Notes under the pieces: model-generated
Databases searched by the model: none
What the model was told of the DNA's origin: nothing
What the model saw: only the letters and a program-made list of their open reading frames with translations
Part shown: positions 1-45,964 of the stretch, piece after piece
How positions within the stretch are numbered: the first letter of the stretch is position 1
How the letters are laid out: each line of letters opens with the position of its first letter
Program-made: the position numbers and the translations under genes
Origin: Akkermansia muciniphila
Lineage (GTDB): Bacteria; Verrucomicrobiota; Verrucomicrobiia; Verrucomicrobiales; Akkermansiaceae
Reading direction: 5' to 3'
DNA length: 45,964 nt
NCBI GenBank assembly: GCA_945860285.1
Contig: CAMAQB010000015.1
Location: 1-45,964 of the forward strand

Positions 1-148
1 GGGCACAATTTACGGAGTAGGTTTTTAATTGTGATGGCGAGCGGAATGGTTGTTTTTTTTGACCACTTGACTTACCAAATACGCTCGTCATCACAAATGT
101 TTATTTTCCCACAATGGTGCTTTTTACCCACAGATTTTGCGGAAGAGG

Positions 149-192
149 CATAAGTAAATGGGGTCAGTAGTATAAGTAAATAGGGACAATAG
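149..192 (+). repeat. Tandem pair of 22-bp near-repeats
   Basis: Two consecutive 22-base units (149-170 and 171-192) share the core ATAAGTAAAT, followed by GGGGTCAGTAG in the first and AGGGACAATAG in the second; 17 or so of the 22 positions agree. The tail GGGACAATAG recurs at about 20470, beside the four-helix-bundle pseudogene. Such short intergenic repeats often mark old mobile elements. No transposase is visible here. Confidence 0.55.
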
Positions 193-357
193 TATCAGAT
201 CGAATCAAGAGTTATTTTCAACTTTTTTTACGGCTGATTTTTGGGCGTGATTTTCCTGGTCAGGCCGCTTGGGCATTTTGACCGGGCTGGTTCTGGACCC
301 TTACTGGTGTTGGCTTGCGGGAGGCGTAGTGGGCGACCGGAGGGATTGACGAGTTAC

Positions 358-386
358 GATTTTTGATTTTTGATTTTTTGTTGATC
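358..386 (+). repeat. Short T-rich tandem repeat (GATTTTT units)
   Basis: Three imperfect 7-8 base units of the form GATTTTT(T) follow each other and end in GTTGATC. This is a low-complexity run in the gene-free stretch before the ABC permease gene. No function is implied. Confidence 0.6.
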
Positions 387-622
387 TTTCGTTGATAATT
401 CCAACTTCCTGCTGCGAGCGTCTCGGGTTCGACATCTGCGACCTTTGACGCGGGAGACGGGAGACGGTGGTAGCTGGCACCGGCTGCGGATCGTTTGTCG
501 ATCTGATTCGCCCTTTTTACTAAAGTACAGGTGGATTCATTGTGGAGGGCGGCGCACGAGCCGACCGACGCGCGGATGAAGGCTTGTCAGCCCAGTTCAT
601 CTGCGCTAGGCTGCCGCCGTTC

Positions 623-1375
623 ATGCGTGTTTTTTCTATTTTGTATCGCAAGGAATTGCGCTCGTATTTGCTTAACCCTCTTGGCTGGATTGTGATCGCC
701 TTCGTGATCATCATGCACGGAATCTCCCTCTCCACCGCAATGAAGGCGTTCAGCGACACGCCGATGGCGAACAGCCTGGTTTATGTATCGATGCACACCC
801 CGGTATTCTGGTTTTATTTCATGGTCATCTTCCCGCTATTGACGATGAAGCTGTTTGCCGACGAGCAGCGCTCCGGCACCCTCGAGACCCTGCTGACGGC
901 ACCGGTGAAAACCTGGCAGGTGGTTTTGTCGAAATACTGCGCGGTGCTGACGTTCTATTGCCTGTTGTGGGTGCCCAGTTATTTCCAATTCCAGTTTTAC
1001 ACATGGACGACCGATCTGCCGCCCGCATGGAACAATGGATCGCTCGTCGGCACCTATGCGATCCTGTTTCTAATGGGGACGTTTTTTCTCGCCATCGGCT
1101 GCCTGGCATCGTCGCTGACATCGAATTCAATCGTCGCCGCGATCGTCACGCTGGGCTTGTTGTTGCTCAATTATTTTCTTGGTTTCGTCACCACCATCTG
1201 GGGCGAGAATTTCGCCGGCGCGGCGCTGTTCAACTACATCTCTTCGAAGCAGCACCTGCATTATTTTTGCAGCGGTCTGCTCGACACGCGGGTCGTCGTT
1301 CTCTATCTGAGCCTTACGGTTCTCATCCTGGCACTGACATTTCACGTGCTCGACTTCCGCCGCTGGCGCCGTTAA
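623..1375 (+). CDS. ABC-2 type permease, GldF-like
   Basis: A 250-residue integral membrane protein of the ABC-2 permease family. It begins MRVFSILYRKELRSYL, the usual cytoplasmic start with an amphipathic helix before the first membrane span, and has about six hydrophobic segments. An in-frame ATG at 542 would add 27 Arg/Ala-rich residues with no family support, so 623 is preferred. The next gene starts 16 bases downstream and encodes a GldG-like protein, and a DUF4340 protein follows. This order is common in Verrucomicrobiota and Planctomycetes and corresponds to the gliding-type GldFG transporter of Bacteroidetes. The substrate is unknown. The partner ATPase is not in this window. Confidence 0.85.
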   Translation: MRVFSILYRKELRSYLLNPLGWIVIAFVIIMHGISLSTAMKAFSDTPMANSLVYVSMHTPVFWFYFMVIFPLLTMKLFADEQRSGTLETLLTAPVKTWQVVLSKYCAVLTFYCLLWVPSYFQFQFYTWTTDLPPAWNNGSLVGTYAILFLMGTFFLAIGCLASSLTSNSIVAAIVTLGLLLLNYFLGFVTTIWGENFAGAALFNYISSKQHLHYFCSGLLDTRVVVLYLSLTVLILALTFHVLDFRRWRR

Positions 1376-1391
1376 TCCGTTTTATTGACCC

Positions 1392-2933
1392 ATGTCCGAT
1401 CCGAAACCAGTCGAAACCAAACCGCGCACTCTGAACCGTTGGAACATCGGTACGCTTTCCATCGTGCAAATCCTCGCACTGGTGGTGACCGTGATCGCCG
1501 CCAATTATCTGGGCAGTTATTACTATGCCAAAAAGGATCTCAGCCGTGGCGAAAACTACAGCCTCTCGCACTGGACCAGCGGACTGTTGAAATCGGAGCA
1601 GTTGCAATCGCGCAAAACGCCGGTGAAAATGATCATCGCCTTCCGCCGCTCGACCCCCATCACCGAAAGGGTGAACGTCCTGATCGAGGAATACGCGCGG
1701 ATGTCCGGCGGCAAGATCATTGTCGAGAAATTCGACCCCGTGCGCAATGTCGACCGCGCCCAGCAGGTGGCGGAAACCTACAACCTCGCGACCAATGCGG
1801 GTGTGATCAACCGCGACGACCTCGTAATCATCGATGCCCGCGAAGACACCCAGGCGCAGGTCAGCAAGGAGGACTCGGCGAAAATCCGCATCGTCACCCG
1901 CGAGCACATGCTGCTCTATGAAAACGGCGAGGGGAAATCCGCGCGGCGCATGAGTGCCTTCCAGGGCGAGGATGTGTTGACCACCGGCTTGCTGTGCGCT
2001 CTTGAAGGCAACCCGCGGCTGCTTTATTTTCTCGCCGACAAAAGCGACTTCCAGACCGACCTGAACAGCGGGGCCTGGGCGGTGACGCGCGACTCGCTGT
2101 TGTCGCAAAACCTCGTTCCCCTGCCCGTGAAGACGGCAGAGCTGAAGGAGATTCCGGCCGACGCCGCCGGCCTGATCATCGCCGCGCCGCGCTATGATTT
2201 CACCAAGGAGGAACTCGCCATGTTGGTGGAATATTGGAATCGACCGGCCAGCAACATCATGGTGATTCTCCGGGCCCAGCAAACGCCCGACAACCTGCGT
2301 TCCTTCCTGCGCGACCACGGCGTGACACCGCGCCGCGATCAGATCGTCACTAACAAAGGGAAAAACGCGGTGTTTCGCGTCGATGCCACCTTCACTTCGG
2401 GCTTCGAATTCACCAGGGATTTTTGGAATAAAACAACCAGCTTCGACGGGCTGAGTTCCTCGTTGGAAGTGCGCGAGGGAGCCGAGGACCTCAACAACCG
2501 GAGGATTGTCCCGATCAAACTCCTCGAATCCCTGCCCCAATACTGGGGGGAGACGAGCAAAAGCGCCTCGGTCCCCACCTACAGCGAAGTCGAGGACATC
2601 AAAGGACCGCTCACCCTTGCCGCCGCGGTGATCCGGGGAGCGGCGGCCGATGACCGCTTTGCGGAAAAATCATCGCGCATGATCGTCTTCTCGAACGCCA
2701 ACTTCCTGGAACCCAATTCGCTGCGCAATGAGAACATCGATTTTTTCAATGCCTGCTCGAACTGGTTGGTTGGTCGCGAGGAAATGACCGGCACCGGACC
2801 GCGCACCATCGGCACCTACAAACTGCCGCTGTTGACGACCCAGGCATCGTTCATCAACCGCATCAACCTCTTTTACCTGCCCGCCGCGGTTCTGCTGCTT
2901 TCGCTGTTCGTCTGGAATGCCCGACGAGTGTAA
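1392..2933 (+). CDS. GldG-like ABC transporter auxiliary protein
   Basis: A 513-residue protein with an N-terminal membrane span (about residues 22-45), a large extracytoplasmic region matching the ABC_transp_aux/GldG family, and a C-terminal span just before the end, followed by NARRV on the cytoplasmic side. In Bacteroidetes, GldG pairs with the GldF permease and GldA ATPase; in other phyla the substrate is unknown. It lies 16 bases after the permease gene and 15 bases before the DUF4340 gene, so the three are almost certainly one operon. The length is typical of the family. Confidence 0.85.
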   Translation: MSDPKPVETKPRTLNRWNIGTLSIVQILALVVTVIAANYLGSYYYAKKDLSRGENYSLSHWTSGLLKSEQLQSRKTPVKMIIAFRRSTPITERVNVLIEEYARMSGGKIIVEKFDPVRNVDRAQQVAETYNLATNAGVINRDDLVIIDAREDTQAQVSKEDSAKIRIVTREHMLLYENGEGKSARRMSAFQGEDVLTTGLLCALEGNPRLLYFLADKSDFQTDLNSGAWAVTRDSLLSQNLVPLPVKTAELKEIPADAAGLIIAAPRYDFTKEELAMLVEYWNRPASNIMVILRAQQTPDNLRSFLRDHGVTPRRDQIVTNKGKNAVFRVDATFTSGFEFTRDFWNKTTSFDGLSSSLEVREGAEDLNNRRIVPIKLLESLPQYWGETSKSASVPTYSEVEDIKGPLTLAAAVIRGAAADDRFAEKSSRMIVFSNANFLEPNSLRNENIDFFNACSNWLVGREEMTGTGPRTIGTYKLPLLTTQASFINRINLFYLPAAVLLLSLFVWNARRV

Positions 2934-2948
2934 CCTCCCTATCCCTCT

Positions 2949-4871
2949 GTGCGCTCCCTCACCACCACCATCGTGCAATGTTCCCTGGCCATCATCATGC
3001 TGGTGCTGGGTGGCATACTCATCTCCAAAGGGAACCTCAACGGCATTTTCGGCACACCGCCCACCCCGATCGGCGAAAATCTCTACTCCGGTTTCACTGC
3101 GGAGGACGTGACCGAAATCAGCCTCAGCTCCAACGATGCCAAGGTGAATTTCTCACGCTCCTCAGGTGCATGGATGATGACCTCACCGGTGAAGGACCGG
3201 ATGGACCCGCGCTGGGCGAAAACATTGATCGATTTCACCCTGTCAACCCGTGCGGCCGATGTGATTCCTAACGAAAAAATCGACAGCACCCAGGCCGGAC
3301 TGACGAATGGCATGGTCAGCGTCAGGCTGGGAAACAAGGCCGGCGACCCCCTCGCCAAGTTCACACTGGGACGTCGTACCGCATGGATCGCCAGCGATAC
3401 CGAATCCGGCGAGGCAGTTCCCACGGTGTTCATGCAGCCGCGCGACCCGAACCGCAAGACCCACACCTATGCGTGCACCGGCGACATCCGGGCGATCTTC
3501 AAGGACGGGTTCCGCTTCTTCCGCGACCACCAGCCGTTTCTGTTTGCTCCGTCGCAACTGCAGAAAATCCATATCAAGTCCGCCAGTTCGGAATTCGTTT
3601 TGGAGGGATTGGGCCAGACGGTGCCGTGGCGCATCACCAAACCGCAGAAGCTCGCCACCGAAACCAGCGCGGTCAAGAACTTGATCGAAAAAGGTCTGTT
3701 CTCCCTGCGGGCATTGCGCGTATTCGACCGCACCCAGGTGACCCTGCCGACGAGCGGCGAAACAAACTACCTCACCATCGAAATTCAATCCGTCGGTCAG
3801 GATGCCCCGGTCATACTCGACGTCTACCCGCCGGCGGACGACAAGGCCACCACGGTGTACGCCACGGTGTCCGACCGCCCCAACACGGTTTTCGAACTGC
3901 CGCTGCGCCCTCACGAAGACATCATCTCCCTGTTCGAACTGCCCTTGAAAAACTACAACGAACTCCGCTCGCAAAGTCTTACTTCGTTCAAGCCGGCAAA
4001 GCTGCAAGCCGTGAACATCATCACCCCGAACGCAGCGCCCGTGCTCATTTCCCGTCCGCCGCGTGGTGCGTGGAGACTTCACAACGACGACAATGGCAGC
4101 AGTCCCCTCAATGAACGGACACTCTATCAATTTCTGAAAACCGTGACCGAATCGAAAGTCGCGGGCTTTCTCACCGACAGCGCGTTCCTGACCGACGAAT
4201 CGAAGGACCTCGTCACTTACGGCCTCAACGTACCACTGCTGGCCCTGCAGTTCGTGTTTCAGGACGACTCCGTATTGCTGTTGAAAATCGGCAGGACCAA
4301 GGAAGGCATCACCACCGCCTACCTCAATCACCCTGACTCCATTCATACCGTCTTCAAGCTGTCCGACGGCTTCCTCGAAAGCCTGCCCCTGCGCAAAAAA
4401 CAATGGAAAGACACCCGCCTTCTGGCGATCGCGCCGATCGATTTCGTGGGTCTTGAGCGAACCCTGGTCAACAGTCCCGCGCTGACCCTTCATTACAACT
4501 ACATCAAGGAAAGCTGGCAGGCTGAGGCGGACGGCAAGGAAGCCAGCGCCAATCTCAATCTTGCGCGGGCCAACAAGGTGCTTGAGACACTGGGTGATCT
4601 CCGCGTCAACAGCTGGCTGGAGCCCGACGACCAGCATGCACTGGAAACCCTTGCCAATCCGCTTATGAAAATCAGCATCCTTTCCCGCTCGCTCAACGAG
4701 TTCGGCGAACAGGGCGATCTTCGGAAACACGTATTGGAAATCACCCCCGTGTCAGCGGAGGGGCAGAGCGAGTATTTTTACGGCCGCCTTTCCGGCGAGC
4801 GGGATCTTTTCTTGTTAGATCGAAAAACCGCCCTGTTGCTGGCGCTGGATTTGTTCAAGGAAAGCAATTGA
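2949..4871 (+). CDS. DUF4340 domain-containing protein
   Basis: A 640-residue protein starting at GTG 2949. It has one N-terminal membrane anchor (about residues 7-26), followed by a long extracytoplasmic region with repeated beta-rich blocks typical of DUF4340. Proteins of this family usually follow GldG-like genes and are thought to be part of, or a partner to, the exporter; the biochemical role is not known. It is the last gene of the operon and ends six bases before the convergent hydrolase gene. Confidence 0.8.
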   Translation: MRSLTTTIVQCSLAIIMLVLGGILISKGNLNGIFGTPPTPIGENLYSGFTAEDVTEISLSSNDAKVNFSRSSGAWMMTSPVKDRMDPRWAKTLIDFTLSTRAADVIPNEKIDSTQAGLTNGMVSVRLGNKAGDPLAKFTLGRRTAWIASDTESGEAVPTVFMQPRDPNRKTHTYACTGDIRAIFKDGFRFFRDHQPFLFAPSQLQKIHIKSASSEFVLEGLGQTVPWRITKPQKLATETSAVKNLIEKGLFSLRALRVFDRTQVTLPTSGETNYLTIEIQSVGQDAPVILDVYPPADDKATTVYATVSDRPNTVFELPLRPHEDIISLFELPLKNYNELRSQSLTSFKPAKLQAVNIITPNAAPVLISRPPRGAWRLHNDDNGSSPLNERTLYQFLKTVTESKVAGFLTDSAFLTDESKDLVTYGLNVPLLALQFVFQDDSVLLLKIGRTKEGITTAYLNHPDSIHTVFKLSDGFLESLPLRKKQWKDTRLLAIAPIDFVGLERTLVNSPALTLHYNYIKESWQAEADGKEASANLNLARANKVLETLGDLRVNSWLEPDDQHALETLANPLMKISILSRSLNEFGEQGDLRKHVLEITPVSAEGQSEYFYGRLSGERDLFLLDRKTALLLALDLFKESN

Positions 4872-4876
4872 GGGAT

Positions 4877-6010
4877 TCAATCCCGATAGAGTGCCGACAC
4901 CATGTCGTTGCTGCGCGGACCGGGCATGACGCTCAGGGTCATTTGATTCATCACGTAACTGAAACTCAGGCCCGTGTGAGGATCGGCAAAAGCATGACTG
5001 CCGCCCGCGCCGGGGTGCCCGAAGGCCCCTGGATTCGGTCCATACAAAGCGCGCGATTTTTTTCCCTCTCCATCCAGCGGGTCCTGTTGACAGCCGCAGG
5101 TGAAAGCCAGCGTCCGCAGCAACACCCGGTCCTCGCTCTGGATTTGCAGGGTCGCCAGGGCACGACAAATTCCGGTGCCGAGAGGACTGTCCAACGCGCC
5201 GATGGCGGCTTGATAGAACTGCGCCAGTGATCGAGCCGTGCCCACGCCGCCCATCGCGGCAAAGCCCGCCGACCAGGCCTGCGGTGTGTTCATGTCCTGA
5301 ACCGCATGCAAGCCCGAGGGAGACAGAAATGCCCGACGCGTCATCGTGCCCTCGCTTATGTAATCCCGGTAAAACGCCTGATCCGCATGGTCCTTTTCCG
5401 CGCGTCCCGGCGCCAGTTGCGCGACCCGATGCCATTGGCTCTCCGGCAAACCGATCCAAAAATCCCAGCCCATCGGTTCGGCCAACTCCCGACGCCACCA
5501 TTGACCCAAAGGCATACCCGTCAAGCGTCTAACACATTCATCCAACAAAAAACCGAAAGTGCGCGGATGATAGCCAATCCCCTGCCCCGGACTCCAGGCT
5601 GGCTGTTGCCTCTCCACAGCGCGAATCACCGCGTCGTGCTCCCAAATGCTCGCGGGCTGATCGAGCGCGGCCATTCCGCATTGATGGGACATCATTTCCG
5701 CAAAGGTGGCGGCGGGAAGCGGAAAACCGCTCCACACCTCGCCCACCGGTGTGTTCTCATCCAGTCCGTGACGATAGAGCGCCAGCAACATCGAGGCGCT
5801 GGCCGGACCTTTGGTCGCCGAATAAACGGGAACCAGGGTCTCTTCGTTCCAGACCTGCGATTTTTCCCGATCGCGGAAGCCCGCGGCGCGATTCAGGATT
5901 TCCTTTCCACGCCACCAGACACTAACAGAAGCTCCGAGTTCAAGTTGGCGGGAAAAATTCCCCTCAAAAACCTGTTCCACATCCGCAAGAACTGTCGCTG
6001 AAACACTCAC
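4877..6010 (-). CDS. Serine hydrolase, class C beta-lactamase / EstB-like
   Basis: A 377-residue member of the penicillin-binding-protein-like serine hydrolase family. The SxxK motif is SATK (S64, K67), the YxN-type motif is YHP (Y147), and the third motif region is GHPGAGGS near residue 331. The GYHP and GHxGxGGS forms are those of EstB-like esterases rather than true AmpC enzymes. It starts at GTG 6010. I see no clear signal peptide, so it is probably cytoplasmic. The substrate is unknown and antibiotic resistance should not be assumed. It is convergent with the DUF4340 gene and divergent from aroB. Confidence 0.85.
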   Translation of the reverse strand: MSVSATVLADVEQVFEGNFSRQLELGASVSVWWRGKEILNRAAGFRDREKSQVWNEETLVPVYSATKGPASASMLLALYRHGLDENTPVGEVWSGFPLPAATFAEMMSHQCGMAALDQPASIWEHDAVIRAVERQQPAWSPGQGIGYHPRTFGFLLDECVRRLTGMPLGQWWRRELAEPMGWDFWIGLPESQWHRVAQLAPGRAEKDHADQAFYRDYISEGTMTRRAFLSPSGLHAVQDMNTPQAWSAGFAAMGGVGTARSLAQFYQAAIGALDSPLGTGICRALATLQIQSEDRVLLRTLAFTCGCQQDPLDGEGKKSRALYGPNPGAFGHPGAGGSHAFADPHTGLSFSYVMNQMTLSVMPGPRSNDMVSALYRD

Positions 6011-6114
6011 CGGTCGATTGTCCGATTCCGCATCGATAAAATCAACAGCATTTCCTCATCGCGCAATGGATATTCTTTCTTCACAGCGCGGGAAAATTGT
6101 CGCACTGTGGCCGC

Positions 6115-7200
6115 GTGCACAAAGTTCATGTCGACTTGGCGGATCGGTCCTATTCGGTTGTCATTGCAGAGGGAATTGTCTCTGCTGCCGGTGAACACAT
6201 CGTTCGCGCCGGATTGCAGGGAAAGGCCGCGATCATTTCGGATCAGAACGTCGCACCATTTCATGCAGCAACTCTGATCGCTGCTCTTGAAGCGGCTGGC
6301 GTCACCTCGACGCTGCACAACATACCCGCTGGCGAATCCTCGAAGTCGCTCGCCTGCGCCAACGATCTCTGTGCATCACTCGCCAGTGCCGGGCATGACC
6401 GCAAGTCTTTTGTCATCGCCCTTGGTGGTGGCGTCGTCGGCGATCTCGCCGGTTTCGTCGCGGCGGTTTTTTACCGTGGCATTCCCTTCGTGCAGATACC
6501 CACGACCATTGTATCGATGGTCGATTCCTCCGTCGGCGGCAAAACAGGTGTGAACATTCCTGAGGGAAAAAACCTGGTCGGTGCCTTTCATCAACCACGC
6601 CTCGTGTTGATCGATCCGCTGACGCTGGCCACGCTGCCCGACCGGGAGTACCATGAAGGATTCGCCGAAGCGATCAAACACGCCGCGATCCGCGATGCCG
6701 CGATGCTCGACGATCTCGCAAGGCTGGATCCCTCCACCCGTGATGTCCCGGCCGAACTGATCGCCCGCAACATCGCGATCAAAGCACGGATCGTCGAAGC
6801 GGACGAGCACGAGACAAGAGGCATCCGTGCCCTGTTGAACTTCGGTCACACCATCGGACACGGCATCGAAGCCGGTCTGCCCTATGGCGAAATGCTCCAT
6901 GGCGAGGCGATCTCCCTGGGCATGCGCGCGGCCTTGCAACTCTCGCAGTTGCGCTCGACTCTCGGCAAAGAGGATGCAGATCAGATCCTGTCGCTGCTGG
7001 AAAAATTCCATCTTCCGCTGGTGTTGCCCGCGACCCTCAGTACGGAAACGATTCTCGGAAAGATCTCGCGCGACAAAAAATTCTCCGCAGGAGTCATCCG
7101 CTTTGTTCTGCTCGAGCGCGCCGGCAGTGCCCATGTCAGCGAAGCGGTCACTCTCGATGACCTGCGCTCCGCGATCGAAAATCTGAGGATCGCTCCCTGA
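6115..7200 (+). CDS. aroB: 3-dehydroquinate synthase
   Basis: Converts DAHP to 3-dehydroquinate, the second step of the shikimate pathway, using NAD and a divalent metal. The signature GGGVVGDLAGF, followed by PTTIVSMVDSSVGGKTGVN, is intact, and the metal ligands are in place: the Glu in the EGFAEAIKHA segment and His residues in the GHTIGHGIE segment. I prefer GTG 6115 (361 residues, beginning VHKVHVDL); TTG 6097 would add six residues. It stands alone here, without other shikimate genes. Confidence 0.95.
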   Translation: MHKVHVDLADRSYSVVIAEGIVSAAGEHIVRAGLQGKAAIISDQNVAPFHAATLIAALEAAGVTSTLHNIPAGESSKSLACANDLCASLASAGHDRKSFVIALGGGVVGDLAGFVAAVFYRGIPFVQIPTTIVSMVDSSVGGKTGVNIPEGKNLVGAFHQPRLVLIDPLTLATLPDREYHEGFAEAIKHAAIRDAAMLDDLARLDPSTRDVPAELIARNIAIKARIVEADEHETRGIRALLNFGHTIGHGIEAGLPYGEMLHGEAISLGMRAALQLSQLRSTLGKEDADQILSLLEKFHLPLVLPATLSTETILGKISRDKKFSAGVIRFVLLERAGSAHVSEAVTLDDLRSAIENLRIAP

Positions 7201-7294
7201 TTTTTTTCATTGCCCCAGCATGCCAGGGATTTTCAAACAAAGCCACCGGTCGGTGTCGTTGTTACGGCAGTCTCTCACCTTTTACACCGCACAA

Positions 7295-9298
7295 ATGAAA
7301 CAAATGCTACTTGTCATGTCGTGCTTTTGTGCAGGCGTCCTCCCTGACCAGGCACAGCAGGCGTCCGACGTGCAACCGGCTCTCGACGCGGTTTACCCCG
7401 CGCTGGTGAGGATCCATGTCGTCTCGGAATCCGGTGGCGGCGGACGCATGCAGAAAAACCGCGGCTCGGGGTCCGGTGCGATCATCGACCCGGATGGCTA
7501 CATTCTCACCAATCACCACGTCGCAGGACGGGCGACGCGCCTGACCGTTCGGCTCGCGGATCGCCAGGAGTGCCGTGCCACCTTGATCGGCACCGATGCG
7601 CTGTCGGATCTCGCGATTCTCAAACTGGATCGCAACGACCTGCGCGATCCCAACGTGAAACTTCCGGTTGCGACTTTCGGGAATTCAGACGATGTGAAAG
7701 TCGGCGATGTCGTGCTGGCGATGGGTTGCCCCGCCGGACTGTCGCAATCCGTCACCAAAGGGGTCGTCGCCAACACCGAAATGATCGCACCCGGCGGAGG
7801 TCTTTCCTTGGATGGCGAAACAGTCGGTGAACTGGTCCGCTGGATCGGTCACGATGCCGTGATTTTTCCAGGAAATTCCGGAGGCCCTCTCGTCAATCTG
7901 AAAGGCGAAATCATCGGTGTCAATGAAGTGGGCATCGGCTCCATCGGCGGTGCCATCCCCTCGAATCTTGCCAGCAAGGTCGCACAGCTTTTGATCAAGG
8001 ACGGTGCGGTCAAGCGCTCCTCGATCGGCCTCTCGGTGCAACCCCTTTTGAAAACCGATCGCTCTCCATCGGGAATTCTGGTCGCCGGCACGATCGCCGA
8101 TTCCCCCGCGGACAAAGCGGGCATCAAACCCGGCGACATCATTTTCTCCATCAACGACCAGGCCGTTCCGGCATCCCGCGCCCCGGAGGACATTCCGATT
8201 TTCAACCGCATGATCCTGGAATCACCTGTCGGCAGCACGCTGGAAATCAAAGGCCAGCGTGATGGCAAAGAACAATCATGGAAGGTACAGACCGAGGAAA
8301 GGGAAGCCGTGCAGCCACGCGAAAGGGAACTGCTTTCCTGGGGCATCACCGCGAGGGATCTAACCAAACTGATGGCAAAAGGCATGCATCGCGAAAACAA
8401 CGATGCCGCCCTGATTCAAAGCGTCCGCGCCGGAGGACCGACGGCGGCGGCCAAACCAGCTCCGGTCGCTGGCGACCTCATTTTAAAAATCAACGATCAA
8501 CCGGTGCGTGTCCTGTCGGACCTCGAAAAAATCACCGAAGAAATCACCAGGGATGCGGACAAACCGGTTCCGGCGCTGGTCACGTATGAACACGACGGGG
8601 ACAGCTATCTGAGCGTCATCAAAATCGGTTCCGAGGAAGCCGACGACAACCCGGATGTCGCACGCAAAGCCTGGCTCGGGGTCTCGACCCAGGTGATTTC
8701 GAACGAACTGGCCCAAGCGCTCGGAATCAAAGGTCTGAAAGGAGTGCGGGTGACCCGCGTTCATCCGGGGAGCACAGCGGAACAAGCCGGACTGGAAAAA
8801 GGAGACCTGCTGATGAAGCTCGATGGTGAGGTGATCAACGCATCGCGACCCGAGGACCTCGATGTTTTTGACGAATTGGTCCGCCAGCACAGCGTAAAGT
8901 CGGAAGTTTCCCTCGAAGTGCGCAGGAACGCGGAAACCCTCGTCATCAAGGCGACGTTGGAACGCGCCCCGCAAGGCAACTCCGAATTGAAGGAATACAA
9001 ATGCGAAACCCTTGAATTCAATGCCCGCGATCTCGGCAGCGATGACCGCTTGCGCGAAAAACTAACGGAGGCGGACAAAGGCATACTGGTCACCAGTGTG
9101 GCCAACGCTGGCTGGGCGGCATTGGGAGGACTGCTCAACAACGACATTCTGCTGTCCATCGAAGGTCAGAGCACCGACTCGATCGAAACGCTGAAAAAAC
9201 AACTGGACGACATCAATCACCGCAAACCAACCCACATCACATTTTTCGTGCGCCGGGGCATCACCACCCGCCACATCGAACTCGAACCATCCTGGTGA
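7295..9298 (+). CDS. HtrA/DegP-type serine protease with four PDZ-like domains
   Basis: A 667-residue periplasmic protease with a probable signal peptide (MKQMLLVMSCFCAGVL, cut near AQQA). The trypsin-like domain covers about residues 30-240, with the triad H75 in TNHHV, D105 in SDLAILKLD and S195 in GNSGGPL. PDZ-like modules follow at about 243-330, 355-445, 460-550 and 575-660. Classic DegP has two PDZ domains, so this is a longer architecture. ATG 7295 is chosen because the upstream extension from 7220 would bury the signal peptide. The next gene, 22 bases on, encodes a smaller protease-like protein without catalytic residues; the two probably form an operon and may act together. Confidence 0.9.
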   Translation: MKQMLLVMSCFCAGVLPDQAQQASDVQPALDAVYPALVRIHVVSESGGGGRMQKNRGSGSGAIIDPDGYILTNHHVAGRATRLTVRLADRQECRATLIGTDALSDLAILKLDRNDLRDPNVKLPVATFGNSDDVKVGDVVLAMGCPAGLSQSVTKGVVANTEMIAPGGGLSLDGETVGELVRWIGHDAVIFPGNSGGPLVNLKGEIIGVNEVGIGSIGGAIPSNLASKVAQLLIKDGAVKRSSIGLSVQPLLKTDRSPSGILVAGTIADSPADKAGIKPGDIIFSINDQAVPASRAPEDIPIFNRMILESPVGSTLEIKGQRDGKEQSWKVQTEEREAVQPRERELLSWGITARDLTKLMAKGMHRENNDAALIQSVRAGGPTAAAKPAPVAGDLILKINDQPVRVLSDLEKITEEITRDADKPVPALVTYEHDGDSYLSVIKIGSEEADDNPDVARKAWLGVSTQVISNELAQALGIKGLKGVRVTRVHPGSTAEQAGLEKGDLLMKLDGEVINASRPEDLDVFDELVRQHSVKSEVSLEVRRNAETLVIKATLERAPQGNSELKEYKCETLEFNARDLGSDDRLREKLTEADKGILVTSVANAGWAALGGLLNNDILLSIEGQSTDSIETLKKQLDDINHRKPTHITFFVRRGITTRHIELEPSW

Positions 9299-9320
9299 AC
9301 CCACAACCATAGACCACATT

Positions 9321-10070
9321 ATGAAAGCACTTTTCGCACTCAGCCTCCTCGCACTTCCCCTCGCCGCCTCCACCGGTCCGCTCAAGGAAAAAGCCGCCGC
9401 CCTTGCCGCGGCTCACAAGGACTCGACCCTGTTCATCAGTGTCGTCGTCAACATTGAAATCACCGCCGGCAGCAACCCGACTCAAAAGGACGAAAAAAAA
9501 GTCGAGGTTATCGGCACCGTGCTCAACAAGGAAGGTCTGATGGTTGCGCCACTCAGCACCGTTGACCTTGCCGCAACAATGGATGGCCGTACGGTCAACA
9601 CACAACAAGGCATGGTGAAACTCAGCGCCAAGTCGGAGATGAAGGAAGTCAAGATCATCATGCCCGACGGCAGTGAAGTGGATGCGAAAATCGCGCTCAA
9701 GGACGCCGACCTCGATCTGATCTTCATCAAGCCCGAGAAAAAAGCCGACAATTTCACCCCCGTCAATGCGGCGGATTCCGCACCGATGGCGCAGTTGGAT
9801 GACATCATCGTCCTCGGTCGACTGGGCAAAGACCTGAATCGCGAACCAATGGTCGCCACAGGTGAGATCATTTCCGTGATCAAAAAACCGCGCCTGTTTG
9901 GCAAAATCACCGCTCCCGCCACGGGCATGCCGGTCTTCAACGACCAGGGGAAATTCCTTGGCATCGGCATCAACCGGCTTACCTCGAAAAACTCCACGGA
10001 AAACGTCGGTGGCTCCAGCGTGCTGCTGCCAGCGGCGGACATCGCCGAGAGCGCTTCGCAGGTGAAATAA
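9321..10070 (+). CDS. Secreted trypsin-fold protein lacking the catalytic triad
   Basis: A 249-residue protein with a clear signal peptide (MKALFALSLLALPLAAS). The body follows the HtrA protease fold: VIGTVLNKEGLMVAPLSTVD aligns with the segment carrying the catalytic His, DLDLIFIKPE with the Asp segment, and ATGMPVFNDQGKFLGIGI with the GNSGGP segment. The His is replaced by Ser or Thr and the nucleophile Ser motif is lost; only the Asp segment is kept. It should therefore be inactive as a protease. It lies 22 bases after the active four-PDZ protease gene and may serve as its adaptor or regulator, which is inference. Confidence 0.75.
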   Translation: MKALFALSLLALPLAASTGPLKEKAAALAAAHKDSTLFISVVVNIEITAGSNPTQKDEKKVEVIGTVLNKEGLMVAPLSTVDLAATMDGRTVNTQQGMVKLSAKSEMKEVKIIMPDGSEVDAKIALKDADLDLIFIKPEKKADNFTPVNAADSAPMAQLDDIIVLGRLGKDLNREPMVATGEIISVIKKPRLFGKITAPATGMPVFNDQGKFLGIGINRLTSKNSTENVGGSSVLLPAADIAESASQVK

Positions 10071-10080
10071 TCCGTCGCGC

Positions 10081-11163
10081 TCAATCCAGCATCTCGCGGA
10101 ACATCGGCAGGATTTTCAGAAACAACGAGTTTTTCCCCCCACGGGCCAACTGCTCGCCGATCAGCAGGGCGCAGTCATCACAGCCAGCCGGGGCCAGGGA
10201 GTCGGTCACATGATCGCCCATGGCCAGACGCATGTGAATGTGGGTCGATGACCTCTCCCGATCCACCTTGATGTCCAAACTGCCTCCGGCAATGTGCAAC
10301 AAACCGATCGGTGCGGAGTTTTCATCGAAAGTCAATGTCGCCTCTACGACCTCGCCGTTTTTCTGTTCGAAAGAAAATCCCTGCTTGTTGCCGTGTTTTT
10401 TGGAAATGGCCAGATGCAGCTCCAGTCCGGTTCGCCAACTGGCGAGAACTGCGAGCCATGCGAGCAATTGCAGGGCGGAATTCCGGTGTCGCGGGTGACA
10501 TGTGATTTCCACCAAACGGATCGCACCGATCTGTTGCTGGGCGAGCGGGTCGTCGAAGAGCGACGCCACTGCCAACCGGAAATGGTAGCTGCGCGTCCAG
10601 GCCAGATCCTGGATGACAAGCGGACGGGAACCTGAGGAAATCGCCTGATCCACCAACCGGAAGGACTCGGAGGGATTTTGCCAGTCCGCGCTGTCAAAAA
10701 CGAATCGGTCGATCACCGAATAGAGGCGTTCTTCAAAAATCGGTGAAAGCTCGCCCTGCCACCAGAGGATCAAGGGCAGGTCACTGCTGAGATGGGCAAA
10801 CACGGTGTTGCGCAATCGGCCGCGCGACACTCCGGTGAGGGCGAAGGATATCTGTTCGCAACAGACCGACTTGCGACCCTCGCTGAGATGGCAGTGCGCC
10901 GTGATCCAGGCGCGGATCGATGCCAGCGTGGCCCCACGGTCCATTTCGATCAGCAGAGCGCGGCAAGCATGCTCGCGGGTGAGCACCCTAACGATTTCGG
11001 AATTTTTCCGCAGCGAACCGGGCTGTTCGGAATACACCGCGAAGTTGATCAGACACGCATTGGTGCGCGCCTCATCCTGGGCCCACAACTGCCTCAAGGC
11101 GGTGTGGATGCCCTCCACGGCGACCTCCTGGCCAAGTTCCGGATCCATCGATAGCGTGTTCAT
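10081..11163 (-). CDS. opcA: Glucose-6-phosphate dehydrogenase assembly protein OpcA-like
   Basis: A 360-residue protein matching the OpcA family, known in cyanobacteria and actinobacteria as an allosteric or assembly partner of glucose-6-phosphate dehydrogenase. It contains the family-like stretch ending LPLILWWQGELSP and follows zwf by 13 bases on the same strand, the classic order. ATG 11163 (MNTLSMDPELGQEV) is preferred; the longer frame to 11394 would overlap zwf by more than 200 bases. It controls entry of carbon into the oxidative pentose phosphate pathway. Confidence 0.85.
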   Translation of the reverse strand: MNTLSMDPELGQEVAVEGIHTALRQLWAQDEARTNACLINFAVYSEQPGSLRKNSEIVRVLTREHACRALLIEMDRGATLASIRAWITAHCHLSEGRKSVCCEQISFALTGVSRGRLRNTVFAHLSSDLPLILWWQGELSPIFEERLYSVIDRFVFDSADWQNPSESFRLVDQAISSGSRPLVIQDLAWTRSYHFRLAVASLFDDPLAQQQIGAIRLVEITCHPRHRNSALQLLAWLAVLASWRTGLELHLAISKKHGNKQGFSFEQKNGEVVEATLTFDENSAPIGLLHIAGGSLDIKVDRERSSTHIHMRLAMGDHVTDSLAPAGCDDCALLIGEQLARGGKNSLFLKILPMFREMLD

Positions 11164-11176
11164 ACTTGGAAAAAAT

Positions 11177-12709
11177 TCACAGTCTGCGCCAGCTGTTGCC
11201 GTCCTCGTGCAACAGGTCGTCCGCCTCTTTGGGCCCCCAGGTTCCCGCCACATATTCCGCCATCGGCATGATCGTTTCCTGCTGCTGCCATGCGTGTACG
11301 ATGCAGTCAATGAATTTCCACGCCTCTTCCACCTCGTCGCGCCGCGCGAAAAGCGTGGCATCGCCGGCAATCGCATCGAGCAACAGTCGCTCATACGCCT
11401 CGGGGCTCGCCTTGCCGAAGCTGGTGCTGTATTGGAAATCCATCTTCACCGGTTCGAGCCGCAAGCTGGTGCCGGGGATTTTTGAAACCATGCGCAACGA
11501 GATCCCCTCGTCGGGCTGAATGCGAATCGCCAGCACATTGCCGCCGGGAACACCGGTGGGCAGGGCATTGAACAACACGCCGGGCGGTGATTTGAAATGC
11601 ACCGAAATCTCCGATGCTTTTTTCGGCAACTGCTTGCCCATGCGGATGTAAAACGGCACGCCGCTCCAACGCCAGGTGTCGATCATGATGCGCAACGCGA
11701 CATAGGATTCCGTCATCGATTCGGGGTCCACACGATCCTCCTCACGGTAGCCGGGCACTGTTTTGCCATCAACGCTGCCTTTGACGTACTGGGCTCTAAC
11801 AACATTTTTCAGCACCTTTTCAGGAGTGTCCCATTTGCGCAGCGAGCGGATGACCTTGACTTTTTCATCGCGCACGCCGTCGGCGCTCAAATCGGTGGGC
11901 GGCTCCATCGCCACCAGGCTGAGCAATTGCAGGAGATGATTCTGCACCATGTCGCGCAGAGCACCGGACTTGTCATAATAGCCGCCGCGCCCGCCTTCCA
12001 TGCCGAGATTTTCCGAGCAGGTGATTTGAATTTGTTCAATGTAGCGGCTGTTCCAAAGTGGCTCGAAGATCGCATTGGCGAAGCGCAGCACCATCAGGTT
12101 TTGCGCGGTTTCCTTGCCGAGGTAGTGATCGATCCGATAGGTATCCTTCTCATGAAAGGTGTCGTTCACCACCTGATTCAAATGCTGGGCGGTGGCGAGG
12201 TCGGTGCCGAATGGTTTTTCCACAATCACGCGCGACCAGCAGGAATCCTTGGCGTGATTCAAACCGGCGGCTTTCAACTGGGTGAGGATGTCGTCGAAAA
12301 ACTCCGGCGCGCTGGCGATGTAGAACAAACGGTTGCCCTTGCCGCCGCGGTCGCGATCAATGGCGTCGAGCTTTTCCGCCAGGCGACGATAGCCGTCGGC
12401 ATCGGTGAACTCGCTTTGATGATAAAAAATGTTAGGGGCGAAGGATTTCCATACCTCTTCGTCGTGTCCGGTGCGGGAAACCTTGCGGTTGATCTCATCC
12501 AGCCCGTCGCGGAACTCCTGGTCCGTTTTTTCACGCCGGGCAAAGCCGATGATTTTCACACCGGGAGGCATTTCGCCGCTGACGGTGAGATTGTACAGGG
12601 CTGGCACCAGCTTGCGGTGGGCCAAATCTCCCGTAGCACCGAAAATCACAACGGTGCAGGCTTCAGGGCGCGTGCGCGAAACCAGATCTTCTCGAAACGG
12701 ATTACTCAT
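11177..12709 (-). CDS. zwf: Glucose-6-phosphate 1-dehydrogenase
   Basis: A 510-residue NADP-dependent dehydrogenase that oxidises glucose-6-phosphate to 6-phosphogluconolactone. The nucleotide-binding motif GATGDLAHRK lies near residue 25, and the catalytic signature RIDHYLGKE is intact. The length is normal. It is first in a two-gene operon with opcA. A structured repeat element (12775-12948) lies 65 bases upstream of the start, in the probable leader or promoter region. Confidence 0.96.
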   Translation of the reverse strand: MSNPFREDLVSRTRPEACTVVIFGATGDLAHRKLVPALYNLTVSGEMPPGVKIIGFARREKTDQEFRDGLDEINRKVSRTGHDEEVWKSFAPNIFYHQSEFTDADGYRRLAEKLDAIDRDRGGKGNRLFYIASAPEFFDDILTQLKAAGLNHAKDSCWSRVIVEKPFGTDLATAQHLNQVVNDTFHEKDTYRIDHYLGKETAQNLMVLRFANAIFEPLWNSRYIEQIQITCSENLGMEGGRGGYYDKSGALRDMVQNHLLQLLSLVAMEPPTDLSADGVRDEKVKVIRSLRKWDTPEKVLKNVVRAQYVKGSVDGKTVPGYREEDRVDPESMTESYVALRIMIDTWRWSGVPFYIRMGKQLPKKASEISVHFKSPPGVLFNALPTGVPGGNVLAIRIQPDEGISLRMVSKIPGTSLRLEPVKMDFQYSTSFGKASPEAYERLLLDAIAGDATLFARRDEVEEAWKFIDCIVHAWQQQETIMPMAEYVAGTWGPKEADDLLHEDGNSWRRL

Positions 12710-12774
12710 GGGCGGGAACGGATTACATCCGATTACGGCGACGGGATAAAGAAGAAACTCTGGGCAGTCAGGAC

Positions 12775-12948
12775 ACGGCGATCAAGCTAGGGAGATGCTC
12801 AAAGGCAGGGATCGCTGTCCCTAGCGATCCGGTGGTGGCAGGATGGTTGACGGGTAATCATCCTTCCTGACTCACCGGCGTTGTTGGCGCACGAGAGCGC
12901 GGGGTGAAGGTAGATCACGTTAGGGTGATCCGCGACCGTCCCCCACCG
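12775..12948 (-). repeat. Dispersed structured repeat, copy 1 (upstream of zwf)
   Basis: About 170 bases that align over their whole length with 43698-43867. Shared blocks include ACGGCGATCAAGC at one end, CCTGACTCACCGGCGTTGTT in the middle and GTGAAGGTAG further on. One hairpin differs in sequence but not in pairing: here GGATCGCT pairs with AGCGATCC, while copy 2 has GGAACTTTC pairing with GAAAGTTCC. A second hairpin here pairs AGGATGGTT with AATCATCCT, and CCGGTG pairs with CACCGG around it. Strand is given as minus because both copies lie just upstream of minus-strand genes; the true transcribed strand is not known. Confidence 0.8.
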
Positions 12949-13087
12949 GAACGCTCGGAGATCGCCTTTTTGATTGCGACATTTCTTGTCAATCCTTTCC
13001 CTAGCTTGATCGCCGTGGCAGCGGGGGATTTCCGGACTTTCAGAGGATTCCATGGTTTTGACTCCACGAGGTTGGGCAGCCTGATCG

Positions 13088-13170
13088 AACCACTGAGGAC
13101 ACTGATACCCACTGATTTCACTGATTGATATTTTCAGTGCTTTCAGTGGATCTCAGTGCAATCAGTGGTT
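13088..13170. repeat. Large imperfect inverted repeat with CACTGAT/ATCAGTG units
   Basis: Two 37-base arms (13088-13124 and 13134-13170) are reverse complements at 29 of 37 positions, separated by nine bases. Each arm is itself built of repeated CACTGA or TCAGTG units. Transcribed, it would form a long hairpin downstream of the minus-strand zwf repeat region and upstream of nothing obvious. It may be a degraded mobile or REP-like element, or act as a terminator or strand-separating hairpin. Confidence 0.65.
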
Positions 13171-13226
13171 CTCTTGGTACCAAGATTTGATAGTCCCGAG
13201 TTGTCGTCCATGCCACCGATTATTGA

Positions 13227-13649
13227 TTACCCTTGGCCATCGATCACCACCCGCAGCAGTTTTTTGATTCGTTCGTGCTCTACGTCGGCATAGGGCATTT
13301 TCTCCGGGAACGACCAGACCACACCCGGCCAGGCGATGTCCTGGCTGTTGCGTCCGACAATGTGGATGTGCAATTGCCTGACCTGGTTGCCGATCGCCGC
13401 GACGTTGACTTTTTCCGCGTGCATGGCGTGTTCCATCCAATGGGAAAAGACCCTGATGCTGTCGCTGACTGCCGTATATTGCGCGTCGGACAAATGATGC
13501 AGTTCGGTGATTTCCGGCGGCACCATCGGCACCAGCAGCAGCCAGGGGAAGTGCGCCTGGTTTTTCAGCAACACGCGGCAGATGCCGTGACAACCGATGT
13601 CGGTGGAGCCGGAGGCGAGGCGTTCATTCAGCAAAAATCCGTCGTTCAT
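13227..13649 (-). CDS. HIT family protein
   Basis: A 140-residue histidine-triad hydrolase-like protein. The motif reads QLHIHIVGR, so the first His of the triad is Gln, while the two following His residues, including the catalytic one, remain. The downstream QDIAWPGVVWSF stretch is typical of the bacterial subgroup with this Q-H-H form. Family members hydrolyse nucleotide phosphoramidates or dinucleotides; the substrate here is unknown. ATG 13649 is preferred over an upstream start at 13730 that adds poorly conserved residues and overlaps tilS. It is divergent from tilS. Confidence 0.85.
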   Translation of the reverse strand: MNDGFLLNERLASGSTDIGCHGICRVLLKNQAHFPWLLLVPMVPPEITELHHLSDAQYTAVSDSIRVFSHWMEHAMHAEKVNVAAIGNQVRQLHIHIVGRNSQDIAWPGVVWSFPEKMPYADVEHERIKKLLRVVIDGQG

Positions 13650-13686
13650 GGGCTGACGGATAATTGATGATTGCCGGGAAATTGCA

Positions 13687-14664
13687 ATGCGATATGCTTG
13701 GCGGGTGCCCTTGAATCCTGTCGATGCCATTCACGCTCTCTGCCCGGGAAGGAAGAAATTTCTCGTCGGTGTTTCGGGCGGAGCCGACTCCGTGGCGCTG
13801 TTGCATCTTTTGCGCGACGCCGGCTGTGCGAAACTGGTCGTTTGTCATCTGAACCACCAGTTGCGGGGCAGGGAGTCCGACGCGGATGAAAATTTTGTTA
13901 GAATACTCAGCGCCCGGTTATCACTGCCCTTTCATGCCAACCGCGTTGATGTCGCCGCCATCGCCCGCAGCGAGGGGTTGTCGATCGAAACCGCAGCACG
14001 CCATGCCAGGCATCGCTTCTTCGCGGCTTGTGCCAAAAGCGAACGCTGCCCGCGCCTCATTCTGGCGCATCACGCCGAGGATCAGTCGGAAACACTGCTG
14101 TGGAATCTGCTGCGCGGATCGCATGGCTTGAAAGGCATGCGTGCCATGCAGGAATTGGAGGTCGATGGCCGCAGGCTCGTTTTGTATCGACCCCTGTTGG
14201 AGGTCCGGCGCGAACAATTGCGCGACTATCTGCATGAACATTCGATCACCTGGCGCGAGGATGCGTCCAATGTCGAGCCATTCGCCGTGCGCAACCGCCT
14301 GCGTCGCGAGGCATTGCCGCTCTTGGCCGACATCGCCCGACGCGATGTGGTGCCGATTCTCAACCGGCAGATTGATGCACAGGTTGATGTCGACGAGTTG
14401 CGCGAATGGATTGTCGCAACATGCCAGGTCTTCGATCCGCAGGGGCGGATTCACGTCGCCGCACTCAGGAAATTTCCCCCCGCAGTGCAGACGCTGGTTT
14501 TCCGTCATTATCTGGTCGGACAGGGAGTCGACGAAATCAGCCGCGGGGTGCTGCAGCGATGTCTTGTTTTGTTAGTCGATGAAAAGTGGTTCGCGGTGAA
14601 CCTTCCGGGAGACCGGCAATTGCGGAGGCGTGCAGGCAGGATTTTTCTACAAGGTGCCAAATGA
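13687..14664 (+). CDS. tilS: tRNA(Ile)-lysidine synthetase
   Basis: A 325-residue PP-loop ATPase that joins lysine to C34 of the CAU-anticodon isoleucine tRNA. The motif VGVSGGADSVALLHLLR is intact near residue 28, followed by HLNHQLRGRESDADE and HHAEDQSETLLWNLLRGS, all typical. The C-terminal region is shorter than in the E. coli enzyme, as in many bacteria. ATG 13687 could be replaced by GTG 13705. The stop codon opens a strong hairpin (14662-14704). Confidence 0.93.
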   Translation: MRYAWRVPLNPVDAIHALCPGRKKFLVGVSGGADSVALLHLLRDAGCAKLVVCHLNHQLRGRESDADENFVRILSARLSLPFHANRVDVAAIARSEGLSIETAARHARHRFFAACAKSERCPRLILAHHAEDQSETLLWNLLRGSHGLKGMRAMQELEVDGRRLVLYRPLLEVRREQLRDYLHEHSITWREDASNVEPFAVRNRLRREALPLLADIARRDVVPILNRQIDAQVDVDELREWIVATCQVFDPQGRIHVAALRKFPPAVQTLVFRHYLVGQGVDEISRGVLQRCLVLLVDEKWFAVNLPGDRQLRRRAGRIFLQGAK

Positions 14665-14704
14665 CATTATCCGCCGGGCGAACGACCCGGGCGGATTACT
14701 GTCA
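14662..14704 (+). terminator. Possible terminator hairpin after tilS
   Basis: A near-perfect 43-base palindrome that begins at the tilS stop codon: TGACA and TGTCA at the ends, TATCCGCC against GGCGGATA-like bases, then GGG against CCC around a seven-base loop. There is no T-run after it, so it may be a factor-dependent terminator or an mRNA-stabilising hairpin rather than a classic intrinsic terminator. Confidence 0.5.
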
Positions 14705-14954
14705 CGTGTGATCTGATTGCGACTGTGTGGGAACGCAGGGCTCGGAATCTAACGCGAGAGGTGTTTGCGGGCTGAAGCTACCACCGTTCAACGCATTGAG
14801 CTTTCCGGTGTGGTTGCGTGCCCGGCGGCCACTTCAAGCTGCGACTTCAATGGACTCCTTGCCCTTCTATGGAACAAGCAAGCCGCTTGCCAATGACGAG
14901 GCCATTTTGGAATTGCCAGCAGAAGATGCATTCTGTAAAAAATTCAACAAAAAA

Positions 14955-15278
14955 TCAGGGAGAAAGAGCCAACCCGAGACGCGAACTTAAATGGTAATAG
15001 GAAAACTTGAGAAATTGGACCGCTTGGAGGAATGAAAACGCACCCGCAAACAGCGCGCCGTAGTAATTCCATTGTTGGAAATTTTGCACTTTCAGTTTTG
15101 CCAGCCCAACCAGAAGGTCTGGAATCACCAAGGCGACAGCGACGAACAATGAGATTACTGCCAGCAAATCAAGCTCGGGAAAACCACCACTGCGACGTTG
15201 TATAATGGTGGTGATTCCCCCGCAGAAACCGATCAACATGAGAAGCTTCAAAAAGATCCACAAAGCAACATGTTGCAT
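14955..15278 (-). CDS. Small membrane protein, unknown
   Basis: A 107-residue hydrophobic protein with three likely membrane spans: about residues 5-22, 36-58 and 70-90. No family is recognised. The start at ATG 15278 has no competing start nearby. It is isolated between tilS and polA in a stretch with weaker coding character than its neighbours, and no operon partner is seen. It could be a real small membrane protein or a chance hydrophobic frame. Confidence 0.4.
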   Translation of the reverse strand: MQHVALWIFLKLLMLIGFCGGITTIIQRRSGGFPELDLLAVISLFVAVALVIPDLLVGLAKLKVQNFQQWNYYGALFAGAFSFLQAVQFLKFSYYHLSSRLGLALSP

Positions 15279-15720
15279 TATTCACTGATAAGAAACCCTG
15301 GTTCTTGATGCGGGAGTGAGAGTGGCCACGAAAGCGAAAAACGCACAGTGCTGAATTTAATGCCCGCATGGCGCAGGAAGCTCCAAAGGGCATCAAGACA
15401 GTCACGAGATGGGCATTACAAATTATTGGACCAAAACAAACCATCATGAAAATCATTACAGCAACCGCTTTTGCTCGCGTACATTTCAAGAGGCACTTGC
15501 GAGAAAATTCCAAATATGGAATATAAGACACGGGTTCATACTGTCAGGATGAGAACTACAACGCTGGAAAGTGTGCGGCGCTGCACTGGCAACTAGGCAT
15601 GAGTTGCATCCAGATCTGCGCATTTCTTCAGGCAAGTCCATTACTACAACTGAAGCAACGGATCAAAATCCGCCGTCACTAAATTCTGGCAATGCGCGGA
15701 ATCTCATCCATCATCGCGGC
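15279..15720. other. Intergenic stretch before polA
   Basis: No supported gene. A frame on the minus strand (15169-15531) has a hydrophobic segment, but it overlaps the small membrane protein in another frame and has no family signal. The stretch is more A+T-rich than the flanking genes. Open-frame extension of polA upstream to 15571 shows no PolA homology. Confidence 0.5.
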
Positions 15721-18510
15721 ATGCGACTTTTTGTTCTCGATGGCATGGCTCTGATCTACCGCGCGCATTTCGCGTTCATCAGCAATCCGATTCGCAATTC
15801 GAAAGGGATCAACACCTCGGCGTTGTTCGGGTTCACGAACACTTTGCTGACAATCATCGAAAAAGAAAAACCCACACATGTCGGCGTGGCGTTCGATACC
15901 CAGGCGCCGACCTCGCGGCATGTGAAGTTTCCCGCCTACAAAGCACAGCGCGACGCCATCCCCGAGGAGTTGCTGGCCGCGATTCCCGAGGTCAAGCGGC
16001 TGTGCAAGGCCTTGCAGATTCCGGTTCTCGAACTCGATGGCTACGAGGCCGACGACATCATCGGCACTCTCGCGCATCATGCCGATGCGGTGGGCGGTTT
16101 CCATACTTTCATGGTCACGCCAGACAAGGATTTCTGCCAACTGGTCTCCCCGACAACCTCGATATGGCGGCCGGGTCGCAAGGGCACGGATCACGAAATT
16201 CTCGATGTCGCTGCGGTGCTCGCCCAGTGGGAAATCCACCGAACCAGCCAGGTCATCGACATTCTCGGGCTGTGGGGCGATGCGTCCGACAACATTCCCG
16301 GCGTTCCCGGCATTGGCGAAAAAACGGCGAAAAAACTGATCGCGGAATGGGATTCGATCGAAAATCTGTTAGCCAATGTTTCCCAAATCAAGGGCAAGAT
16401 GAAGGAAAACATCGAGACGCACGCGGACCAGGCCCTGCTGTCCAAAGAACTGGCGACGATCCTCATCGACGCGCCGATCAAGTGGACCTGGGAGGACTTG
16501 AAACTTTCCCCCTACAACGAATCCGACATCCGGGCGCTGTTTGCCGAATTTGAATTCAAAACACTGGCGAAAAGAATGTTCGGCGCAAACACCCCTGCCG
16601 ATGAGGACATCAAACCCGCGGATCCCGGGGAAACCGTGCTCGAACAGAATTTGAAGACCATTCGCGATGTCGCACACATCTACCATCTCGCCGATTCGCC
16701 GGAAAAACTTCAGCAGCTTCTTCGCGAACTCTCCGCCCAGCCAGCGTTCTGTTTTGATACGGAAACGACTTCGCTGGACACCTTTTCCGCAAAAATGTTA
16801 GGCATCGCATTCTCCTGGAAAGCCCATGAGGCATGGTATCTGCCGGTCACCCACATTGGTGATTCGATGCCGAAGCTGCGTCAGGTGTTCGCCAGTCCGG
16901 CGGAAAAGACCGGCCACAATCTCAAATACGATCTTGCCATTCTCGCACAGCACGGCATCCCGGTCAGCGGCCCGTATTTCGACACCATGCTGGCGCACAT
17001 GCTGATGCATCCCGAGCAGCGTCACACGATGGACCGTCTGGCGGAAGCCGAATTGCGCTACACTCCGATCAAATTTTTCGACATCGCCGTTTCGAAAAAT
17101 CCCCAGGCACCGGCAGCGGCCGACGATTTGTTTGCCTATGCCGCCGCGCTGCCGGTGAACAAAAAAGACCTTTCGGTCGAGCACATTCCGCTGGAGACTC
17201 TCGCCGAATACGCGGCGGAGGATGCCGACGTCACCTGGCAACTCACCGGGATTCTGCGCGATCAACTGGAGCAGTCGGGACAAGGCAATGTGTTTGCCAC
17301 CATCGAGTCACCCTTGCTGCCGGTTCTCGTGCGCATGGAAAATCACGGCATCGCGATCGACACCGCGGCACTGGGGGAAATCGGTGCCGAGTTGCAAAAC
17401 ACCATCGATGCATTGACTCTGTCGATTCAAGAACACGCCGGAACCACCTTCAACCTCAACTCCCCGAAACAGCTCGGGGAAATCCTTTTCAACAAACTCA
17501 ACCTCGCGGACAAGGCGAAAAAAACCACGACCGGCCAGTTCAAGACCGACGAAGCCACGCTGGCCTCGCTCGAGGGAAGTCATCCGATCATTGCCGAAAT
17601 CCTGCAATACCGGGAAGTCACGAAACTCAAGTCCACCTACGTCGATGCGCTGCCCACCCACATCCAGCCGAAGACCGGTCGCATCCACACCACCTTTCAC
17701 CAACTCGTCGCCGCAACCGGACGTCTGGCCTCGACCGATCCAAACATCCAAAACATTCCGGTGCGATCGGCGATGGGAAAAAAAATCCGCAAGGCCTTCA
17801 TTCCTGCCGCAGGTTGCACCCTGCTGAGCTGCGACTATTCGCAAATTGAACTGCGGATCATGGCGGCGCTTTCGGGTGATCAGGGGATGATCGACGCCTT
17901 CCGGAACAATCTCGACATTCACACGGCAACCGCCGCCAAGGTCTATAAAGTTCCGTTGGAAGAGGTCACACGGGACATGCGCAGCACCGCCAAAATGGTC
18001 AACTTCGGCATCATCTACGGCATTTCCGCTTTCGGACTCAGCCAGCGGCTCGGAATCCCCCGCGGCGAGGCGGCGACGATCATCAACACCTATTTCGAGG
18101 AATACCCGGGGGTGAAAAAATTCATGGATGACACCATCGCCCGAACCCGCGAGCAGGGTTACGTCGATACGATGTCGGGCCGGCGCCGTTATCTTCCGGA
18201 TATCAACTCGGCGAATCAGAACATCCGCGGCAATGCGGAACGCGCCGCCATCAACACGCCGATCCAGGGAACCGCGGCCGATATGATCAAGCTGGCGATG
18301 ATCCGGGTGGATGAATTACTAGAAAAATCGTATCAAACCAAAATGCTGCTGCAGGTCCATGACGAATTGGTTTTCGATCTCGTCCATGATGAGCAGGAGG
18401 TGCTCGTCCCGAAAATTCTCGATCTCATGCAAACCGCCCTGCCGCTGCCGGGCGACGTGCCCGTGGTGGTGGAATCCGGCACCGGTCCGAACTGGTTGGC
18501 GGCGCATTGA
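15721..18510 (+). CDS. polA: DNA polymerase I
   Basis: A 929-residue replication and repair polymerase. The 5' nuclease domain (about residues 1-290) begins MRLFVLDGMALIYRAHF. The 3'-5' exonuclease domain keeps its catalytic Asp and Glu (FDTETTSLD) and the later ED-D motif (AAEDADVT), so proofreading should be active, unlike in Taq-type enzymes. The polymerase domain has DYSQIELR, the O-helix KMVNFGIIYG and QVHDELVFD. ATG 15721 is chosen because the 50 residues upstream match nothing in the family. Confidence 0.97.
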   Translation: MRLFVLDGMALIYRAHFAFISNPIRNSKGINTSALFGFTNTLLTIIEKEKPTHVGVAFDTQAPTSRHVKFPAYKAQRDAIPEELLAAIPEVKRLCKALQIPVLELDGYEADDIIGTLAHHADAVGGFHTFMVTPDKDFCQLVSPTTSIWRPGRKGTDHEILDVAAVLAQWEIHRTSQVIDILGLWGDASDNIPGVPGIGEKTAKKLIAEWDSIENLLANVSQIKGKMKENIETHADQALLSKELATILIDAPIKWTWEDLKLSPYNESDIRALFAEFEFKTLAKRMFGANTPADEDIKPADPGETVLEQNLKTIRDVAHIYHLADSPEKLQQLLRELSAQPAFCFDTETTSLDTFSAKMLGIAFSWKAHEAWYLPVTHIGDSMPKLRQVFASPAEKTGHNLKYDLAILAQHGIPVSGPYFDTMLAHMLMHPEQRHTMDRLAEAELRYTPIKFFDIAVSKNPQAPAAADDLFAYAAALPVNKKDLSVEHIPLETLAEYAAEDADVTWQLTGILRDQLEQSGQGNVFATIESPLLPVLVRMENHGIAIDTAALGEIGAELQNTIDALTLSIQEHAGTTFNLNSPKQLGEILFNKLNLADKAKKTTTGQFKTDEATLASLEGSHPIIAEILQYREVTKLKSTYVDALPTHIQPKTGRIHTTFHQLVAATGRLASTDPNIQNIPVRSAMGKKIRKAFIPAAGCTLLSCDYSQIELRIMAALSGDQGMIDAFRNNLDIHTATAAKVYKVPLEEVTRDMRSTAKMVNFGIIYGISAFGLSQRLGIPRGEAATIINTYFEEYPGVKKFMDDTIARTREQGYVDTMSGRRRYLPDINSANQNIRGNAERAAINTPIQGTAADMIKLAMIRVDELLEKSYQTKMLLQVHDELVFDLVHDEQEVLVPKILDLMQTALPLPGDVPVVVESGTGPNWLAAH

Positions 18511-18566
18511 CGTTTCGCGTCGAGGGAATGTCTTGATTGCATGCCTTGTTCGGTTAGCATCAAGCC

Positions 18567-18908
18567 GTGAGCGAACCTGTTTGCCCGATGTGTGACATGA
18601 CCGATGTGCTGGTCAAGAATGAACATTGCGAATGCCTGACCTGCGGGCATGAATGGGATCTCGAAGCCGCCGCCGACGCTCCGGCTGTGGATCGCGTGGT
18701 CAAGGATGCCTACGGCAACGTATTGGCCGATGGCGACATCGTTGCGATGATCAAGGATCTGAAGCTGAAGGGTTCCTCCGAAGTTCTCAAGGTGGGCACC
18801 AAATCCAAACCGATTCGGTTGCTCGAAGGCGATCACGAAATTGCCTGCAAAATGGAGGGGCTTTCCATCGGTTTGAAGGCGTGTTTTGTGAAGAAAGTGT
18901 TAAGTTGA
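18567..18908 (+). CDS. PhnA/YjdM-type zinc-ribbon protein
   Basis: A 113-residue protein with an N-terminal zinc ribbon (C6/C9 and C23/C26) and a C-terminal PhnA domain beginning VVKDAYGNVLADGD. The family was named from the phn region of E. coli but its biochemical role is not settled, so the name should not be read as proof of phosphonate metabolism. The start is GTG 18567. Three TGTTAAG motifs lie at or just after its 3' end. Confidence 0.88.
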   Translation: MSEPVCPMCDMTDVLVKNEHCECLTCGHEWDLEAAADAPAVDRVVKDAYGNVLADGDIVAMIKDLKLKGSSEVLKVGTKSKPIRLLEGDHEIACKMEGLSIGLKACFVKKVLS

Positions 18909-18945
18909 GGGCGACGCCCGGACCGCCTGTTAAGAATTGTTAAGA
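18898..18945 (+). promoter_or_regulatory. Phased TGTTAAG direct repeats upstream of the peroxidase gene
   Basis: TGTTAAGT at 18898-18905, then TGTTAAGA at 18928-18935 and 18938-18945. The offsets are 30 and 10 bases, so all three face the same side of the helix. On the other strand the core reads TTAACA, as in boxes bound by PhoP/PhoB-type response regulators. The first copy overlaps the end of the YjdM-like gene, where coding constrains it. Operator function is inference. Confidence 0.4.
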
Positions 18946-19021
18946 CCGGGTAAGATTGCTTGGTTTTTTTTCCGCAGCGGCGGATTCTGCGGACGCGATT
19001 GAAAACTCGCGCCCAAACAAT

Positions 19022-20389
19022 ATGAAACACGCATCCGCTCTCAAGGTATTATTCGGTCTGTCCTTCGCGATCTGTGCACAAGCTCAGGACGGTGTTCTGG
19101 ATCTGACGACGCTTCACAACTATGCGAATCAAAGTCGACCGCTTTACATCACCCGCGACAATACACCGGGCAACAATGCGATCACCGATGCCGGGGCCAC
19201 GCTCGGCAGGGTGTTGTTTCACGACAAGCGGCTCTCGCGCGACAACACCGTGAGCTGCGCGTCATGTCATCAGCAGTCGCATGCATTCGCCGATACCCCG
19301 GTTGTCAGCACCGGTGTCGATGGTACGACCAGCCGCCACAGCATGCGCTTGATCAATGCGCGCTTCGGCAACGAGCCTCGGTTTTTCTGGGACGAACGTG
19401 TCACGTCTCTGGAAAACCAGACCACCCAACCGGTGCGCAATCATGTAGAAATGGGCTTCAGCGGCAGCAGTGGCGATCCTGCTTTCGCGGATCTGGTGAC
19501 AAAACTCTCGGCCATTCCGGAATATCGCGTGCTGTTTGCAATGACCTTCGGCAATGCCACCATCAGTGAAGTCCGCATCCAGCGCTCGCTGGCGCAGTTT
19601 GTCCGCAGCATCCAGTCATTCGATTCGAAATATGATACGGGACGCAAGAACGCGAACGACAATCAGAATTTCGCGAACTTCACCACTGCGGAAAATGCGG
19701 GCAAGCAGCTGTTCCTTAATCCACCGCCGCAAGGAGGCGCGGGCTGCGCCGCATGCCATGTGCCGCCGGAATTTTCCATCGACCCGAACTCGCGCAACAA
19801 TGGCGTGATTGGTTCGCTCAGTGGTGGCATTGACACCACCAACACCCGCTCGCCATCACTGCGCGATCTCGTCGGCCCGGGTGGTCAGTCGAACGGCGCG
19901 TTCATGCACGACGGCAGCCTCGCGACTCTGGCCGATGTGATCAATCACTACAACCTGATACCCATGACCAACACCCCGACGACCAATGCGAACCTCGATC
20001 CGCGGCTGCGCCCGGGGGGAAATTTGCAGAACCTCCGTCTCAGCCAAACACAAAAGGACAATCTGGTGGCCTTCATGCGCACACTGACAGGGACATCGGT
20101 TTACACCGAAGAAAAATGGTCGAATCCCTTCAACGCGCAAAACGAACTGGAGCTGATCATCCTGCCGGAGAATGCTAGCACGATCACCAAAAATGCCAAT
20201 GGCACCGCCACGCTGCGTTGTCTGTCTGCGGCGAATCTCAGCTATCAACTGGAGTCCTCCACCGATCTGGAACATTGGTCCACGGTGGGCACGATGACAG
20301 CGGATGCTGCGGGACTGATCGAGAGGACGGTCAACATCGTGCCACCCGCCGCGTTCTATCGGTTCACCTACACCGTGCCTTCACCTTGA
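19022..20389 (+). CDS. Di-haem cytochrome c peroxidase (CcpA/MauG family)
   Basis: A 455-residue secreted protein with a signal peptide (MKHASALKVLFGLSFAICAQA) and two haem-attachment motifs: CASCH (C79, C82, H83) and CAACH (C242, C245, H246). This is the bacterial di-haem peroxidase fold, which reduces hydrogen peroxide or, in MauG relatives, oxidises protein side chains. The last 75 residues form a separate domain with YQLESSTDLEHWSTVG and an ending AAFYRFTY, a C-terminal module often seen in secreted proteins of Verrucomicrobiota. ATG 19022 is chosen to place the signal peptide at the start. Confidence 0.9.
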   Translation: MKHASALKVLFGLSFAICAQAQDGVLDLTTLHNYANQSRPLYITRDNTPGNNAITDAGATLGRVLFHDKRLSRDNTVSCASCHQQSHAFADTPVVSTGVDGTTSRHSMRLINARFGNEPRFFWDERVTSLENQTTQPVRNHVEMGFSGSSGDPAFADLVTKLSAIPEYRVLFAMTFGNATISEVRIQRSLAQFVRSIQSFDSKYDTGRKNANDNQNFANFTTAENAGKQLFLNPPPQGGAGCAACHVPPEFSIDPNSRNNGVIGSLSGGIDTTNTRSPSLRDLVGPGGQSNGAFMHDGSLATLADVINHYNLIPMTNTPTTNANLDPRLRPGGNLQNLRLSQTQKDNLVAFMRTLTGTSVYTEEKWSNPFNAQNELELIILPENASTITKNANGTATLRCLSAANLSYQLESSTDLEHWSTVGTMTADAAGLIERTVNIVPPAAFYRFTYTVPSP

Positions 20390-20461
20390 GCGTCGATATG
20401 CCGTTCCGGGTGATCGATATTGACGGTTTTTTTTTCCGCGTGGCCGCAATGGGTGTCGGGT

Positions 20462-20860
20462 ATCGATGAAGGGACAATAGGTCTCAAAGGTTTCAGTGGG
20501 CTTTTTGCCCTGCTTGCGGACGTAGCGAGCCTCTGGTGAGGATTTTTCCCACAACGGGTGGTCGCGGACGCGGAGTTAGTCCTGATAGTCGATGAGAAGT
20601 TCCTCTAGGCTGGCGCGGGCGACATTGGTGAGCTTCAACTCCATCTCGGTCGAAGTGACCGATGCTTTGCTGCCCTCGGTGATTTTTTGTTTTCCGGAAC
20701 GGGCTTCTTGCACCATTTGGTCAATGGTGCGGTCTCGACGTTTCAGATGTTTTTCGCAAAAGCGGTAGGTGAAGTCGTAGATGATCTCTGACTTTTTGTA
20801 GGAGAGGAGATTTTGCTAGTTTCCTCCGGGAGGAAGGAAGTTGGCAGAAGCTTCAGGCAT
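20462..20860 (-). pseudogene. Four-helix-bundle (23S rRNA IVP-like) protein, broken
   Basis: Reading the minus strand from ATG 20860 gives MPEASANFLPPGGN, a TAG stop (20816-20818), then QNLLSYKKSEIIYDFTYRF and a continuous family-like sequence to YQD, then a TAA stop (20576-20578), followed in the same frame by LRVRDHPLWEKSSPEARYVR. The two stops lie in one uninterrupted frame, and the C-terminal helix seen in intact members is missing. This matches the four-helix-bundle family related to proteins encoded in 23S rRNA intervening sequences. Near-inverted repeats flank it at 20462-20483 and 20888-20906. Confidence 0.8.
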
Positions 20861-20887
20861 AAGGAATATGTCCTGCAGGTTTCATAG

Positions 20888-20906
20888 GACCTATTTTTTC
20901 ATCGAT
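20888..20906 (+). repeat. Right arm of inverted repeat flanking the four-helix-bundle pseudogene
   Basis: GACCTATT-TTTTCATCGAT here matches the reverse complement of 20462-20483 (GACCTATTGTCCCTTCATCGAT) except for a three-base gap and one change. The pair brackets about 440 bases containing the pseudogene, as ends of a small mobile unit would. Confidence 0.5.
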
Positions 20907-20986
20907 CAAGCCTGCTGATAGACTTCCGCGCCTTTTTCCAGCCGCTCCCTCGCTCTTTGAAAATTTTCACCCAGCCTCGCGTTTTC
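20906..20986 (-). pseudogene. Possible remnant of a thiC 3' end
   Basis: The minus strand reads ENFQRARERLEKGAEVYQQA then stop, resembling the end of the ThiC encoded at 25546 ([18 protein letters not shown] then stop). At DNA level the two line up codon by codon, with ATA-GAC and CGC-GCC blocks identical. The frame has no start and closes at a TGA at 20987. It may be a displaced gene end left by an old insertion, or chance similarity over a short stretch. Confidence 0.3.
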
Positions 20987-21030
20987 TCATGGTGCCCTGC
21001 GGACCTTTGCTATTACTTTCCGGCGCGACC

Positions 21031-21705
21031 ATGCAGCACTTCCCAGAAATCCAGCTCACTTTTCAAGAAGCCCGTGTACTCGGTTGCTTGTTGGAAAAGG
21101 AAATCCTCACTCCCGGCAGCTACCCGCTCACCCACAACTCCCTGCTCATCGCCTGCAACCAGACCTCCAGCCGGGATCCCATCACCCACTTCACGGGTGG
21201 GGAAGTTTCGGAAGCCCTTCGCGGACTCTCGGAGAAATACCTCGTCGAAAAGACCCTCGGCGGCCGCGCCCCGAAATTCGAACACTGCCTCCATGATGTG
21301 CTGAGCATGCAGCCCAGCGAGCGCGCCGTCCTGACCGTCCTGCTGCTGCGCGGACCCCAGAGCGCCGGTGAAATCCGCCAGCGCACCGAGCGTCTGCACA
21401 CCTTTTCCACCCTGGACGAAGTGGAAGAGAGGCTCACGTGGTTCATCGAATACCCGCACGGACCTCTCGTCAGGCGGATTCCGATCGGCGAAGGTCGCAG
21501 GGTCGAGACATTCGCCCATCTCCTGTCAGCTGCCGCCGCGGACAGCCCCTCGGTCACCGGTCCACCTCCCGCAGCCTCCGAAACCCCTGCGGAAAACAAT
21601 TGGCGCGCCGCCATCGAGGCGCGACTCGCCAGCCTCGAATCCGAGATCGCCGAGCTTAAAGCCGGCCAGCCTCGCGATTCATCCATCGGAACTCGTAAAC
21701 ACTGA
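21031..21705 (+). CDS. YceH family (UPF0502/DUF480) protein
   Basis: A 224-residue protein of the YceH family. The conserved core is LTFQEARVLGCLLEKE, then YPLTHNSLLIACNQTSSRDP, followed by RAPKFEH and LLLRGPQSAGEIRQRTERLH. Structures of the family show two winged-helix domains, but its role is unknown. A short C-terminal coiled coil (LASLESEIAELKAG) follows. ATG 21031 is preferred; the frame to 20989 adds 14 residues absent from relatives. The HTH-repeat gene starts 17 bases downstream. Confidence 0.9.
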   Translation: MQHFPEIQLTFQEARVLGCLLEKEILTPGSYPLTHNSLLIACNQTSSRDPITHFTGGEVSEALRGLSEKYLVEKTLGGRAPKFEHCLHDVLSMQPSERAVLTVLLLRGPQSAGEIRQRTERLHTFSTLDEVEERLTWFIEYPHGPLVRRIPIGEGRRVETFAHLLSAAAADSPSVTGPPPAASETPAENNWRAAIEARLASLESEIAELKAGQPRDSSIGTRKH

Positions 21706-21721
21706 CCCAGCATCACCACTC

Positions 21722-22342
21722 ATGACCCCCCAGCCATCAAAAAACAGAAAGCGGCACAAATGGACCCGTAAGCATATCGCCATGCTCGGAACGATTTCAG
21801 ATGCCGCCCTCTCCAGAAAACTCGGCTTATGTACCGGCACCGTTTTCGAAAAGCGCCAGAAACTCGGCATCACCGCATCGCGTCCTGCCAAGACCATCAA
21901 TTGGACACGTGAAGTAATCGCTTCGTTAGGCAAGATTCCCGACGGCGAAGTCGCCCGAATCCACGGCATGAACATTCTCACCGTTTACAAAAAACGGGTC
22001 GACCTCGGGATTCAATGCTACGCCCGCAAATCCAAGACCTGGCACTACTGGACGAAAAAGGAAATCGCCTTACTCGGAAAGATGCCGGATGGCGATGTCG
22101 CCCTCAGAACCGGAATCAACAAAGCCTCCGTCGCTTGGAAACGCTGCAAACTCGAAATCCCGTCCTTCACCCGGAAGCGTCCGAAAAAACTGCTCACCGA
22201 CTGGACCCGCAAGGAGATCGCCGTCCTCGGCAAAATGACCGACGCCGCAGCCGCAGCCACCCTCGACCTCGCGCCCTCAGCCGTCCGCCTGAAACGCATC
22301 TCCCTCGGCATCCCTCCCTTCGGCCGATCCTCTTCCCGTTGA
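21722..22342 (+). CDS. Protein of four tandem 37-residue HTH-like repeats
   Basis: A 206-residue basic protein built from four gapless 37-residue repeats at residues 14-50, 61-97, 110-146 and 161-197, separated by linkers of 10, 12 and 14 residues rich in Lys and Arg. The consensus is WT+KEIA-LGK-PD--VA, about nine variable residues, then V--KR--LGI, which reads as a helix-turn-helix or Myb/SANT-like fold. Related single or double repeats occur in Planctomycetes and Verrucomicrobiota proteins. DNA binding is inferred from the charge and fold. The ATG at 21722 begins the first repeat region cleanly. It lies directly after yceH on the same strand. Confidence 0.65.
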   Translation: MTPQPSKNRKRHKWTRKHIAMLGTISDAALSRKLGLCTGTVFEKRQKLGITASRPAKTINWTREVIASLGKIPDGEVARIHGMNILTVYKKRVDLGIQCYARKSKTWHYWTKKEIALLGKMPDGDVALRTGINKASVAWKRCKLEIPSFTRKRPKKLLTDWTRKEIAVLGKMTDAAAAATLDLAPSAVRLKRISLGIPPFGRSSSR

Positions 22343-22522
22343 AAACCTGCCACGACTATTTGGCCCGGCAAAGCCCGGGGCGATGACGGGGTAGCCTCGC
22401 GAAGATGGATCGTCAATGGTGATTCATCAAGTGATTCCCTCTCCCCGTCACCGTGCTGGAACGCTTGCGGCGGTGATGAATTGTAAGCCGGAGTATTCTG
22501 CTCTCATTCATTCAAATGCTTG

Positions 22523-23400
22523 TTAGCCGGGTTTGCCCGCTTTGAGATTCCATCGATGTTGCCATGCGAGCCGCTTGAGCTTCCGATGGTAGAACAGCAG
22601 ATAGAGGTAGTAGTCCCTGGCATCAATCTGCATCTGCTCCCGCCGCTCCAGGAAGGCAAAGCTGATACCAAGTTCGAGGATGAAGCTTTCCAACTCGTGC
22701 GAGATCGCCGCTTCCACGTCCTTCTCGGCATAGGTGTCCTTCAGCCCAAGGAAGTCGAGGATGTAGGGATCGCGTAAAACAAGGTCGGGCGTCAGCTTGT
22801 GCACGCTGCGCAGAGCTGCGAGTTCCTGCTTAATTAGCTTGTCCGGCTTCTTCGAGATCGCCGTGCGCTCGTAGAGCATGGAGCCGATTTTCTTCAGGAA
22901 AGTGCGTACACTCCAGTTCTCCATGCTGCACATCTCGGCGTAGAAGTCCCGCTTAAGCTAATCATCGAGGTAGATGATCGAACGAAAATGGCTCCATCCC
23001 AATTTTGCACACAGTGTGAGCAAAATGTCGCGATCCGGGAATGCCTCTGAGAGCGTGACCAAGTGAGCCAGGTTTCGCTGGCTGAAACCCCTGCCAAACT
23101 CCGCCTCCAATTGTGCACTAAGTGTGTGCAAAATCTCCTTCCCGTAATCAGCACGCTTCTCCTTCAGCACATCTGTGCGAATGCGAGTGCCGATCTCCCA
23201 AAAAAGGAGCGTCAGACCCGCGTTGATGGTTCGGGCAACGTCTTCGCGGGCCGTGAGGATGAGTTCACGGATATCCGCAAGCAGCGGCGCGGCAAGGGCG
23301 GCGGGCTTGGGAGCGAGCGTGCGAGGCTTCCAGAGGTCACAAAGACATCTTCTCGACGATGGTCTTGGCCAGGTTACCGAAAGCCACACCGCACTGCTGA
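22523..23400 (-). pseudogene. DUF1016 (YhcG-type PDDEXK nuclease) gene, broken
   Basis: The minus strand gives an N-terminal DUF1016 part (LLADIRELILTAREDVARTI onward to RSIIYLDD), then a TAG stop, then in the same frame LKRDFYAEMCSMENWSVRTF and on to DARDYYLYLLFYHRKLKRL, where homology stops abruptly. The PDDEXK catalytic end that normally follows is gone. One nonsense codon plus a missing 3' end make it non-functional. The N-terminus has no clear start and runs into the end of the ParA-like gene, so the left boundary on that side is approximate. Intact homologues are often tied to restriction-modification systems. Confidence 0.8.
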
Positions 23401-24317
23401 ACTGCTTCGTAGTGCGCTCCGATGGCACCATCAGATGCCTTGAGATGAAAAATGGGTTTGCGAGCTTCCATGGCAAGAGGAACTAGGCTGCGATAATGCT
23501 TTACCAAGCCAAGGCAGCTAGGGTCAGTGTCAATGGTGTCCATTGTTCCAATATTCCCAAGCACAGAGCGATGATAGGTGTCTGGAATTTTCGCGACCCA
23601 GCGATCATAAGCCTTAACGGGCCTGTTATCGCGAACGCCAAATTGCAGGATGGCGTAGCCGATAGGCGTGATATGACCTGATGGCAAAGAGAGGCCGGGG
23701 ACAGGGTTTCGTGACACACGATCTTCCCATTCCTCGCGCCACTGGCGCAATGTCGGGCCGAGGTTTCTCAGCCCTTGCAGCGAAAAAAGATCGGGGGCCA
23801 AAGGCACTAGAACATGCGTGGCGGAGATTAGCGCGGAGCGATTGATGGCCCCAAAATTCGGCCCTACATCCATGATGACAATTTCAGCCTGGGTCTTGTG
23901 GACTGCCATTTCAGCAATCCGATGAAAAGCAGAGGTATGCCGGAAGGCGGGCTGGTTTCGATCTAAACAGCGCCCCCACGCCCCAGACAATTCACCTTCA
24001 TACCCTGATAAAGCAAGGTCACCTGGGATGAGGTGGAGCTTAGAATTGATTCGTTCGACATGAGACTCCCTGACGTCGCCAGTGCCGCTGATGAGAGGTT
24101 CCAATGCCCCCATCAAGCTTTGCCCGCTGCTTACTTCAGGATCCCAGATTTGCTCAAGCCGACGTTCGCCTAGGAACATCGAGGTCATATTGGCTTGAGG
24201 GTCGAGATCAACCACCAAAACCCTGCGCCCCATGTCAGACAACATCCACGCGATGTGGTAGGCCAGTGTTGTTTTGCCGACACCTCCCTTGTTGTTAAAG
24301 AACGCGAGTACTTTCAT
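23337..24317 (-). CDS. ParA/Soj-like ATPase
   Basis: A 326-residue ATPase of the MinD/ParA class. The deviant Walker A motif is KGGVGKTT (residues 10-17), with VLVVDLDPQANMTS following and IVIMDVGPNFGAINRS as the Walker B region. No ParB gene or parS-like site is seen nearby. The start codon overlaps the stop of the upstream AlbA_2/HATPase gene by four bases (ATGA), so the two are translationally coupled. The base composition is visibly less GC-rich than in the flanking genes, which suggests transfer. A role in plasmid-type partitioning is possible, but the partner gene points to something else. Confidence 0.85.
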   Translation of the reverse strand: MKVLAFFNNKGGVGKTTLAYHIAWMLSDMGRRVLVVDLDPQANMTSMFLGERRLEQIWDPEVSSGQSLMGALEPLISGTGDVRESHVERINSKLHLIPGDLALSGYEGELSGAWGRCLDRNQPAFRHTSAFHRIAEMAVHKTQAEIVIMDVGPNFGAINRSALISATHVLVPLAPDLFSLQGLRNLGPTLRQWREEWEDRVSRNPVPGLSLPSGHITPIGYAILQFGVRDNRPVKAYDRWVAKIPDTYHRSVLGNIGTMDTIDTDPSCLGLVKHYRSLVPLAMEARKPIFHLKASDGAIGAHYEAVQQCGVAFGNLAKTIVEKMSL

Positions 24318-25513
24318 GTGTCTGGATGTTTCTGGATCGTGGCTAGCACGAAGTTGGGTTGGAACTCAAATGTTGCTGGTAGGCTCCCGTTCTCAGCAAG
24401 CGCGTTCTGAGCATCAATGACGCCGCGTCCAAAGCGATTCACATAGCCGAGAATCTTGAGTGCCTCGGCGATCACAGGATTGCGATAGTCGGTACATCGT
24501 GGGAAATTCTCCGGAGAGGCATCGCCGTAAAGCCCGCCTGGATTTTGGATTTCGATCCGGTCTGCGAACCGATAAAATCGAACTGGCGAGTTCGATTCAT
24601 AGCTGCGATGGCAAACAGCATTCATCAACAATTCACGAACCGCACGCTTGGGGAAATCCCAAACGAGCGAGTCCCTCAAAGCGGTAGTTCTGACAGGTTT
24701 CTCCGACAGGCTGCCTTCTAATAATGCGTCCAATTCACGGCTCAGGGTGAGCAAGTCGCCTGAAAACTCACGAGAGACGGAGACATCGTCGGACAGGGAC
24801 TTGCCGTCGATCTTGAGATATTGGACGTAGGCTCCAGGCATGACGGCTCTGGCGTTTTTTCCGAAGAGCAAAAGTGCCGCATTCGTCGGGCACCCATGAC
24901 GCAGGTCAAAGAATCGAAGAGCTGCGAGTTGTTCTTCCACGGTTCTGTGGTTGGAGGCCAGCACGTCTGCTGCTATGGCCTCCTTGCGATAGGTATTCTG
25001 GAAGATGTCCAAAGCTAGGTCATCCAGGGTGGCCTCGGGGCACGCACGGGCGTCGAACGACTTTGAGGTGGCAATTCGTCGCTCGGAAAGAATTCGTTCT
25101 TCGCCTTCATTTGCTACTGCCTTGCGTGGTCCTACTCTGATCCATACTCGGCCCCGATATTGCACTGGTGGAATGTCAGAAGGATGAACTTCCACGATAA
25201 CTACATCCCCGCTGCCGTCTGACAGCGTAATTTTGTAAACTTCCATCGCGGGCGACGGTAAGATTTCGCCGTCCTGACGTAATCCAGCCAAGTCTTTGAG
25301 CAAATTGTCGGATGCTTTTAGGCCGACCGCCTTGCCGGTCTTGTCATCAATGCCCAAGAGCAAGAAGCCAGAGCTACGATGATTGGGGAAGTCGTTGGAG
25401 AATGCACAGATCGCCTCTCGAAACTTCGTGGTATCGGTCGTGGAAATCGTGCGCTCAATCCTATCGGATTCGAGTGCTGCCGTTAAGCTGATGAGTTCCG
25501 TTTCAGTGATCAT
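24314..25513 (-). CDS. AlbA_2 (Schlafen-type) and HATPase_c_4 protein
   Basis: A 399-residue protein with an N-terminal AlbA_2 domain (about residues 20-130, with FREAICAFSNDF and GFLLLGIDDKTGKAVGL) and a C-terminal GHKL-type ATPase domain (from about 285: RAVRELLMNAVCHRSY and DRIEIQNPGGLYGD). This architecture is widespread and usually annotated as a transcriptional regulator or ATP-binding protein, with little biochemistry. It starts 32 bases after the thiC stop and overlaps the ParA-like gene by four bases. It is A+T-richer than its surroundings. I know of no named system with exactly this pair. Confidence 0.85.
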   Translation of the reverse strand: MITETELISLTAALESDRIERTISTTDTTKFREAICAFSNDFPNHRSSGFLLLGIDDKTGKAVGLKASDNLLKDLAGLRQDGEILPSPAMEVYKITLSDGSGDVVIVEVHPSDIPPVQYRGRVWIRVGPRKAVANEGEERILSERRIATSKSFDARACPEATLDDLALDIFQNTYRKEAIAADVLASNHRTVEEQLAALRFFDLRHGCPTNAALLLFGKNARAVMPGAYVQYLKIDGKSLSDDVSVSREFSGDLLTLSRELDALLEGSLSEKPVRTTALRDSLVWDFPKRAVRELLMNAVCHRSYESNSPVRFYRFADRIEIQNPGGLYGDASPENFPRCTDYRNPVIAEALKILGYVNRFGRGVIDAQNALAENGSLPATFEFQPNFVLATIQKHPDT

Positions 25514-25545
25514 TTCAAAGTTGGTGATTGGGATCGCGTGACTCT

Positions 25546-27713
<2,168 letters not shown>

Positions 27714-27830
27714 GTTCGAAACATGAAGCATCGCAGGCCGCTGTCAAGAGGGAAGAATGGCTGCCTGGATTTGGCGCAGGGCGGGGTGAATTGCGGGAAA
27801 TAGAGCCAGTGGGATGTTGACGGCGGCGGG

Positions 27831-28532
27831 ATGCATGCGCTAGAACGGGTCATGCAGGTGGCTGTCATAGAAGCAAGCAGGATCGTAGAGCAAGGAGGGG
27901 CGATTGTATGGCTGCAGCTGGCGTTGGCATTTTTCGGGATGGTCTTCATCGCAGAGCGCATGTTTTTTTTTCATCGGGCGCGGGTCAACGTGTCGGATCT
28001 GATGATCGGGCTGAGGAATCACGCGAGAAAACGTGCATTCGCCGAGGCCCGTCACGAAGCCGCACGCGCGCCAGGCCCAGTGGCCCGCGTGGCTCATGCC
28101 GTGTTGCTGCGGCCCGATTTGCCGCGGGTTGACCTTCGGGACATCGCTCAGGAAGCGGGACAACTCGAAGTCCCGCGGATCGAGCGCAACGTGCGGGCGA
28201 TCCTCGGCGTTGCGCTGCTGACACCGCTGTTGGGAATGTTGGGCACCATTCTCGGCCTGGTGGATGTTTTTCAAAAAATGAGCGAACGCGGCGGCCTTGC
28301 CGGGCCGAATGAGCTGTCGGGGGGGGTCTTCCAATCCTTGGTCACAACGGCGCTCGGCCTGATGATCGCGATCGTGATGTACTTGTTTTATCTTTATTTT
28401 TTGGGCAGGGCCCGACGCCTGATGCATCGGCTCGAGCGTGCCGGCATCGAGTCGGTCAACATGGTTTGTGATTCGAGGATTCACGATCCCAACGAGGATG
28501 CGCCGGGAGAGGGCGGGGAGGGATCGAAGTGA
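27831..28532 (+). CDS. MotA/TolQ/ExbB proton-channel family protein
   Basis: A 233-residue inner-membrane protein with three spans: about residues 26-46, a second containing TPLLGMLGTILGLVDVF, and a third containing SLVTTALGLMIAIVMYL. These are the ExbB/TolQ signatures. It is first in a four-gene operon, with the ExbD-like gene overlapping its end by four bases. In standard systems the complex turns proton flow into movement of a periplasmic partner; the partner here would be the third gene. Confidence 0.88.
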   Translation: MHALERVMQVAVIEASRIVEQGGAIVWLQLALAFFGMVFIAERMFFFHRARVNVSDLMIGLRNHARKRAFAEARHEAARAPGPVARVAHAVLLRPDLPRVDLRDIAQEAGQLEVPRIERNVRAILGVALLTPLLGMLGTILGLVDVFQKMSERGGLAGPNELSGGVFQSLVTTALGLMIAIVMYLFYLYFLGRARRLMHRLERAGIESVNMVCDSRIHDPNEDAPGEGGEGSK

Positions 28533-28966
28533 AACTCGAAACCACACTTCCCGAGGGAGTTGGCTTCCTGCATGCCATACCTTTGTTCAATCTTTTTGCC
28601 GTATTGTTGATGTGTCATGCCGTTGGGCCGTTGTTGGAGGAAAAAACCGGTGTGGCTGTGGACATGCCGACATCGATGTTTCAGATTGAGCGATACCAGG
28701 AGGCTGCGGTGATTACTTTGATGGCACAGGGAAACCAGCAGATGTATTTGGGAACCCAAGCCTGCACCATGGTCGAACTCGATCAGTTGCTAGGGAAAAC
28801 AGTCGACAAAGGGGTTGCGCCGAATGCCGTGGTGGTGATCAAGGCGGACCGCATGGTCTCCTCGGAATCATTGCGGCAGGTGGCGGAAGTCTGCTTGCGC
28901 AAGGGTTTGAAAGTGGTGCTTGCCGGGGGCGGGAGGCGAACATCGCTACAAGAAGCGTCGCAATGA
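28529..28966 (+). CDS. ExbD/TolR-like protein with Asn at the proton-relay position
   Basis: A 145-residue protein with one span (about residues 14-35) and a periplasmic domain of the ExbD/TolR type, including VVIKADRMVSSESLRQV. In ExbD and TolR the span carries an essential Asp within a P-x-x-D pattern; here the matching segment is HAIPLFNLFAVLLM, with Asn21 at that place. It starts at GTG 28529, overlapping the ExbB-like gene by four bases, and the next gene overlaps it by four. The loss of the Asp suggests altered or absent proton coupling, which is inference. Confidence 0.8.
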   Translation: MKLETTLPEGVGFLHAIPLFNLFAVLLMCHAVGPLLEEKTGVAVDMPTSMFQIERYQEAAVITLMAQGNQQMYLGTQACTMVELDQLLGKTVDKGVAPNAVVVIKADRMVSSESLRQVAEVCLRKGLKVVLAGGGRRTSLQEASQ

Positions 28967-29709
28967 GCCCGGAAGATTCCCAAGTTGGATTCGAAGACGC
29001 ACCTGCGTTGATCTTTTCCTGGCGCAGGAGCTTCCGGCGTCGATGGGCGATGGCCGTCGCGGTCCTGTTGGTCATCCCTATGATCGTCGGCCTCTTTGCC
29101 TCGATTCACGTGCGGGGCTTTTCCGTGCCGCCCGGTCATCTTCGTCGTGCGGAACTGCTGATCGTCGCCGAGGATGCATCCAATCGCGATTGGCTTGAGA
29201 AAATATCGCAACAAACCCCGTTTCCCGTCCTTCTCGAACAGGAGCGGATCGAGAAGCTTTCTGCGCCACGGTGGTCCGAGATTACAAACATGAAGTATCA
29301 GTACAAGGGCGAACTGCGCGATGTTGTCGTTCCTGACCCCGCGCCGGTCTTTGAAAAAAAACAAGTCCTGCCGACCCTGCCCGAAACCGTTGCAACGGAA
29401 CTGCCCGAACCGGCGAACGCGAACCGCCGGTTGCAGCCGCGCTTGAAGCTGCTGGCGCGATTGACCACTGCCGATCTTCCCCCGACCTGGCCTGAGTATT
29501 TCGGCACCGAAGAATCCTATCAAGGCATGAGGTATTTGTTGGAAATCGATGCCAGGGGCGTTGTGGTTTCCTGTCTTGCGGCCGGCAAGGAAGCGGAGAA
29601 ACGAAATGTCGCCCTCGAGAATTGGATGAAATCATTGGTTTTTCCCAAGCCGGAACGGGTGAAGGGATGGCTGGGTTGCGAAGTGATCGGAACATACGTC
29701 GATGATTGA
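28963..29709 (+). CDS. Single-span periplasmic protein of ExbBD-like operon, unknown
   Basis: A 248-residue protein with a basic N-terminal tail, one span (about residues 29-50) and a periplasmic region that includes a Pro-rich stretch (VVVPDPAPVFEKKQVLPTLP) and a C-terminal part (YLLEIDARGVVVSCLAAG) loosely like the end of TonB or TolA. I do not recognise the family. Its place after ExbB- and ExbD-like genes, with four-base overlap, makes a TonB-like transducer role plausible. Confidence 0.6.
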   Translation: MSPEDSQVGFEDAPALIFSWRRSFRRRWAMAVAVLLVIPMIVGLFASIHVRGFSVPPGHLRRAELLIVAEDASNRDWLEKISQQTPFPVLLEQERIEKLSAPRWSEITNMKYQYKGELRDVVVPDPAPVFEKKQVLPTLPETVATELPEPANANRRLQPRLKLLARLTTADLPPTWPEYFGTEESYQGMRYLLEIDARGVVVSCLAAGKEAEKRNVALENWMKSLVFPKPERVKGWLGCEVIGTYVDD

Positions 29710-29929
29710 GTTGAGTCTGACAGAATTCTGCCTGTTGATGCTGATCGCCGCATTTGTCCTGGTCGGACTATTCGGCTGGGTTTCTCGTTTTTCCCACTGG
29801 AACGAGGAGCGTCGGGGCCGCCGGGTGCGCATGGTCTGTGATCTGTGCCTCGAAGTTTGGCAGGATCGGGGTCGGGAAAAAATCCGTGCGTGCCCCGGTT
29901 GTGGCAGAAACTGCGAGCGCAAGAGCTGA
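29702..29929 (+). CDS. Small membrane-anchored zinc-ribbon protein
   Basis: A 75-residue protein with a membrane span (about residues 8-27) and a soluble zinc ribbon, CDLC (C46, C49) and CPGC (C64, C67), with an extra Cys at 71. It overlaps the previous gene by eight bases, so it belongs to the same operon. No family name is known to me. The ribbon faces the cytoplasm if the basic residues after the span follow the positive-inside rule. Confidence 0.6.
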   Translation: MIELSLTEFCLLMLIAAFVLVGLFGWVSRFSHWNEERRGRRVRMVCDLCLEVWQDRGREKIRACPGCGRNCERKS

Positions 29930-30014
29930 AAATCACCTCGCTGTGGGAACAGTTGAGCTTGCGCGGCTCCGGCTCCGCAGTTAGTAATGGCCAGGGAGAT
30001 CCGCCACACATCAA

Positions 30015-31265
30015 ATGAAAGAAAGACGAGTCGTGATTACTGGAATCGGTTGCATCAGCCCGTTGGGGAATGATTTGACCAGCACGTGGGAGGCAATGAA
30101 GGCGGGGCGCAGTGGCATCGACCAGATTCATTCGATGGATGTCAGCGCTTACGATGTTCATATCGGTGGGGAAGTGAAAGGATTTAATGCCGAGCCATTT
30201 TTCACCAATGCGAAGGATTGCCGTCGTGCCGACCGCTATGTGCAACTGGCCGTGGCGGCCTCGCGCATGGCTTTGCTCGACAGCGGTCTGGACCTCGACA
30301 CCGTGAACAAGGATCGGGTTGGGGTGATCGTCAGCAGCGGCATTGGCGGACTCGGCACGCTCGAGGGGGAGCATAGCAAGCTGGTCCTGCGCGGGCCGGG
30401 CCGGGTCTCTCCTTTTCTCGTGCCGATGATGATCGCCAACATCGCCAGTGGCATTGTTTCCATGGAATACGGTTTCGGCGGGCCGAACATGGCCATCGTC
30501 ACGGCCTGCGCGACATCCAATCATTCGATCGGCGAGTCCTGGAGGATCATCAAGTTCGGCGACGCGGATGCCTTCCTTTGCGGCGGGGGGGAGGCGAGCA
30601 TCCTTCCTTGCGCGCTCGCGGGTTTCAGCAACATGAAGGCTCTCAGCACGCGCAACGACGAACCGCAGCGCGCCTCGCGTCCTTTTGATGTCGATCGCGA
30701 CGGTTTTGTCATGGGCGAGGGCGCCGGCATCCTGATGATCGAGGAACTGGAGCACGCGAAAAAACGCGGCGCGCGGATCTATGCCGAATTGATCGGTTAC
30801 GGTCTCAGTGCGGATGCCTATCACATGACATCCCCCCACCCCGAGGGACTGGGTGCGTCCCGCTGCATGGACATAGCGCTGCATCATGGCGGCATCAACG
30901 CCGAGCAGGTCGATTACGTCAACGCCCACGGCACCTCGACGGGCCTCGGCGATATTTGCGAAACCAAGGCGATCAAAAAAACCTTCGGCGGACACGCGAA
31001 AAACGGCCTGCTGGTCAGTTCGACCAAGTCGATGACCGGCCATCTTCTCGGTGCCGCCGGTGGCGTGGAAATCGCCGCGTGCTTGATGGCGATGAAGGAA
31101 AACATCGTGCCGCCGACCATCAATCTCGATCAGGCCGACCCCGAGTGCGATCTCGATTACATCCCCCATACGGCCCGCGAGGCGAAGGTCGATGTCGCAC
31201 TCAGCAACAGCTTCGGTTTCGGCGGACACAATGCCTCGCTGCTCGTCCGCCGCTTTTCCTGTTAG
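30015..31265 (+). CDS. fabF: 3-oxoacyl-ACP synthase II, FabF type
   Basis: A 416-residue condensing enzyme of fatty acid synthesis. The catalytic Cys165 (TACATS), His305 (NAHGTSTGLGD), Lys338 and His343 (STKSMTGHLLGAAGG) are all present. The order and spacing are those of FabF/KAS II. No acyl-carrier gene lies next to it, unlike in many genomes. A specialised ketosynthase of a secondary pathway is possible but the neighbours are housekeeping genes. Confidence 0.92.
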   Translation: MKERRVVITGIGCISPLGNDLTSTWEAMKAGRSGIDQIHSMDVSAYDVHIGGEVKGFNAEPFFTNAKDCRRADRYVQLAVAASRMALLDSGLDLDTVNKDRVGVIVSSGIGGLGTLEGEHSKLVLRGPGRVSPFLVPMMIANIASGIVSMEYGFGGPNMAIVTACATSNHSIGESWRIIKFGDADAFLCGGGEASILPCALAGFSNMKALSTRNDEPQRASRPFDVDRDGFVMGEGAGILMIEELEHAKKRGARIYAELIGYGLSADAYHMTSPHPEGLGASRCMDIALHHGGINAEQVDYVNAHGTSTGLGDICETKAIKKTFGGHAKNGLLVSSTKSMTGHLLGAAGGVEIAACLMAMKENIVPPTINLDQADPECDLDYIPHTAREAKVDVALSNSFGFGGHNASLLVRRFSC

Positions 31266-31283
31266 ATCAACCGCACTCCATCC

Positions 31284-32222
31284 ATGCCCATTGCATCCAT
31301 CGATCTCGCCAGTGAAATCCAGCGTTTGAAAAAAACGCGCAACGCCGTGATTTTGGCTCACAACTACCAGACCGGGGACATTCAGGATGTGGCCGATTAT
31401 GTCGGCGATTCCCTGGGTCTCGCTTATCGGGCCCGCGACACCGCAGCGGATGTCATTGTTTTCTGCGGCGTGCATTTCATGGCCGAGACCGCGAAGATCG
31501 TCAACCCGGGCAAGATTGTCGTGCTCCCCGACAAGGACGCCGGTTGTTCGTTGGAGCAATCCTGCCCCGGCCCGCAGTTGGAGGCGTTTTTGCAACAGAA
31601 CGCCCACAAAAATTACTACGTCATCGCCTACATCAACTGCTCGGCTCACGTCAAATCCCTGTGCGATGTGATTTGCACCTCGGGCAATGCCGTGAAGATC
31701 GTCAACAAGGCCCCCGCGGACCGGCCCATTCTTTTTGTGCCCGATGAGAATCTCGGTGCCTGGGTGATGGAGCAGACCGGTCGGAAAATGGATTTGTGGA
31801 AGGGCTCTTGTTACGTTCACGTCGAGTTCACCCGCGAGTCGATTCGCAAGATCAAGGAACAATACCCCAAGGCGCTCGTCGTTGCCCATCCTGAATGCAC
31901 GCAGGCCGTGCGATTGCTGGCCGATGAGGTTTGCTCGACCGAAAAAATGGTGAGCTACTGCCGCAATGCACCCGTCAACGACATCATTGTGGTCACCGAA
32001 AGCGGCATGCTGCACCGCCTGCGTCGCGAATGCCCGGAGAAAAATCTGATCCCCGGCCCCACAGACCGTTGTGCCTGTGCGGATTGCCGCTATATGAAGA
32101 TGAACACATTGCAGAAACTGCACGACTGCCTGCGCGACCTCAGCCCCCGGGTTGAATTGCCGGAGTCGGTCCGCGTTCGAGCGGAAAAACCGCTGCTGTT
32201 GATGTTGGAACAATCGCTCTGA
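31284..32222 (+). CDS. nadA: Quinolinate synthase
   Basis: A 312-residue enzyme that condenses iminoaspartate with dihydroxyacetone phosphate in NAD synthesis. The three cluster cysteines are in the usual places: YINCSAHVK, HPECTQAVR and PTDRCACADC. The start LKKTRNAVILAHNYQTGDIQD is typical. It follows fabF by 18 bases and precedes miaB by 10, so all three may be co-transcribed. NadB is not in the window. Confidence 0.96.
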   Translation: MPIASIDLASEIQRLKKTRNAVILAHNYQTGDIQDVADYVGDSLGLAYRARDTAADVIVFCGVHFMAETAKIVNPGKIVVLPDKDAGCSLEQSCPGPQLEAFLQQNAHKNYYVIAYINCSAHVKSLCDVICTSGNAVKIVNKAPADRPILFVPDENLGAWVMEQTGRKMDLWKGSCYVHVEFTRESIRKIKEQYPKALVVAHPECTQAVRLLADEVCSTEKMVSYCRNAPVNDIIVVTESGMLHRLRRECPEKNLIPGPTDRCACADCRYMKMNTLQKLHDCLRDLSPRVELPESVRVRAEKPLLLMLEQSL

Positions 32223-32232
32223 AATTTCCCGG

Positions 32233-33648
32233 ATGCCGAAAGTCTTTTTCAAAACCTATGGTTGCCAGATGAACGACCGCGACACCGAACAAGTGGCGCG
32301 GATGTTCACTGAGGGTGGCTATACCCTCACTGCTGATGAAAAGGATGCCGATGCAATCCTGGTCAACACCTGCTCGGTGCGCGATCAGGCGGAGCAAAAG
32401 GCGCTGGGGAAAATGCGGTTGATGGGCGCCCATCGCGACGCGAAACCCCATGTGGTTTATGGCTTCATGGGCTGCATGGCACAGTCGCGCGGCAGCGAGT
32501 TGTTCGGCACCATCCCCCACCTCGATGTGGTGGTGGGCACGCAAAAATACCACAAGGTTTTTGAATACGTCGATGCCATCCTCCGCCGTCGTTTGGAGGC
32601 GCGCATGGACGACCCGGCGCTGGCGATGAATGGGGAAAACGTTTGCGACGTGGAAGAGGAGGTCGGCTCGCAAAACACCATTCGCGATCATCTAACGAAA
32701 GACCGCCAGGTCAGCGCTTTTGTTTCGATCATGCAGGGCTGCAACATGCGCTGTACGTTTTGCATCGTTCCGGACACCCGGGGACGCGAGCGCAGCCGGC
32801 CGATCGTCGGGATCGTCGATGAAGTAAGGCGGCTCGCCGACAAGGGGGTTCGCGAGGTCACTTTGCTGGGACAGATCGTCAATTTGTACGGCCGCACCGA
32901 GTTCCTTCACGTCGATGGCAAGTCGCCGTTCGTGCAGTTGTTGGAAAGCATCCACGAGGTGCCCGGCATCGAGCGGATCCGTTTCATCTCACCTCATCCG
33001 ATTGGCTATCGCGACGACCTGATCGCCGCTTTCGGCTACCTGCCGAAATTGTGCTCGCACATTCATTTCCCGATGCAAAGCGGCTCGGACCGGATTTTGA
33101 AACTCATGCGGCGGCCTTACAAGCAGGAGAAATTCATGGAAATTTGCGACAAGATGAAGGCCGCGCGGCCTGATTTGTCGATCACCACCGACATCATCGT
33201 CGGGTTTCCCACCGAAACCGAGGAGGATTTTCAGGCATCGTTGGACGCGGTGAAACGGGTGCAATTCGCCAATGCCTTCGTGTTCCGCTATTCAAAACGA
33301 CGCGATACGCCCGCCGCGGAAATGGAGGGACAGATCGAAGAGTCCGTCAAGGAACAGCGCAATCAAACGCTGCTCAAGCTCGTCAATCAAATCGCGATTT
33401 CGCAGAACGATGCCTTGGTCGGCACAACCCAGCGGATCCTTTGCGAGGGAAATTCGCGCCACAATGAAACGCGGTTGTCAGGGCGCACCTCGCAAAACCG
33501 CATCGTGATTTTTGATGGCGACATCGAGAGCTTCAGCGGCAGAATGCTGGACCTCCGGATCGAGAAGTCATCGGGATTCACTTTGTACGGAACCCCCTGC
33601 GAGCAGGTCGCTGTGCAACAACTCGTTGAAGCCGCAGAAAAGTTTTGA
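32233..33648 (+). CDS. miaB: tRNA-2-methylthio-N6-dimethylallyladenosine synthase
   Basis: A 471-residue methylthiotransferase modifying A37 of tRNAs. The N-terminal cluster domain has Cys in KTYGCQMN, NTCSVRDQAE and GFMGCMAQ. The radical-SAM motif is CNMRCTFC, and a TRAM domain ends the protein (VGTTQRILCEGNS onward). Motifs match MiaB rather than MtaB or RimO. Its 3' end overlaps the convergent dus gene by 81 bases. Confidence 0.95.
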   Translation: MPKVFFKTYGCQMNDRDTEQVARMFTEGGYTLTADEKDADAILVNTCSVRDQAEQKALGKMRLMGAHRDAKPHVVYGFMGCMAQSRGSELFGTIPHLDVVVGTQKYHKVFEYVDAILRRRLEARMDDPALAMNGENVCDVEEEVGSQNTIRDHLTKDRQVSAFVSIMQGCNMRCTFCIVPDTRGRERSRPIVGIVDEVRRLADKGVREVTLLGQIVNLYGRTEFLHVDGKSPFVQLLESIHEVPGIERIRFISPHPIGYRDDLIAAFGYLPKLCSHIHFPMQSGSDRILKLMRRPYKQEKFMEICDKMKAARPDLSITTDIIVGFPTETEEDFQASLDAVKRVQFANAFVFRYSKRRDTPAAEMEGQIEESVKEQRNQTLLKLVNQIAISQNDALVGTTQRILCEGNSRHNETRLSGRTSQNRIVIFDGDIESFSGRMLDLRIEKSSGFTLYGTPCEQVAVQQLVEAAEKF

Positions 33649-34638
33649 TTTTTCCGGCGGCAGGTCGGGCACCAGTCCGTCGTGATCCAGTTCGGCGCGG
33701 CAGATGGCGAAAAATTCTTCTTCGCGCTGCATCCGTCGAATCGCCTCTTCAAACACATCGCCCATTCCCTGCACGATATACAGCATGGTTTTTTTCATCC
33801 GTTGGATGTGGTTTTTCTCATCGTAGGTTTTGCTCTCCCGCGCCAGTTCATGGTAGAGGTCCTCGATGTATTCCAGCAGGTCGCGCGCCGTCGGCTGAGT
33901 CGGCGCGGTTCCCGCATACAGTGCGCGGAGTTGGTCGAAAATCCACGGATTGCGGATCGCGCCGCGACCGATCATCAGTCCGTGTGCGTTGGTCATGGTC
34001 TGGTAGTTTTTGCCGGACTGCGCATTCACGACGTTGCCATTCGCGACAACCGGACAGGCAAGAATATTCACCGCGCGAAGCACGCAATGAGGTCGGACGG
34101 GTGTTTGATATCGGTCGGCCACCGTTCTTCCATGGATGGTCAGGCCATCGATCGCATGCTTGCGGAAAATTTCGAGCAGGGCGGAAAATTCGTCCTCGTG
34201 ATGATAACCGACGCGGGTTTTGACAGTGAAGCGCCCCGGGATCGCATCGCGAAGGGCCCCGATCATCCTGTCAACTTCCTGTGGTTGTCGCAGCAATCCG
34301 CCGCCCGCGCTTTTTCCGCAAACCGTCGGACTTGGGCAGCCGAGGTTGAGATCGATTCCCGCGATCGGGTGATGTTGCAGTTGCCGGATCGCATCGACCA
34401 TGTGCGCCGGTTCGGAACCGATGATCTGCGCAAAGATCGGCCGGCCGGTGCTGTTTTCATCGATCGAGCGGAGAATGTAGCGATCAGGCCGGAACGCGTG
34501 GTGAACGCGGAAGAACTCGGTGACAAACCAATCGGGTCCGCCGCGTCGAGCGCAAACCCTCATAAACGGAAGGTCCGTGACGCTTTGCATCGGTGCCAGA
34601 ACCAGGGCGGGTCGATCATGAGGAAGGAAGTCGCGCAT
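33568..34638 (-). CDS. tRNA-dihydrouridine synthase
   Basis: A 356-residue flavoenzyme of the Dus family, reducing uridines in tRNA. It has APMQSVTDLPF at the start, DLNLGCPSPTVCGKSAGGGLL with the catalytic Cys, and later KTRVGYHHED and GLMIGRGAIRNPW. The start at ATG 34638 (MRDFLPHDRPALVLAP) is preferred; the frame runs to 34866 but the extra residues match nothing and overlap the next gene. The last 80 or so bases overlap the 3' end of miaB on the other strand, and the tail may be divergent there. Confidence 0.9.
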   Translation of the reverse strand: MRDFLPHDRPALVLAPMQSVTDLPFMRVCARRGGPDWFVTEFFRVHHAFRPDRYILRSIDENSTGRPIFAQIIGSEPAHMVDAIRQLQHHPIAGIDLNLGCPSPTVCGKSAGGGLLRQPQEVDRMIGALRDAIPGRFTVKTRVGYHHEDEFSALLEIFRKHAIDGLTIHGRTVADRYQTPVRPHCVLRAVNILACPVVANGNVVNAQSGKNYQTMTNAHGLMIGRGAIRNPWIFDQLRALYAGTAPTQPTARDLLEYIEDLYHELARESKTYDEKNHIQRMKKTMLYIVQGMGDVFEEAIRRMQREEEFFAICRAELDHDGLVPDLPPEKSKLFCGFNELLHSDLLAGGSVQSESR

Positions 34639-34768
34639 GCGGATGAATCGTTGAGCTGTCGTCGCATCGAGGACAGAATCCGAGCATACCCTGAGATGAC
34701 AGGAAATCCACGGCTTATTTGGCGAGGGTGATTGACGGTATGTTTGGTCGATGGCATTTTTCATTAGC

Positions 34769-35890
34769 ATGGAGCCGTTTAAAAATGTGTTCAATCGGGA
34801 TGCCATTTCGATGATGGGCCGGGTGTTGGCTGCACTCAGCGCGGAGTTCCCCGCGAAAAAATTCACCCGACTCGCCTGTCGTGATCTGGAGACTCTCGAG
34901 CTAAAACAACGGTCCGCGCAGATTTGTCAGGCGCTTGAGGAATGCCTGCCGCCCTCCTTTGAGGATGCCGCGGCATTGATCATCGCGTCCCTGCATCCCT
35001 CGTGCGATGCCAATTCCAATGGTGGGGGAACAACACCGGAGGGCATCCAGGGCTGGTTGATCATGCCACTCGCGGAATACACAGGGCAAAGAGGGCAGGG
35101 GAATTTTTCGCTGGCGATGGACCTATTTCAGCAACTGACGATGCGCTTCACGGCGGAGTTCGCCATACGCCACATGATTCTCGTCCACCCGGAAAAAACG
35201 CTGGCGACATTGATGGATTGGACATCGCACGACAATCATCACGTCCGCCGGTTGGTGTCCGAAGGATCCCGCCCGCGGCTGCCTTGGGCGATGCAGTTGC
35301 CGCAGGTGATTGCGGATCCGCAACTGACCCTGCCTTTGTTAGAGGCATTGCGCGACGACCCATCCGGGTATGTGCGTCGCTCGGTGGCGAATCATTTGAA
35401 CGACATCGCAAAGGATCATCCGCAGACGGTTCTTGATCTCGCTGCAAGCTGGCACAAAAACGCCCCGCCCGAACGGGTCAGGCTGCTTCGCCACGCGATG
35501 CGCAATCTGCTCAAGCAAGGACACGAGAAGGCATTGAAACTCCACGGTATGAGCGCGCCGAAGCTGGCGGATGTCTCATTGGAAATCCTCACTCCCCGGG
35601 TGCCGTTTCACGGTGATTTGCGCTTTGTTGTGCAGATGCGTTCGACGGCCGGACGCGATCAGAAAATCCGGCTCGATCTGATCGTGCATTATCAAAAGGC
35701 GAACGGAAAACTGGCACCCAAAACTTTTTTGTGGAAGGAATTCATCCTGCGTGCCTCTGAAGTCCATCGTGCCGAACGCCGCCAATCGTTCCGAGCGATC
35801 ACAACCCGCGTGTACCATCGCGGTCTGCATCGTTTGGAAGTCCGCGCCAATGGCGTGGCCCTGGCCATTGCGGACTTTCATCTCATTTGA
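34769..35890 (+). CDS. DNA alkylation repair protein, HEAT-repeat type
   Basis: A 373-residue all-helical protein resembling AlkC/AlkD-type DNA glycosylases: FAIRHMILVHPEKTLATLM, then HHVRRLVSEGSRPRLPW, then YVRRSVANHLNDIAKDHP. These pass through HEAT repeats that cradle damaged DNA. The C-terminal part (about 270-373) is a separate beta-rich region. ATG 34769 (MEPFKNVFN) is preferred over 34751. The activity on alkylated bases is inferred from the family. Confidence 0.85.
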   Translation: MEPFKNVFNRDAISMMGRVLAALSAEFPAKKFTRLACRDLETLELKQRSAQICQALEECLPPSFEDAAALIIASLHPSCDANSNGGGTTPEGIQGWLIMPLAEYTGQRGQGNFSLAMDLFQQLTMRFTAEFAIRHMILVHPEKTLATLMDWTSHDNHHVRRLVSEGSRPRLPWAMQLPQVIADPQLTLPLLEALRDDPSGYVRRSVANHLNDIAKDHPQTVLDLAASWHKNAPPERVRLLRHAMRNLLKQGHEKALKLHGMSAPKLADVSLEILTPRVPFHGDLRFVVQMRSTAGRDQKIRLDLIVHYQKANGKLAPKTFLWKEFILRASEVHRAERRQSFRAITTRVYHRGLHRLEVRANGVALAIADFHLI

Positions 35891-36023
35891 AATGGCCTGC
35901 TCCCAGTGGCGTGGCGTTTTAATGTCTCACGATCAAATGCCCCCAAAAGGAACAGAGGCCGGGATTGCAAAACGATACCAATGCTTCAATCCGCCAATCA
36001 TGAAACGTCATGAGACCGATTGG

Positions 36024-36905
36024 TCATGACGATGCCCGCAACGTGAGAATTGCCAGTTCCGGCGGACAGGCAAATCTCAACCGTGGTCCACTCGTGCCAA
36101 CTCCGCGGGTGACGAATAATCGGGAGTCTTCGTTGGAGAAATTTCCATAGACATATTTTCTGCCGTGCTTCACGGTTTTCGGTGCCACGTCCAACAGCGG
36201 AACCCGACATTGGCCGCCGTGAGTGTGGCCGGAGAGTTGCAAGGTTACTTCGCGTGCCGCGCACATCGTGTCGAAGTAATCCGGTTCGTGAACCAGCGCG
36301 AGAATGGGAGTGTTCTTGGATATTCCCCTCATCGTTTTCACGGGATCCGGCCTGCCGAGCCAGACGAAATCCGTGCCCGCAACGGCCAATGATTCACCGC
36401 GAATCGATAAAACACTATGCTGGTTGATCAGAAAGGAGATGCCAGCTTTCTCAAACTGTTGTCTGAAGATTGCCGCATTTCCGGCCCACCCGTCGTGGTT
36501 TCCCATGACAGCGAAAATTCCGTGCGTGGCATTCATGTTGCCAAGGCATGCGAGCATCGGGCTGATGACTCCGGGGTCTGCGCTGATGTAGTCACCGGCG
36601 AGCGCGATGATGTCGGGTTTTTCCTGTTGGATCCGGGCGACGACATCCTCGAGCAGCCCTGCATCCTGGTCCGGACGGTAGTGAAGATCCGCGATCAGGC
36701 CGATCCGCAAGCCATCGAGCCCGGCTGGCAGTTTTTTACACGAGACATCCTGCCGGGTGATCGACAAGTAATCGGGTTCGATCCAAAATCCATTTGCGAC
36801 CGATCCTGCCGCACCGGCCAACATGAGTCGAAGGATGTTGCGACGATTGAATCGTTGAGTTGGTTTCACGAGCCCGATCATTGCTGATTTTTGTGATGGA
36901 AGCAT
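36024..36905 (-). CDS. Metallophosphoesterase, probably exported
   Basis: A 293-residue calcineurin-like phosphoesterase. Metal-binding motifs are in order: IADLHYRP, LAGDYIS, MGNHDGW and SGHTHGGQ. The N-terminus has RFNRRNILRLMLAGAAG, with twin Arg and a hydrophobic stretch that fits a Tat signal, so it may be folded before export or be membrane-anchored. This form resembles YaeI/YkuE-type phosphodiesterases. The substrate is unknown. Confidence 0.88.
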   Translation of the reverse strand: MLPSQKSAMIGLVKPTQRFNRRNILRLMLAGAAGSVANGFWIEPDYLSITRQDVSCKKLPAGLDGLRIGLIADLHYRPDQDAGLLEDVVARIQQEKPDIIALAGDYISADPGVISPMLACLGNMNATHGIFAVMGNHDGWAGNAAIFRQQFEKAGISFLINQHSVLSIRGESLAVAGTDFVWLGRPDPVKTMRGISKNTPILALVHEPDYFDTMCAAREVTLQLSGHTHGGQCRVPLLDVAPKTVKHGRKYVYGNFSNEDSRLFVTRGVGTSGPRLRFACPPELAILTLRASS

Positions 36906-37024
36906 GAAGAAAGCATGAAATTTCCGCTAGTCATGGTGTCAGATACGCTCAGGCTCTCGTGTATTTTCATCCCGCTTGAATGAGCTTGCCCAGGGCGTGC
37001 AAATTACTATCGTAACTCCCACAC

Positions 37025-37423
37025 ATGAGCAAAATCCCCTGGCAGCAAATCTTCAGCTTCACCGCGCTCGATGTGGTGAAGATCCTTGTCACCGCGCTGT
37101 TGATCGTGATCGTCAACAAGATCCAGTTGGTGAACGACCGGGTGTCGGCCTTGTTGATCGCCCTGCCTTTCACTTCGCTGATTGCGATGATCTGGATGAA
37201 TGGTCAGGGGCAAAGCAGCACACGCATCGCCAATCACGCCGAGGGCACGTTCTGGTTTGTGCTGCCCACCCTGCCGATGTTTCTGGTTTTTCCCTGGCTG
37301 CTCCGCCAGGGCTGGTCCTTCTGGCCGGCTTTGCTTGCCAATTGCGCGATGACGGTGCTGTTGTTCTGGCTCACGGTCATGCTGCTGCGCAAGTTCGGTA
37401 TCGATCTGATGCCGAAATCGTGA
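37025..37423 (+). CDS. DUF3147 family membrane protein
   Basis: A 132-residue protein with about four spans: residues 14-33, 43-58, 75-93 and 100-120. The sequence fits the DUF3147 family, whose function is unknown. The start is ATG 37025. It stands alone on the plus strand, convergent with the lipoprotein gene 17 bases after its end. Confidence 0.75.
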   Translation: MSKIPWQQIFSFTALDVVKILVTALLIVIVNKIQLVNDRVSALLIALPFTSLIAMIWMNGQGQSSTRIANHAEGTFWFVLPTLPMFLVFPWLLRQGWSFWPALLANCAMTVLLFWLTVMLLRKFGIDLMPKS

Positions 37424-37439
37424 ATCCAAAGGAAGCCGC

Positions 37440-38060
37440 TCAGCGTCCGAGGATCGACTTGGTATCCTTGATGTCCATGGCCCGCTGTTGACGCCAGTCT
37501 GTGATCTCCGGCTCCGGGAACACATCGCGTCTGTTGTCGGTCGCGGCATCGCTTGGTTTGCTCAGCAGTTTTCCCGATTGCTCGTTTGCGGATCTGTGAT
37601 CGAGTTGTTTTTTCTCGACCGATTTTCCGGAAAACAAAGAGGTGCTTCCACTTTCGCGCGCGCTTTTCCCGACATCGGCTGCCCGGGTCAGAAAACGGTT
37701 GGCGTCGGTGTTGCCTTGGTAGGCGGGTTTTTCATGGGTGGTGTCGCCCCACCAGGATTTTTTTTGCACCGAGCCGGCATTGTAGGTGCCGGCGTGATAT
37801 TCGCGTTTTGCCATCGATGCCTCGCCCGCTGTTTCAAAAGAACTGCGTTTGTTGTTATTGATTTTCCAATTGCCTTCGGAGTCCTGGAAATAACCTTCCT
37901 TCCCTCTGGAGTTGAAGCGATCATTCATGCTGCGGGGACGCGAGGCCTCGGCAGCCACTTTGACGTCGTCGCCTTCGTTCTTGAAACAAGCGCTGAGGGC
38001 TAGACCGAGCAGCAGTGGCTGGATGCGCAGGATTGCCTTGGTGATTCTGCCGGTGTTCAT
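37440..38060 (-). CDS. Putative lipoprotein, unknown
   Basis: A 206-residue protein with a lipoprotein signal ending in LALSAC, then a polar, low-complexity region rich in Ser, Lys, Asn and Arg, likely unfolded. No domain is recognised. It starts five bases downstream of sufT on the same strand, so the two may be co-transcribed. The lipobox makes membrane attachment likely. Confidence 0.65.
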   Translation of the reverse strand: MNTGRITKAILRIQPLLLGLALSACFKNEGDDVKVAAEASRPRSMNDRFNSRGKEGYFQDSEGNWKINNNKRSSFETAGEASMAKREYHAGTYNAGSVQKKSWWGDTTHEKPAYQGNTDANRFLTRAADVGKSARESGSTSLFSGKSVEKKQLDHRSANEQSGKLLSKPSDAATDNRRDVFPEPEITDWRQQRAMDIKDTKSILGR

Positions 38061-38064
38061 TCTG

Positions 38065-38610
38065 TTAGACCATGCCGAGTTTCATCCGTCCCTCTTCTGA
38101 GATCATGTCCTGATTCCAGGCGGGATCCCACACGAGTTCCACGCGTGCTTCATCGACCCCCGGAAGTGTCATGATCCGCGCCTGCGCGTCGGCCGCGATC
38201 ACCGGGCCCATGCCACATCCCGGGGCGGTGAGGGTCATTTTCACCAGCGCCACGGTTTTGTCGTCATGTTTTTCCAAAGAGCAGTCGTAGACCAGTCCGA
38301 GGTTGACGATGTCGACGGGGATTTCCGGATCGTAAACGCCTTTGAGCTGCGCCCACACCTGTTCTTCGAGTGGCGCGTCCTGCAGGCGTTTGATCTCCTC
38401 CTGTTTTTGTTGTTCGACCTCGGGATCGATGCCTAGCGCGTCATTGTCCTTCGCGGAAATCCGGGCGAGACCCGCAGAGGTGGCCACGGTGAAAGTGCCG
38501 CCGAGGCGCTGGGTGATGTAAACAACTGTGCCGATCGGCAGGGTCAGGCTGTCGCCGCTGGGAATCTGGATGGCGTCGACATCGCGCCTGAGTGTGATTT
38601 CTTCGTGCAT
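38065..38610 (-). CDS. sufT: Fe-S assembly protein SufT-like (DUF59)
   Basis: A 181-residue protein. The N-terminal part (MHEEITLRRDVDAIQIPSG) and the following beta-rich segment are those of SufT, and the C-terminal DUF59 domain has YDPEIPVDIVNLGLVYD and TAPGCGMGPVIAADAQ with the conserved Cys. SufT proteins aid Fe-S cluster maturation. ATG 38610 is preferred over the start at 38649. No other suf gene is in the window. Confidence 0.88.
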   Translation of the reverse strand: MHEEITLRRDVDAIQIPSGDSLTLPIGTVVYITQRLGGTFTVATSAGLARISAKDNDALGIDPEVEQQKQEEIKRLQDAPLEEQVWAQLKGVYDPEIPVDIVNLGLVYDCSLEKHDDKTVALVKMTLTAPGCGMGPVIAADAQARIMTLPGVDEARVELVWDPAWNQDMISEEGRMKLGMV

Positions 38611-38675
38611 GAAAGAATGGGTAGGGCTCTGAAAGTGCCGCAGTTTCAAGAATTGTCAAGGCTTCTGGCGTTCGG

Positions 38676-40355
38676 TTACTTCAGCGAGCTGTGCGGGTCG
38701 CCATTGTAGAGGGAGGGAAACGAATCGATCAGCGGTGCGCATTTGCTGAACAACAGAACCGCAAGGGCTATCAGCACGATGAAGATCACGGCGGAGATCC
38801 CGACCATGGCGGCAGTGCCGCGTTTTTTCTTTTCCGGTGCCTGAGGCATCTCGCCGGGAGGGCCGCTGGGATGGTAAACAAGCGGCCGGGTTTGCATCGC
38901 TGGCGAGCCCTGCAATGCCACGGTCTGCGGAGCACCGGGCGAATAACTGGCGGTGGCGACGGGTCGCGGCGCAACGATGGATCGAGGTCCGGTGGTCGTG
39001 GCGTGCAGCGGGTGCGCGATCGCATGACCTGCTGGCTGTGATTTCGGGATTGCTGGGGCATGGACCAGAGCGGCGGCCACGGGTGATGGGGCGACTGAGG
39101 CGGGTACGACGGCTTCTTCCACACCCGCGGGAGCAATCGACGACGATTCCACTGCGGGTGGTTCCACACTTTCCGTGATGACCGGTTCGGCGGTTTTGTG
39201 AATTGCTACGATGTCGGGTGAATCGACTGCAGGCGTTGTCGGCAAATGCATCGGCGCGACCGTCGGTGTAACAACCCCTGCGGAGGTCGGGGCGTTCGGA
39301 TCCGCCGCAAAGTCATCCGCTTGCAGCATGTGGGACAGCGCGGCGGTGTGCACGCTTGGTCGACCGAAGTTTTCCGGCGGCATGATCGGCTGGGGCGCGG
39401 TTTTGATCAATGCCGCAATCGCGGGGTTGGCTGCGAGCGTGTTCTGCCCCACCGGTGCTCCCGGCCGAACGAGCGTGGCCGCTGCCGGAATCTCGGTGGC
39501 TGCCTCGGTCCGATAGTCGTTCAGGAGCGTGATCTGATCGCTTTGAATGAAGTGGGCGAGCGACTCGCGGGCGTTGTGGGGTCGATGGTCCGCCAAGCGG
39601 TTGATGTGCCACATCACCCAGTCGGCAACCCAGCGCGGCAGGTCGGGGCGGATATCGTGAAGCGGAAAAACCCGGTGCTCGAGGTGGGCGACCATCACCT
39701 GCGGACCGGTCTCGCCATTGAAGGGATAAATACCGGTGAGGGCGAAGTAATACAGGCAGCCGATCGAATACATGTCGGTCCGCATGTCCAACTCGGTGCG
39801 CTCGAATTGCTCGGGCGACATGAAAAAGATCGAACCGAAAATCGAGTCCTTTTGATCGATGGTTTGCTGCGACGGTTTGGGGCTGAACTTGGCGAGGCCG
39901 AAGTCGACAATCTTCACATGGAATTTTCCCGACGGCAGCCAGGTCATCATGACGTTGCTCGGCTTGAGGTCGCGATGCAGCAGGTTCATGTCCTGCGCAG
40001 CGATCAGGGCCTCCTGGGTTTGCAAGGCGAATTCACGAAAGTCCTGCCATGTGAAACTGGCTTTTTCGACCACCTCGTCGATCGTTTTTCCCTGCAGCAG
40101 TTCCATCACCACGAAGGGACCTTCCTCGTCGAAGCCGACATCGTAAATGGTCACGATGTGCGGATGCTGCAAGGCCGCGAGCGCGCCGGCTTCTTTTGTC
40201 AGTTGCCGGGTGGCTTCTTTTTCCAAATCTGCGCCGCTCTCCGGCAGGATTCTTTTGACCGCCACTTCGCGACTCAGGTTTTTATCGTAGGCGCAATAGA
40301 CGGCTCCTACGCCACCTTGACCAATTTTTCCACGAATTTCGTATCGATCATCCAT
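38676..40355 (-). CDS. Hanks-type serine/threonine protein kinase
   Basis: A 559-residue kinase. The Gly-rich loop is IGQGGVGAVY, followed by Lys34 (VAVKRIL), Glu55, the catalytic HRDLKPSN with Asp129, DFG at 151-153 and MSPEQ in place of APE. All catalytic residues are there, so it should be active. A long Pro/Ala/Thr-rich linker (about 290-520) leads to one span near the C-terminus (about 524-545), and only a short tail lies outside, without PASTA or other sensor domains. ATG 40355 is chosen (MDDRYEIRGKIG). It is divergent from obgE. Confidence 0.92.
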   Translation of the reverse strand: MDDRYEIRGKIGQGGVGAVYCAYDKNLSREVAVKRILPESGADLEKEATRQLTKEAGALAALQHPHIVTIYDVGFDEEGPFVVMELLQGKTIDEVVEKASFTWQDFREFALQTQEALIAAQDMNLLHRDLKPSNVMMTWLPSGKFHVKIVDFGLAKFSPKPSQQTIDQKDSIFGSIFFMSPEQFERTELDMRTDMYSIGCLYYFALTGIYPFNGETGPQVMVAHLEHRVFPLHDIRPDLPRWVADWVMWHINRLADHRPHNARESLAHFIQSDQITLLNDYRTEAATEIPAAATLVRPGAPVGQNTLAANPAIAALIKTAPQPIMPPENFGRPSVHTAALSHMLQADDFAADPNAPTSAGVVTPTVAPMHLPTTPAVDSPDIVAIHKTAEPVITESVEPPAVESSSIAPAGVEEAVVPASVAPSPVAAALVHAPAIPKSQPAGHAIAHPLHATTTGPRSIVAPRPVATASYSPGAPQTVALQGSPAMQTRPLVYHPSGPPGEMPQAPEKKKRGTAAMVGISAVIFIVLIALAVLLFSKCAPLIDSFPSLYNGDPHSSLK

Positions 40356-40524
40356 GCAGCGTGCCGCCAATATGGATAAGATGCTGGCGATGAAAAGCAG
40401 GAAATGACAGCCTGCGCCTATTCCGGCAGGCCAGGTTCACGACCCTGTGAAAACAGGCGTGAAATCCTTTGATTGACGTGTGGCGGATCGCGGTGATACA
40501 CTTGCCATCCCGCAACGGGACATT

Positions 40525-41574
40525 ATGTTTATCGATCACATCCGGATATTTGCAAAAGCGGGCGACGGCGGCCATGGAGCCGTGAGTTTCCGGCGGGAAA
40601 AATACGTGCCGCGCGGCGGACCGGATGGCGGCGACGGCGGTCGCGGCGGCGATGTGATCCTGCGGGTGTCGCCGCACACCGATAACCTGCGCCAGTTTCA
40701 CTATGACCCGAAGATGCTCGCGGAAAATGGCGTGGCCGGTGCCGGGGTGAGGAAATCGGGAAAAAGCGGCAAGCCGTTTGTGGCACTGGTGCCGCCGGGC
40801 ACGGTGGTTTACCGCACGGGTGCCACCAACGTCCAGCAAGCTCTCGACCTGGAGCGCAGCGAGGAAGGGATCGACGTGGATCCGATCGCCGATCTAACGG
40901 AAATCGATCAGGAATTCGTTCTCTGCAGCGGCGGCAAGGGCGGCAAGGGCAACTGGAATTTCAAGACACCCACCAATCGCGCACCGGTCGAACACACCCT
41001 GGGCGAAGACGGCGAACAGGGTGTTTATTATCTCGAACTGCGCCGCATTGCCGATGTCGGATTGGTCGGTTTTCCCAACGCCGGCAAATCCACGCTGATC
41101 GGAAAACTTTCCCACGCCCATCCGAAGGTGGCCTCATATCCCTTCACCACCCTGCAGCCGGTTGTCGGAGTCGCCGAGTTCGAGGGCTACAAGCGCTGCA
41201 CCATCGCCGACATCCCGGGATTGATCGAAGGCGCGCATCTGAACAAGGGCCTCGGCCACGAGTTCCTGCGCCACATCACCCGCTGCCATCTGCTGTTGTT
41301 CGTGATCGACATGGCCAGTACCGATGGTCGCGATCCGGTGCGCGACCTCGAAGTGCTGCGCGAGGAAATCAGCGAGTACGACGAGGAACTGGCGCGTTTC
41401 CCGTGGATGGTGGTGGCGAACAAAATGGACTCCGACCAGGCCGAAGAGAATCTGAAAAATTTCCGCAAGCGCTTTCACAAGGTCGAGATCATTCCGATCT
41501 CGGCCGAACTGGAAATCGGTCTCGATGACCTGCGCGCGGTGTTGTTCGAACGCGTGGCGAGCGGCAGGAAATAG
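40525..41574 (+). CDS. obgE: GTPase Obg/CgtA
   Basis: A 349-residue essential GTPase of ribosome assembly and stress control. The glycine-rich N-terminal OBG domain begins MFIDHIRIFAKAGDGGHG, and the G domain has GFPNAGKST, DIPGLIEGAH and NKMD. It lacks the long C-terminal tail found in some species. ATG 40525 is chosen; the frame to 40480 adds residues outside the family. Confidence 0.96.
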   Translation: MFIDHIRIFAKAGDGGHGAVSFRREKYVPRGGPDGGDGGRGGDVILRVSPHTDNLRQFHYDPKMLAENGVAGAGVRKSGKSGKPFVALVPPGTVVYRTGATNVQQALDLERSEEGIDVDPIADLTEIDQEFVLCSGGKGGKGNWNFKTPTNRAPVEHTLGEDGEQGVYYLELRRIADVGLVGFPNAGKSTLIGKLSHAHPKVASYPFTTLQPVVGVAEFEGYKRCTIADIPGLIEGAHLNKGLGHEFLRHITRCHLLLFVIDMASTDGRDPVRDLEVLREEISEYDEELARFPWMVVANKMDSDQAEENLKNFRKRFHKVEIIPISAELEIGLDDLRAVLFERVASGRK

Positions 41575-41592
41575 CGGGACCGGCGTTGCTTG

Positions 41593-43611
41593 TTAGAGCG
41601 GCGGCAGTTTCGCTTCGGCGGTTTCGATTTGCGCGGTGAGTTCGCCCCAGCGGCTGAATGCGAGTTCCAGCGACTTGGTGATTTTTTCCAGCGCGTGGGT
41701 GGTCTCGCGGAACTTTTGCGCATCGCCGGCGACTTCCCCGGTGGACAGGTGTTCGGTCAGGGTGACCTGGGCTTTTTCCATCTCGGCGATTTTTTCTTCC
41801 ACCGACTCCAGTTCGTCCTGCAGCGGTTTGAGCAACTTGTTGCGCTGGTTGCGCAGATCGGCTTCGATTTTGCGCTGGTCCTTGCGGTTGCCGCCTCCCG
41901 CGGTTGGTTCGGTGACGACAGCAAGTTTTGAAAGAGTCGGCACGATCGGCGCGGGTGCTTTGTGCGCCTTCACCTGCGCTTTGTTTTTTTCCTCTAACAA
42001 ACGGTCGGCGGCGGATTTTTCCAGATAGTAACTGATGTTGCCGGGATAAAGGGTCGGCTTGGCACCGGGACGGAACTCCAGGGTTTTGTGAACCAGCGGA
42101 TCGAGGAAGGTCCGGTTGTGCGATACGATCAACACGGTGCCCGGATAGTCGACCAAGGCGCGTTGCAACACATCCTGCGACTGCATGTCGAGGTGGTTGG
42201 TCGGCTCGTCGAGAATCAAAAAGTTGGCCGGCTGAACCAGCATGCGTACGAGTGCGACCCGCGATCGCTCGCCACCGGAGAGCACGCCGATTTTTTTGAA
42301 CACGTCGTCGCCACGGAACAGGAAGCAGCCTAACAAATTGCGGCAATGCGGCGCGGCATCGCGGGTCGCCGTTTCCTCAACGGTTTCGAGCACGGTCTTG
42401 TGCGGGTCCAGTTCGTCGGCGTGGTTTTGCGAGAAATACGAGATGCTCACCCGCATGCCGAGGGTATAGGTGCCATCGGTCGGTTCCTCCTGTCCGGTGA
42501 TCAATCGACAAAAGGTGGATTTGCCCGCGCCGTTCGGTCCGACGATGGCGAATTTCTCGCCCTTGGTGATTTCGAAATCGAAGTTATCAAACACGGTGTG
42601 CTTGCCGTAACGTTTGCTGGATTTCTCCAACATCGCGACCGAGTGACCCGAGGGTGGCGGTTTCGGAAAGCGGAAATTGACGACCGGATCCTCGGCTTCG
42701 ATGACGATACGTTCAACCTTGGCGAGCTGTTTGATCCGCGACTGCACGAGCGTCGCTTTGTTCGCCGAGGCGCGGAAGCGGTCGATGAACTCCTGCGTTT
42801 TGGCGATCTCCTTGCGCTGGGCTTCGTATTGCCGGAGCAGGTTTTCCTTGCGCAAGACGCTTTCCTTTTCGTAATAGGAATAATTGCCCGCGTATTCCTC
42901 GGCGCGACCCTTGTGGAAGGCAATGGTGCGCGTGCAGAGCGTGTCCAACAAAGCCCGATCGTGCGAAATCAACAGGATCGCACCGGGGTAGTTGATCAGG
43001 TAATTTTCCACCCAGGCCTGCGAGTCGATGTCGAGGTGGTTGGTCGGTTCGTCGAGCAACAGCACCTCTGGCGCCTGCAGGAACAATTTCGCCATGGCGA
43101 TGCGCATCTGCCAGCCGCCGGAGAAATGACCGCAGTCTCGCTCGAAGTCGGCTTCGGAAAATCCGAGCCCCAGCAGCACCGACTGGATGCGCGGTTTCAT
43201 CCGTCCGGGGTCGAAGGCTTCCAGTTGCAATTCGAGGTTGCCGATTTCCTCCAGGCACTCGCTGAACGGCGAGGAGCGCGGGTCGAGCTTCTCTAACAGA
43301 TCGCCGAGTTCATCGATCTTCTTTTTGATCTCCATCGCTTCGGCGAAGGCGGATTCGGTCTCATCCCACAGGCTGATGCCCTTGACGTGAATGCCCTCCT
43401 GCGGCAGGTAGCCGATCCGATAGCCCTTCGGCGCGGTGACTTTGCCCGCACTGGGCTGGATGATCCCGGCGACACATTTCATCAACGTCGATTTCCCCGC
43501 ACCGTTGTGGCCGGCGAAAGCAATGCGCTCGCGCGGCTGCACGGTGAAAAAGAGGTCGTTGAAGAGCACTCGGGCGCCGTATTCGACGCGAAGACCTTGG
43601 ATGGAAAGCAT
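41593..43611 (-). CDS. ABC-F family ATPase
   Basis: A 672-residue soluble protein with two ABC domains: Walker A motifs GHNGAGKST and GPNGAGKST, signature motifs SGGWQMR and SGGERSR, and LLLDEPTNHLD / LILDEPTNHLD. Between them is the linker typical of ABC-F factors, and the C-terminus has a Lys/Glu-rich coiled coil (about 570-660). It is most like the housekeeping Uup/YdiF group that acts on ribosomes. It has no membrane spans and no partner permease. Repeat copy 2 lies 86 bases upstream of its start. Confidence 0.93.
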   Translation of the reverse strand: MLSIQGLRVEYGARVLFNDLFFTVQPRERIAFAGHNGAGKSTLMKCVAGIIQPSAGKVTAPKGYRIGYLPQEGIHVKGISLWDETESAFAEAMEIKKKIDELGDLLEKLDPRSSPFSECLEEIGNLELQLEAFDPGRMKPRIQSVLLGLGFSEADFERDCGHFSGGWQMRIAMAKLFLQAPEVLLLDEPTNHLDIDSQAWVENYLINYPGAILLISHDRALLDTLCTRTIAFHKGRAEEYAGNYSYYEKESVLRKENLLRQYEAQRKEIAKTQEFIDRFRASANKATLVQSRIKQLAKVERIVIEAEDPVVNFRFPKPPPSGHSVAMLEKSSKRYGKHTVFDNFDFEITKGEKFAIVGPNGAGKSTFCRLITGQEEPTDGTYTLGMRVSISYFSQNHADELDPHKTVLETVEETATRDAAPHCRNLLGCFLFRGDDVFKKIGVLSGGERSRVALVRMLVQPANFLILDEPTNHLDMQSQDVLQRALVDYPGTVLIVSHNRTFLDPLVHKTLEFRPGAKPTLYPGNISYYLEKSAADRLLEEKNKAQVKAHKAPAPIVPTLSKLAVVTEPTAGGGNRKDQRKIEADLRNQRNKLLKPLQDELESVEEKIAEMEKAQVTLTEHLSTGEVAGDAQKFRETTHALEKITKSLELAFSRWGELTAQIETAEAKLPPL

Positions 43612-43697
43612 GGCAAAAAAGGGGCGGGGAATGGAAGACGGCGGAAAAAACCACAGATTCCCCCGAATTGCACGAAAATTCAGCCGAGGTTTCCGTC

Positions 43698-43867
43698 ACG
43701 GCGATCAAGCGAGGGAGATTCTCAAGGGCTGGGAACTTTCTCCGAAAGTTCCGGTGGGGGCAGGATGGTTTGCTCATGCCCCTTCTTCCTGACTCACCGG
43801 CGTTGTTTGTGAACGCGGACGCGGAGTGAAGGTAGTTCACGACAGGATGGTCGCGACCACCCCACCG
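43698..43867 (-). repeat. Dispersed structured repeat, copy 2 (upstream of ABC-F gene)
   Basis: Aligns with 12775-12948 along its length, with small gaps. It shares ACGGCGATCAAGC, CCTGACTCACCGGCGTTGTT and GTGAAGGTAG. Hairpins in this copy: GGAACTTTC with GAAAGTTCC, GGGGCA with TGCCCC, GTGAAC with GTTCAC, and CGGACGCGG with CCGCGTCCG at the far end. The first hairpin differs in sequence from copy 1 while keeping pairing. Confidence 0.8.
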
Positions 43868-43996
43868 CGTCCGTTATATTGTCTGAGAAAGGCGGAAACA
43901 TCCTGCTCCGCTGTTTGATCCGCTGATCGCTGGTCACTCGCAAGATCAGCACTTTCACCGGTATGGCCTGTCAATTTTCTTGACTATCCACGGGGC

Positions 43997-44107
43997 TCAT
44001 GGGGATGTGGCCATTCCACCACAGCGACCTCGAAGCTCCAGCCATTTTCCGCATCCTGGGATGCGGAAGAATTCGTCGATAGGAACTTCTTTGCCTGTCT
44101 CATTCAT
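43997..44107 (-). CDS. Short open frame, doubtful
   Basis: A 36-codon frame on the minus strand: MNETGKEVPIDEFFRIPGC onward to GMATSP. Its frame is open back to a TAA about 40 bases further upstream, which lies just after the PIN gene. I see no domain. The composition looks protein-like but the length is too small for a firm call. Confidence 0.25.
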   Translation of the reverse strand: MNETGKEVPIDEFFRIPGCGKWLELRGRCGGMATSP

Positions 44108-44159
44108 CTGGATGATTTTTCCGGACTCTTTTGCTGATTTGAGTTTGATTGGCGATTAC

Positions 44160-44663
44160 TCAATCTTCGAGCCCAAGTTCACCGAAGGCTTGATGGTAAG
44201 GTGTGCTCAGTGACAACATTTGAAAGCGCAGGGGCATTGAGCCATGAATCAATCGATAAACTACCTCGCACTTCTGATCAGCAGTTAGATAATGGGTGAC
44301 CTCATCTGTCGTATCCGCCTGTGCAAGCATTTTCGTGTCATTAGGGATAATGACCCGCTGGGTAATTTCCGCAGGAATCTGATCTCGCTTGGAAAATACA
44401 ATGTGAGCTAATTCTCCTGCTTTTTGCGCATGATCAATGTTAAAGGGAAGAACGCGAAAGTAACGCATGGGTAAATTCTCGATTTTGCCCCTCACGGCAT
44501 ATTCCGCCAGTGCGATGGTAGATACGTAGAGTAGATGTCCACGCTCGATGAGATATTTCAAGTAATCGCGCGCATTGCCATGCAGCGGGTCTTGTGGTTG
44601 GTTCAGTCGAATCAAAAACCCCGTGTCACAGAGGACACCGTGCTTTACCCCCATTTTAGACAT
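44160..44663 (-). CDS. PIN-domain nuclease-like protein
   Basis: A 167-residue PIN-domain protein with the acidic residues expected of the fold: Asp13 (LCDTGFLIRL), Glu54 (ALAEYAV), Asp109 (IPNDTKMLAQAD) and Asp129 (LTADQK). It is longer than typical VapC toxins. The ATG at 44663 is preceded by a strong ribosome-binding site (GGGGAGGAG), which decides this start over 44696. It overlaps the end of the upstream unknown gene by eight bases, so the two are coupled. The base composition is A+T-richer than the core genes. Confidence 0.75.
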   Translation of the reverse strand: MSKMGVKHGVLCDTGFLIRLNQPQDPLHGNARDYLKYLIERGHLLYVSTIALAEYAVRGKIENLPMRYFRVLPFNIDHAQKAGELAHIVFSKRDQIPAEITQRVIIPNDTKMLAQADTTDEVTHYLTADQKCEVVYRLIHGSMPLRFQMLSLSTPYHQAFGELGLED

Positions 44664-45453
44664 GGACTCCTCCCCGGATTTCGTCGAGCCAGTCATCCGC
44701 GTTCGTCACATCTCGCCAGGCCGAAGCTGATTTCTTCATGAGACCATCGAGGTAAGACTCGGAATACTCCGTGTCGTAGTCAAAAAGATCGATAAAACTC
44801 AGCGAAGTGCGGTCCATTTCAAAGGTTTGGATATTTTGTTTGCCCAAGACACGCACTCCAAATTTACGATACAGCAAGTTTTTGTCTTCTCCCTTCAGAT
44901 AGTCTTTGTTCGTAGCGATGCGCAATGAACCGTATTCTTCCGTATCGAGATGAATGTTGGGATTGCTCTTGCCGCCCGCATTGGTCAATTCGCCGTAAAG
45001 ATAGAATTCCGCATCGACCCACAGCTTTGCATTGCGTTGAAAATGCGTGGTACGATCAATCCGCAGTTGCGACTCATGGGCGCTGATGGTGATCTGGTAG
45101 TCTTTTTCCAAAGCAAGTTGCTGGAGCTTTTCAATGGCGATGGCACTTCGTTCGTGGAGAAAATCGATTTGACCTTGGGCATTAATCTGCGAAAGCACGG
45201 CTCCAAAGCCAATGACGCTCTGCATTACCGTGCGGAACCGATGGATCACAGAACCGTCAACGAGTTCATAACTGATCAAAGGGCGTTGGGCTCGCTTGCA
45301 TTCTGGAAACAAGAGTGCCGATGCTTGGCTGAGAACTTCTTTGATCTCGTCAATGTCCACCACAGCGGGGGAAACCTTGCGCGCACCCACAAAGCCCTCC
45401 ACTTTGATTTCAATGTTTCCCAGTGCGTCCATGACTTGTTCAGTATAAACCAA
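44656..45453 (-). CDS. Unknown protein coupled to PIN nuclease
   Basis: A 265-residue soluble protein I do not recognise. It has an N-terminal region with several acidic stretches (VVDIDEIKEVLSQASALLF), a central region with HESQLRIDRTTHFQRNAKLW and a basic/acidic C-terminal half (HLDTEEYGSLRIATNKDYL). The track start is TTG 45453; ATG 45432 is a closer alternative, and the frame stays open upstream to about 45570 with protein-like sequence but no ATG, GTG or TTG start, so the true 5' end is uncertain and the gene may be shortened. Coupling to a PIN gene suggests a regulator or antitoxin, though it is large for one. Confidence 0.6.
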   Translation of the reverse strand: MVYTEQVMDALGNIEIKVEGFVGARKVSPAVVDIDEIKEVLSQASALLFPECKRAQRPLISYELVDGSVIHRFRTVMQSVIGFGAVLSQINAQGQIDFLHERSAIAIEKLQQLALEKDYQITISAHESQLRIDRTTHFQRNAKLWVDAEFYLYGELTNAGGKSNPNIHLDTEEYGSLRIATNKDYLKGEDKNLLYRKFGVRVLGKQNIQTFEMDRTSLSFIDLFDYDTEYSESYLDGLMKKSASAWRDVTNADDWLDEIRGGVHV

Positions 45454-45964
45454 GCTTGATAGCGTCTCAAGCCCATTTTTGATGATGTCGAAGTCGTGCG
45501 ATTTTTCGTGATAAGATAGCGTTCGCCGAAATGCTAATAAACCTTTGCTCAGTCGATTTGGGATTACTTTGTTATCGCATCAGGTCAAGTTTTTAATGAC
45601 GCACATTGAAAGGCCAATCAAAGTGCATCGAGTATTTATAGTGGGTTGCTCTTAACCAGTCTAGGTCTGCTGGCCGCCGTTCATTTTTTGGTCCAGACAA
45701 AGTGAAAGGAACGGGCGTATGATTAGATCCTCGAGAGGGCTTTGGCAAGCTGCATTTTGAAAAGCAGCAATTGCCGGATTCGAATTTCTTTGGCGCAAAA
45801 TTCACTCAGCTAAATGATGAGCGCCCGGCGAGAATGGGCCCCGCCCAGGCTCGTCGGAGCCGGGCGCGGTTGTATTGGTCTTGCCTCCTGCTTTTCTCCT
45901 GATCTCAGGCCGCCGTCGAAGACGGCTTGTCGCGATGTGGATTCATTGCTGCGAAATCGGCAGG
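45454..45964. other. Gene-poor right edge
   Basis: No supported gene. A minus-strand frame (45593-45805, 70 codons) has no domain. Two hairpins lie near the end: GCGCCCGGC (45831-45839) pairs with GCCGGGCGC (45859-45867), and GCCGTC pairs with GACGGC around GAA (45912-45926). A new gene may begin beyond the window. Confidence 0.5.

Follow-up and report, generated by a model that had tools for sequence, protein, structure and literature searches.

The question raised by this locus is what kind of element a repeat of about 170 bp represents that occurs twice in the window, the whole stretch of 45,964 nucleotides analysed here. The original prediction placed the two copies at 12775-12948 and 43698-43867, described a stem in which the pairing is kept while the sequence changes, and considered either a structured RNA or a hairpin-dependent mobile element. 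Both copies were identified, with 77% identity over 170-174 bp (E=3e-29), and the stems pair as described, being 100% complementary in copy 1 (GGATCGCT/AGCGATCC, 12809-12816/12823-12830) and also in copy 2 (GGAACTTTC/GAAAGTTCC, 43732-43740/43744-43752). It is highly probable, in our judgement, that the repeat is a nested mobile element, with a MITE of the ISAs1 type on the outside and a REPIN-like unit within.

For copy 1, an inverted-repeat search revealed that the repeat is part of a larger element of 244 bp at 12774..13017 on the plus strand. The earlier limits of 12775-12948 were too short, and mark only the stretch that copies 1 and 2 still have in common. The element is intergenic, with the start of a G6PD gene (11177-12709, minus strand) on one side and a gene for a HIT-domain protein (13227-13730, minus strand) on the other, both assigned by Pfam. 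It is bounded by perfect terminal inverted repeats of 20 bp, with CACGGCGATCAAGCTAGGGA at the left end (12774..12793, plus strand) and TCCCTAGCTTGATCGCCGTG, 100% complementary to it, at the right end (12998..13017, minus strand). Comparison of the flanks identified a possible, decayed target duplication of 10 bp, in which GCAGTCAGGA on the left (12764..12773) would correspond at 6/10 positions to GCAGCGGGGG on the right (13018..13027). Inside the ends, a left REP-like hairpin of the MITE subtype (GGCAGGGATCGCTGTCCCTAGCGATCCGG, 12804..12832, plus strand) is followed by a spacer (12833..12945) containing a smaller inverted repeat, GGCAGGATGGTT/AATCATCCTTCC (12837-12848/12856-12867), and by a right REP-like hairpin (12946..12964, minus strand). 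The latter, CCGGAACGCTCGGAGATCG--CC, is damaged, and a copy-to-copy comparison revealed that it is devoid of seven bases, TTCCCTG, which are present in other copies.

Copy 2 is a decayed MITE copy at 43697..43880 on the plus strand, the right limit being approximate. It has retained the left terminal repeat (CACGGCGATCAAGCGAGGGA, 43697..43716, plus strand; 19/20, one mismatch) and the left REP-like hairpin (GGCTGGGAACTTTCTCCGAAAGTTCCGG, 43727..43754, plus strand), which is of the ordinary REP subtype with the loop TCC, while the right hairpin and the right terminus are gone. The two copies in the window thus carry different hairpin subtypes.

A search with the originally described stretch identified 59 related matches in the host genome (3.7 Mb, 162 contigs), among them full-length copies 91-94% identical to copy 1. 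The 20-bp end matched the genome at 94 positions with up to three mismatches, compared to one match in the reversed control. When every left end was paired with a right end, 31 elements were obtained, a few of them from relatives. Most MITE copies have a length of 244-251 bp and are multicopy; they contain no transposase gene and are too small for one. Just outside the ends of 16 MITE-type elements of the host genome, exact or near-exact (at least 8/10) direct repeats of 10 bp were identified, for example GCTGACGGCT, CTCGTTCGTC and CCGGGTAATT. Most of these duplication-flanked elements are 247-251 bp long and a few 370-613 bp, the longer ones consisting of tandem inner units enclosed by a single pair of duplications. 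For two adjacent elements on contig C10, one common outer duplication, GACAGGTTGG, was found. In relatives (loci L086 and L099), similar ends with exact 10-bp duplications surround other interiors. Three further elements of the host genome (G000:C21:11759-12050, C70:664-1019 and C140:4530-4831) have similar 20-bp ends and 10-bp duplications with different lengths and inner ends, and are probably additional MITE subfamilies of one and the same ISAs1-type insertion sequence (IS), described next.

A complete IS of 1,276 bp with the MITE-type ends was identified at G000:C106:4639-5914. It encodes a transposase of 388 amino acids, which matches the NCBIfam ISAs1 model with E=6e-108 and contains the Pfam domain DDE_Tnp_1 with its associated domain. 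No target duplication was found at the flanks of this intact IS. Additional IS fragments, 99-100% identical, stop at contig borders, the expected pattern when a draft assembly contains recent, multicopy IS. Fragments with 78% and 61% identity to this transposase adjoin similar ends in two further species of the genus (G002 and G007). A second candidate, consisting of two ends 1,210 bp apart at C7:10792-12001, was rejected, the open reading frames appearing unlike this transposase by eye and giving no match in the protein search.

Since 16 elements carry 10-bp target duplications and a complete ISAs1-family IS has identical ends, the element is, by its sequence, classified as a MITE of an ISAs1-family IS. 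Members of the ISAs1 family generate duplications of 8-10 bp, and the 10-bp duplications identified here fit this range. The shared ends suggest that the MITE is very probably moved in trans by this ISAs1-type transposase. In such a mechanism, the DDE-type IS transposase would bind and cut the 20-bp ends in trans, and the MITE would insert at new, mostly intergenic sites with duplication of 10 bp of the target. The suggestion of a mobile element was upheld by the ends and the target duplications. Compared to known ISAs1-family IS (NF033564), the parent IS is alike in transposase family and in its 1,276-bp length, whereas the copies in the window are devoid of a transposase gene and have only the terminal ~25 bp in common. 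Similar to IS-derived MITEs like Correia elements and TIMEs (PMC4133298), the element is short and multicopy, without a transposase gene, has the same terminal inverted repeats as an IS, is flanked by target duplications, is mostly intergenic and has a strong predicted folding. It differs from them in that the parent belongs to the ISAs1 family, that the interior is an independent paired-hairpin repeat and not a deletion remnant of an IS, and that some copies hold tandem arrays of the inner hairpins.

The interior consists of two REP-like hairpins in inverted orientation, each with a GGCAG tag, a stem of about 9 bp and TCC in the loop. The left hairpin follows the pattern GGCAGGGAxxx...TCC...xxxTCCGG, with the inverted partner located about 85-120 bp away (about 85-150 bp for doublets throughout the genome), and in some cases the inner unit forms tandem arrays with a period of ~182 bp. 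Inner units lacking the 20-bp ends were also identified: two arrays on C58, others at C9:43718 and C1:57128, on C119 and in other genomes. So as not to select for pairing, hairpins were collected with a pattern that specifies nothing but tag, loop and tail (GGCAGGG N6-9 TCC N5-7 TCCGG). This resulted in 102 hairpins in the host genome, compared to none in its reversed control, a number far above chance. The further copies which the original prediction had asked for were thus found, not only in the host but also in at least nine related genomes, where the tag-loop-tail counts were 104, 54, 24, 23, 21, 19, 14, 9 and 5. In two genomes of the same genus (G003 and G005) the count was zero, and across all twelve genomes the controls gave a single match. 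When one form of the hairpin was compared to 84,980 species representatives, 46 loci in seven genomes were obtained, all of which are Akkermansiaceae, Verrucomicrobiae or Verrucomicrobia MAGs. Judging from such relatives, the host genome probably also belongs to the Akkermansiaceae. One species of the genus (G009) has the identical architecture with the stem GGACCG/CGGTCC. The spacer varies from species to species, and the tag is GCAG, now and then GTAG. No exact match to the hairpin or the ends was found in IMG/VR, where a phage source was sought, and the hairpin string led only to unrelated papers in the literature. The inner hairpin repeat is older than the MITE and independent of its ends. 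One inner unit from this Akkermansiaceae family would have been captured between ISAs1-type ends in the host lineage and amplified along with them, and recombination or slippage may have produced the tandem inner-unit arrays.

Several other arrangements were observed around these units. In CAIVKO010000145.1 (L174:687-1016), one hairpin is present five times at an exact spacing of 49 bp and faces a single inverted copy; this series is a tandem REP array. On C58 (L032) and C161 (L115), several inner-unit arrays have another left flank in common, CCTGCGTCCCGCAGGC...CATCCTGCCGGGCGCGGGTTTTCGC..., a further dispersed repeat. In two MITE copies, at L040 (C99:4973-5430) and L137 (C87:1-343), the left hairpin is interrupted at its CTAG by a foreign insertion, which is about 209 bp long on C99; contig C87 begins within it. 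This insertion might represent another small mobile element, with the palindrome as its target, or the two copies might be a single locus that was duplicated.

The compensatory changes are real within this hairpin family. The three stem pairs left free by the search pattern were Watson-Crick in 82% of the cells in a set of 60 distinct sequences, compared to 54% (sd 2.5) with shuffled partners. In an alignment of 30 sequences, which omits bulged variants, the 9-bp stem, with its outermost pairs set by the search anchors, was 91% paired, and double-sided changes were found in 36 cells, compared to 11.4 in shuffles. The covariation score was 0.418, compared to 0.176 in shuffles, and none of 500 shuffles reached the same value, in a statistic that ignores relatedness; with slid partners, the score was at most 0.14. 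The covariation proposed for the stem is thereby borne out across the wider REP-like family and across species, but not by the two copies in the window alone, between which there is no point-by-point compensation. Of the outcomes named beforehand as speaking against the original prediction, none came about in full. In some MITE copies the left stem is broken (GGAACGCT/AGCGATCC), which implies that the constraint is loose there and that the inner hairpin is not strictly required for movement of the MITE. The part of the original prediction which made mobility dependent on the hairpin found no support, since the MITE would move via its terminal repeats. The pairing would have been kept because the REP acts, or once acted, as a hairpin at the DNA level, which is probably recognised in single-stranded form.

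A stem with covariation might also point to a structured regulatory RNA, riboswitch-like or an sRNA, located upstream of the neighbouring genes. The predicted fold of copy 1 is strong (z -7.9), its position upstream of the G6PD gene would suit such a role, and the hairpin covariation is true. However, the opposite strand folds equally well (z -8.0), a stability on both strands that the terminal inverted repeats alone would largely bring about, and the fold of copy 2 is barely above that of shuffled sequences (z -1.3). The elements end in transposon termini with 10-bp target duplications, and their neighbouring genes are unrelated. By simple ORF-based gene calls, 18 of 19 elements lie between open reading frames, and these gaps include all three arrangements (tandem, divergent and convergent). 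In agreement with the original remark that no known riboswitch class was recognised, Rfam gave no match in the element, at either gathering or permissive thresholds. The only Rfam match in the window is a TPP riboswitch (RF00059, 71 bits) at 27606-27719 on the minus strand, at the start of a 689-aa open reading frame (25546-27615). Equal folding of both strands, the lack of an Rfam match and the intergenic positions make a riboswitch role unlikely and argue for mobile DNA, so that the structured-RNA half of the original proposal found no support; as an explanation of the whole repeat, a regulatory RNA is extremely improbable. Local effects on neighbouring genes are possible.

The same hairpins could be read as transcription terminators or mRNA-stabilising elements which were selected at gene ends, mobility being secondary. 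They are G+C-rich and intergenic, and at times directly follow stop codons; yet the sequences read have no T-run after the hairpin, and many copies are located upstream of genes. The lack of the hairpin in G003 and G005, members of the same genus, also argues against such a function. This explanation is highly improbable, while a secondary role as terminator or stabiliser may exist at some loci.

The inner unit resembles REPINs, BIMEs and GTAG-tagged REPs (PMC3116915, PMC3733652) in its unpaired tag, its variable stems with the pairing kept, the inverted doublets with the tag outside ('HH' type), the tandem clusters and the extragenic location. It differs in the tag GGCAG, which fits only the degenerate GYAG form, in a stem that has at most 9 bp and closes on TCC, in a spacer of often ~100 bp or more, and in that no RAYT linked to the inner unit was found at 46 loci. 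The GYAG form is allowed in some GTAG-type families, and REPs of the GTAG superfamily have been reported in the verrucomicrobium O. terrae (PMC3733652).

As a rule, REPINs have an associated RAYT, and the anatomy of an inverted, extragenic REP doublet occurring in tandem clusters (PMC3116915) would also agree with the whole unit being a REPIN moved by this Y1 tyrosine transposase, the terminal repeats being incidental. Y1_Tnp domains are abundant: the host genome has 16 matches, and seven relatives together have 76. However, the hairpin was present in the inspected flanks of only two of 46 RAYT loci from eight genomes, at distances of ~1.3 kb and ~0.2 kb, a proximity that we estimate to be at about chance level. 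The RAYT genes of the host adjoin other palindromes: at three loci (L148, L149 and L150), several copies of CCTGGGGCAACGCCCCAGG and CCGGTGGCTGACGCCACCGG surround RAYT-type genes, and these palindromes probably represent the RAYT-linked REP families of this genome. The 10-bp target duplications are also unlike single-strand transposition of the RAYT/IS200 type; the IS200/IS605 mechanism is not known to make such duplications. RAYT-driven movement of the whole unit is thus very improbable. Because the linkage to RAYT is, by this estimate, no better than chance, the inner unit is designated REPIN-like on the basis of its sequence features, and is not classified as a RAYT-linked REPIN. A tentative possibility is that the GGCAG hairpins form an Akkermansiaceae class of REP/REPIN-like repeats without a RAYT, which would owe its spread to an undescribed enzyme or to hitch-hiking within the ends of other elements, the ISAs1-type MITE being one such vehicle.

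Both layers of the nested element belong to known kinds, and only their nesting and the lack of a linked RAYT are unusual. An ISAs1-type MITE enclosing a REPIN-like unit accounts for about sixty repeats in the host genome and for a family of palindromes across freshwater Akkermansiaceae, for which no described REP family was found in the literature searched. It also illustrates that a hairpin with genuine covariation can be mobile DNA, and that covariation alone is insufficient for calling a structured RNA. The persistence of CGTC-tagged REPs without a dedicated transposase has been left as an open question (PMC3733652). If the hairpin family described here is truly without a RAYT, it would provide a test case for how REPs persist that lack a dedicated transposase.
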